A stretch of 38,447 nucleotides of DNA from a virus, in IMG/VR virus record IMGVR_UViG_3300030105_001991, positions 1-38,447 of that record; one strand, 5' to 3'. Positions 1-38,447 of the stretch are shown here, piece by piece. The notes under the pieces are model-generated. The model was not told the DNA's origin, searched no databases, and saw nothing but the letters and a program-made list of their open reading frames with translations. The position numbers and the translations under genes were made by a program. Positions within the stretch are counted from its first letter, which is position 1; each line of letters begins with the position of its first letter.

Positions 1-3000
1 ACCCTAACTCCATAGCTAACTTGTCCTTTCTAGTACCTAAAGTAGAACCACCTACTTTGTAACCTAATACCTCCACCATATTTTCACCACGGAAATATGC
101 CATGACTTTGGATATGCTAGGCATTTCCTTTCTAGTATGTAACTGTGGCCCTGAAGTTCTATTAGTATCCTTGGGTAGTTTGTTTTGACTGATTAACTTG
201 TCAACCTCTGTAGGTTTTGTAATCCTCCTAGACTCTGTAAATATTCTCTGCTCTGGTTTTAAGTTACGTTCCATTTGAACTAGAGTCTCTACAGGTAAAG
301 CTTTTATTATAGCTTTGTAATGGTTCTTTAGGAATAAGTTAAATTCAGACCTTGCACCCATTAAATCTTGTAGAGGTTTCTTTAGCTCTGTTCTAAATGC
401 TTTCTCTAAAGCTTTCCTAAAGTCCTTAGAATTTATATCAGGTAGTTTAGTACCAAATGTTTTTATTACAGCGTTCTTAACTGTTTGTATCATCTTACTA
501 TCCAACCTTATGTTGCGTCGTAATTTTGATCTCTGTTCGACTTCTGTATCAGATAGACCTATTTCATCGATGCGTAACATTTCAGCTGACGTATCAGCCT
601 CTATTTGCACGAGAGGAGCCCCTTCAGATGTTGTTGCATCTACATCTACAGTTTTAGCTGGGCCTTTGTCTTTATATATGTTATTATATACGTTCCCAGC
701 TTTGTTAGATATTTGACCTTGTATCCAACCAAACAAACTATCATTGCTTTCAGGTTTGAAAGCTTTAATATGAGGTGTTAATTCCGCTAATACATCTTGG
801 ACAAAATCTCTAGGTACAGGTCTTATTTTATATTGAGCAGCTATAAGATTATCTAAATAACCCTCTTCTTTTATAGTTCCTATAATTTGATCTGCCTCAG
901 CTTGATATAGGAAGTTACCCATACCAGGTTCGGTCATGTCACTACCATCGCTATCTACTTTACCTAGTTTGTCTATAGGTATTTTAGCGTCAGATTTAGA
1001 TTTAGCAATTTCTGTAACACTAGTTCCACTACCAGCAATATCTATAGATCTCTTACTTAACTCACCCTTGTCTACATCTTTTTGGTAATTTTTTAAGAAG
1101 TTGTATACTTGCTTACCATTTTCAAACTCTTTGTTATAACCAAATTTTCTAGCTATGTTCTGAACGAACTGAGCTAACTTCATGAATACACCCTCATTAA
1201 AAGTAATATTACCCTGCTTTATACCATCTGAAAATATAGCTACCCACTCATCAGTCTGGTTTATCCAATTAGCATCAGCATCTATAAAATCCTTATACTC
1301 GCTCTTTAATCTTTTCTCTATATAATTAAATTGCTCTTTAGTTATTGTGTTTTTAAAATCACTAATCAACTTAGTTCTACCTTCGACGCCAAGTTCTTTC
1401 ATCTGCTTAGCTAGTATACCGTGTAACAATTCGTGAGCACCAACATTTATAGCACCTGTCTTACCGGCTATATCTTTGTTTATAACTATAACGTCACCAA
1501 TGATAAACCCATCAGCACCAGCTACGTCACTAGCACTAATTTTATTGTCAGGGTTTTTAGTATTGTACTCCTCGACGGCTTTGTCATGCACTACTTGAGC
1601 TTCAGCATCGTTCTCAGCTACTATAGTTTCCTTACCTATTAATTTACCTTGTTCTTCAGCGAATTTTATAGTAGCATTTAATGTATTATCTCTCCTAGCT
1701 TTTTTTACTTCTGACCTCTTAGTTCTCTTCTGTATAACCTCTTCGGATGTAATATCCACATCAGAATATTTATCAGTTATATCTTTGATTTGTTCCTTTA
1801 TAGCTTTTGCTCTATTCTTACCAGACTGACTTTTTTGATTTACCTTCTGTAATTTTATTTCTAAATCAACTAAAGAATTAATATCTTTCTCGTCACTCAC
1901 TCTAGGATCTATTTGAGTCTTAGTATAAAACTTATTTTGTTTCTCATAAGCATTTTTATCTAACCCAGATAAATCATTGTCTATATCAATATCAGCTTTA
2001 GCTATGTCCTCTTCTGTAGCTGTATCGATAAAGTCTTTCATCTTATCATACGAGATAATCTCGCCATTAAGCTTGTAACTTGGCTTCTTGTAGGTACCTA
2101 AAGCATAGCCAACATTTAATGGGGCGGTAGCAGTACCTGTTATAGCTTCAAAACCTATCTCAGCTTTATCCATCTCTTGACCTGCAACCAATCTACCAGC
2201 CACCTCTCCAAGTCCACCACCGACAGCTTCGATTCCTACACCCGCAGCCATAGACCCAACTTTAACCGCAGCACCTTTTATAGTGCTTTTAGCAGCTACT
2301 TTCGCTCCTGTCTTCAAAACAGTTGTAGTTGCCTTACCAGCTAGACCACCTGTCAAAGCTTCAACAGCTCCAATTGCTAACCCTCTCCCAATTGCTTTAT
2401 TTCTTATGGACTTACCTTTATCACTTTGCATTAAAGTTAGAACGTTCTCATCGGTAAACTCTTTACCTTCTAATTCTAACTCCTCTTTAACCAACTCACC
2501 TAGAGTTAGTGATGTTTCCATCGATACAGCTAAACCACCCATACCTCCAGCAATTCCACCAGGTATAGCACCAGCACCAAATCCGTAAAACGTTGCGGCC
2601 GCACCAGCGCCAGCTCCAACACCAACTCCAATCCCAGCGGCAGCAAGAGCTTCAGGAGAATCCCAAGCTGTACCAGCCATAGTAGCGTAGGACTGAATAA
2701 GAAGCTCAGCCATTAATGACGGTTCTTCTTTTACATTTCTAAAAAAAGAAGTCCAAGTTCTACCCTCAGCTTCATACTTTTTCATGAAGCGCAACATCTT
2801 CTCAGACTCTTTATAATCTTTAGCCTTATCCTCATTGGCTTTAACCCATTCCGAGACAGTATCCAAGCTAACATCTTTACCACCAAGTATTACATCAGCA
2901 GCTTCCCCAGTGTCAGCAGCCTGATCCCAACCTCTTCTAACGGCATCGCCCAACCAAGAAGAAGTTCCTTCTACAGCCATTTTAGCAGCGGCAACTCCTG

Positions 3001-3541
3001 GTGGTAGTAGAGAGTTTGGAATATAACTGAATATATCAGATATGAAACTACCCTCTTCTCTTTCCTCTTGCTTAGTTTTAACCTTCGTACCTGCGGCAAC
3101 CTGCTTGTCATCCTCAGTTTTATATAGCTTGACAGCTTCGATGTACTCAACATCTAAGTTTTTGTACTTATCTACTTTGTTGTTGTACTCTTCAGCTAAG
3201 GAATTATATAAAACTTCGTTATTAAAAGCTTTAGCATCGTCCATAGACGACTTCAGCTTCTTCATTGAAGTATTAACACTATTTAATTTTATATATGAGT
3301 TGTTTACGTTTTTACCGAGTGATTCCAAAGAACCACTTCCCAAATTTGAATCCGTATTGTTTTGAGACTGACCCGCCTCTTGATTTGGTACTGCATTTTC
3401 CTGTCCCGTCGGCGCACCTTCCGCAGGACTTTCTTGGTTTCCCGACACTAAAGTAGCATTAGGATGTTTTTCTAAAAATCGTTGTTCGTCCTCAGGTCTA
3501 ACTTTTATAAGTTTACCATTCTCTAATCTGTATTCTATCAT
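1..3541 (-). CDS. Giant ejection/internal virion protein with zinc-peptidase motif (partial, C-terminus off the window)
   Basis: An open minus-strand frame runs from an ATG at 3541 through the left edge without a stop (I translated the start, middle and edge), giving about 1180 residues. The N-terminus is charged and linker-rich. Gly/Ala-rich hydrophobic stretches at about residues 290-330 and 380-460 could insert in a membrane. Residues 703-707 read HELLH followed by G, the HExxH signature of zinc peptidases, preceded by beta-strand-like segments (FIIGDVIVINK). Known families: T7-type internal proteins and 'polyvalent' phage proteins are large, carry peptidase domains and enter the cell with the DNA. 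The inference is an ejected, multi-domain virion protein. It is last in the visible late block, next to other internal-protein candidates. The substrate is unknown. Confidence 0.75.
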   Translation of the reverse strand, partial: MIEYRLENGKLIKVRPEDEQRFLEKHPNATLVSGNQESPAEGAPTGQENAVPNQEAGQSQNNTDSNLGSGSLESLGKNVNNSYIKLNSVNTSMKKLKSSMDDAKAFNNEVLYNSLAEEYNNKVDKYKNLDVEYIEAVKLYKTEDDKQVAAGTKVKTKQEEREEGSFISDIFSYIPNSLLPPGVAAAKMAVEGTSSWLGDAVRRGWDQAADTGEAADVILGGKDVSLDTVSEWVKANEDKAKDYKESEKMLRFMKKYEAEGRTWTSFFRNVKEEPSLMAELLIQSYATMAGTAWDSPEALAAAGIGVGVGAGAGAAATFYGFGAGAIPGGIAGGMGGLAVSMETSLTLGELVKEELELEGKEFTDENVLTLMQSDKGKSIRNKAIGRGLAIGAVEALTGGLAGKATTTVLKTGAKVAAKSTIKGAAVKVGSMAAGVGIEAVGGGLGEVAGRLVAGQEMDKAEIGFEAITGTATAPLNVGYALGTYKKPSYKLNGEIISYDKMKDFIDTATEEDIAKADIDIDNDLSGLDKNAYEKQNKFYTKTQIDPRVSDEKDINSLVDLEIKLQKVNQKSQSGKNRAKAIKEQIKDITDKYSDVDITSEEVIQKRTKRSEVKKARRDNTLNATIKFAEEQGKLIGKETIVAENDAEAQVVHDKAVEEYNTKNPDNKISASDVAGADGFIIGDVIVINKDIAGKTGAINVGAHELLHGILAKQMKELGVEGRTKLISDFKNTITKEQFNYIEKRLKSEYKDFIDADANWINQTDEWVAIFSDGIKQGNITFNEGVFMKLAQFVQNIARKFGYNKEFENGKQVYNFLKNYQKDVDKGELSKRSIDIAGSGTSVTEIAKSKSDAKIPIDKLGKVDSDGSDMTEPGMGNFLYQAEADQIIGTIKEEGYLDNLIAAQYKIRPVPRDFVQDVLAELTPHIKAFKPESNDSLFGWIQGQISNKAGNVYNNIYKDKGPAKTVDVDATTSEGAPLVQIEADTSAEMLRIDEIGLSDTEVEQRSKLRRNIRLDSKMIQTVKNAVIKTFGTKLPDINSKDFRKALEKAFRTELKKPLQDLMGARSEFNLFLKNHYKAIIKALPVETLVQMERNLKPEQRIFTESRRITKPTEVDKLISQNKLPKDTNRTSGPQLHTRKEMPSISKVMAYFRGENMVEVLGYKVGGSTLGTRKDKLAMELG

Positions 3542-3579
3542 GACTGTTTCGTTCGTTACCCGTTAATATGTATTGTTAT

Positions 3580-4689
3580 TTATTTAACCCAAGCACCTTC
3601 ATCATCTACACTTTCACCGTCACCTAAATCCTCGCTCGAGGCTCGACTTGTAGTTTGTGAATCCTCATACATGGTATCTATTTCATCACTAGAGAATACC
3701 TCTGTCCCATCTTCTAATGTAACATTGCCTTCATTTTCTGCGGGTTCAGTAACACCGCTTTTTTTCTTACCCCCACCATTGTTACCAACGTAAGTTGTAT
3801 AATAATCCGCAAGCACTTCTTTCATTTCAATCTCGTCCTGCTCTAAATGCGTTGCAATGGTCTCAGCTTCTTCAGCGTCTATACCATCACTTATATCAAC
3901 ACCTTCTACTTCTAATAAATCCTCTTCCGTTATACCTAAATCAGAATATGATTTGTTAGTTAAACTTTCTACTAAATCATTTCTGAATACTCTACCAGGA
4001 ATTATCTCATCATTAATCAAAGACTTGTATTTACCTTTTGAAACCATAGAGTTCATAAGAGTAGTCCTAGTTTTATTGAAATCAAAATCATCATCGTCAG
4101 CTTGAGTCTTAATTCTAAACGCTTCTAATTGATCTATAGATGCTGTGTCTATCTTATTACCATCCAAGCTTTGCTTGATACTAGATATAGATTTCCATTC
4201 ACCTTCCACTTCAATACCTATCCTACCATTCTTCTTTACTAAATTCTTACCATCACCTTTGAGTATATCTAAGTACATCTCTCCTTCTGGGCTATTAGTA
4301 AATGCTGGTGATAGATCATCTTTGTTGATTGCCACATCTTCTCTCAAAGCTTTGTAGTCAGCATAATCCCCAGCCATAGCTTTTAAATCTCTAACTTGAA
4401 GATCTCTACTCTTCTTATCTGCATTAGCAAAATCTTCTTTACCTAATGCTAGCTCATCATACAATGCTTCATACTGCTCACCAACTAAATCTGAGTTGTC
4501 CAATACTGATTCTGAGTAAGCGTCATACTTAGCGTTACGCACAGTGTGTTTAGCTTTAACAGCAGCCATGTAAGTATTTAAACCCTTACTTATGGATTGC
4601 GTCATATCCGCCACTTGTTTATTACCAACAACACCTTGCGGTTCGTTAGCTTTATAAGCCCCTGTTATTAATGTTGAATCTACTGCCAT
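3580..4689 (-). CDS. Hypothetical virion-associated protein, 369 aa
   Basis: I do not recognise this protein. It is 369 residues, strongly charged and predicted mostly helical. The N-terminal half is rich in Lys and Asp, and the last 60 residues are very acidic (Glu/Asp/Ser). There is no signal peptide or membrane segment. It sits between the Gln-rich internal-protein candidate (17 bases upstream in the transcript) and the giant ejection protein, a position where podoviruses usually keep internal core proteins. That placement, not sequence similarity, suggests a virion role. The ATG at 4689 is the first in frame after an A/T-rich leader. Confidence 0.7.
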   Translation of the reverse strand: MAVDSTLITGAYKANEPQGVVGNKQVADMTQSISKGLNTYMAAVKAKHTVRNAKYDAYSESVLDNSDLVGEQYEALYDELALGKEDFANADKKSRDLQVRDLKAMAGDYADYKALREDVAINKDDLSPAFTNSPEGEMYLDILKGDGKNLVKKNGRIGIEVEGEWKSISSIKQSLDGNKIDTASIDQLEAFRIKTQADDDDFDFNKTRTTLMNSMVSKGKYKSLINDEIIPGRVFRNDLVESLTNKSYSDLGITEEDLLEVEGVDISDGIDAEEAETIATHLEQDEIEMKEVLADYYTTYVGNNGGGKKKSGVTEPAENEGNVTLEDGTEVFSSDEIDTMYEDSQTTSRASSEDLGDGESVDDEGAWVK

Positions 4690-4705
4690 AATTTATTTAT
4701 TTTTA

Positions 4706-5344
4706 CTACTCCTTAAGACCTGCTGTTGCGTATGAACTTGCTGCGCTTGCCACACCTTGTACTCCACCTGATATTGCATCCCACTTAGCTTGCTCAGCCA
4801 TAGATGCTTGATTTCTGGCTGCAGCCGTCTCTTGCTGTGACATACCTAGTAGAGTACCTGTTTGGTCTTTCTTCATTTGTCTAGATTTGACTTCACCCAT
4901 TCTTTCTCTAGTTTGTATCATTGAAGCTTGTTGTGCTGCCATTCTTTGATTGTTCGATTCCTGTGTACCAATACTGGCAGAAGCTTGCTGTGCTGATAAT
5001 TGACCTGACTGAGCCATTGTCTGTGCTAGTGCCGCTATACCAGATCCACCAGCTGCACCTCTCAAGCTACCTAAAGTATTAGCTTGAGTTTGTTGATTTT
5101 GTTGTGCTTGGAATTGGGCTTGCTTCTGGTTGACAGTCAAGTCCTCCATAGTATTCTCCATGTTCAAGAAAGGGTTACTAGTATCTAAATTTGCATAGAC
5201 ACCTTTTAACCTATCCATCTCCACCCTCTTCTGCTTCTCATCAGCCTCAGCTTTTCTCTGTGCCTTAGCAGCTCTACTTGCTCCTATACCGGCTCCTATT
5301 AAACTGGTTGCGGCACCTGCTATACCTACTACTAGAAAACTCAT
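4706..5344 (-). CDS. Internal virion protein, T7 gp14-like
   Basis: The 212-residue protein starts with a Gly/Ala hydrophobic segment (residues 3-22, GIAGAATSLIGAGIGASRAA) followed by a basic, charged helix. The long middle is rich in Gln and Ala (QAQFQAQQNQQ; repeated AAQQAS-type runs). The composition and the membrane-active N-terminus match T7 gp14-like internal virion proteins, which are ejected and help form a channel across the envelope. It lies 3 bases downstream of the cupin gene and just before two other putative internal proteins. Exact homology cannot be shown by eye, so the family assignment rests on composition, size and gene order. Confidence 0.6.
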   Translation of the reverse strand: MSFLVVGIAGAATSLIGAGIGASRAAKAQRKAEADEKQKRVEMDRLKGVYANLDTSNPFLNMENTMEDLTVNQKQAQFQAQQNQQTQANTLGSLRGAAGGSGIAALAQTMAQSGQLSAQQASASIGTQESNNQRMAAQQASMIQTRERMGEVKSRQMKKDQTGTLLGMSQQETAAARNQASMAEQAKWDAISGGVQGVASAASSYATAGLKE

Positions 5345-5347
5345 ATC

Positions 5348-5827
5348 TTATTTATTTTTATTAATATATTCTTCATATTCCTCGAACGTTGCTGATACGA
5401 TCTCTCTCTCTAACTCCTCGACGTCTTGGCAGTTTGTAGGGTTCTTGTGAACATTTACAAATACACAATCTTCGTTTGCATAAATAACTCTTTTAGTTCC
5501 AGGTGTAGACAACACGTGACACGGTGCTATATATTCTAAACTCTCTTCCTCTGTAGCTACAGTGATACACCCAGACAATAAAAACCATACATGTAAATGA
5601 TTATGTATAGCTCCGACAACTAAACTGTCTTTATTCATTGTCATTTGTCTAACATAAATACCGTCAGCGAATGTATGTTCTAATGGGAATATATCAGAGT
5701 TTTGATGAGTAACTACATTGACTTCGTCTGCATTCTCAACTAATAAATTTTGTAACCCCTGTATCTGCTCTCTGGTATTTAAAGCTATCTCACTACTCTC
5801 AGCTTTTGATAATTCATTCTTAGGCAT
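5348..5827 (-). CDS. Cupin-fold protein within the virion gene block
   Basis: The 159-residue protein has a recognisable single cupin domain. At about residues 76-90, AIHNHLHVWFLLSG gives the HxxxH and closing G of cupin motif 1. A second conserved strand pair (STPGTKRVIYANEDCVFVNVHKN, split across residues 107-130) supplies the Pro-Gly turn and a His, as in motif 2. Cupins of this size usually bind a metal, but here the role is unknown; the position between structural genes suggests a virion-associated protein or one acting on a cell-surface sugar. The C-terminus is an acidic helix. It is 3 bases from the next gene. Confidence 0.6.
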   Translation of the reverse strand: MPKNELSKAESSEIALNTREQIQGLQNLLVENADEVNVVTHQNSDIFPLEHTFADGIYVRQMTMNKDSLVVGAIHNHLHVWFLLSGCITVATEEESLEYIAPCHVLSTPGTKRVIYANEDCVFVNVHKNPTNCQDVEELEREIVSATFEEYEEYINKNK

Positions 5828-5872
5828 ATAATTATATTTGATTTACTCATATATAATCACAGTCATAAGACT

Positions 5873-6244
5873 TTATTTACTACTACCAAATATCTCACAC
5901 GCGGTAGAGAACATCTCCCCTTTCACCGTTGAATCGTTTTTAAACTTAACTTGTGCGTAGTACCCTAGTGGTGAAGCCATATTAACTCGGTTATCCTTGC
6001 TGAATAGTATAAAACTATCCTCCACTGGTTTTGCACTTCCCGACCCGTTAGTAGTGCAAGTGATAGTGTTCGCAGAGTTATCAATAATACTTATAAGCCC
6101 TATCTCAAACAACTTATCGTTATTAGTGACTGAAGTCGATATACTAAAACCCGCAACAGTATCAGGCGAGCAGTAGTATGCTGTATCCCCAACCTGAGCT
6201 GATGTATTTATATCGTTTGAAAATGTTAATGTTATATCAGGCAT
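5873..6244 (-). CDS. Small beta-rich structural protein, 123 aa
   Basis: This is an unrecognised 123-residue protein, rich in Thr/Ser/Asn and predicted beta-sheet, with no membrane segment. The composition resembles the neighbouring 598-residue fibre-like protein, whose gene ends 9 bases upstream. It is probably a small tail or fibre accessory. Only context supports that role. Confidence 0.65.
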   Translation of the reverse strand: MPDITLTFSNDINTSAQVGDTAYYCSPDTVAGFSISTSVTNNDKLFEIGLISIIDNSANTITCTTNGSGSAKPVEDSFILFSKDNRVNMASPLGYYAQVKFKNDSTVKGEMFSTACEIFGSSK

Positions 6245-6253
6245 AGTATGTTT

Positions 6254-8050
6254 TTAAGCAAATGTGAATATTTCAGATAAATCTATTGTGTAAACTTGAT
6301 TTTGATAACCAAATCTAGTACATCTTATAGAACCAGTTATAGTAGCAAAATCATTTGCATCAGCTGAGACGTCTGAAGTCCCTTCGCCTATGTACGCTTT
6401 AAGATTATAAAATTTTACAATATCTCTATTACCACTTATAGTAGCTGCAAACTGTGACTTATCGAAGATGTTATGTGTTACAACGCCTGTGGCATTTGTA
6501 ATTGCGGTAGTGTTATTTTGATTTAAAGAGAATGTTCCAACGTCAGTAACTCTAATCTCGAAATTAATAACACGTGTTGTGCTAGCAAGTTTAGGATTTG
6601 ATGAAGGTGGCATTAATGGTATGCCAGTTTTATTAGCTCCACTACCACCAAAATCAGGTATACTACTAATATTGTAATCACTATGTGTATATGCCCACCC
6701 AGCTGGTAGAGCTGTTGCTGCAAACTCTATGTTAACTTTAGGATATTGATAAAACTTATTAGTTACTATAGAGTTTATAGCTCCGATATTTACAGATGTA
6801 CCACCTGTCTTTATAACATTAGACTTTATAATAGTATTTATACCAGCTGTTATTTTCATCTCAAACTCCTTCCGACCTGTAGTCGTGAAAGAAGCGATGT
6901 CAGGCATTTTAAAAGAGTACACCCCACTTTTTGGTATAATGACAGAACCTATTGGCATGTTGGGAATTATACCATCAAAGAACTCTACAGCCCCGGTATT
7001 GGTAGATCTACTATTACTACCACCCTCAACTACTTTAGTCTCTTTAAACTCTACTTCAAATACAGCTCCAGGCGTACCATACACTTTAACTACAGGTGTG
7101 GCGCTAGCCGTTATACCGCTACTTGGTATTACATTAGAACTACCACTGGGTAAACTTCCTAAATCTGTTGTCACGTTTGTTATTGACCGACTTCTCTTAG
7201 CTGGAGAAGTTATATCAGTTTTGATTCCAATTACCTGGGTAGCGTACAAATTACTAAGGACTGCAGTTCCAGCGTATGGTATATATACAAAATCTACTTG
7301 TGGAGTGAAGTATAAAGTGAAGGTTTTTTGAGTTGCCTTAGTACCAGAACTGGTTTCAACTGATAAGTCACCTTCTCCAATGTCTGGATATTCGGTGTAT
7401 TCCCATCTAAAGCCAGAAGTTGTGTCGGTATCCATAAGCCAACTTGTAAGGGAGCCAGTAGAAAATTTTAAGAAGTTAACGTAATTACTTGGATCCGCAT
7501 GTTCACTAGCGCTAAATACTATAGTAGCTACTTTAGTTTCAACATCTACTTGTGCATCAAAAGTGAACTCATGTCGTTTGTATTTTGTAACCCACGATAC
7601 AGACCCACCCGCCAACTGAGTGGTTACGGTTACCCCAGGCTCTAGCTGGAGAGCAGTGCTTCCATTGTCGAAAAAAGATACGTATTCAAGTACGTTTACA
7701 TAGGTTGTATAATAAGGATAAGTCCAGGCTTCTCCGTCTATATCCACAGTGAGGGTTGTATCCTCTGTTATAGAATACTCAGAGTACAGGTTTACAGTTA
7801 TCCTAACTTTATTATCACTAGTATACTCTGTAGTTGTATCAGTGAGTATTAATTTCCCAGTTTCTCCAAAGTCAATAATACCTTGTACATAACTAGAAAA
7901 CGTATCATATGTATTATCTTGGAAATCCTTAGCAGCAACAAAGTATCCCTCGTCGGGTATTATATACAACTCATATGCTGTTATATTACCCTCTCCAGAG
8001 GTTTGTGCTACTACTATTTCACCTTCAATTGAACAATTTACTAGTGCCAT
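6254..8050 (-). CDS. Fibre-like structural protein, 598 aa
   Basis: The 598-residue protein is dominated by Thr, Ser, Val, Gly and aromatic residues in short beta-strand-like runs with few charged helices, as in fibres or Ig-like repeat proteins. Repeated patterns such as 'TVDIDGEAWTYPYYTTYV' and 'VKVYGTPGAVFEVEF' suggest several stacked beta domains. The start at 8050 is one base from the stop of the 2144-residue tail protein, so the two are co-translated. The likely role is a tail fibre or surface decoration involved in adsorption. No receptor-binding domain is recognisable. Confidence 0.65.
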   Translation of the reverse strand: MALVNCSIEGEIVVAQTSGEGNITAYELYIIPDEGYFVAAKDFQDNTYDTFSSYVQGIIDFGETGKLILTDTTTEYTSDNKVRITVNLYSEYSITEDTTLTVDIDGEAWTYPYYTTYVNVLEYVSFFDNGSTALQLEPGVTVTTQLAGGSVSWVTKYKRHEFTFDAQVDVETKVATIVFSASEHADPSNYVNFLKFSTGSLTSWLMDTDTTSGFRWEYTEYPDIGEGDLSVETSSGTKATQKTFTLYFTPQVDFVYIPYAGTAVLSNLYATQVIGIKTDITSPAKRSRSITNVTTDLGSLPSGSSNVIPSSGITASATPVVKVYGTPGAVFEVEFKETKVVEGGSNSRSTNTGAVEFFDGIIPNMPIGSVIIPKSGVYSFKMPDIASFTTTGRKEFEMKITAGINTIIKSNVIKTGGTSVNIGAINSIVTNKFYQYPKVNIEFAATALPAGWAYTHSDYNISSIPDFGGSGANKTGIPLMPPSSNPKLASTTRVINFEIRVTDVGTFSLNQNNTTAITNATGVVTHNIFDKSQFAATISGNRDIVKFYNLKAYIGEGTSDVSADANDFATITGSIRCTRFGYQNQVYTIDLSEIFTFA

Positions 8051-8051
8051 A

Positions 8052-11000
8052 TTAATCGTTGTTTTCTCTTATTGTTAAATTAACCTTAGTAACAGTTGGT
8101 ATGGTGGATGAAGCAAGTACACCTATACCTTGAACAGAGAACTCGCTAGTATCTAAGTTCTTTTTATCAGTTTTTACTCCAGATATATAGTTAAACCATT
8201 TACCTTCTTTTTGTTTGAAGTCTGGGACTTGAGCTTCTTGTAGATCAGTATTAAACGAATCTACATACCAACCAGTTTTTGCTTTTAGATTGTAGTATTC
8301 TCCGTCATTATACGTTTCACCATCTACACTTTTCGTAGTAAACTCATTTATTTTAGCTTGAGAACCTTCGTAGTTCATTGCTAAGAAACTCTTTACAGAG
8401 CCTGGGTTCTCATTAAACAATACGTCTATAGTAGAAGGTACTAAATCTTCTCCATAAAAGGTGTTAGCATTTACTGATCCACTATGATGAGACCATAGTT
8501 TAGCAATCTTACCTGTTAAGTATTCGTCGTTAATGGATAAACCTGTCTCAGGTACAAACGACTTAAAGCTAGACCAACCTTTAGATCTCTCATTGAAAGA
8601 AACAGTTATATCGGCTTTATCTGCATTAGTAATACCATTAGTATCTAAGTGACGAAGTGATAAATTATATTCACCTTTTATGTCATCAAACGTACCTATT
8701 AACTCTTGCTTCTTTACATTCTTCGAATTATTCAAGTTGTCTCTAAACCAAGAATTCATACCAATATCTGATATAGGCGTCATTCCATCTTGAGACAATC
8801 TTAAAACTTTATTTCTCTGTTTATCAGTAAAGTACATTCTATAACCATCAACCGCTAAGGATTCTGGGTTTGAAGATATACCGTACTCTCCAGCGAAAGC
8901 AGTTGCACTACCTAGAACTCTATCAGAAGCTACTAGATTTATACTACCATCAGCATTGTATAAAGCATCTTTGTTTGCTAATATCTTAAATACTTTATCT
9001 TCACAGAAAGCTACTACATTAGTGTCTCTAGTTTTCAACGCTTGGATAGAGCCATAAGATGGATTAAGATCTTTAGTGATCTTCCCAGCCATGTTAAACT
9101 CATTGAGGTTATTAACACCACTAGTTGAATTGTATATACCTGAATATATCATACCACTACCTCTTCTCTCTTCTCCATAAGAATCTAAAAGGGTGGATAC
9201 TTTAACTCCATTGTCTATTTGAGGTGCGTTGTAATCATCTCTTATTCTATCTGATTCTAAACCATTCCCAAAAGAATAACAGTTGAACCAAGGTAGGGTG
9301 GTTTTATTACCATAGACATCACTATCTAATTTATAATACCCAGTTACTTTTTGGAATGTTATAGTATGACTACCTATACCAATTGAATCACCATTAGTAG
9401 TGTTATACGTTAAAGTATTATCATCGGCGATATTTGTAATAAATGTCCCAACCGGTAGAGTAAAGCTTGCTCCACCTACTGTATTTGTTGCTGATATAGC
9501 CTCCCATTTCTCACCATTAGTTCCTGTATAGAAAGTGCCAGGTGCAGAACTAACTAATGCTAATTCACTTGTTAATGTTCTACTAGTACCTAATCTACGT
9601 CTTTTACCCGGCGGGGTGTAGGTGAACGGTATTATACCACGAACCCTCAGTTCATTAAGTTTGGGGCTACTCTCAGTTATGATGCCGTTATAGAAGTGAA
9701 GGTTAGATGCATTTAATAAATAACCCGAGGAAGACCAATAAGAAGCATTATTAAAATTAACAAAATCATTTAAGTCTGGGCAAGAAGTATTATTTGCACA
9801 CAATAGATATTCATTTCTCACACTCTCTATAAGCTCTAGTTGATCAATGTCAGGCCACTCAATTGTACTATTGTCGTTTAATTCGTACGCAAAATAATCA
9901 TACCAATCATCCCAATTTTTCTTATTCCCTTCATCCATATCTGACATCATCACCATGAATCCAGTTATTGGATCACCTTCACTAACTCCTTCATCACGCT
10001 TAACTACAAAACCATTGTAAACTGTCCCGTTACCTGTTGTTTCAACGGAGCCATCATTCGCATTCCATCTACATCCTACATTAGGAGGTGTAGTACTGTT
10101 AGGGTCGCTACAATAATCTATAGCATACTCACAAGAACCGTCATCTTCGTTTGCATCTGCATTATAGTTTGTTGCGTCAGCATCCATACAACCATAAACT
10201 ACTAAAGTTACACAACTACCATCATCTACGTTAGCTGATGAATTATATTCTAAATAAGCTTGATCTATACACCCAAAAATCTCTACACCATCAGTAGTGC
10301 CAGTAGTACTATCATCAATAGTAACTGTGCTTATTTCAGCCACCGTGCATGGTAGGGCAATACTAAACGATGACTTGTATGTTGCAGTAGTATAACCTGA
10401 AGACCTATCTTCAGATCCTCCAGCAGCATCAGAATTGCCGTAAGTGTTAGCGTATAAAGGTATTGGGTACATATGATCTATAACCTCAGCTTCAGTAGCA
10501 CCACCATCTGCATGTGTAAACTTAAGGGTATCCTTTAAAGCTATTTGGAAAGGAAAAACACCCCCACTTGTGAAATCTCTAACCCCAACAACATCTCTAA
10601 CGGCTGTGTTTACTACAGGTGCATTAGCTACAGTTACTGGATTAAGATTAGCCCCTGGTCTATATACTGTGATCGGAGATTCTGTAGGACAGTATGATTC
10701 TATATTCTCTTGTGATAGTTTTATAGGTAAAGCGTCAGTCGCTTCGTAGTATAAATCTAAACCTACATCTTCCTTAGGTTCTGTCTCCCATATAGCATTA
10801 CCTTCCTTAAAGTCTAATATTGAACCATCATTGAAAGAAGGTTCAACTATTACAATTTTTGAACTCTCAGTACCATCATTCCTCATTGCGCTTCTAGGAT
10901 CCCACAAGCCAGTATTTAATGGACTACTGTCTACTACATTAACAAAGCTAAGAGTAAACTTATTTCTATAGCAATAATCCCATCTATGGTTATCGCTCTT

Positions 11001-14000
11001 GGTATCACATAATACACATTCTAACCCCGCGAGCCTCTTTTGGTGAAAATTGTAATGCCACTTATTTGAATCAACATCTGTAACTCTATAAACCTGGTCT
11101 AGTGGATCTGATAAAAACCTAAAAAGAGTACCAGGAGTCATTGCTAATTTAAAGTTATTTGCGCTATCAGATACTTCTTTACCTGGAGCTGTAGAACTGA
11201 AATCTATTTTAGAAACTCCACCGCTGGTTCTCAAACCACCAAGTGGTGTTTGATGATAATCAGATTCACCTGACCAAGACGTAGCCCTATTAGACCCATC
11301 CATTATCCAACCTCTACCAATGGTATATTTAGTTTTTTCCCAAAAGTCTTTAGTTTCTTCACCACCACCAGTTTCGTCTGTACACCCATAATTAAACTTA
11401 ACTTGACCATGTGAGTTTCCAGCAATTACAAAACCACTTGTACCATTGTTCCAAAGAAAATCTGTTCTATCTACCTCTGGTGTTGCGGTTGAAGCAATAC
11501 CCTTGTAATCTCCTTTGTAATCGGCATCGGGATTGGCTGGGTTTTTTCCATTTATATTTTTAGTATCTACACTAGAGAAGTTAAACGTATCAACAATATT
11601 GTAAGTAACTGAGTCACTTGTTGTCGCCATTATATTGGTTGATAACACCCCATCTCTAAGCACCTTAACAAAAAACCTACCATCAAATTCAGGTTTGTTC
11701 TCAACTACAGCATCCATCATATCCACGCCCCAATCTATACCAGGGTCGTTATACTCTACTCCAAAATGGTCCCATAGCTCAGCTGACACACCCCAAGGCT
11801 CTGCAGTTTTTACGAACTGCAATGCACTAGTACCCATTTCTATTGATGATACTCCCACCCATTTAGACTTGACCTGTACATCATCTTTTACAGCTGTGAT
11901 TCTAGCAAAGCCTGTTCCTTTAAATGAAATGTCATTAAATATATCGTCATTGAAACTAGCTTGAAAGTCTACAACCATGCTAACTGCTATTTCGCTAACA
12001 TCATTATCTCCAGCTTCACCTATAATAGCACTAAACATTTTACTACCTAAACCTTTTTCAGTTATCTTAACGAAATCAGGTGCTTCATTTTCTATTGCTA
12101 GTATCTTATACCTGGCTTCATCCATGACTGCGGTTTCGCCTCCATGAACATTCTTAAGTGTTATATATGTCTCCTCATCTACCTTATTTCTATCAGCAGA
12201 ACTAAAAGCTAACCATACGTTACCATCCTCAGCATTATACCATCTATGTAACACAAGGTTGTAGTATTCGTTTGTCGTCTCCTTAACATAGTATTTATAA
12301 TATTCCATCCAACTATCTGGATTTCCACTACCCCAAGACAGTGAAGCTTGTATTTGATTAACTTTAGAAGAGTTAATCTTTTCTACAGCTATACTAGAAG
12401 GTATAACAACTGTACCATCTGTCTCACCCCCAATGCCCATTACTGGGGTTTCTCTTCCATATTTATCCCCGAATACTACACCTATTTTATACTTCCTAAT
12501 AGACTTTAGGGATTTAACTGGCATCAACTCTAATACATCATCACCATCTAAAAATTCTGAGTGATCTACACTTATAATGCTAGGACTAACTACCACAGGT
12601 GCTCCAATGTTAAAGTTCTGTAGGTAGTTACCATAGACTAATCTATTGCCGGTTACCTCTTGAGCTAAAGCTAACTTAGGTACATTATCCCAAGCTCTCA
12701 ATATTTGAGATGACGGTAACGTTCTATGCATCATCTCTGATGATATATTTATTACACCAGAATTACCACCGATGTCTGAGTTGTCATTCCATTCAGGGTC
12801 AACATTTTTTTTGATAGACTTAACTACGCGAACGTTAGGTGATACCGTGTCTTTGTATAAAACATCTACTTCAACTATATCATCAGGTCTTTGGTAATCA
12901 TCTACTACAAAGTCGGTTACTCTTAAGTACCTAACAGTGTTAACCATACCTAAGTTATAACCCTTAGATGGGACATAGTCTTGTTTTCCAGGTAGGAAAG
13001 CAAGCTCTGACCATGGAGCGAAAGATGAATACTCACCATCTTGGTATTTATATCTATAGGAGAACCTACCTAGATTAAATTCAAATAAAGGTTTAGCCTG
13101 CTCTATAGAAGTAGTCCACTCTTCATGACCTGATGTTATAGACGAGTCTATGCTATTTATTCTTAATGTATGATTAAACACTGTGTTATCAGAGTTCCAC
13201 TGAGCACTAATTACTACAGCTCTTATCGTAAGTGTCTCCCCAGGGGTAGAATCATTCTCTAATATAACGATTTGACCAGCAGTGTATTGAAAACCTATAG
13301 AGTATGTTTCATCACTCTCTCCAGCGGGTATATTTTCAATCCCTGAAATTTCTACATCAATTTCTGAGCCAACTACAATAGGATCTCCAGTACCATCAAC
13401 AAAAGATTTTACTACACTACCGGTAATGTCTAACTCAACACCATCTTCAAAAGATGACATCTCTAATCTAAGCGATGTACGAGGTGCTCTTCTAATAACG
13501 GTTATGTGTTCTTCTTTTAAACCTGGATCTAGTGGCGCTGAAAGAGCATACTCCAAAGTGTCTACTGTGCCTGGTTTAACAATCTTTAATCTTGAGTGGG
13601 ATTCAAAGCTCTCACTATCATCATTAACTTTACCTATACGTCTGTCTATGTTTATCTTCTTTGGCTCAGACTTGTTGTCTGTCCAGAGTAGTAGATTGTC
13701 AATAACATTTATACCTGTTATTAGGACATTATAAGGGTCAGTATTTGTGAAGTTTAAAACTTTGTCTGCTTCAAATGTCCACACTTTAGCGTCGGTTAAC
13801 ACCCCCGTTACAGTGGTAGTCAAGTAGATTCGCCAAACGTTTGTGGTGTCTGTCAGTGTAGTGTATTTAACCTCCCTGACAGTAAACGTATTAGAGTCAT
13901 CAGAATCGGCTACTGAAAAGTTTGGTAATAAAGCACCGTTGGTATCGTAAACACGCCCTCGCATCCCAGCTCTTATATTATCGTTGCCCACGGTTGTTGG

Positions 14001-14486
14001 AATGTCTATGAAATCATAAACAGTGGCTGCATCTTCTATGTGATTATTAGCAACTCCACTTGTTATGTTAGTAAATTCAACTCTAAAAATATCCGTGACA
14101 ACTGGCTTTAATGTCTTAGCAACATTGTCATACATAACAATCATGTCTTTGTATAACTTAGTTGCTGTAACCTTAGTTGAGTCAAAGACACTAGGTTTAG
14201 GTGAAGCTATAAAGAAGTAGGCTCTATCTGCTTTACCGTCAGCAACAGACCCAACAAACCTACTGGGTATACCAGTCCAACTAACGGTTGGGTTCACCTC
14301 ACTAAAATCAGCGTCGTTAACTCTCTCTTTATTACCATGCAAAGTCTGCGCAGTACCAACATCGCTACCATCTGAAGTTCTAACCTCTATATTTAAAGCG
14401 TCTCTATACTCTCCTTGAGGAACTAATCTCTCATCGAGATCTTTGTTCATTTTCCCAGCTTGAAACGTGTGTTTTATTTCTGACAT
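8052..14486 (-). CDS. Giant tail/connector structural protein with DDGSC repeats, 2144 aa
   Basis: This is the largest complete gene. Its N-terminus (residues 6-35: F-x2-GKMNKDLDERLVP, then GEYRDALNIEVRTSDGSD) resembles an N-terminal block that recurs in large structural proteins of marine podovirus-like phages, recalled from memory. The middle contains two tandem Cys repeats at about residues 1405-1455 of the form GCxDxxxxxYNxxANxDDGSC, which resemble Asp-rich calcium-binding repeats of secreted Bacteroidetes proteins. The C-terminal third returns to beta-rich tail-type sequence. It lies between neck-type proteins and a fibre-like protein, consistent with a tail tube or tail-spike scaffold. 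At 6.4 kb it takes about a sixth of the window. Confidence 0.75.
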   Translation of the reverse strand: MSEIKHTFQAGKMNKDLDERLVPQGEYRDALNIEVRTSDGSDVGTAQTLHGNKERVNDADFSEVNPTVSWTGIPSRFVGSVADGKADRAYFFIASPKPSVFDSTKVTATKLYKDMIVMYDNVAKTLKPVVTDIFRVEFTNITSGVANNHIEDAATVYDFIDIPTTVGNDNIRAGMRGRVYDTNGALLPNFSVADSDDSNTFTVREVKYTTLTDTTNVWRIYLTTTVTGVLTDAKVWTFEADKVLNFTNTDPYNVLITGINVIDNLLLWTDNKSEPKKINIDRRIGKVNDDSESFESHSRLKIVKPGTVDTLEYALSAPLDPGLKEEHITVIRRAPRTSLRLEMSSFEDGVELDITGSVVKSFVDGTGDPIVVGSEIDVEISGIENIPAGESDETYSIGFQYTAGQIVILENDSTPGETLTIRAVVISAQWNSDNTVFNHTLRINSIDSSITSGHEEWTTSIEQAKPLFEFNLGRFSYRYKYQDGEYSSFAPWSELAFLPGKQDYVPSKGYNLGMVNTVRYLRVTDFVVDDYQRPDDIVEVDVLYKDTVSPNVRVVKSIKKNVDPEWNDNSDIGGNSGVINISSEMMHRTLPSSQILRAWDNVPKLALAQEVTGNRLVYGNYLQNFNIGAPVVVSPSIISVDHSEFLDGDDVLELMPVKSLKSIRKYKIGVVFGDKYGRETPVMGIGGETDGTVVIPSSIAVEKINSSKVNQIQASLSWGSGNPDSWMEYYKYYVKETTNEYYNLVLHRWYNAEDGNVWLAFSSADRNKVDEETYITLKNVHGGETAVMDEARYKILAIENEAPDFVKITEKGLGSKMFSAIIGEAGDNDVSEIAVSMVVDFQASFNDDIFNDISFKGTGFARITAVKDDVQVKSKWVGVSSIEMGTSALQFVKTAEPWGVSAELWDHFGVEYNDPGIDWGVDMMDAVVENKPEFDGRFFVKVLRDGVLSTNIMATTSDSVTYNIVDTFNFSSVDTKNINGKNPANPDADYKGDYKGIASTATPEVDRTDFLWNNGTSGFVIAGNSHGQVKFNYGCTDETGGGEETKDFWEKTKYTIGRGWIMDGSNRATSWSGESDYHQTPLGGLRTSGGVSKIDFSSTAPGKEVSDSANNFKLAMTPGTLFRFLSDPLDQVYRVTDVDSNKWHYNFHQKRLAGLECVLCDTKSDNHRWDYCYRNKFTLSFVNVVDSSPLNTGLWDPRSAMRNDGTESSKIVIVEPSFNDGSILDFKEGNAIWETEPKEDVGLDLYYEATDALPIKLSQENIESYCPTESPITVYRPGANLNPVTVANAPVVNTAVRDVVGVRDFTSGGVFPFQIALKDTLKFTHADGGATEAEVIDHMYPIPLYANTYGNSDAAGGSEDRSSGYTTATYKSSFSIALPCTVAEISTVTIDDSTTGTTDGVEIFGCIDQAYLEYNSSANVDDGSCVTLVVYGCMDADATNYNADANEDDGSCEYAIDYCSDPNSTTPPNVGCRWNANDGSVETTGNGTVYNGFVVKRDEGVSEGDPITGFMVMMSDMDEGNKKNWDDWYDYFAYELNDNSTIEWPDIDQLELIESVRNEYLLCANNTSCPDLNDFVNFNNASYWSSSGYLLNASNLHFYNGIITESSPKLNELRVRGIIPFTYTPPGKRRRLGTSRTLTSELALVSSAPGTFYTGTNGEKWEAISATNTVGGASFTLPVGTFITNIADDNTLTYNTTNGDSIGIGSHTITFQKVTGYYKLDSDVYGNKTTLPWFNCYSFGNGLESDRIRDDYNAPQIDNGVKVSTLLDSYGEERRGSGMIYSGIYNSTSGVNNLNEFNMAGKITKDLNPSYGSIQALKTRDTNVVAFCEDKVFKILANKDALYNADGSINLVASDRVLGSATAFAGEYGISSNPESLAVDGYRMYFTDKQRNKVLRLSQDGMTPISDIGMNSWFRDNLNNSKNVKKQELIGTFDDIKGEYNLSLRHLDTNGITNADKADITVSFNERSKGWSSFKSFVPETGLSINDEYLTGKIAKLWSHHSGSVNANTFYGEDLVPSTIDVLFNENPGSVKSFLAMNYEGSQAKINEFTTKSVDGETYNDGEYYNLKAKTGWYVDSFNTDLQEAQVPDFKQKEGKWFNYISGVKTDKKNLDTSEFSVQGIGVLASSTIPTVTKVNLTIRENND

Positions 14487-14492
14487 AAACTA

Positions 14493-15392
14493 CTACTTAA
14501 TTGGTTTACTAAGACCTCTCAATACCTGAGTGAACTCTTCCATTTTTATATTAGAAAGTCTAATCTTAGCTTTCCTAGTTTCTGCAAACTTCTCTTTCTT
14601 GTATCTTTGCACTACATACTCAGGAATACCTGATCTACCAGATACTAACCCATACATGATATGTTTGTATATTGCTTCTTCAGCGAATTTATGAACTAAC
14701 ATCTCACCATCAGTACCTAAACCATCGCTAATATATTTTAATATAATAGTTTGCCCAGCTAGGTTAGAACCAAAGTGTATAAACCCAGTTGAATTATCTA
14801 TGTAAAATGTACCGTTATCTTGAGCGTGTTGAGGGTCTAAACCATATCTTCTACCTCTATTGTCAAGTACCGAGTGATCCGTGTTATGTGAATCACTATT
14901 TGTATTAGATGATTGCAGAGTGCTAAAACTACTACGTGTATCTGAAGTGTGGGGATTTAAGTTTGTCTCAGCGGTACCTTGAATGTCAAGAGTATTATCA
15001 GTAAGTTGATATACTCCGTCGGTGTTTTGATCTATAGGGAAAGGATTTGATGTCTTACCTGTAGGATATAAAGGTTTTTCTATACCATTAGAATCCACTC
15101 TAACTATTTTAGTATAGTTAACATAATCTTGAGGTAGGTACATAACCAAAGTGCTAGGTACTTCTATTTCATAAGCTTTGTGAGAACGAAGAACATCGTA
15201 TGATAATTCTTGTATTGCTCTCATCCCATGGAACTGTACATCAGCTCTACTAACTTTATTAAGTATTTTATTCTCTCCAACATACACAGCTAGGAATGAA
15301 CCTATAATATCATCAAGTGATACAAATTGGTAGTTACCTTTATCTGTGCCTGTATGGTAAGCGTTCTGTGTAGTTCCGTCTAATAACCCCAT
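14493..15392 (-). CDS. Neck/tail structural protein, 299 aa
   Basis: The 299-residue protein contains the segment LPQDYVNYTKIVRVDSNG (around residues 89-106), a pattern I recall from structural proteins of uncultured marine phages. Its C-terminus is basic and helical (KKEKFAETRKAKIRLSN). It sits 6 bases before the giant tail protein and 2 bases after the 312-residue gene, so the three form one translational unit. A head-to-tail adaptor or tail-tube role is inferred from position only. Confidence 0.65.
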   Translation of the reverse strand: MGLLDGTTQNAYHTGTDKGNYQFVSLDDIIGSFLAVYVGENKILNKVSRADVQFHGMRAIQELSYDVLRSHKAYEIEVPSTLVMYLPQDYVNYTKIVRVDSNGIEKPLYPTGKTSNPFPIDQNTDGVYQLTDNTLDIQGTAETNLNPHTSDTRSSFSTLQSSNTNSDSHNTDHSVLDNRGRRYGLDPQHAQDNGTFYIDNSTGFIHFGSNLAGQTIILKYISDGLGTDGEMLVHKFAEEAIYKHIMYGLVSGRSGIPEYVVQRYKKEKFAETRKAKIRLSNIKMEEFTQVLRGLSKPIK

Positions 15393-15394
15393 AA

Positions 15395-16333
15395 TTATCT
15401 ATTTTCTTTTGCTTCTTTTATTTGCTCATTTCTAAGTACAACCTCAGAAAGACCTGGTTTGTTTAATACAATACCAGCTAGCTCTAGTATTTTGTTTGTC
15501 AACGTGCTCTCCTCGGATTCGTGTAATTGGAAATTCTGCAATCCCGCGTCAGATGCGTTATACAATGCTTTTTCGTTTATCACTACGTAAGTCCATTTAG
15601 GATCCGCTGGTTTAGCTATGTAGTTACATGCAACCCCAGTAATTATACTCGTGGGATAAACTTGTATAGCTGTCTCAGATGTTTTTACGTATACAGGGTA
15701 TTTAGTGGTAGGCTTTAACTTACCAGAGTTCATATAGTTATTCAGCTTGTTTTGATTAACTAGTTGTACTTCTTTGTAACCTCCATTATTTCTATTTGGC
15801 ATTACCGTTACATAGTGATCATTAGTAATACTTGCTGCTGCATTAATAGTTATATTATAATCATTAGTAGGTTTTAACGCTGTGATAGTACCCAATAATG
15901 CGCCAGTTAAAGTTAAATACACTTCATCACCAACGGCCAAACCTAGGGTATCTACAGTCGTGTCAAAGGCTATGATGTTCGAACTAACCGTTGCATTGAC
16001 TTGAATCTCCTGAGCGCTATTATTATGACTTAACCTACCCATTTTGTAGCTTGTTGGTAATGTACCACCACCACTAGCATTCATATCTACAAATTGAAAA
16101 AACTTTTCGTGTACATCTATCTTCTCTTGTATAGAATCTATCTCATCTGCGTATACTGTATCATTACCTGGCTTCTTTCTAAAAGCATCTAGATCATTGA
16201 AGTAATTTTCAAACACATCTAGCTGAGCTTTACGTGCTAATAGATTAAACTCCTGAGGAGTTATATAACCCCTCTGTTCCTTATTAGCTATAACTAAAAC
16301 TTGTTGGTAAACGTTATCTATGCTTACTGCCAT
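15395..16333 (-). CDS. Neck/tail structural protein, 312 aa
   Basis: The 312-residue protein starts with a helical region (YITPQEFNLLARKAQLDVFE, residues 24-43) followed by beta-rich sequence. This N-terminal block recurs, from memory, in marine phage structural proteins placed just after the capsid genes. The gene overlaps the preceding 57-residue gene by 20 bases. A connector or tail-completion role is inferred from order; no enzyme motif is present. Confidence 0.65.
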   Translation of the reverse strand: MAVSIDNVYQQVLVIANKEQRGYITPQEFNLLARKAQLDVFENYFNDLDAFRKKPGNDTVYADEIDSIQEKIDVHEKFFQFVDMNASGGGTLPTSYKMGRLSHNNSAQEIQVNATVSSNIIAFDTTVDTLGLAVGDEVYLTLTGALLGTITALKPTNDYNITINAAASITNDHYVTVMPNRNNGGYKEVQLVNQNKLNNYMNSGKLKPTTKYPVYVKTSETAIQVYPTSIITGVACNYIAKPADPKWTYVVINEKALYNASDAGLQNFQLHESEESTLTNKILELAGIVLNKPGLSEVVLRNEQIKEAKENR

Positions 16334-16487
16334 CTTCTTTTAATTTGTAAGGGAATTGATCATTCAACCAATTCTTCCTTTTATTACATCCACAATCTTT
16401 TTTCTTAGTAGTTAAATTGACTAAGGTTTTTATACCTGTAAATTTCGTGAATTTCTCTATTGTATCTCCTAATCCTATTGATTTCAT
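16314..16487 (-). CDS. Small Cys-motif protein, 57 aa
   Basis: A short gene read directly from the sequence. The ATG at 16487 opens 57 residues beginning MKSIGLGDTIEKFTKFTGIK, followed by DCGC-NKRK-NWLNDQFPY, and ends at TAA 16314. The pattern GLGDxIEK...TGIK...CGCxKRKxxLNxxFPY recurs, from memory, as a tiny conserved gene in Bacteroidetes-type phages, which supports a real gene. The CxC plus basic residues could bind metal or nucleic acid. Its 3' end overlaps the next gene by 20 bases. The function is unknown. Confidence 0.75.
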   Translation of the reverse strand: MKSIGLGDTIEKFTKFTGIKTLVNLTTKKKDCGCNKRKNWLNDQFPYKLKEDGSKHR

Positions 16488-16544
16488 ACCATACTATTTT
16501 ACAATATTATAGTTACATAGTAAAGTGAGGAGTTACTACTAGGC

Positions 16545-16576
16545 AAAAAAAATAGCCACCCGCAAGGATGGCTATT
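16545..16576 (-). terminator. Rho-independent terminator after the 257-aa virion gene
   Basis: Read on the minus strand, AATAGCCA pairs perfectly with TGGCTATT (16551-16576), with two further G-C pairs inside and a four-base loop, then runs into a T tract (16545-16552). It lies 26 bases after the stop of the gene ending at 16602, so it should end or attenuate the capsid-region transcript. Confidence 0.8.
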
Positions 16577-16601
16577 AATATTAATTGATAAATATGTATT
16601 A

Positions 16602-17375
16602 CTAAACGATACTTAAACCATATACTCTAATACCTCTACTAGTAAAAGCATTATGCAAGAACTGTCCTCCACCCGTTAGGTGATGAACTTTGATAGCTTC
16701 TTCAGTTACCTGAGAGTTGCAAAGCTCTTGCATTGCATCACAGATTTCTCTGTACTTGTTAGCAGTATGTATCATTGTTATAGTTTTAACACCACCACCT
16801 GCTTGAGGAGCTAAAGGTTTAAATATTAATTGAGTTGCATCTTGAGCTGCACCATCCCAGTGAATTCCAGCACCAGCAGTATAAGCTAATGGCTGTGCAC
16901 TAATAAAAGATGCAGCTGGCAAGCATATATCAGCCCCCGTTGCGTTGAACGGTAGAACTTCCGCAGCAAACTTGATTTCCTCTAAATAAACAAAGTCATT
17001 AGCGTGTGGAGTAATACCACCATCAGTACCAACAACATTAATGTTGAGTTCTTGATCACCATCGATAAAGCATCCCGTAGCACTATCTAGTATAGATACT
17101 TCTCCAGCAACAAAGTTAGTTGGTGCTCCAGAAAAAGCTTGTGTTCCTGGCCTTGGCCCAGCTGCTACTACAATAGCTGATCTTTTGGCAGACGCTTGAG
17201 CTGTTACACATCTATGTGTTAATTCTAAGGATGGCTTTAATACTCCTGATGCAACATCTGCTGGTAGCATAAGAGAGTTAGCTATAGTCATTGCTGTTCC
17301 TGAATAATCTCCATCTGCAAGAGCGGCTCTCGCCATGTATCCTTTTCTTCCGAAATATAAATAAGGTTGTTTCAT
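16602..17375 (-). CDS. Virion protein, 257 aa (capsid decoration candidate)
   Basis: The protein is Ala/Gly/Thr-rich with beta-type segments and a few Cys residues, and has no recognised domain. I chose the ATG at 17375 (MKQPYLYFGRKGYM). A longer reading is possible only from a TTG at 17396, inside the previous gene. The chosen start sits 10 bases after the upstream stop, behind a TAATAAAAAA leader of the A-rich type used in Bacteroidetes. Together with the next two upstream genes it forms a trio of small Ala-rich proteins after the capsid gene, which suggests capsid decoration or minor capsid proteins (inference). Confidence 0.65.
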   Translation of the reverse strand: MKQPYLYFGRKGYMARAALADGDYSGTAMTIANSLMLPADVASGVLKPSLELTHRCVTAQASAKRSAIVVAAGPRPGTQAFSGAPTNFVAGEVSILDSATGCFIDGDQELNINVVGTDGGITPHANDFVYLEEIKFAAEVLPFNATGADICLPAASFISAQPLAYTAGAGIHWDGAAQDATQLIFKPLAPQAGGGVKTITMIHTANKYREICDAMQELCNSQVTEEAIKVHHLTGGGQFLHNAFTSRGIRVYGLSIV

Positions 17376-17385
17376 TTTTTTATTA

Positions 17386-17727
17386 TTAAGAGTCAATAGT
17401 TACAGCAATACCTGTAATACCTCCTGGTTTAACATTTTCGATTTCTGAGAAGGCAACGACGAAGCCTTTTTTGTTTACTACATTATTTTTAGACACCATA
17501 GCGTCCATTGCAGCAATTCTATTAATTCTGTCCACATCATCAGTGCCTGAGCTAACTACTGTTAAAGCAATTAAATCTCCAGCGTCTGAGTGATTAGCAG
17601 CTCCTAGATATGCTGAGGTAACAACCCCTGCTGCTGTTGACTCCATACCATAAAAATCTTTTGCTTGGTATGCGTTTAACGTAGCTGTGCTATTAATAGT
17701 TGCGTGTGCGTTGTATATTACTATCAT
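17386..17727 (-). CDS. Small virion protein, 113 aa
   Basis: The 113-residue protein is rich in Ala, Val, Thr and Asn, with alternating beta-type segments (GDLIALTVVSSG, KGFVVAFSEIENVKPGG). No motif is recognised. It is the second of three small Ala-rich genes between the capsid region and a terminator. A structural role is inferred from location and from a composition like the 134- and 257-residue neighbours. Confidence 0.6.
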   Translation of the reverse strand: MIVIYNAHATINSTATLNAYQAKDFYGMESTAAGVVTSAYLGAANHSDAGDLIALTVVSSGTDDVDRINRIAAMDAMVSKNNVVNKKGFVVAFSEIENVKPGGITGIAVTIDS

Positions 17728-17737
17728 AATTTATATT

Positions 17738-18142
17738 TTATCCTTGAGTTATACCAAAAGCAGTTGCGCAAGAAATTGCAGTTGTGTTATTCAACCCTTC
17801 AAATTCTTCTGCAATAATGCCACTAGCAGTATCTACAACAGTTATTACTCTCCCTCTTCCTGGGTTTGCCATTATTCTAGCCATTGCTTTGACTATATCC
17901 ATGTGGATCGTTCCTCTTGTTGCTAGCGTTTCGTGTGTTAACACTACATCATTAAACTTTTTAGACACTGCACCATCAATTGTATTAGCTGTGTTGTCTT
18001 CAAACCTTAATATTGTTCTTGCAGCGTGATTCCAAGTTGCTCCTATAAAACTAGAGACTGGGTAGCAAACGGCATCATTTGCCGCGTCACCCGCCGTCCC
18101 TGTTAAAGCAAAATACAAATAGTTCTCTACTGGTTTTACCAT
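17738..18142 (-). CDS. Small virion protein, 134 aa
   Basis: The 134-residue Ala/Thr-rich protein has an N-terminal beta segment (ENYLYFALTGTAGDAAND) and a helix with basic residues (DIVKAMARIMANPGRGR). It resembles the 113- and 257-residue neighbours in composition. It follows a terminator and a heptad tandem repeat, so it may start its own transcript. The function is unknown, probably virion-associated. Confidence 0.6.
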   Translation of the reverse strand: MVKPVENYLYFALTGTAGDAANDAVCYPVSSFIGATWNHAARTILRFEDNTANTIDGAVSKKFNDVVLTHETLATRGTIHMDIVKAMARIMANPGRGRVITVVDTASGIIAEEFEGLNNTTAISCATAFGITQG

Positions 18143-18181
18143 GATTGTTTTTTGTTTTTAATAATTAATATTTGTTTATGA

Positions 18182-18209
18182 ATTAAGGTTTAAGGATTAA
18201 GGTTTAAGG
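18182..18209. repeat. Four tandem heptads (ATTAAGG/TTTAAGG)
   Basis: Four 7-base units alternate ATTAAGG, TTTAAGG, ATTAAGG, TTTAAGG, followed by a partial unit. They lie in the 95-base gap upstream of the 134-residue gene and just after a terminator. Such phased repeats could be a protein-binding site or part of a late promoter region. Confidence 0.7.
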
Positions 18210-18226
18210 TTTGTGATATTAATTGG

Positions 18227-18249
18227 AAAGAAAACGGTTAAGATAACCG
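18227..18249 (-). terminator. Terminator hairpin overlapping the stop of the 289-aa gene
   Basis: On the minus strand CGGTTA, three loop bases and TAACCG (18235-18249) are followed by TTTTCTTT. The stop codon of the 289-residue gene is inside the hairpin. Confidence 0.65.
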
Positions 18250-19107
18250 CTTCTCAATATTAGTATATACTTCCATACCTTCATCAGTTTTAAACCACTG
18301 CGCAAGTGCGGAGTACGGGTGTTCATCAAACGGAACTGTCATAAGTTTTCTATCGTTAGATCCCCACATAAAGTGTCTTTGATCTGATGATAACTTTATA
18401 ATGTTTAGCTCTGTTGCTTTAATACCAAAATTCCTTAGTTGTACATTATCGTCATTAACTAACTCTAAGAACAACGCTGGATTTCTTTTAGCGTATAATA
18501 ATAAATCTCTTTTAAGTTCCTTAGAACTCATCTCTGATACCTTAGAGCCAAGCTCTACACGCATCACAGCTTCAGCCATATCGATGTCTAAATTCATTGC
18601 TGCTGACATAGCATCAAATTCCATTTCTAAGAAGTCAATATCACTTGCGGCTACCTCAGCTGGTTTGTGCTCGTGATAGATTTTATCTTTATGAGGGTGG
18701 TATAATGATAATAACTTTTGTAATACTGTTTTTTCTTTAGGCACGGTTAATACCCCATTTTCAAAAACAATATGAGCCATTCTTTGGTCACCCTTCATTT
18801 CGTCAACAAACGCAGTTCTTTGATTTGAAGTATGCTTTAGCTCTCTTTCATAACCAGCTGTTTCATCAAACCAGTAAATGTTACTTCCTCTTATTAAGTA
18901 CGTCAGTGGGGACGCTCCATTTTTTAGGAAATAAGTTCTATCTTTAATTTCCCAACTATTTTTTTTAGGTTTTGGAGTGTCCATAACCGCTTTCTTCTTT
19001 GGTTCTGCAACTACAGTTTCTTCAAAAAATTCTGTAACCACCTCTTCCATTGTTTCAACTTGAGGTTCTACATGAACCTTCTCTGTTTTTTTAGCTTTTT
19101 TAGCCAT
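18238..19107 (-). CDS. Hypothetical protein next to the capsid gene, 289 aa
   Basis: The 289-residue protein has a Lys/Glu-rich, probably disordered N-terminus (MAKKAKKTEK, then a Glu/Val stretch to residue 45). A compact region with many aromatics follows (RTYFLKNGASPLTYLIRGSN), then a helical C-terminal half. The low-complexity start resembles a flexible tether. It lies directly after the capsid gene and its terminator, as do many phage minor head proteins. No catalytic motif is seen. Confidence 0.65.
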   Translation of the reverse strand: MAKKAKKTEKVHVEPQVETMEEVVTEFFEETVVAEPKKKAVMDTPKPKKNSWEIKDRTYFLKNGASPLTYLIRGSNIYWFDETAGYERELKHTSNQRTAFVDEMKGDQRMAHIVFENGVLTVPKEKTVLQKLLSLYHPHKDKIYHEHKPAEVAASDIDFLEMEFDAMSAAMNLDIDMAEAVMRVELGSKVSEMSSKELKRDLLLYAKRNPALFLELVNDDNVQLRNFGIKATELNIIKLSSDQRHFMWGSNDRKLMTVPFDEHPYSALAQWFKTDEGMEVYTNIEKRLS

Positions 19108-19135
19108 AATATAATATAATATAAATTAATAAAAT

Positions 19136-19158
19136 AAAAAGGGTCAGGGCCTGAACCC
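19136..19158 (-). terminator. Terminator after the capsid gene
   Basis: On the minus strand a GC-rich imperfect hairpin (GGG-T-TCA ... TGA-CCC, one base bulged) is followed by five Ts. It stands 25 bases beyond the capsid stop, in an otherwise A/T-only gap. Confidence 0.6.
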
Positions 19159-19182
19159 CGACTCCTTAATATATAACAATGC

Positions 19183-20619
19183 TTAGTTCATTAACATGAA
19201 GTTATTAGCACCTTGTACAACTAAACATCTTTCAGATAAGTAGTGTACTTCCATCGTATCTTTACCTGAAGTTTGAGCTCCAACAGAACCAGTAATCCAA
19301 GTTTTTAATTTACGATCATCAGCTTCAGAAGTTCTATATCTAACGTGTAAGAAAGGACGTTTCATGTTCTTTCCTAACTGTTGGTCATAAACTGAAGAAA
19401 CACCAGCTGGAACAACAACCCCTCTAATAGGAGCAGTAGTATCATTCAAACCACCTCTCATTCCTTTGTCATTCAAGTATTTGAAATCAGATTTGTAGAA
19501 GTCGTAAGAACCTCTTCTGAAACCAGAGAAACCTAAATTTAAAGCCATGTCTTCGTCGTTGTCAAACACTCCATAAGAAGTACCACCAGCTCCGTAAGAG
19601 TTCATAGAAGCTAGCATGTCATCCATAGCTAGAGACGTAGCTCTATCAACAAACATCATGTTTTCTTCAATGGCACCATTGGAATCAAAGGTTGCTAACA
19701 TAGCATCAAACTCAGCTAAATCAGTAGCAGCATTAACACCAGTAACACCAGTAGTTTGGTGACCTCTTGTGGTAATAGCTTTGAACAAACCTTCTGTACC
19801 AGCGTTATTAACACCTAAATCAGCACCAGAAGACAAAGCGATAACAGAATCAGCATGAGCTAACTCACTCTCTAATAAAGCCATTTCTAAGTAATCAGTG
19901 AACCTTGATTTAGTATCACCAGAAGCTTTTAGGTACCATAAGTAACCATTTTGACCTTCTTCACCAGAAACTTCTACCCATCCAATTGCAGATGCATCAG
20001 AACCTGAAACCTCGTAGAAGTCTTTCAAGATGATGTGCTTATTTTGGTGAGATACAAATTTTGGAGTATTAGCCAAAGATCTACCGTCTTGCCCTTTCGA
20101 GAATTCAGAACCATAAACTAACACTCTGTAAATATCTGCAGTAGTTGCTGTACCTAAAGAATCTATATTGGCCTGTCCATAAGGTTGTAGAGTAATTCTA
20201 TTGTTAGCAGTTCCAGTATCTACAGATGAAACGTAACACTTAAGTGTACCAGCGGCATTAGATAAAAGAATTGTATCACCTACTCTAACACCAGCTTCGT
20301 TGTTCGCAATTGCAGCACCATCTACATCTTTAGTAAGATTGATAATACCCGTGCTCACATACGTAGCTTGGTAAGATAGATGTAAACGCCCTTGTTCCGA
20401 CCAAAGAACTCTGTCAGAGGAAGAAGCTTCTTCAGCACCTATTTGTGATAAAAATCCTGAGATTGTTCTGTTACCATAAATCTCAGCTTCCTTCTCCATT
20501 AAATCTGGAAGGTATTGTTGTGCCCACGACCCAGCAGCAGACGTAAAGTCCACGTAGTTCGATGATAGCGCTATTTTTCTTGGAGCCGCGTCTGGAGCGT
20601 TTCCACTTGTAATTGCCAT
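19183..20619 (-). CDS. Major capsid protein
   Basis: The 478-residue protein lies directly after the scaffold-like gene, in the order terminase, portal, scaffold, capsid, which is the main evidence. The length and the mixed alpha/beta composition fit HK97-fold capsid proteins. The N-terminus (residues 20-45: SNYVDFTSAAGSWAQQYLP) and the helix ALLESELAHADSVIAL are consistent with that fold but are not proof. It has its own terminator downstream, which would suit a very abundant product. Confidence 0.8.
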   Translation of the reverse strand: MAITSGNAPDAAPRKIALSSNYVDFTSAAGSWAQQYLPDLMEKEAEIYGNRTISGFLSQIGAEEASSSDRVLWSEQGRLHLSYQATYVSTGIINLTKDVDGAAIANNEAGVRVGDTILLSNAAGTLKCYVSSVDTGTANNRITLQPYGQANIDSLGTATTADIYRVLVYGSEFSKGQDGRSLANTPKFVSHQNKHIILKDFYEVSGSDASAIGWVEVSGEEGQNGYLWYLKASGDTKSRFTDYLEMALLESELAHADSVIALSSGADLGVNNAGTEGLFKAITTRGHQTTGVTGVNAATDLAEFDAMLATFDSNGAIEENMMFVDRATSLAMDDMLASMNSYGAGGTSYGVFDNDEDMALNLGFSGFRRGSYDFYKSDFKYLNDKGMRGGLNDTTAPIRGVVVPAGVSSVYDQQLGKNMKRPFLHVRYRTSEADDRKLKTWITGSVGAQTSGKDTMEVHYLSERCLVVQGANNFMLMN

Positions 20620-20641
20620 AATTTTTTAATTTAAAGTTTAA

Positions 20642-21772
20642 TTATTTCTTTTTTCTAATCTTGAATTTGAAATCATCTGAACCTTCACCTAGCACTCTAA
20701 ACTTTGTACCACCTATGTTTGTTTCACCATGAGTGCCACGAGCCCCGACATTAATGTTCTTACCTTTAGCTACAGTATCTTTGATTGCATCTGCTTTTCC
20801 TTGCTCATAAAAATGTTGAGCAACAGCATCAGCATTCATTGCTGTAAATAAAGACTTGTGATAACCCTTAGCATCTTTCATCTTATTATCTTTACCCAAA
20901 AACTTTTGGACGAAGTTATTAAGATCGCTTTGAGTATTCTTAACGTCATCTACGTTTTTAACATTAAACCTGTACTTCTTTTCTCCGACGCTGTAGTCAA
21001 AACCTTTGAACTTGTCGTTGAATAGATTATCAGTCTTCTGTTGAAAAACTTGCTTGTTAGTCTCTGTTAGCTTGTTAGTCTCTTCAGATTCCTTATTGTA
21101 ACGATCGAAGAAGTTAACTGCTTTCTGTTGCTCATCAGTGAGTTTACTTCCAGCTTTAATCTCTTCGTAATATTTAGACTTTTGCCCGTCTATATAGGCC
21201 TTCGCTTCAGCAACTTGCTCTTTCAAAGCGATTTTCTTTGATCTTATTGTTCTGTCATCATCTACGTCTTCATCGAAACCATATTTATCTTCCAATAAAA
21301 AGTTTCTCTCTTCAGCGGATAAATGAGATTTAGTTTTTCTATAATACTCATCGAGTATTTCAGAGTCATCTAATTTAGATGTGTCTCTATTTAAACTCAC
21401 GTAGTCGTTTAAATCTCCACCAGTGTCTTCCATAAAGTCCACTAGTTTCTGGATATTCTCTGGTAAAGGTTTTCCAGTAGCTTGTGCTTCAGCTATTGCT
21501 TCTTCAACTTGCTCTTCTACTTCCTCAACCTCTTCATCAGTGATTTCCTGCAACACAGTATCTTCTACTTCTGCTACAACTTCTGTTTCAGGTTCTCCCG
21601 TAACTTCTTCAACTACTTTCTCAGTTTCAGTCTCTTCGACTTTCTCTTCTTTCTGAACTGGTGGTTTACTTAAATCTACCTTAAGTATACTATCGTCTCC
21701 AGCACTCTCAAACTTTGACTCGTCCACTTGTTCTACAACTTCTTCGGTTGTATCTACTTGATCTTCTGCCAT
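20642..21772 (-). CDS. Scaffolding protein candidate (acidic, helical)
   Basis: The 376-residue protein is extremely acidic in its first 115 residues (Glu/Val-rich, e.g. EEVEEVEEQVEEAIAEAQ), then a long charged helical region, and ends in a strongly basic tail (KFKIRKKK). An acidic coiled N-terminal part with a basic C-terminal capsid-binding end is typical of phage scaffolding proteins, and the gene is placed between portal and capsid as expected. It helps assemble the procapsid and then leaves (family knowledge). Confidence 0.7.
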   Translation of the reverse strand: MAEDQVDTTEEVVEQVDESKFESAGDDSILKVDLSKPPVQKEEKVEETETEKVVEEVTGEPETEVVAEVEDTVLQEITDEEVEEVEEQVEEAIAEAQATGKPLPENIQKLVDFMEDTGGDLNDYVSLNRDTSKLDDSEILDEYYRKTKSHLSAEERNFLLEDKYGFDEDVDDDRTIRSKKIALKEQVAEAKAYIDGQKSKYYEEIKAGSKLTDEQQKAVNFFDRYNKESEETNKLTETNKQVFQQKTDNLFNDKFKGFDYSVGEKKYRFNVKNVDDVKNTQSDLNNFVQKFLGKDNKMKDAKGYHKSLFTAMNADAVAQHFYEQGKADAIKDTVAKGKNINVGARGTHGETNIGGTKFRVLGEGSDDFKFKIRKKK

Positions 21773-21790
21773 AATAAAATATTATAAAAT

Positions 21791-21832
21791 TAAAAAATAA
21801 GTGGGGCTAGTATTTACTTAACCCAGCTCCAC
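21791..21832 (-). terminator. Possible terminator overlapping the portal stop
   Basis: On the minus strand GTGGAGCT pairs with AGCCCCAC (one mismatch, 16-base loop) and a T-rich tract follows. The portal stop codon lies inside the 3' arm. The long loop makes this weaker than the other terminators. Confidence 0.45.
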
Positions 21833-24197
21833 CTCCAACTATATCATTACCTGATGATTCAAACTTTTTAAGTGTTTCACCCTGATTTTTTCTATCTACT
21901 AAATCTTTTTGATATTGAGCTTGCTTATCTACTCGACCATCTTTTCTGTCTTCCCTCATTGCTTCTTGCCTATCTTTCAACTCTCTTTCTCCAGATTGTA
22001 ATCTAGAGTTTAACTCAAATTCTAACTGCATTAACTCTTTTTTAACTTGAGCTTCTTGTTGTAGGTATTGAATCTTCAATTGAGTTTTAGTCTGTTCCAG
22101 TTGAGCGTCAGATTGAGTTTTAGCTTGATTCTTTTGAACTTCGGCTTGAGCTGCTGATTGTTGCGCTTGTTGGTTAGCTTGAGACTGAGCTTGAATATTC
22201 TCTTGCTGCATCTTTTGATCTCGCTCAAGTTTCTTCTTTCTCTTAATCTTTAACAGTTGGTTTGCTAACTTAACATTCCTAACATCCCTAAGATCAATCG
22301 CGTCATCTAAATCTATTAACTGTTGAGACAATGCTATTTGAATATTATTCTCAAGCATTTGTTTCTCCTCCTCATCAGGCATTAACTCTATAAATATACC
22401 AAAATCATATAAGTGTAACTCACCCATCTCCTCCAAAGTAGCTACGTTATGTGCTCCTATAGATTGAATGAATGCTTCTTTAGTTGGGGAATATTCTATA
22501 ATGTCTGAAATCCTTAGTGATAAAGCTTCCGCTGACTCTGAAGCTAATAACAACATAGACTGTAATATATGTCTAGTTGCTGTATTAGAATTAGCAGCTG
22601 CTAACTTCTGAATACCTACTAAAGCATTTTTATCCGGTGTTGACGCATCTCTAGCTTCATTGAGCCCAGTGACATCACGAATCATTTGCAAATAGTAGTT
22701 GTATGTTTGTATAAGACTCTGAATCTTATTACCACCACCACCGTTCTGTATTTGTTGGATAGGTACTTTACCAGGGTTTTGATCACCCTCTGAAGTAAAG
22801 CTTCTACCTATAACAGAACCTGTTTGGAAGAACATGTTTAAAGCTTCTTGTGGAGAATAGTTTGTACCATTCCCTAAGTCAATCTCGGCTAATCCATCAG
22901 CATCTAAATAGACACCATCTGGAACCATACGAGAAAGAACTTGTTGAAGTTTTAAATGGGTTAACTGAATCATATCAGCAAACCCAGTTATTCTACTAAC
23001 TATAGACTCTATCTTACCGTTGTACATTCTAGGTGCAACGATACTGTAGTTCATTTTAACTTTGTCAAAATTGGATTTAGTTCTAAGCATGTTCTTAGCC
23101 ATCTCCCATTTCAACAACTTATCTGTACCTAGTATTAATACACCCTCGTACAAGCATTCCATAACTCTCTCAAGCTTAGAATAGTTACCATCCATATCCA
23201 TAGGTGGATTAAAAGTGTCATCTTTCTCGATAACTTTAGTAGCACCTGATCCTGTCTCTTTTACTTTGTAGGTGTTATTTTTGTGCGTTTTGTAATTAAA
23301 GTATAATACACTAATCTTATTCATATCTCCGTTGTGCCTAGTCATTGACTTGACAGAACCCTTAGAACCTTCTACTATATCATAAATCTCAGACTCAGAT
23401 AAATTAGGGAACTCTTTCACTAGTTCATTAATTGGAATATCTTTAACTTCGCCAACATAATATATGTCCTCAAAATATGGAGACTCAGTGTATGAATAAA
23501 CTAAATTAGCTGGATCAACATATTGTATTCTAGCTCCTTCACTCCAATCAAATGTAGTTTTAACAGCGCCAATACCTATAGTAGTTAAATCGTATAAAGA
23601 TCTTCTTTTAATGAGGTCGAATTTACTACCTTCCATTAAGACATTTATAGCTTGCTCCTCAGCTAGTTCAACAGCTTGTTTGTAATTAAGTTGCATGTGA
23701 AGAGCTAACTCTTCTTCTGTGTCAGGTAAGGTTTCTTTTTGGTTCTCGTAAATATCCATCTCAAAACCTTCCTGGACCATATCGTTATACTCTTTAGACT
23801 TAATGTCTTTAAGCATTGACTCCATGTACTTAGTCCTCTTACTGATGCCATATGAATCTTGAGAAAAAGCCTTAACATCGTATGCTCTTTGAGCCATACC
23901 ATTAACTACAATGTCAACAAACTTCGGTACGATAGGCACCGGTTTCCAATCTAGGTTTAAGTAGCTTAAGTCACCATTTATAGATAGTTCATTCTTATAT
24001 TTCTGTACTGGTTGCTCCCCTCTAGCATACAACCTCAAGCTGTGAAAGTTGTTTATATTACCACTATACTTAGATGTAGCGCCAGAGAACCATTCGTGCT
24101 CAATAGCTCGAGCTACTTTCAGCCCGTATTCTTGGGTCATTTTCTCTAAATCACTAACTGCTTGTGAAGGGAAATTCCTTATCGCAGACTCTGCCAT
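21807..24197 (-). CDS. Portal protein
   Basis: The 796-residue protein directly follows the terminase (3-base gap). It has an alpha/beta body (residues 1-620). A long Gln/Ala/Glu-rich coiled-coil tail (about 640-740, QQENIQAQSQANQQAQQSAA) is a feature of large portal proteins of podovirus-like phages. It would form the twelve-subunit ring at one capsid vertex where DNA is packaged and the tail attaches. The tail may reach into the capsid. Assignment rests on position, size and domain layout. Confidence 0.8.
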   Translation of the reverse strand: MAESAIRNFPSQAVSDLEKMTQEYGLKVARAIEHEWFSGATSKYSGNINNFHSLRLYARGEQPVQKYKNELSINGDLSYLNLDWKPVPIVPKFVDIVVNGMAQRAYDVKAFSQDSYGISKRTKYMESMLKDIKSKEYNDMVQEGFEMDIYENQKETLPDTEEELALHMQLNYKQAVELAEEQAINVLMEGSKFDLIKRRSLYDLTTIGIGAVKTTFDWSEGARIQYVDPANLVYSYTESPYFEDIYYVGEVKDIPINELVKEFPNLSESEIYDIVEGSKGSVKSMTRHNGDMNKISVLYFNYKTHKNNTYKVKETGSGATKVIEKDDTFNPPMDMDGNYSKLERVMECLYEGVLILGTDKLLKWEMAKNMLRTKSNFDKVKMNYSIVAPRMYNGKIESIVSRITGFADMIQLTHLKLQQVLSRMVPDGVYLDADGLAEIDLGNGTNYSPQEALNMFFQTGSVIGRSFTSEGDQNPGKVPIQQIQNGGGGNKIQSLIQTYNYYLQMIRDVTGLNEARDASTPDKNALVGIQKLAAANSNTATRHILQSMLLLASESAEALSLRISDIIEYSPTKEAFIQSIGAHNVATLEEMGELHLYDFGIFIELMPDEEEKQMLENNIQIALSQQLIDLDDAIDLRDVRNVKLANQLLKIKRKKKLERDQKMQQENIQAQSQANQQAQQSAAQAEVQKNQAKTQSDAQLEQTKTQLKIQYLQQEAQVKKELMQLEFELNSRLQSGERELKDRQEAMREDRKDGRVDKQAQYQKDLVDRKNQGETLKKFESSGNDIVGGGAGLSKY

Positions 24198-24200
24198 AAC

Positions 24201-26429
24201 TTACTTTTTAATTATTGTTGAATTAAATCCGGTGTTAGTGTATTTCGATATACTTATACCTAATGGTTGTTTTTTAACTTCTGGGTTTGGTCGGTATAAA
24301 TGCCTATTGCAAGCCATGATCGCTAGACCAGAGCTAATAGCAGCATCGTACTTTGTTCTTTTATTTATATCAAACTTACTCCAATCATTTAATGTTTCAC
24401 TGAAATAAACAGTACCATAAGTACCATCTTCTAAGTGACCAACATGATCATTGATATACATTTCAATTGCAGCAGCATGTGCTTGCTTTATATCTTCACT
24501 AGAATTTGGCATTCCACCAACCTCTCTTTCTGTTACAGATAATTTATTCCAAACCTTATCAGGTCTATTCATACTAAAACCTCTATAACCTCTTCTACGT
24601 AAATAATACAATAGACGAGGTTTATTGTTCTCAGCGAGTATTGGCATCCCGTAGAATACAAGTGCCATTAGGATGTCTTCAAAGAAGATCTCAGCAGTCT
24701 GAGGCCTAGCAACATATTCTAAAAAGAATGTATTAGCTGGAGCATCTTCCATACTGAATTTCGTTAATCCATGTAGCGCTCCTTTAGAGCCTTTACCATC
24801 CACAGTACCACTAATGTCGTAGCTGTCACAGCCAAACGCACCAACGTGTTCGTTTCCAGGGTATTTAACTCCATTCTTTAGTATAACATTATTCTGCATT
24901 CCTCTACTAGGAACCCAACTTACTTTAAATCTACCATTAGGATCTGGGTTGAATGTTACTTGAGTATCTTTAACTCCATTCTCCCATTGGAAGTTACCAG
25001 TGGTTAATACTGAAGAGTTTCTATTCCCCTCATTATAATCTATTTGTTCGTATATCTTAACGAGGTTAAACAAACTATTCTTCGTCTCATCTCTAAATGC
25101 GTGCTCCTCTGTTCTAGGGAATTGTCTGTAGAATTCATTTAGTCCGTCTTGATCACCTCTTAAGCCATCAACTTCATTCTCCCAATAATCAACAACACCT
25201 ATGTCTATTAGTTCACCATGAGGCCCGTACCTTTCATCGTCTGGTGTATCAAATACTGGAACTCCGTGCTGGTCAATAAATCCTTCATAGTTCCACTCCA
25301 TTGGCACAAACAAAGAATATAAACCAGATTTAGTCTGTCCATTTCTATTTCGCTTTGTGACGTTAGAGTCTCCATACAGTTTCTTAAAGTTATTACCACC
25401 TTTATCTAACGAGTTGGAAGTTGAGCCCATCATACACTTACCAACTATTCTACCACCTAACCTTAAACAGGTTTTAGTAACTCTCCAGTTGTTTAAGATA
25501 TTATCAGGCCTCTCCCATTTACCACTTTCATCGTGGACCAATAAGGAGAGCTTTTCACCATCGTAGCTATTGTCTCCGGTATTCTTCCAGTCAATAGTAG
25601 TGTCAAGACCCTCCATACTGTCTTCAACCTCGGTCTCCCTCATCTTTCTTCTAGTGAACTTCTTAGCTGGAACACGGTAAGCCAGCTCTGACTTAGGGCG
25701 ATCCATACCATCTTGTATAGGCTTAAAGAAAAATGGATAATTAATACTTATAGGTACTATTTTATCTGTAAACATCTTCTTCGCATCACCACCACTTTTG
25801 GATAACACTCCAAATCTACTATCACTTGCTAGAGTAGCTAAATTAACGGTTTCAGCCGAACTCATAAAAGAAAAACCTGAACGTCTATTCTTTAAATAGC
25901 ACATCCCGTAGCAACGTTGATCAGCTTTACAAGCCTCCCAGAATATAAAGAATAACCTATTAGCTTCTCTAAAATCAGGGGCTCCAACATCTATCTTACT
26001 CCACTGTAAGTACATATAGTAACTACCAGGAATCCAAGTTGGGATACCGTTATTTGTAAACCAAAAACCACTATCCCTTCTTTTAAACTCTTCGTCGATG
26101 TATTTATAATGTAGTTCTTTAAATTCTTTTGGGTAATCGTCCCAGTCGAATCTAGTCTTTATCTTACTAAAAGCTTCGTTAGGTTTAAACCTTCTCCACT
26201 TTTGTTCTTTACTATTTTTTGAACAACTAAATACTTCTTTAGGTACTTTAGGTAAAGCTATCTTTAACCCTTGTATCTCTATTACCTCACCAATCTCACC
26301 GGTCTTAGACACTACAACTACATCGCTGCCTTTGTCATAACCGTACTTCCACTTCTTGCCCTTGTTGAGTCTCTTAATGGTGGTAAGCTTAACTGGTTCT
26401 ATTATCTTATATAGTGATTGCTCGTACAT
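24201..26429 (-). CDS. terL: Terminase large subunit
   Basis: The 742-residue packaging motor pumps DNA into the capsid and cuts the concatemer. Visible motifs: a Walker-A-like loop KNRRSGFS at residues 180-187 (deviant, without the usual GK[ST]); Walker B with catalytic Glu LSLLVHDE at 294-301; a coupling motif MGSTSNS at 334-340; and the first acidic residue of the RNase H-like nuclease in FGCDSYDIS at 532-540 (Asp 535). The start codon overlaps the stop of the upstream gene by one base (TAATG), and the portal gene follows 3 bases after the stop. The unusual Walker A is the only oddity. Confidence 0.9.
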   Translation of the reverse strand: MYEQSLYKIIEPVKLTTIKRLNKGKKWKYGYDKGSDVVVVSKTGEIGEVIEIQGLKIALPKVPKEVFSCSKNSKEQKWRRFKPNEAFSKIKTRFDWDDYPKEFKELHYKYIDEEFKRRDSGFWFTNNGIPTWIPGSYYMYLQWSKIDVGAPDFREANRLFFIFWEACKADQRCYGMCYLKNRRSGFSFMSSAETVNLATLASDSRFGVLSKSGGDAKKMFTDKIVPISINYPFFFKPIQDGMDRPKSELAYRVPAKKFTRRKMRETEVEDSMEGLDTTIDWKNTGDNSYDGEKLSLLVHDESGKWERPDNILNNWRVTKTCLRLGGRIVGKCMMGSTSNSLDKGGNNFKKLYGDSNVTKRNRNGQTKSGLYSLFVPMEWNYEGFIDQHGVPVFDTPDDERYGPHGELIDIGVVDYWENEVDGLRGDQDGLNEFYRQFPRTEEHAFRDETKNSLFNLVKIYEQIDYNEGNRNSSVLTTGNFQWENGVKDTQVTFNPDPNGRFKVSWVPSRGMQNNVILKNGVKYPGNEHVGAFGCDSYDISGTVDGKGSKGALHGLTKFSMEDAPANTFFLEYVARPQTAEIFFEDILMALVFYGMPILAENNKPRLLYYLRRRGYRGFSMNRPDKVWNKLSVTEREVGGMPNSSEDIKQAHAAAIEMYINDHVGHLEDGTYGTVYFSETLNDWSKFDINKRTKYDAAISSGLAIMACNRHLYRPNPEVKKQPLGISISKYTNTGFNSTIIKK

Positions 26430-26710
26430 TACTTGCTCCTCCCTTCTGCGAATCCTTGGAACTTAGGTTTGTTTAGATCTTTTTTGGAACTCTCTAAATC
26501 ATTTATAACCTGCTCCTCTTCTTCTATTCTATTAAGTATCTCAAAAGCATCGAATATAGCTAGCTTTTTTGTAGCAGCAGCATTCTTAAGCCTATCAGCA
26601 GATATATCGTCGTCTGAATCTACAATAGCTTCTTTAGCAACTTTGATTAGTTCTTCAACTGCTTTATGCCCAGCTTGGATTATACTCCTCTTCGTTTCCT
26701 TTATATTCAT
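26429..26710 (-). CDS. Small helical protein, candidate small terminase subunit
   Basis: The 93-residue all-helical, charged protein (EELIKVAKEAIVDSDDDIS, then KNAAATKKLAIFDAFEILNR) ends in a basic tail. It lies directly upstream of the large terminase, with a one-base overlap, the usual place of the small subunit that recognises the packaging site. No helix-turn-helix can be called by eye. It could equally be an unrelated small helical protein. Confidence 0.5.
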   Translation of the reverse strand: MNIKETKRSIIQAGHKAVEELIKVAKEAIVDSDDDISADRLKNAAATKKLAIFDAFEILNRIEEEEQVINDLESSKKDLNKPKFQGFAEGRSK

Positions 26711-27251
26711 ATTTAATAGTAATAAATTGGTTCATAACTCTGTATAATCTCTTACCACCAATTACAAACTCATATTTAGAAACTGGAGTGAATCCTACTA
26801 GATCACCTTGCTTGTGAGTGCCATCAGTGTACTTCACTATACCTATTAGAGGCTCTTCAGTATCTACATCGAAGTCTTCTGTGGATTTTAATGGTTGTAC
26901 AAAACAATAACCGTCTGTAGCATTCCAATCATCAGAGTCTTTTGATTTATGTAAGAATATTTGATCATCACTTATTGTGTATTCATTCTCATTCATAAAC
27001 GATCTACTGTTCTTCTCTATTCCCTTGACATTGTGCCATCTTCTAAAAACGTTGTGGTGAACTACAATTTTATCACCTTCCTTTATTTTAGATTCAGTAA
27101 CTACAGGTGTTTTTAATACAACAGCATTCCTGTTTACATATTGATGATTAAAGATCTCAGTATTTAAAATGAGATCTTTATCACCAACCTTAACAGAGTT
27201 ATTGTATCTTTCCCCGTCTGGAGATACTATGAAGTTGAATAAACTCCTCAT
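26664..27251 (-). CDS. Possible GroES-like beta-barrel protein, 195 aa
   Basis: The protein is mainly beta-type. The segments VGDKDLILNT, KEGDKIVVHHNVFRRW and KQGDLVGFTPVSKYEFVIGG resemble the strand-and-GD-turn pattern of co-chaperonins (GDKV...). A long insertion (residues 80-150) would be unusual. It lies in the same unit as groES/groEL, three genes further on. An alternative is an unrelated structural or DNA-modification accessory. It overlaps the next gene by 47 bases. The function is not established. Confidence 0.5.
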   Translation of the reverse strand: MRSLFNFIVSPDGERYNNSVKVGDKDLILNTEIFNHQYVNRNAVVLKTPVVTESKIKEGDKIVVHHNVFRRWHNVKGIEKNSRSFMNENEYTISDDQIFLHKSKDSDDWNATDGYCFVQPLKSTEDFDVDTEEPLIGIVKYTDGTHKQGDLVGFTPVSKYEFVIGGKRLYRVMNQFITIKYEYKGNEEEYNPSWA

Positions 27252-27475
27252 TAGTATTCCAAGTCATATTCCACTGATATAGCCATGTTCTTATTAAAGT
27301 CCTTCCATGGAATAACTATATCCTTCTTTCGTATATAAATAGAGTACTTAGTCTCTTCCTCTAGTATATCACATATCGTATGACCACCATAGACATTTTG
27401 ACCAACAGCGTAATGCATAGCATCATTCTTATAGTCTTTACCTATAGTGATCTTTCTAATTACGTGGCTTTCCAT
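27251..27475 (-). CDS. Conserved-looking small protein, 74 aa
   Basis: I chose the ATG at 27475 (MESHVIRKITIGKDYKNDAM). A frame opening further upstream would lie inside the neighbouring gene with no better signal. The protein is beta-rich and includes HYAVGQNVYGGHTICDI. The pattern IRKITIGxDYKNAMHYxVGQ recurs, by recollection, as a short conserved gene in marine phages. It overlaps the previous stop by 20 bases. The function is unknown. Confidence 0.6.
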   Translation of the reverse strand: MESHVIRKITIGKDYKNDAMHYAVGQNVYGGHTICDILEEETKYSIYIRKKDIVIPWKDFNKNMAISVEYDLEY

Positions 27476-27737
27476 CCTCAGGGTAGTTAATCGAGCCATC
27501 TGATAAATCCACATCAAAAGTACCATACTCCTTACTAAACGTATTTTGAAGTTCTACTATCTTAGATTGAATCCCAACTTGTTGGTGTATCAACTCATGT
27601 TTTTGAGCTTCTAATGCTCCGACACGGAACTGAATAGCATTGTTGTCATTAACTACAGCTTGTAGTTCTTGTAACTGCTCATCAGTTATTTTTTCTGCTT
27701 TTGGCTTTAAATCAACCATTTCTTTTACTTTACCCAT
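27456..27737 (-). CDS. Coiled-coil protein, 93 aa
   Basis: The 93-residue protein is mostly helical with heptad-like leucines and glutamines (ITDEQLQELQAVVND, ALEAQKHELIHQQ), then a short acidic C-terminal tail (DVDLSDGSINYPEDG). Its 3' end overlaps the next gene by 20 bases. No function is recognisable; it lies between the holin and terminase genes. Confidence 0.6.
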   Translation of the reverse strand: MGKVKEMVDLKPKAEKITDEQLQELQAVVNDNNAIQFRVGALEAQKHELIHQQVGIQSKIVELQNTFSKEYGTFDVDLSDGSINYPEDGKPRN

Positions 27738-27755
27738 CTTAATTTAATTTAATTG

Positions 27756-28148
27756 TTACTTTTTTGTTTTTTCTAAAGACCTACCACCGAAGTAAGCCCC
27801 AATCACTGTTATTAATACTAGTTGCAATAAATCTGTCCACTTAGGTTCCACTACAAACTTAATAGTTCCAGCGTCAATGAATATCATTAATACCGTTGAC
27901 ACTACTAGAAATATAAGAACTAAAGGTCTAACATTCTTAGATAACCAAGAGTCGGACTTCATATCCGCTTCCCATCTATTGGAAACTTCCTTTTGCATTT
28001 CTTGCTCACGATTCAGAACAAGTTCTTTTATTTTACGAGCCGCTTCTAGTTTTTCTTCTTTAGTTGTGGTTAGACTATCTAGTACACCACCAACACCTTT
28101 AACTAACTCCGTAGCTCCTGCCGAAAATATCTTATTTAGTATACTCAT
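27756..28148 (-). CDS. Holin-like membrane protein (GTA/3TM holin type)
   Basis: The 130-residue protein has a charged helical first half and two clear hydrophobic segments, at residues 74-93 (RPLVLIFLVVSTVLMIFI) and 105-121 (TDLLQLVLITVIGAYFG), then a basic tail (RSLEKTKK). The Gly-Gly turn after the last segment and the layout match the holin family found in gene-transfer agents and Bacteroidetes phages. It would permeabilise the inner membrane at lysis; no endolysin is visible nearby. It overlaps the upstream gene by 4 bases. Confidence 0.7.
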   Translation of the reverse strand: MSILNKIFSAGATELVKGVGGVLDSLTTTKEEKLEAARKIKELVLNREQEMQKEVSNRWEADMKSDSWLSKNVRPLVLIFLVVSTVLMIFIDAGTIKFVVEPKWTDLLQLVLITVIGAYFGGRSLEKTKK

Positions 28149-28591
28149 CTGTCTTTATCTTTAATCATGTCGTCTATAGCTTTGTTCATTACCTTGTCTG
28201 TATATGACTTGTTACTATAGTAAGGATTTGTTATGGAAGTAGGTACATCTTCTTCACCTAGTAGTATTCTATATATTCTACTTATGAGATGATTACACTT
28301 AAACGATGTTTTGTAAACTGTGTACTTTATAGTAGTCCTATTCCTCTGTCTCCAAACCTCGACCCATCCTGCTTTTCTTAATCTCTCCCATCGGTGTTTA
28401 TCCCAAGTGTAAGCGTATACTCCGTTGATGAAATCATCTCTAGTAAACCTAGTTAAGCAGTTTAAATATATCAAGAGCTCTAAGTCAGCATCTTTTATAT
28501 CATTAGCTTTGCACGCCCATTTCCGAACCAGTCTATAGTACTTGAGGAAATGTGAATCTTTAAGATCTTGAGATGTTATACTCCTGTTCAT
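28145..28591 (-). CDS. Putative winged-helix DNA-binding protein, 148 aa
   Basis: The 148-residue basic protein carries a pattern that I associate with a winged-helix-like gene of Bacteroidetes phages: FLKYYRLVRKWACKAND, then DLELLIYLNCLTRFTRDDF, then KAGWVEVWRQRNRTTIKYTV as the wing-like beta hairpin. The C-terminus (GEEDVPTS...NKSYTDKVMNKAIDDM) is conserved in the versions I recall. It is likely a regulator or replication/packaging accessory. It overlaps groES by 4 bases and the holin-like gene by 4 bases. Confidence 0.6.
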   Translation of the reverse strand: MNRSITSQDLKDSHFLKYYRLVRKWACKANDIKDADLELLIYLNCLTRFTRDDFINGVYAYTWDKHRWERLRKAGWVEVWRQRNRTTIKYTVYKTSFKCNHLISRIYRILLGEEDVPTSITNPYYSNKSYTDKVMNKAIDDMIKDKDR

Positions 28592-28845
28592 TCTACAAGA
28601 ACTACATCCCTAAGTTTGATAATTCGGTACATAACATCGTCATATGAGATGTCGTGACCTGCGTGCATATCATACATCACTGTGCTACCTTCATCAACTA
28701 CCTCAGCTAGATTACCTACAGAGATAACCTTAGCTTTCTTGTATCTATTATCTACGTCAGTGTCATCAGTAAGTAGTAGACCACCTGAAGTAGTCTTCTG
28801 CTCCTTAATTCTTTCTACTACTATATAATCGTTAATTGCCTTCAT
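28588..28845 (-). CDS. groES: Co-chaperonin GroES
   Basis: The 85-residue protein has the beta-barrel pattern of co-chaperonins: KAINDYIVVERIKEQKTTSGG (split in two: strand, then the mobile loop with TTSGGLLL that docks on GroEL), the middle strand KAKVISVG, and VMYDMHAGHDI. It caps the GroEL ring in protein folding. The length is slightly shorter than the usual 95. It overlaps groEL by 14 bases, so the two are translated together. Confidence 0.85.
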   Translation of the reverse strand: MKAINDYIVVERIKEQKTTSGGLLLTDDTDVDNRYKKAKVISVGNLAEVVDEGSTVMYDMHAGHDISYDDVMYRIIKLRDVVLVE

Positions 28846-30397
28846 TTACTCTTACATTTGAGATTACACAATCTGCTGATACAATAGTTAACGCTACACT
28901 TACAGCATTCTTAAGAGCAGTCTTAGTTACTAGTACAGGATCAATAATACCTGATTCTACCATATCAACAACTTCTCCAGTTATAACATCGATACCGTAT
29001 CCTTCAAATAAGTCAGATGCAACCTCTATTCCTGCGTTGTTTAATATTGTCTGGTAAGGAGATTTTATAGCTTCTAATAAAGCCGTATATCCCACGTTAG
29101 TGGGAGAGATTTTTTGAGATGCATTAAGGAGGGCAATGCCACCCCCTGACACAATCCCTTCTTTCAAAGCAGCCTTGGTAGCGTAGATAGCATCTTCCAC
29201 TCTATCTTTCTTTTCTTTAAGTTCAACCTTAGAATCAGCACCAACTTTAACAACACCTACACTACCCGATAAGGTGGCTAATCGTTGTTCTAGTTTCTTC
29301 TTGATAAAACCATTCTTCTCATCAGCTATCTTAGTTTGTACTTCTACTATTCTTTCTAATACAGCATCACTAGGTCCATCTAAAGTTATTGTAGTATTCC
29401 TATCATCTGTTACAGAGAATTCAACCTCACCTAAATGCTCAGGTGTTATAAGGTCTAGATCATCTCCTAACTCTTCATTGATAACTGTAGAACCTGTTAA
29501 TATAGATAGATCCTCTATGGCATCCATTTTAGTAGGTCCGAACCCAGGTGGGTCAACGATGTTTACTTTTATATTACCTTTAACCTTATTCATTAGTAGT
29601 GCAGACTTAACTTGCTGCGATACTGGTGCTACAATAAGTAGTGAGCGGTTATTTTTAATAGCATGCTCTAATATCCCTTGAATCTTACGAATGTTAGGTA
29701 TTTCAGAGGAAACTGTTAGCACGAGCGGGTTATCTAACTCACATATATGCTTCTCAGTGTTAGTAATGAAGTGAGGCGAGGTTAAACCACAGTCTATCTG
29801 CGCTCCGTCCACTACTTCTACGTATGTATCCTCAGTAGGACTCTCTTCTAGGAGAACTACACCGTGTTTACCTACTTTTTCGTAAGCTTCAGCAATAATA
29901 TCCCCTAAAAATACGTCATTATTACAGGAAATACTAGAAACAGCTTTAAGCATATCACCATCCACTTCAACGGACGATGAATCTAAATACTTCACTACAT
30001 CTGCTAAGCATGATGTAACCCCTTCTTTTATATCTCTGATCTTTGCACCCGCAGCGACGGCGGTGTGTATAGAATTAATCAAGGCTTCCACTAGAACAGT
30101 GGCGGTAGTTGTACCGTCTCCAGCCTCTCGTACTGTATTTCTGGCTGCTTCCTTAACTAGAGTTGCACCCATGTTCTCAACCGGATCAAATAAGACTACG
30201 CTTTCTGCAACGGTTACTCCGTCTTTTGTTATGACCGGTTTGCCTCTTCCATCTTCGTAAATAACGCATTTTCCCGATGCGCCTAATGTGGATTTCACGG
30301 CTTTAGCTAGTTTATTTACCCCAGCTATTATTTTATTCTCAGCTTCTTGGCCAAAGTCTAGTTGCTTGACCAATTCGCTTGGTAAATTGTACTCCAT
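28832..30397 (-). CDS. groEL: Chaperonin GroEL (group I), phage version
   Basis: The 521-residue group I chaperonin folds proteins in an ATP-driven double ring. Key residues are present: ITKDG at 56-60 (Asp 59), the ATP-binding GDGTTT at 93-98 (Asp 94), and RVEDAIYATKAALKEG, which holds the late catalytic Asp. Differences from host GroEL: the phosphate loop GPKGR is GASGK, and the Gly-Gly-Met tail is missing (the protein ends ...VRVNEGN). Phage chaperonins presumably fold capsid or tail proteins. The gene starts the chaperonin pair upstream of the terminase region. Confidence 0.92.
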   Translation of the reverse strand: MEYNLPSELVKQLDFGQEAENKIIAGVNKLAKAVKSTLGASGKCVIYEDGRGKPVITKDGVTVAESVVLFDPVENMGATLVKEAARNTVREAGDGTTTATVLVEALINSIHTAVAAGAKIRDIKEGVTSCLADVVKYLDSSSVEVDGDMLKAVSSISCNNDVFLGDIIAEAYEKVGKHGVVLLEESPTEDTYVEVVDGAQIDCGLTSPHFITNTEKHICELDNPLVLTVSSEIPNIRKIQGILEHAIKNNRSLLIVAPVSQQVKSALLMNKVKGNIKVNIVDPPGFGPTKMDAIEDLSILTGSTVINEELGDDLDLITPEHLGEVEFSVTDDRNTTITLDGPSDAVLERIVEVQTKIADEKNGFIKKKLEQRLATLSGSVGVVKVGADSKVELKEKKDRVEDAIYATKAALKEGIVSGGGIALLNASQKISPTNVGYTALLEAIKSPYQTILNNAGIEVASDLFEGYGIDVITGEVVDMVESGIIDPVLVTKTALKNAVSVALTIVSADCVISNVRVNEGN

Positions 30398-30437
30398 AAT
30401 GTATTGAATTGAATTTAATTAAATTGCTTTGTTAAGC

Positions 30438-30731
30438 TTAAAATGTCTTAACTACTTTTGGTCCGTCAAGGAATTCCACTTTTTTACCAAAGTGTTCTAC
30501 ACTGCCATTGATAGCAGCTTCAGCCCCATCGAGTGTTTCTCTACGTGTGACATCAACCCATCTTTCTTCGTCACTTGGGTTGTTGACTTCTGTTTGGTAG
30601 TATCCATTTGCTAACTGGGTAATTCTCCAGTTCTTTTTATCCGCCAAATGTTTCCATTCAGCAAGTTTGTCTTCAGTTACCTGAGGTTTACCAGTATTTA
30701 GTGTGCTGGTTTTGTAGTAATAATAGGTCAT
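30438..30731 (-). CDS. Small hypothetical protein, 97 aa
   Basis: The unrecognised 97-residue protein is Tyr-rich at its start (MTYYYYKTSTLN) and has a DEERWVDVTRRETLDGAE segment that looks like an amphipathic helix. The C-terminal 35 residues include GKKVEFLDGPKVVKTF. It has no membrane part. It lies between a basic protein and groEL with short A/T-rich gaps on both sides, and may form part of the same transcript. Confidence 0.5.
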   Translation of the reverse strand: MTYYYYKTSTLNTGKPQVTEDKLAEWKHLADKKNWRITQLANGYYQTEVNNPSDEERWVDVTRRETLDGAEAAINGSVEHFGKKVEFLDGPKVVKTF

Positions 30732-30765
30732 GTGTTTGATTTTGGTTTGTATTAATTGTCATTCA

Positions 30766-31479
30766 CTAGTAAGATCCATCTTTTTTCTTAGGCCCCTTAG
30801 TAGTCTTATTTTTATCTGATTTCATAACGCCTTTGCTGTCTTTTCTAGAATTATATGCCACAGCCTTCTTTTGGAATTCGCCGTATCCACCTTTAAATCC
30901 AGCTTTCTTCTCAGCACTCATACCATCCCAAGCGGATTTGTAAGTTTTACCAGTACCTCTTTTAGTTTTAACTTCTTTTTTAGCAACTGGCTTTTTAGCT
31001 TTAACAACTTCTTTTTTAGCAACTTCTTTTTTAACAACTGGTTTAGTAACTTTAGTTGGACTAATCTTCTCTGCTTTAGCTTCACTTCTAGCAGAAACCT
31101 TAACAGCCTTATTAGCTAATCTATCTGATCTATTAGCAGTTCTACCCTTGATAATGGAGTCGTCAGTTGACTCAGACTTAGCTTTATTTTTAGCGGCCCT
31201 AGCGTTTAACTTGTTAGCTTTTTCAGCCCCACGAGCAGTAACTCTAGCAGCACGATCTTCTTTTCTCTCAGTCTTCTTAACTACTTTAGATGCTTTACGT
31301 TCAACTGTCTTAGCTCTATTCTTAGCAGCAGCCATATTAGCCTTCTTCTCTAAGTTGGTATTTCCTTCAAAAGTATCTAACTTAGCTTGCTTCATTTGCT
31401 TGTTAGCTTGTCTAACTACCTTACGACTCGACCCTGTGTCATCACCAGCGTCGTAACCTTTTTGTTTGAATAATCCCAT
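30766..31479 (-). CDS. Lys/Ala-rich basic protein (histone H1-like)
   Basis: The 237-residue protein is dominated by Lys, Ala, Arg and Ser. A helical first half holds repeats of the form KKANMAAAKNRAKT, and a middle Pro/Lys/Val run (VVKKEVAKKEVVKAKK...) resembles histone H1 tails. The C-terminal third has a short conserved-looking patch (YKSAWDGMSAEKKAGFKGG). The charge makes DNA or capsid-interior binding likely. It is the first gene of the minus-strand block, at the divergent boundary, so it may be the first late product. No enzymatic motif is present. Confidence 0.6.
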   Translation of the reverse strand: MGLFKQKGYDAGDDTGSSRKVVRQANKQMKQAKLDTFEGNTNLEKKANMAAAKNRAKTVERKASKVVKKTERKEDRAARVTARGAEKANKLNARAAKNKAKSESTDDSIIKGRTANRSDRLANKAVKVSARSEAKAEKISPTKVTKPVVKKEVAKKEVVKAKKPVAKKEVKTKRGTGKTYKSAWDGMSAEKKAGFKGGYGEFQKKAVAYNSRKDSKGVMKSDKNKTTKGPKKKDGSY

Positions 31480-31551
31480 GTTTATATTTATCGTTGTTAT
31501 TGTTTCTTATCTTCACACTTATAATCACATCGTTATAGAATTATTTACTAC

Positions 31552-31597
31552 TGTGACAACAGCCTGTTACTAGTACCTTATATAGGCTAATGTCACA
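31552..31597. promoter_or_regulatory. 46-base inverted repeat, operator/terminator candidate (copy 1)
   Basis: The arms are TGTGACA and TGTCACA at the ends and AGCCT/AGGCT inside, around an 18-base spacer that contains the palindrome ACTAGT. A related copy lies at 32334-32380, sharing AGCCTGTTACTAGT exactly. The 46-base spacing would allow a large dimeric or tetrameric protein, or a hairpin RNA. It sits between the two divergent gene blocks. Confidence 0.6.
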
Positions 31598-31638
31598 CTA
31601 CTGAAAAAATTTTATTATAAATTTTGGGGTTTTGCGTT

Positions 31639-31666
31639 CCCCCCTCCCCCTGGGCCCCCTCCCCTC
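31639..31666 (-). other. G-quadruplex candidate (C-rich on the plus strand)
   Basis: The minus strand has four long G runs separated by A, CCCA and A, which is stronger than the usual quadruplex pattern. It lies in the non-coding switch region of an otherwise AT-rich genome. It could be an origin, a transcription block, or a packaging or recombination signal (inference). Confidence 0.6.
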
Positions 31667-31812
31667 TATATCAAAATCAATATATCAACCCCACCCCTAC
31701 CCTCTCCTCTCCATATCATATATACCAATCTATATATACTCCTTATCTACCTAGCTAGTTATCTATCTACCTATCTATATATATAACTATCCATATACTC
31801 TACTATATTTAA
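31667..31812. other. Pyrimidine-biased AT-rich stretch in the switch region
   Basis: Non-coding. The plus strand is rich in C and T with tetramer-like CTAT/CTAC runs, especially at 31741-31800. I see no gene or clear hairpin. It lies between the quadruplex candidate and the first repeated promoter-like element. Confidence 0.5.
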
Positions 31813-31852
31813 TACAAACTAAATACGACTATTAATAGATAATATATATGTA
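31813..31852 (+). promoter_or_regulatory. Repeated promoter-like element, copy 1
   Basis: TACAAACTAAATACGA, nine bases, GATAATATATA; the GATAAT is at 31838. The ATG of the 77-residue gene follows at 31889. Confidence 0.75.
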
Positions 31853-31888
31853 ATCGAACGAACGACTACTACTTAAATATCAAATCAA

Positions 31889-32122
31889 ATGACTAATTCA
31901 AATCAAATTACTACGAAGAGATTCGTTATACGCAAGACGTTAATAGGTACTAATACTATCATTACATTCGTGAACAAGAAAGGTGCGTCAGTATCGTATA
32001 ATCACGATGCAGTGTATAATGCTCACGCTTCACGATTCAACTCGATGAATTGCTTCACGAAGTATAAGTCGTATACTAACTCGAATGCAATGCCAGCGTT
32101 CTGTAGAGACTTAGCGATATAA
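31889..32122 (+). CDS. Small early protein, 77 aa (paralogue of the gene at 32765)
   Basis: The 77-residue protein is the first early gene. Its core (KRFVIRKTLIG, then a GASVSYNHDA turn and FTKYKSYTNSN) aligns along its length with the 104-residue gene at 32765 (KRFVVRQSLIG ... WSKYKSYTASSN), so the two are duplicates. The fold is probably mixed beta/alpha. No function is known; early small duplicates often act as host-takeover proteins. It has its own promoter-like element (copy 1) 36 bases upstream. Confidence 0.65.
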   Translation: MTNSNQITTKRFVIRKTLIGTNTIITFVNKKGASVSYNHDAVYNAHASRFNSMNCFTKYKSYTNSNAMPAFCRDLAI

Positions 32123-32127
32123 GTCTT

Positions 32128-32167
32128 TACAAGCTCAATACGAATCACCATGGATAATATCTATGTA
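32128..32167 (+). promoter_or_regulatory. Repeated promoter-like element, copy 2 (degenerate)
   Basis: TACAAGCTCAATACGA, nine bases, GATAATATCTATG. The two substitutions in the upstream half make this the weakest copy, but the spacing is exact. ATG follows at 32189. Confidence 0.6.
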
Positions 32168-32188
32168 ACCAAATTAAATTAAACTATT

Positions 32189-32338
32189 ATGAAAAAGATC
32201 CTTATCAAAATGATCACCAACATCATCACTACTAAGTTAGTGTCTGGTATTGAATACAATCAAAAGCAACTTGAAGTGCTAAACCATGCATCGAGTTACG
32301 AACTAATCAGTGTATTAATCTCAGTAAATAAACTGTGA
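32189..32338 (+). CDS. Small early protein, 49 aa
   Basis: A short gene read from the ATG at 32189, 30 bases after element copy 2, to TGA at 32336-32338. The start is basic and hydrophobic (MKKILIKMITNIITTKLVSG), which could be a membrane or amphipathic helix. The rest is Leu/Ser-rich. The stop lies inside the second 47-base inverted repeat. No homologue is recognised; support comes from its promoter-like element and reading-frame fit. Confidence 0.5.
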   Translation: MKKILIKMITNIITTKLVSGIEYNQKQLEVLNHASSYELISVLISVNKL

Positions 32339-32380
32339 CATTAGCCTGTTACTAGTCTTACTTAACAGCCTTGTGTCACA
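32334..32380. promoter_or_regulatory. 47-base inverted repeat, operator/terminator candidate (copy 2)
   Basis: TGTGACA and TGTCACA form the outer arms, with AGCCTGTTACTAGT inside, identical over 14 bases to copy 1. It overlaps the stop of the 49-residue gene and lies 20 bases before promoter-like element copy 3. Confidence 0.6.
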
Positions 32381-32400
32381 CTATTCTACTAACGAGTTAT

Positions 32401-32440
32401 TACAAACTAAATACGACTGTCGTTGGATAATATATACGTA
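32401..32440 (+). promoter_or_regulatory. Repeated promoter-like element, copy 3
   Basis: TACAAACTAAATACGA, nine bases (CTGTCGTTG), GATAATATATACG. The ACGA/TCGT bases can form a small inverted repeat. ATG follows at 32459. Confidence 0.75.
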
Positions 32441-32458
32441 ACCAATAAATATCAAACT

Positions 32459-32614
32459 ATGACAACTAAATCAGAAAAACTACTAACTATTACTAAGTTA
32501 TTAAACGAAGTATATACTGACTTGAACGATGAGTCAAAAGACTTTACTGAAGTATTTGAAATTATTACTAACGACTTACGCTACTATTTAGTATACGAAA
32601 CTATGGAAAAGTAG
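32459..32614 (+). CDS. Small early protein, 51 aa
   Basis: I chose the ATG at 32459 (MTTKSEKLLTITKLL). An upstream TTG at 32423 would read through promoter-like element copy 3 and is unlikely. The protein is 51 residues, acidic and helical, with no recognised domain. The short distance from its element (27 bases after GATAAT) and the tight frame support a real gene. Confidence 0.6.
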   Translation: MTTKSEKLLTITKLLNEVYTDLNDESKDFTEVFEIITNDLRYYLVYETMEK

Positions 32615-32686
32615 AATTTACGTGAGTACACAAGTGGCGGAGTATCTGCTAACTTAAATTATCTACTTAATTATTTATCCACCTTT

Positions 32687-32726
32687 TACAAACTAAATAC
32701 GAACGAGTATGGATAATATATATGTA
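32687..32726 (+). promoter_or_regulatory. Repeated promoter-like element, copy 4
   Basis: TACAAACTAAATACGA, nine bases, GATAATATATATG. ATG follows at 32765, the longest leader in the set. Confidence 0.75.
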
Positions 32727-32764
32727 ACGAAAACAAATTATAAACTAAACTAAATCAAGTCATT

Positions 32765-33079
32765 ATGGCAAATTTAATTCAATCAAAGAGATTCGTAGTA
32801 CGTCAATCTCTAATCGGCAAAGATACTAACGTCGAAGTATCATTCAAGAACGGAAAAACCGTTACTTATTCTCACGACAAAGCGTTCGAGATAATGAAGG
32901 AAACTTTAGAAGCACTCTCATGTTGGAGTAAGTACAAGTCGTACACAGCATCGAGTAACATTCCAAAAGTACTTCGAAACACTGAAGCGGTTATCACTTC
33001 ATACGAGTTGAACGAAACTACTGATGAAGTAGTAGAAATCGAAACTGAAGTTAAGATGACTCCAGTAGGTGCGTTTTAG
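32765..33079 (+). CDS. Small early protein, 104 aa (paralogue of the gene at 31889)
   Basis: The 104-residue protein has the same core as the 77-residue gene at 31889 (KRFVVRQSLIG, GKTVTYSHDKA, WSKYKSYTASSN) plus an acidic C-terminal tail of about 30 residues (DEVVEIETEVKM). The two are duplicates from one ancestor. It has its own promoter-like element and a hairpin-like GCGT...ACGC at its stop codon. The function is unknown. Confidence 0.65.
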   Translation: MANLIQSKRFVVRQSLIGKDTNVEVSFKNGKTVTYSHDKAFEIMKETLEALSCWSKYKSYTASSNIPKVLRNTEAVITSYELNETTDEVVEIETEVKMTPVGAF

Positions 33080-33146
33080 TAGACGCTTATGTTAAAAGTC
33101 CAGTTAGTTCTACTTCGTTTACTGGTAAATCAAATATGAACGAGTA

Positions 33147-33188
33147 CTGTAGTAATGGTTAATGTGAGTTCGATTCTCATACTACAAC
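33147..33188 (+). ncRNA. tRNA-like element (acceptor-like stem plus T-arm; no standard cloverleaf)
   Basis: A T-arm with loop TTCGATT and stem GTGAG/CTCAT sits directly before ACTACAA, and six bases of TGTAGT 24 bases upstream can pair with ACTACA. Bases AATGGTTAAT between them look like a D-loop. I cannot fold a full cloverleaf, and no anticodon is visible. It may be a remnant, a mini-tRNA, or a processing signal. An extended cloverleaf starting near 33074 is possible with one mismatch. Confidence 0.4.
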
Positions 33189-33215
33189 TAAATTATTAAA
33201 TAATAAATCAAGTAT

Positions 33216-33368
33216 ATGCAAGTAATATGTAAAAAATGTAGCGAAGACGTTACCATGGAAGTAGATTTCCAAACTAAATCTCCATTCGGAGTGATAAACA
33301 ATCACGAGTGTGAAGACGATCAAGTAGAGTTAAGAATTAAAGCGTTAGAAGCGGGATTTATACTATGA
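33216..33368 (+). CDS. Zinc-finger-like small protein, 50 aa
   Basis: A short gene from ATG 33216 to TGA 33368. Cys residues occur as CKKC near the start (residues 5-8) and in NNHEC, about 28 residues later, giving a possible CxxC...HxC zinc site. The rest is acidic and helical. It overlaps the next start by four bases (ATGA), so the two are probably co-translated. The metal-binding role is inferred from spacing. Confidence 0.6.
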   Translation: MQVICKKCSEDVTMEVDFQTKSPFGVINNHECEDDQVELRIKALEAGFIL

Positions 33369-33634
33369 AGAGAGTAATAATAATAGCAGCGATGTTAGCT
33401 TCAGTAAGCGGACTTGCTCAGAATACTCAGTGTATTTCAACAACTAAAAAAGGTGATCGATGCCTACTTACAGTGAACACTAATGACTTATGTTGGCGAC
33501 ACAGTCCCGAGTATGTGAAGAAAAGCAAAAACCCAACAGTGGTTTGCTATGCAACTACGAAGGCAAATGCTAAATGTAAGCAGAAAACTAGTCACCCGAG
33601 TGGAGTTTGTTATCACCACAGACCTAAAAACTAA
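33365..33634 (+). CDS. Secreted or envelope Cys-rich protein, 89 aa
   Basis: A signal-peptide-like start (MKRVIIIAAMLASVSGLAQ) precedes two tandem repeats of the form C-x9-C-x9/10-C-x2-H (QCISTTKKGDRC... CWRH and VCYATTKANAKC ... CYHH). Such T-T-K-plus-Cys/His repeats resemble small predicted zinc-binding domains found across Bacteroidetes proteins, by recollection. Export of a phage zinc-type protein in the early region is unusual. It overlaps the preceding gene by four bases and lies 3 bases before the next. Confidence 0.65.
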   Translation: MKRVIIIAAMLASVSGLAQNTQCISTTKKGDRCLLTVNTNDLCWRHSPEYVKKSKNPTVVCYATTKANAKCKQKTSHPSGVCYHHRPKN

Positions 33635-33637
33635 ATT

Positions 33638-33850
33638 ATGGATAAAAGTTTAATTATATTAGCGTTAGAAACGTTAAGAGAGCAAGTATCTGATGGTACT
33701 GATTGGGAATGTGAAGAGCAGACTCTAGAAGGTCAAGAAAGACTCGATAGAATAGACAAGCAGATTGAAGAGCTCAAAGCAGAACCAACTATAACTATTA
33801 ACGAGCATCGCCAAGTGAAAACATATGGTTATACTCAAAAGAAAGAATAA
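33638..33850 (+). CDS. Small acidic protein, 70 aa
   Basis: The 70-residue protein is helical and acidic (ALETLREQVSDGTDWECEEQ), with the last 15 residues more basic. There is no recognised motif or membrane part. It is tightly packed between the Cys-rich secreted gene and a zinc-ribbon gene, three bases from the former and one base from the latter, so it probably belongs to their transcript. Confidence 0.55.
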   Translation: MDKSLIILALETLREQVSDGTDWECEEQTLEGQERLDRIDKQIEELKAEPTITINEHRQVKTYGYTQKKE

Positions 33851-33851
33851 T

Positions 33852-33986
33852 ATGGCAACAGATTTAAGATGTCCTAATTGTGAAGATAATTTAGGAAAAG
33901 ACAGAGAAAACCACGTTCACGCTTATTGCGGGAATTGTGGTGAAGAATTCTACAACGACGAAGGTTATACTGATGAAGATGAATAG
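33852..33986 (+). CDS. Zinc-ribbon small protein, 44 aa
   Basis: A short gene from ATG 33852 to TAG 33986. CPNC near the start and CGNC 19 residues later are a classic zinc-ribbon pair (C-x2-C ... C-x2-C) with an acidic tail (DEGYTDEDE). It may bind nucleic acid or a protein partner such as the host RNA polymerase (inference). The start lies one base after the preceding stop. Confidence 0.65.
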   Translation: MATDLRCPNCEDNLGKDRENHVHAYCGNCGEEFYNDEGYTDEDE

Positions 33987-33989
33987 TTA

Positions 33990-34029
33990 TACAAATTAAA
34001 TACGACTACTCGTGGATAATATATATGTA
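33990..34029 (+). promoter_or_regulatory. Repeated promoter-like element, copy 5
   Basis: TACAAATTAAATACGA, nine bases (CTACTCGTG), GATAATATATATG. ACGA and TCGT form a four-base inverted repeat. It starts 3 bases after the zinc-ribbon stop. ATG follows at 34051. Confidence 0.75.
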
Positions 34030-34050
34030 GAACGTTAAAAAAAACAAAGA

Positions 34051-34251
34051 ATGAAGACTTTTAAATTAGCAAAAGAAAATAACAGTATCTCACTAACAGA
34101 TGAGTTTGCTGGAGTAACAGTGTACAGTGAGTGGAGAGCTTATACAGTAGCAGAATTACCTAAGAACTTCGGTTGTTTAGAGTATGAAACTGACGTAGAA
34201 GGAATAAGTGAATGGTTTAACTATAAAGGATTAACTTATGTCAGAGACTAG
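34051..34251 (+). CDS. Small early protein, 66 aa
   Basis: The unrecognised 66-residue protein is beta-rich with aromatic residues (FAGVTVYSEWRAYTVAELP, EWFNYKGLTYV). It is the first gene after element copy 5 (30 bases after GATAAT). Its end overlaps the next start by 14 bases, so translation is coupled. The function is unknown. Confidence 0.55.
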   Translation: MKTFKLAKENNSISLTDEFAGVTVYSEWRAYTVAELPKNFGCLEYETDVEGISEWFNYKGLTYVRD

Positions 34252-34414
34252 GAGATTTACTCACGATGAAGTTATATTAGTAGGAGGTGAATACTTCAAA
34301 TCTAAAAAAACTGGTGAATGGGTGTCAGAAAACCGAGTGGATAACTGGCAAATAGAAATGTTAAACATAGAAATACAACAGTATTATGACAAAGAACAGG
34401 ATAGGTATTATTAA
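34238..34414 (+). CDS. Small protein, 58 aa
   Basis: A short gene read from ATG 34238 to TAA 34414. It has a mixed charged sequence (RRFTHDEVILVGGEYFKSKK) and an aromatic C-terminus. It overlaps the previous gene by 14 bases and the next by 29 bases if the latter starts at 34386. No recognised domain is present; support comes from the frame fit and density of the block. Confidence 0.5.
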   Translation: MSETRRFTHDEVILVGGEYFKSKKTGEWVSENRVDNWQIEMLNIEIQQYYDKEQDRYY

Positions 34415-34700
34415 CTGCGAAGATGAATTCGGAAATATGAGTAAAATTAAAGAAAAAGGTATGGAAGTACAACAATTATTTGACACTTTAGAGTCACAAT
34501 TACAGTCACACGACTGGTTTTATAGTTATTCTGACGACAATAGGTATTATAAAACAGGTCAAAGAGAGCATTCACAAATATGGCAAGTTATTGAGAAATT
34601 ACAAGCTATTGGTGAAAACGAGTTTGATCGAGCTATAGATATGTACCGCGAAGCTAAACCAGTAGTATCTGCACCGCATGAAACTAGAATTACAAATTAA
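34386..34700 (+). CDS. Small helical protein, 104 aa
   Basis: The 104-residue protein is mostly helical and rich in Gln, Glu and Arg (MEVQQLFDTLESQLQSHD). The start could be the ATG at 34386, which overlaps the previous gene by 29 bases, or the ATG at 34437 (MSKIKEKG), which is cleaner; I keep the longer form with low certainty. The stop TAA (34698-34700) lies inside promoter-like element copy 6. No motif is recognised. Confidence 0.5.
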   Translation: MTKNRIGIINCEDEFGNMSKIKEKGMEVQQLFDTLESQLQSHDWFYSYSDDNRYYKTGQREHSQIWQVIEKLQAIGENEFDRAIDMYREAKPVVSAPHETRITN

Positions 34701-34730
34701 ATACGATTCCTCGTGGATAATATAATAAAC
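34691..34730 (+). promoter_or_regulatory. Repeated promoter-like element, copy 6
   Basis: TACAAATTAAATACGA, nine bases (TTCCTCGTG), GATAATATAATA. It overlaps the stop codon of the previous gene. ATG follows at 34739, only 18 bases after GATAAT. Confidence 0.75.
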
Positions 34731-34738
34731 GAAAACGT

Positions 34739-34948
34739 ATGAAATGTAGATGCAAAGTAGAAATACCACAAGGTAGGTTAGATTTAGGTTATAAGACATG
34801 TATAAAATGCGCCCGTACAGAGCGTTATGCTTGTGTACCAATAACTAACCACAAAACTGGGAATACTATTCAAATAGTTACCCAAGCTCAAGCAGAAATA
34901 ATCATAAAAGCTGGAAGGCGGAAAGGTTATGGTACTTGCTTGCGCTAA
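34739..34948 (+). CDS. Cys-rich protein (DksA-like short zinc motif), 69 aa
   Basis: The 69-residue protein has a CxC (MKCRCKVEIP) followed by CIKC 15 residues later (RLDLGYKTCIKCARTERYA), then an HKTGNTIQIVTQ segment and a basic C-terminus (RRKGYGTCLR). This layout, with YKTC and HKTGNT, is familiar from small phage proteins and may bind zinc and RNA polymerase, but I do not claim a named family. It ends 6 bases before the tRNA gene. Confidence 0.65.
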   Translation: MKCRCKVEIPQGRLDLGYKTCIKCARTERYACVPITNHKTGNTIQIVTQAQAEIIIKAGRRKGYGTCLR

Positions 34949-34954
34949 AAACCC

Positions 34955-35028
34955 GCCCGAGTAGCTCAACTGGATAGAGCAACACCCTTCTAAGGTGTAG
35001 GTTATGAGTTCGAATCTCATCTCGGGTA
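34955..35028 (+). tRNA. tRNA-Arg, anticodon TCT
   Basis: A complete cloverleaf. The acceptor GCCCGAG pairs with CTCGGGT (one G-U) and the D-arm is GCTC/GAGC. The anticodon arm ACACC/GGTGT carries loop CTTCTAA with anticodon TCT, and the T-arm ATGAG/CTCAT has loop TTCGAAT. CCA is not encoded. It reads AGA codons, which are frequent in these AT-rich genes. Flanking genes sit within 20 bases on both sides. Confidence 0.9.
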
Positions 35029-35043
35029 CTAAAATTAAAGATT

Positions 35044-35193
35044 ATGATTAGTAAGAAGCAACAAGATAAATGGTGGCGTGTGAAGCTCGATAGCGAGACT
35101 TTACATGGTATATGGAATGCTTCAAAACCATTTACACAGAGAAACAAGAAGAAATATTCACGTAAAAACAAGCATGGAAATGAACAAGAGTAA
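35044..35193 (+). CDS. Small basic protein, 49 aa
   Basis: A short gene from ATG 35044 to TAA 35193. It is strongly basic (KKQQDKWWRVKLD and RNKKKYSRKNKHG) with two Trp near the start. Small basic proteins of this kind may bind nucleic acid. It follows the tRNA by 15 bases, as the tRNA-like gene at 37071-37095 is also followed by a small gene. Confidence 0.5.
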   Translation: MISKKQQDKWWRVKLDSETLHGIWNASKPFTQRNKKKYSRKNKHGNEQE

Positions 35194-35350
35194 GAAATTA
35201 GTTATCGGTAAAGTGATAATAGTCAGAGTAGGCGATGAGATACGTTACAACGTACCAGAGGACATGAATGGTAAACAGTTGAATGAGTTAAAAACCAAGC
35301 ACAGTGAAGTTGTAAACGACTTTATCGAAAGCAGTAAACAAAAGGTATGA
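35174..35350 (+). CDS. Small protein, 58 aa
   Basis: I chose the ATG at 35174 (MEMNKSKKLVIGKVIIV); an ATG six bases later is equally possible. A frame from 35105 would run through the previous gene. It is a basic hydrophobic helix then acidic helical sequence, with no motif. It overlaps the previous stop by 20 bases and the next start by four bases (ATGA). Confidence 0.5.
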   Translation: MEMNKSKKLVIGKVIIVRVGDEIRYNVPEDMNGKQLNELKTKHSEVVNDFIESSKQKV

Positions 35351-35526
35351 GCAATAGATATTTAGATGAAGCTTGGGATGAAGCTCACGAGCTGATACTA
35401 GAGCTAGGAGAAAAAGGTGATTTTGATACAACTTTGTCACTAGATGAATTTTACGCAGAGTATTACTACAACTTGAACCATGAAGATAGAGAAAGAATTG
35501 AAGAAACATTAAGATTATGGAAATAA
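35347..35526 (+). CDS. Small acidic helical protein, 59 aa
   Basis: A short gene from ATG 35347 to TAA 35526, acidic and helical with Leu heptads (DEAWDEAHELILELGEKGDF). It overlaps the previous gene by four bases and the next by ten. It could form a coiled-coil dimer. The function is unknown. Confidence 0.55.
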   Translation: MSNRYLDEAWDEAHELILELGEKGDFDTTLSLDEFYAEYYYNLNHEDRERIEETLRLWK

Positions 35527-36110
35527 AAACTAAAGAAGAAGCGTTATCAACCTTCAAACTACTTGGTATAAAAGATATATCAAGCAAAAGACAAGTGAAA
35601 AACGGTACAACAGAGTATGAGTTACCTATTAAGTGGATGAATTCACGAGGTGACAAATACGGTATAAGATATGCGACTTACGAGTCTGGGTATGTTAGAA
35701 ATGTAAGTCCTTGTAACTCATCTTGTTGGCAAATCAACAAAAGATATGAGACTAAAGAGAAGTTTTGGAGTACTTACTGCAAAAAGTATCTCTCTAACAG
35801 TAGGTATAAACGAATACTTATAAACAACGAGGAAGACCGATTAGTTTATTTAGCCAACTATATTCTTAAGAATAACTACGGAAAAGGTGGTTTATATACT
35901 ATGGATGAATTTACTAGAGAGACTATTAGCGATAATCACTATGATTTACACAAAGCTGACAATGTCTTAATAATGTCATCTGAGCTTGCTAAGTTAAAAC
36001 GCACCCAATGGGAGAAAGACAATGGTGTTTTTGACACTTGGGGTACTAATAAAAACTCTGGTGACGACATTCAAGTAATTATTAACGGGCATAGATACAA
36101 CTTATCATGA
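35517..36110 (+). CDS. Hypothetical protein, 197 aa
   Basis: The 197-residue protein is the largest early gene in this part, mixed alpha/beta and rich in Lys, Tyr and Asn. It shows 'KYGIRYATYESGYVRNVSPCN' type beta segments and a helical middle (NEEDRLVYLANYILKNNYG). A C-terminal Asn/Gly-rich part ends in INGHRYNLS. No catalytic motif can be called. It starts inside the previous gene's last codons and its stop overlaps the next start by four bases. Confidence 0.6.
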   Translation: MEIKTKEEALSTFKLLGIKDISSKRQVKNGTTEYELPIKWMNSRGDKYGIRYATYESGYVRNVSPCNSSCWQINKRYETKEKFWSTYCKKYLSNSRYKRILINNEEDRLVYLANYILKNNYGKGGLYTMDEFTRETISDNHYDLHKADNVLIMSSELAKLKRTQWEKDNGVFDTWGTNKNSGDDIQVIINGHRYNLS

Positions 36111-36313
36111 AGAAATTTAACGGTTTTGAAAACCACTTACTACAAGATGCAATAAAGCTTTACGTAGAAAAAGCAGAGGATGAAGTATTATATAAAAAAG
36201 CTAGCTTAGAGGTTAATAAGCGACTTTTGTTTGCTCCAGGGTATTTCACTATGATAGGTGAAGAGCTTTCTGATAAAGTAAATGATATGACACTTAAAAA
36301 ACACTTAAAATAA
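36107..36313 (+). CDS. Small protein, 68 aa
   Basis: The 68-residue protein is helical and charged (NHLLQDAIKLYVEKAEDEV) with a hydrophobic patch near residues 40-50 (LFAPGYFTMIG). It overlaps both neighbours (ATGA start, TAATG stop), so it is part of a translationally coupled chain. The function is unknown. Confidence 0.5.
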   Translation: MKKFNGFENHLLQDAIKLYVEKAEDEVLYKKASLEVNKRLLFAPGYFTMIGEELSDKVNDMTLKKHLK

Positions 36314-36444
36314 TGAAAAAGAGAAAACTAAACAGTAAAAACCCAAAATATAGACCTGTGGTGAAAAAAGAGGTTATAAACGAAAGAAGAGAATTAATAT
36401 GTAAAGTTAAAGGTGTTGAAGTATATGCAGTTTTTACAAACTAA
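36313..36444 (+). CDS. Small basic protein, 43 aa
   Basis: A short gene from ATG 36313 to TAA 36444. It is very basic (MKKRKLNSKNPKYRPVVKKE) with one Cys. It ends in the residues TN, and its stop codon lies within promoter-like element copy 7, as in two other genes of the block. It may bind nucleic acid. Confidence 0.5.
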   Translation: MKKRKLNSKNPKYRPVVKKEVINERRELICKVKGVEVYAVFTN

Positions 36445-36474
36445 ATACGATCACTTTTGGATAATATATACGTA
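36435..36474 (+). promoter_or_regulatory. Repeated promoter-like element, copy 7
   Basis: TACAAACTAAATACGA, nine bases (TCACTTTTG), GATAATATATACG. It overlaps the stop codon of the 43-residue gene. ATG follows at 36489. Confidence 0.75.
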
Positions 36475-36488
36475 AACAAACAAACAAA

Positions 36489-36851
36489 ATGAAGAAAGAA
36501 CAAATTGAGATGAGAATTAAAGAGATTGGTACATTAGTATTAGATTCTCAGAAAGAACAATCAAACTACACAGGTGAATTAGCTAGCTTACACAGTGAAT
36601 TAGCGATGTTAAACGCGCCTAAGTTAACGGAAGAGCAAGCAACTGAGTTAAATGAAAGGTTGTGTGACCACATAGACCGAATGGACACTACTGACTTAGG
36701 TAATTTTGACTTTGAGTTCGATATAGACTATGATAATAGAGTTTCAGTCTCTAACTTTGACTGCTCCGATTTAATAGAGGGTATAAAAGATGAGTTTCAA
36801 GAAGTTATATCAGACTTTTTCAAAGTCGAAGAAGATGAAGAAGAAGAATAA
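36489..36851 (+). CDS. Acidic helical protein, 120 aa
   Basis: The 120-residue protein is acidic and helical with heptad-like Leu (MRIKEIGTLVLDSQKEQ), a Cys/Asp middle (DNRVSVSNFDCSDLIEG) and a Glu-rich tail (VEEDEEEE). No recognised motif is present. It follows element copy 7 and precedes the structured RNA region, so the RNA is probably transcribed with it. Confidence 0.6.
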   Translation: MKKEQIEMRIKEIGTLVLDSQKEQSNYTGELASLHSELAMLNAPKLTEEQATELNERLCDHIDRMDTTDLGNFDFEFDIDYDNRVSVSNFDCSDLIEGIKDEFQEVISDFFKVEEDEEEE

Positions 36852-36852
36852 C

Positions 36853-37095
36853 GTAAGCAAACTTTAAGGTTCGGCTGATTCTGGTCGCCTGATAAATCAG
36901 GTGGAAAGTAGATCCAGATAAGTGTGAAGGAATAAGGCTTACAGCCCAAGTACAAGGTGAAAAGTAAATCTATGGTAATGTGAAAACCATGACTGGTGAG
37001 GTGTCCGTATGGATTCATAGGTTGTGGTAAGCGAAATAGAGCCTTGTTGCTGCAAAGTAATTGGTAAATTAGCGGTTCGAATCCGCTCTTGGGCA
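36853..37095 (+). ncRNA. Structured RNA with tRNA-like 3' end
   Basis: A gene-free stretch with many pairings: GTAAGC (36853) with GCTTAC (36937), TCTGG with CCAGA around a CCTGA/TCAGG hairpin, AATCTATG (36967) with CATAGGTT (37016) enclosing two small hairpins, and GCCCAAG (36944) with CTTGGGC (37088). The end is a normal T-arm (AGCGG, loop TTCGAAT, CCGCT) plus discriminator A, as in the tRNA-Arg. Segments GGCTGATTCTGG (36873) and GTGTCCGT...AAGCGAA (37002-37034) echo tmRNA, but no tag or full pairing is visible. It could be a tmRNA-like RNA, an interrupted tRNA or an unknown class. Confidence 0.5.
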
Positions 37096-37109
37096 CTAAA
37101 ATTAAGAGT

Positions 37110-37232
37110 ATGAGAAGATTAATCTATGACATGTACTATGCTGAGGAGATCAGTATGGAGATTTGTGGAAAACTTATTAACAAATTAAACGAAGTTTCTG
37201 AAAAGAGACGTAAAAAACAAGGAGGATACTAA
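37110..37232 (+). CDS. Small protein, 40 aa
   Basis: A short gene from ATG 37110, 15 bases after the tRNA-like 3' end, to TAA 37232. It is charged and ends with a basic tail (EKRRKKQGGY). Its stop overlaps the next start by one base (TAATG). An AGGAGG lies 7 bases before the next ATG, inside this gene's last codons, and would also serve as a ribosome site. Confidence 0.5.
   Translation: MRRLIYDMYYAEEISMEICGKLINKLNEVSEKRRKKQGGY
37220..37225 (+). promoter_or_regulatory. Shine-Dalgarno-like AGGAGG before the 68-aa gene
   Basis: AGGAGG sits a few bases before the ATG at 37232, an unusually strong ribosome site for a phage whose other leaders are A/T-rich. Confidence 0.6.
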
Positions 37233-37438
37233 TGGGAGATATGACTTTTGAAGAGATAAACGAAGAGATCAGAGAAGATATCTACAACGACATAATTCAA
37301 GAATTTGATTATATTGCTGATTTTCCACTATCTGGTGATCAAAAACAAGAGATAATATCAGATATAGTTGATTATGTCTTCAGGGAATTGCAAAAACAAC
37401 CAGTCTGTGAGTGTGATGCGTATGGTGGCACAAACTAA
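37232..37438 (+). CDS. Small acidic protein, 68 aa
   Basis: The 68-residue protein is strongly acidic and helical (MTFEEINEEIREDIYNDII) and ends with CECDAYGGTN. The terminal residues ACA-AAC-TAA are the start of promoter-like element copy 8, so its stop is inside that element. There is a strong AGGAGG upstream. The function is unknown; the helices could be a regulatory dimer. Confidence 0.55.
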   Translation: MGDMTFEEINEEIREDIYNDIIQEFDYIADFPLSGDQKQEIISDIVDYVFRELQKQPVCECDAYGGTN

Positions 37439-37468
37439 ATACGATTACTCGTGGATAATATTAATGAA
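37429..37468 (+). promoter_or_regulatory. Repeated promoter-like element, copy 8
   Basis: CACAAACTAAATACGA, nine bases (TTACTCGTG), GATAATATTAATG. It differs from the consensus only at the first base. It contains the stop of the previous gene. ATG follows at 37483. Confidence 0.75.
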
Positions 37469-37482
37469 TAAAATAAAAACAC

Positions 37483-37725
37483 ATGGAAAACCTATGGAAG
37501 CAACTGAAACCAGCAGTTCGAAAACAAATACTGGTAGATAAAGACATTTATCCAATGATGATTAATTCCTGTAAAGAAGAATTAGAAGCTAAGATGTGGT
37601 GGACCGACTTATCAGTGCAAACTGTTAGGCACGTAGCAACATTCACACACAATACTTTGATTAGTGTATCAGTGAATGACTTACTATGGGGTGAAAAATT
37701 CTTAAAGAAAACAAAGAATGTCTAA
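37483..37725 (+). CDS. Small hypothetical protein, 80 aa
   Basis: The unrecognised 80-residue helical, basic protein (MENLWKQLKPAVRKQILVDK, then CKEELEAKMWWTD) ends in basic KFLKKTKNV. It is the first gene after element copy 8, 23 bases after GATAAT. It overlaps the next start by 8 bases. No motif is found. Confidence 0.6.
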   Translation: MENLWKQLKPAVRKQILVDKDIYPMMINSCKEELEAKMWWTDLSVQTVRHVATFTHNTLISVSVNDLLWGEKFLKKTKNV

Positions 37726-37984
37726 AGTTGAAGAACAAAAAGTACCTAAATGGTTTCGAGGTGAGGTGTATAGCGAAGGAGCTATGGTACAGAACCGCTT
37801 TACTGGTGAAGAATGTGAATTAAATGCACTTGAATTATCTATTTATGATATGACAATGGGTGCAAGTATGATCTCAGAAATAGGAATGAGTAGTTCTAGT
37901 GATGAAATAGTTAAAGATCTACGTAAAGGTCTTGACTGGTTTAGAAGTAATAATGCTAAAGCCTATATGGTACTACTAGATTAA
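37718..37984 (+). CDS. Small hypothetical protein, 88 aa
   Basis: The 88-residue protein is mixed alpha/beta with residues such as NRFTGEECELNALELSIYDM and a basic/aromatic end (LDWFRSNNAKAYMVLLD). It shows no recognised motif. The start overlaps the previous gene by 8 bases and the stop overlaps the next ATG by one base. Confidence 0.55.
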   Translation: MSKVEEQKVPKWFRGEVYSEGAMVQNRFTGEECELNALELSIYDMTMGASMISEIGMSSSSDEIVKDLRKGLDWFRSNNAKAYMVLLD

Positions 37985-38064
37985 TGGTATACTATATTTT
38001 AGGATTCATAGTATTCTACTTATTTGGATCTATACAGGTTAAACAGAAAAAAGTAAAATTATGA
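37984..38064 (+). CDS. Single-pass membrane microprotein, 26 aa
   Basis: A 26-residue frame from ATG 37984 (sharing a base with the previous stop, TAATG) to TGA 38064, which overlaps the next ATG (ATGA). Residues 2-17 are hydrophobic (VYYILGFIVFYLFGSI), followed by a basic tail (KQKKVKL). The coupled ends on both sides make a real gene likely despite the size. The expected topology is an inner-membrane anchor. Confidence 0.55.
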   Translation: MVYYILGFIVFYLFGSIQVKQKKVKL

Positions 38065-38378
38065 CAACAAACAAAATTCAAGAACAATTAGAGAAGAAAT
38101 CTAAGCAAGAGATTGATGACTTAGTAACAAACTTAGTTAAGGACATTGTAAAATTCAGACTAGAAAAGACTGGGTTTAAGGGTAATGGTATGGATTGGCG
38201 TAGTAACCATACTAAACCAACAGTTAAATATGCTGGTGAAACAATGCCAGATCCTTGGGACTTTTTTGACTGGGATGTTCTTCGTAAGTTGTTCCGTAGA
38301 AATCTTGAAGAAGCTATGTTAGATGATATGGTCGAACAAAAAGCTAGTAACTTAATAGCTAAAATGGAATTACTATAA
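38061..38378 (+). CDS. Small hypothetical protein, 105 aa
   Basis: The 105-residue protein is basic and helical at the start (KIQEQLEKKSKQEIDDLVTN) with a Trp/Asn-rich middle (GMDWRSNHTKPTVKYAGE). The stop overlaps the next start (TAATG). It has no recognised motif. It belongs to the same coupled chain. Confidence 0.55.
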   Translation: MTTNKIQEQLEKKSKQEIDDLVTNLVKDIVKFRLEKTGFKGNGMDWRSNHTKPTVKYAGETMPDPWDFFDWDVLRKLFRRNLEEAMLDDMVEQKASNLIAKMELL

Positions 38379-38447
38379 TGATAACAGGTGAACAAATTGA
38401 AAAGTACATAAGAGAAGATTTAAACTCAAACCCTAGACATGATTGCC
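38378..38447 (+). CDS. Partial gene at the right edge
   Basis: An ATG at 38378, sharing a base with the previous stop, opens a frame that runs off the edge (MITGEQIEKYIREDLNSNP...). Only 23 codons are visible. The function cannot be judged. Confidence 0.5.
   Translation, partial: MITGEQIEKYIREDLNSNPRHDC

Follow-up and report, generated by a model that had tools for sequence, protein, structure and literature searches.

T4 middle promoters combine a MotA box at -30 with a sigma-70 -10, sigma-28 (FliA) promoters have the form TAAA-N15-GCCGATAA, and the T7 promoter consensus contains TAATACGA-N9-G. Some phages encode sigma factors with promoters of their own: the late promoters of the sigma factor gp47 of phage 7-11 read GTAAtg-(16)-aCTA, and the consensus for phiEco32 gp36 is tAATGTAtA (PMC8948821). 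On the features tested, the predicted promoter element described here belongs with these phage sigma factors that have their own promoters.

Akin to phage 7-11 and phiEco32 (PMC8948821), the phage that carries the element is a podovirus whose gene blocks diverge and which encodes a sigma-70-family factor. Also shared are a consensus specific to the phage and about eight promoters per genome (predicted ones here), and the start predicted here likewise falls 6-9 bp from the -10. The phage differs from both in its consensus, in the phylum of its probable host and in having three boxes at rigid spacing and, unlike the late promoters of phage 7-11, its element lies in the replication-side block, with none seen in the virion block. 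As in T4 middle promoters, a conserved box is found around -30 at a near-fixed distance from the -10, but there is no TGCTT box at -30 (ACAAA-N3-AAnACGA is present instead) and a phage sigma factor is encoded; a scan of the related genome G005 gave no match to the MotA or AsiA family. Sigma-28/FliA promoters share the GATAA core in the -10, and FliA is among the closest solved structures to the phage sigma factor, whereas GCC is lacking here and the -35 position is another one (a comparison by sequence only). Bacteroidetes sigma-A promoters (PMC6847099, PMC9723704) are likewise AT-rich, with similar leader lengths and a short A-rich leader, but their -10 and upstream boxes differ from those of the element. 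A search of the open literature found no description of the element or its sigma factor.

Copies of the element in one gene block

The window analysed is a stretch of 38,447 nucleotides, bases 1-38447 of a 41,865-bp IMG/VR virus record. Its terminase matches those of Flavobacterium elemo phages (47%), of Cellulophaga, Tenacibaculum and Maribacter phages, and, at 64%, of a single circular podovirus genome from Manatee Spring, and relatives are encoded by at least 600 viral stretches. Because of these terminase matches the host is most likely a member of the Bacteroidetes; the phage group is uncultured and probably infects marine Bacteroidetes. The minus-strand block is the virion block, with terminase, portal and major structural proteins, while the plus-strand block holds small genes and then DNA ligase. 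In a near-identical record (G001), the plus-strand block encodes ERF, an exonuclease, SSB, a primase-helicase and nucleotide metabolism.

The original prediction had described eight copies of a promoter-like element before start codons in the plus-strand block, and all eight were recovered on that strand at the positions given, each with 0-3 mismatches and with its boxes separated by exactly 9 bases, compared to 0.00 copies expected by chance (100 dinucleotide shuffles). Four of them are exact matches, among them predicted element 1 (31813-31850, core 31813-31846), which has its +1 at 31850 (G) and is followed by an ATG at 31889. Predicted element 2 (32128-32165, +1 at 32165, ATG at 32189) is the weakest, with 3 mismatches (TACAAGCTCAATACGA...GATAATATC). 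It is followed by predicted elements 3 (32401-32438, +1 at 32438, ATG at 32459) and 4 (32687-32724, +1 at 32724, ATG at 32765). Predicted elements 5 (33990-34027, +1 at 34027, ATG at 34051) and 6 (34691-34728, +1 at 34728, an A, ATG at 34739) carry 1 mismatch each (TACAAATTAAATACGA), and the left box of element 6 shares bases with the end of the upstream reading frame 34386-34700. Predicted element 7 occupies 36435-36472 (+1 at 36472, ATG at 36489), and predicted element 8, with 2 mismatches, 37429-37466 (+1 at 37466, ATG at 37483), where it overlaps the end of reading frame 37232-37438. A ninth, exact copy is found past the window edge, at record position 38976, with an ATG exactly at its predicted +1. 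Across the nine copies, the predicted +1 is a G preceded by T or C in seven and an A in two.

The distance of 17-47 bases to the start codon given in the original prediction is slightly off: measured from the end of the fully conserved 34-base core (~39-40 bases once the initiator is counted), it is 14 to 44 bases for the window copies. The minus strand is indeed devoid of copies in the window scan, and an Rfam scan of the region matched only a tRNA-Arg. The elements would serve a co-directional block of small genes on the plus strand (31889-38378) that continues past the window, where the ninth element is followed, on the same strand, by DNA ligase, a 204-aa helix-turn-helix (HTH) protein (record positions 40967-41578) and a truncated sigma factor (record positions 41597-41863).

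Anatomy, spacing and predicted start site

The logo of 376 distinct sites (~540 sites overall) gives the consensus TTACAAA-N3-AAtACGA-N9-GATAATATaaaTG. With GATAAT numbered -12 to -7 and position 39 of the logo (idx 39) taken as +1, ACAAA falls at -36 to -32 and AAnACGA at -28 to -22. The spacing of the boxes is fixed: of the spacings from 5 to 14, N9 alone gave strict matches (273 distinct ones), and N3 is the only spacing seen between the upper boxes.

The predicted +1 is G in 62% and A in 37% of the sites and never C or T (a purine in ~99%), and it is preceded at -1 by T in 71% and C in 8% (T or C, 0.79). Support for this register came from the start codons, for which we determined, position by position, whether an ATG opens a frame of 45 codons. 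The consensus holds an accidental ATG at -2 that opens such a frame in 11 of 227 sites, an ATG at +1 does so in 33 of 36, and ATGs further downstream usually open frames in 50-100% of cases. As judged from these frames, the step puts the putative transcript start on the predicted +1 or beside it, and therefore ~6% of the sites are predicted to drive leaderless genes. Exceptions, which count against the proposed start, are found among the eight sites with an ATG at -6, six of which open a frame; in the two cases examined (L214 and L218), the same kind of gene begins there. The main leader length of 19-23 nt is similar to the median of 24 nt in Flavobacterium psychrophilum (PMC9723704). GATAAT had been proposed as a possible -10, with CAAACT as a weak -35 at 17 bases, and starts were expected 6-8 bases after GATAAT; the sequence evidence agrees, placing the predicted +1 seven bases on. 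A start register with TATA(A/T)A and TTGACA at 17 bp, attractive in the clade of G005 and G007 (AAGGTTGACACGA), was rejected because its start would lie downstream of the ATGs at idx 39.

A phage sigma factor and its co-occurrence with the element

The plus-strand block runs into a gene truncated by the record end, whose 89 residues match sigma-70 region 2. A phage sigma factor beyond the right edge was one of the readers originally considered, and this gene indeed starts 3.15 kb past the window edge. Record G001 (locus L207) is 100% identical over the 89 residues and carries the full 250-aa gene. Complete homologues have ~250 aa with regions 2 and 4: in that of L207, PF04542 (region 2) scores above its cut-off, TIGR02937 reaches 50 bits in a full homologue (cut-off 42.9, residues 33-239), and the Pfam region 4 scores of two members, 21.7 and 25.5 bits, lie one below and one above the cut-off of 24.1. 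Region-2 genes occur exactly once per record in 32 of 32 records. The sigma profile finds solved chains of sigma-A, RpoD and FliA in the PDB, that of FliA matching end to end, and the first Foldseek matches of an AlphaFold model (pLDDT 78) are sigma chains, including sigma-A/RpoD. Close relatives are encoded by at least 220 viral contigs, whereas INPHARED (50,697 records) holds none, the only matches there being two records of one cyanophage (E 1e-6).

A de novo EM motif search in 112 distinct sigma loci found the element in 78. As 31 of the 34 loci without it have less than 6.5 kb of upstream DNA, 78 of 81 testable loci carry the element, and among the remaining three, copies are present at a greater distance upstream in L213 (record G006). 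Scanning each locus with its own matrix gave 553 sites on the strand of the sigma gene versus 1 on the other strand. The association also holds when starting from the element: in a motif-only search, the sigma factor is encoded by all 22 of the records that reach 58 kb, and the seven motif-found records without it are all fragments of at most 55.7 kb. The sigma genomes G005 and G007, missed by the pattern search, carry a divergent AAGGTTGACACGA-N9-TGATAATAT. The sigma-less relatives MW202828, elemoA, phi19:3 and phi40:1 (for the last three, the first 45-50 kb were scanned) have 0 sites each, compared to 8 sites in the window and 9-11 in sigma genomes by the same scan. We thus find a predicted promoter consensus that is genome-wide and co-occurs with the sigma factor.

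The sequences directly show the element, with its placement, its strand and its fixed geometry, as well as the start-site signature and the two-way co-occurrence of element and sigma gene; from these we infer the sigma factor as reader and the start at the predicted position. Very probably, the element is the promoter class of a large phage group, read by the host core polymerase together with the phage sigma factor. The ~250-aa factor would join the host core RNA polymerase and steer it to phage genes, with GATAAT serving as the -10 and initiation occurring at the purine 7 bases downstream, while ACAAA (-36 to -32) would be a -35-type contact and AAnACGA (-28 to -22) an extra upstream contact at rigid distance. 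The class is probably delayed-early or middle rather than immediate-early, because the sigma factor must be made first, and would be switched on once it is. Host-type promoters, which could have supplied the first sigma factor, showed no enrichment in these genomes, their numbers being at shuffle level, a point against this scheme. In 8 of 78 loci the sigma gene lies directly behind an element, with its ATG at +1 to +4, which suggests positive feedback at these loci.

Candidate readers of the element and significance

Several findings count against the sigma factor as reader. The spacing never shifts by a single base, which is stricter than usual for sigma-70 promoters, and neither covariation analysis nor Mantel tests (sigma versus element distances, with three control proteins) singled out the sigma factor as reader of the upstream boxes. 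Residue covariation between sigma factor and motif is dominated by phylogeny; only -23 with residues 220-224 and -13 with residues 221-225 (region 4.2) stand out, and not decisively. In the sister pair L210/L212, the left box is strongly changed and most of the region 4.2 recognition helix is unchanged.

These observations bear on a second arrangement, comparable in its logic to T4 MotA/AsiA middle promoters, in which GATAAT is read by the sigma factor and the boxes at -36 to -22 by a second phage protein acting as activator or sigma appropriator, likeliest the conserved 204-aa HTH protein. In 107 of 112 loci the gene of this protein directly precedes the sigma gene, at a median gap of 9 nt, and a helix-turn-helix forms the C-terminus of the protein (HTH_11 matches 31 of 33 members). 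Sigma-70 does not usually make contact at the ACGA box (-25 to -22), whose spacing is constant, the left box differs between sister sigma factors despite a nearly identical recognition helix, and the bases at -14/-13 vary with sigma region 4.2 (partial r 0.30) as well as with the HTH protein (partial r 0.24). However, left-box distances are not associated with those of the HTH protein (partial r -0.06), the sigma factor has a region 4 of its own, and a weak HTH relative in the sigma-less elemoA means that the protein may have another job. Its fold is modelled with confidence (pLDDT 90) and has no PDB match below E 0.68. We regard such a two-protein reading as unlikely; the HTH protein may help to read the element or may act as a switch of its own. 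Since the sigma factor would read the -10 in both cases, this alternative overlaps with the preferred explanation and their likelihoods do not sum to one.

A promoter read by a host sigma factor, either sigma-A or an alternative one, or a start further downstream with TATAAATG as a degenerate -7 box, is very improbable. The -7 element of F. johnsoniae is TAHHTTTG at -12 to -5 (PMC6847099), and T32 A33 ... T38 G39 of the logo resembles TAnnTTTG in four positions, but most sites have A at the equivalents of T-8 and T-7, and with +1 at idx 44, as the host register requires, the 33 working ATGs at idx 39 would lie upstream of the start. The logo fits neither TTTG at -33 nor TAnnTTTG at -7, in line with the mismatch to the housekeeping consensus claimed originally, none of the six F. 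psychrophilum motifs in PMC9723704 resembles the element, and the sigma-less relatives are without it.

Still harder to credit is a promoter of a T7-like single-subunit RNA polymerase, although TAATACGA followed by a G after 9 bases, the same distance as in T7, occurs in several clades. The register of T7 would place the start-codon step at idx 27 and not at idx 39, where it is found, and the equivalents of its -4 to -1 are not conserved, whereas those of +1 to +8 and -24 to -20 would be. There is no contiguous consensus from -17 to +6 with TATA at -4 to -1, and the N9 is hardly conserved. In the terminally redundant genome G005, a scan of 36 proteins (ORFs of 130 aa or more, with the redundant ends counted once) gave no match to any RNA polymerase family. 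This genome is probably complete because its first 60 bases recur at 66,139 of 71,928, and the result disfavours the phage's own polymerase that had been suggested as a reader. A PF00940 search gave 0 of 32 records, with the positive control also silent, and a 2719-aa virion protein without a family match could still hide a polymerase.

Fixed-geometry repeats can serve other uses, but an origin or iteron, another kind of binding site or a leader RNA motif is highly implausible in view of the restriction to one strand, the location immediately upstream of start codons, the resemblance of the core to a -10, the purine and the functional step at +1, and the link to the sigma gene.

Taken as a whole, the comparisons argue for a real and widespread promoter class, of which the phage sigma factor is a strong candidate reader. 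For an uncultured phage group, the element would make gene control directly readable, with about ten promoters of predictable start base in each genome. Sigma/element pairs that diverge between clades may be natural orthogonal pairs for Bacteroidetes, where regulated promoters are few, and the fixed box at -25 to -22 raises a direct structural question on sigma-70 promoter recognition. There is a small chance that the rigid three-box promoter is read jointly by the sigma-70 factor and its operon partner, an HTH protein not described before, forming a self-contained orthogonal switch of uncultured ocean phages; if so, the sharp box at -28 to -22 would add a new type of contact to those of sigma-70 promoters.

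The HTH gene and the inverted repeat at its start

Beyond the window, the gene for the phage sigma-70-family factor is directly preceded in 107 of 112 loci by a gene for a helix-turn-helix (HTH) protein of 204 aa (record 40967-41578, equivalent to L009:18968-19579). The family of this protein is undescribed, and a weak relative of it is encoded by elemoA, a Flavobacterium phage that lacks the sigma gene. At the start of the HTH gene lies a conserved inverted repeat of ~45 nt (record 40921-40970, plus strand) with the layout TGTGACAaNAGCC-N~24-AGTAANAGGCTnATGTCA, and in most loci the start codon falls inside its right arm; under a strict pattern this arrangement was found in 63 of 105 loci and in none of the shuffles. 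Two further copies, read on the minus strand, are present in the window at about 31552-31598 and 32336-32383; by eye, the right part of the repeat is the same in both, and one copy precedes the first late gene by ~75 nt. The inverted repeat is a candidate RNA hairpin or operator.

The intergenic region between the divergent blocks also carries a near-palindrome, TGTTAgATATatAGgGGTAtagtgTTACcCC (about 31613-31644, positioned by eye), which is kept across 50 genomes (IC of 27.4 vs 9.7 in shuffles) and may be an operator, an origin or a terminator.

Late-block proteins, DNA polymerase search and tRNA

Translations of the minus-strand late block revealed phage-encoded GroES and GroEL (28588-30397), both with homologues in G005, a terminally redundant relative (L291-L294) that is probably complete. 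A very large virion protein (2-3541, minus strand; L287:7055-15025; 2656 aa in the near-identical record G001) showed, by eye, HExLH protease-like and FDFDET HAD-like motifs; its G005 counterpart had no family match, and the Pfam results for G005 included no recognisable DNA polymerase. A tRNA-Arg(tct) gene (34955-35029) sits between promoter-like elements 6 and 7, and in other genomes (L090, L111) a tRNA-like end is followed directly by an element.

Copy number and carriers of the sigma gene

Two sigma genes were found in G051 and, 62.3 kb apart, in G065 (129,537 bp), which is probably two genomes joined; that of G068 is frame-broken. Sigma-bearing contigs were also placed in bacterial MAGs (L395-L402), some of them Bacteroidota (Saprospiraceae, Sphingobacteriales, Flavobacteriaceae, Lewinella); others (Aliivibrio, Halieaceae, Ilumatobacteraceae) are likely mis-binned.
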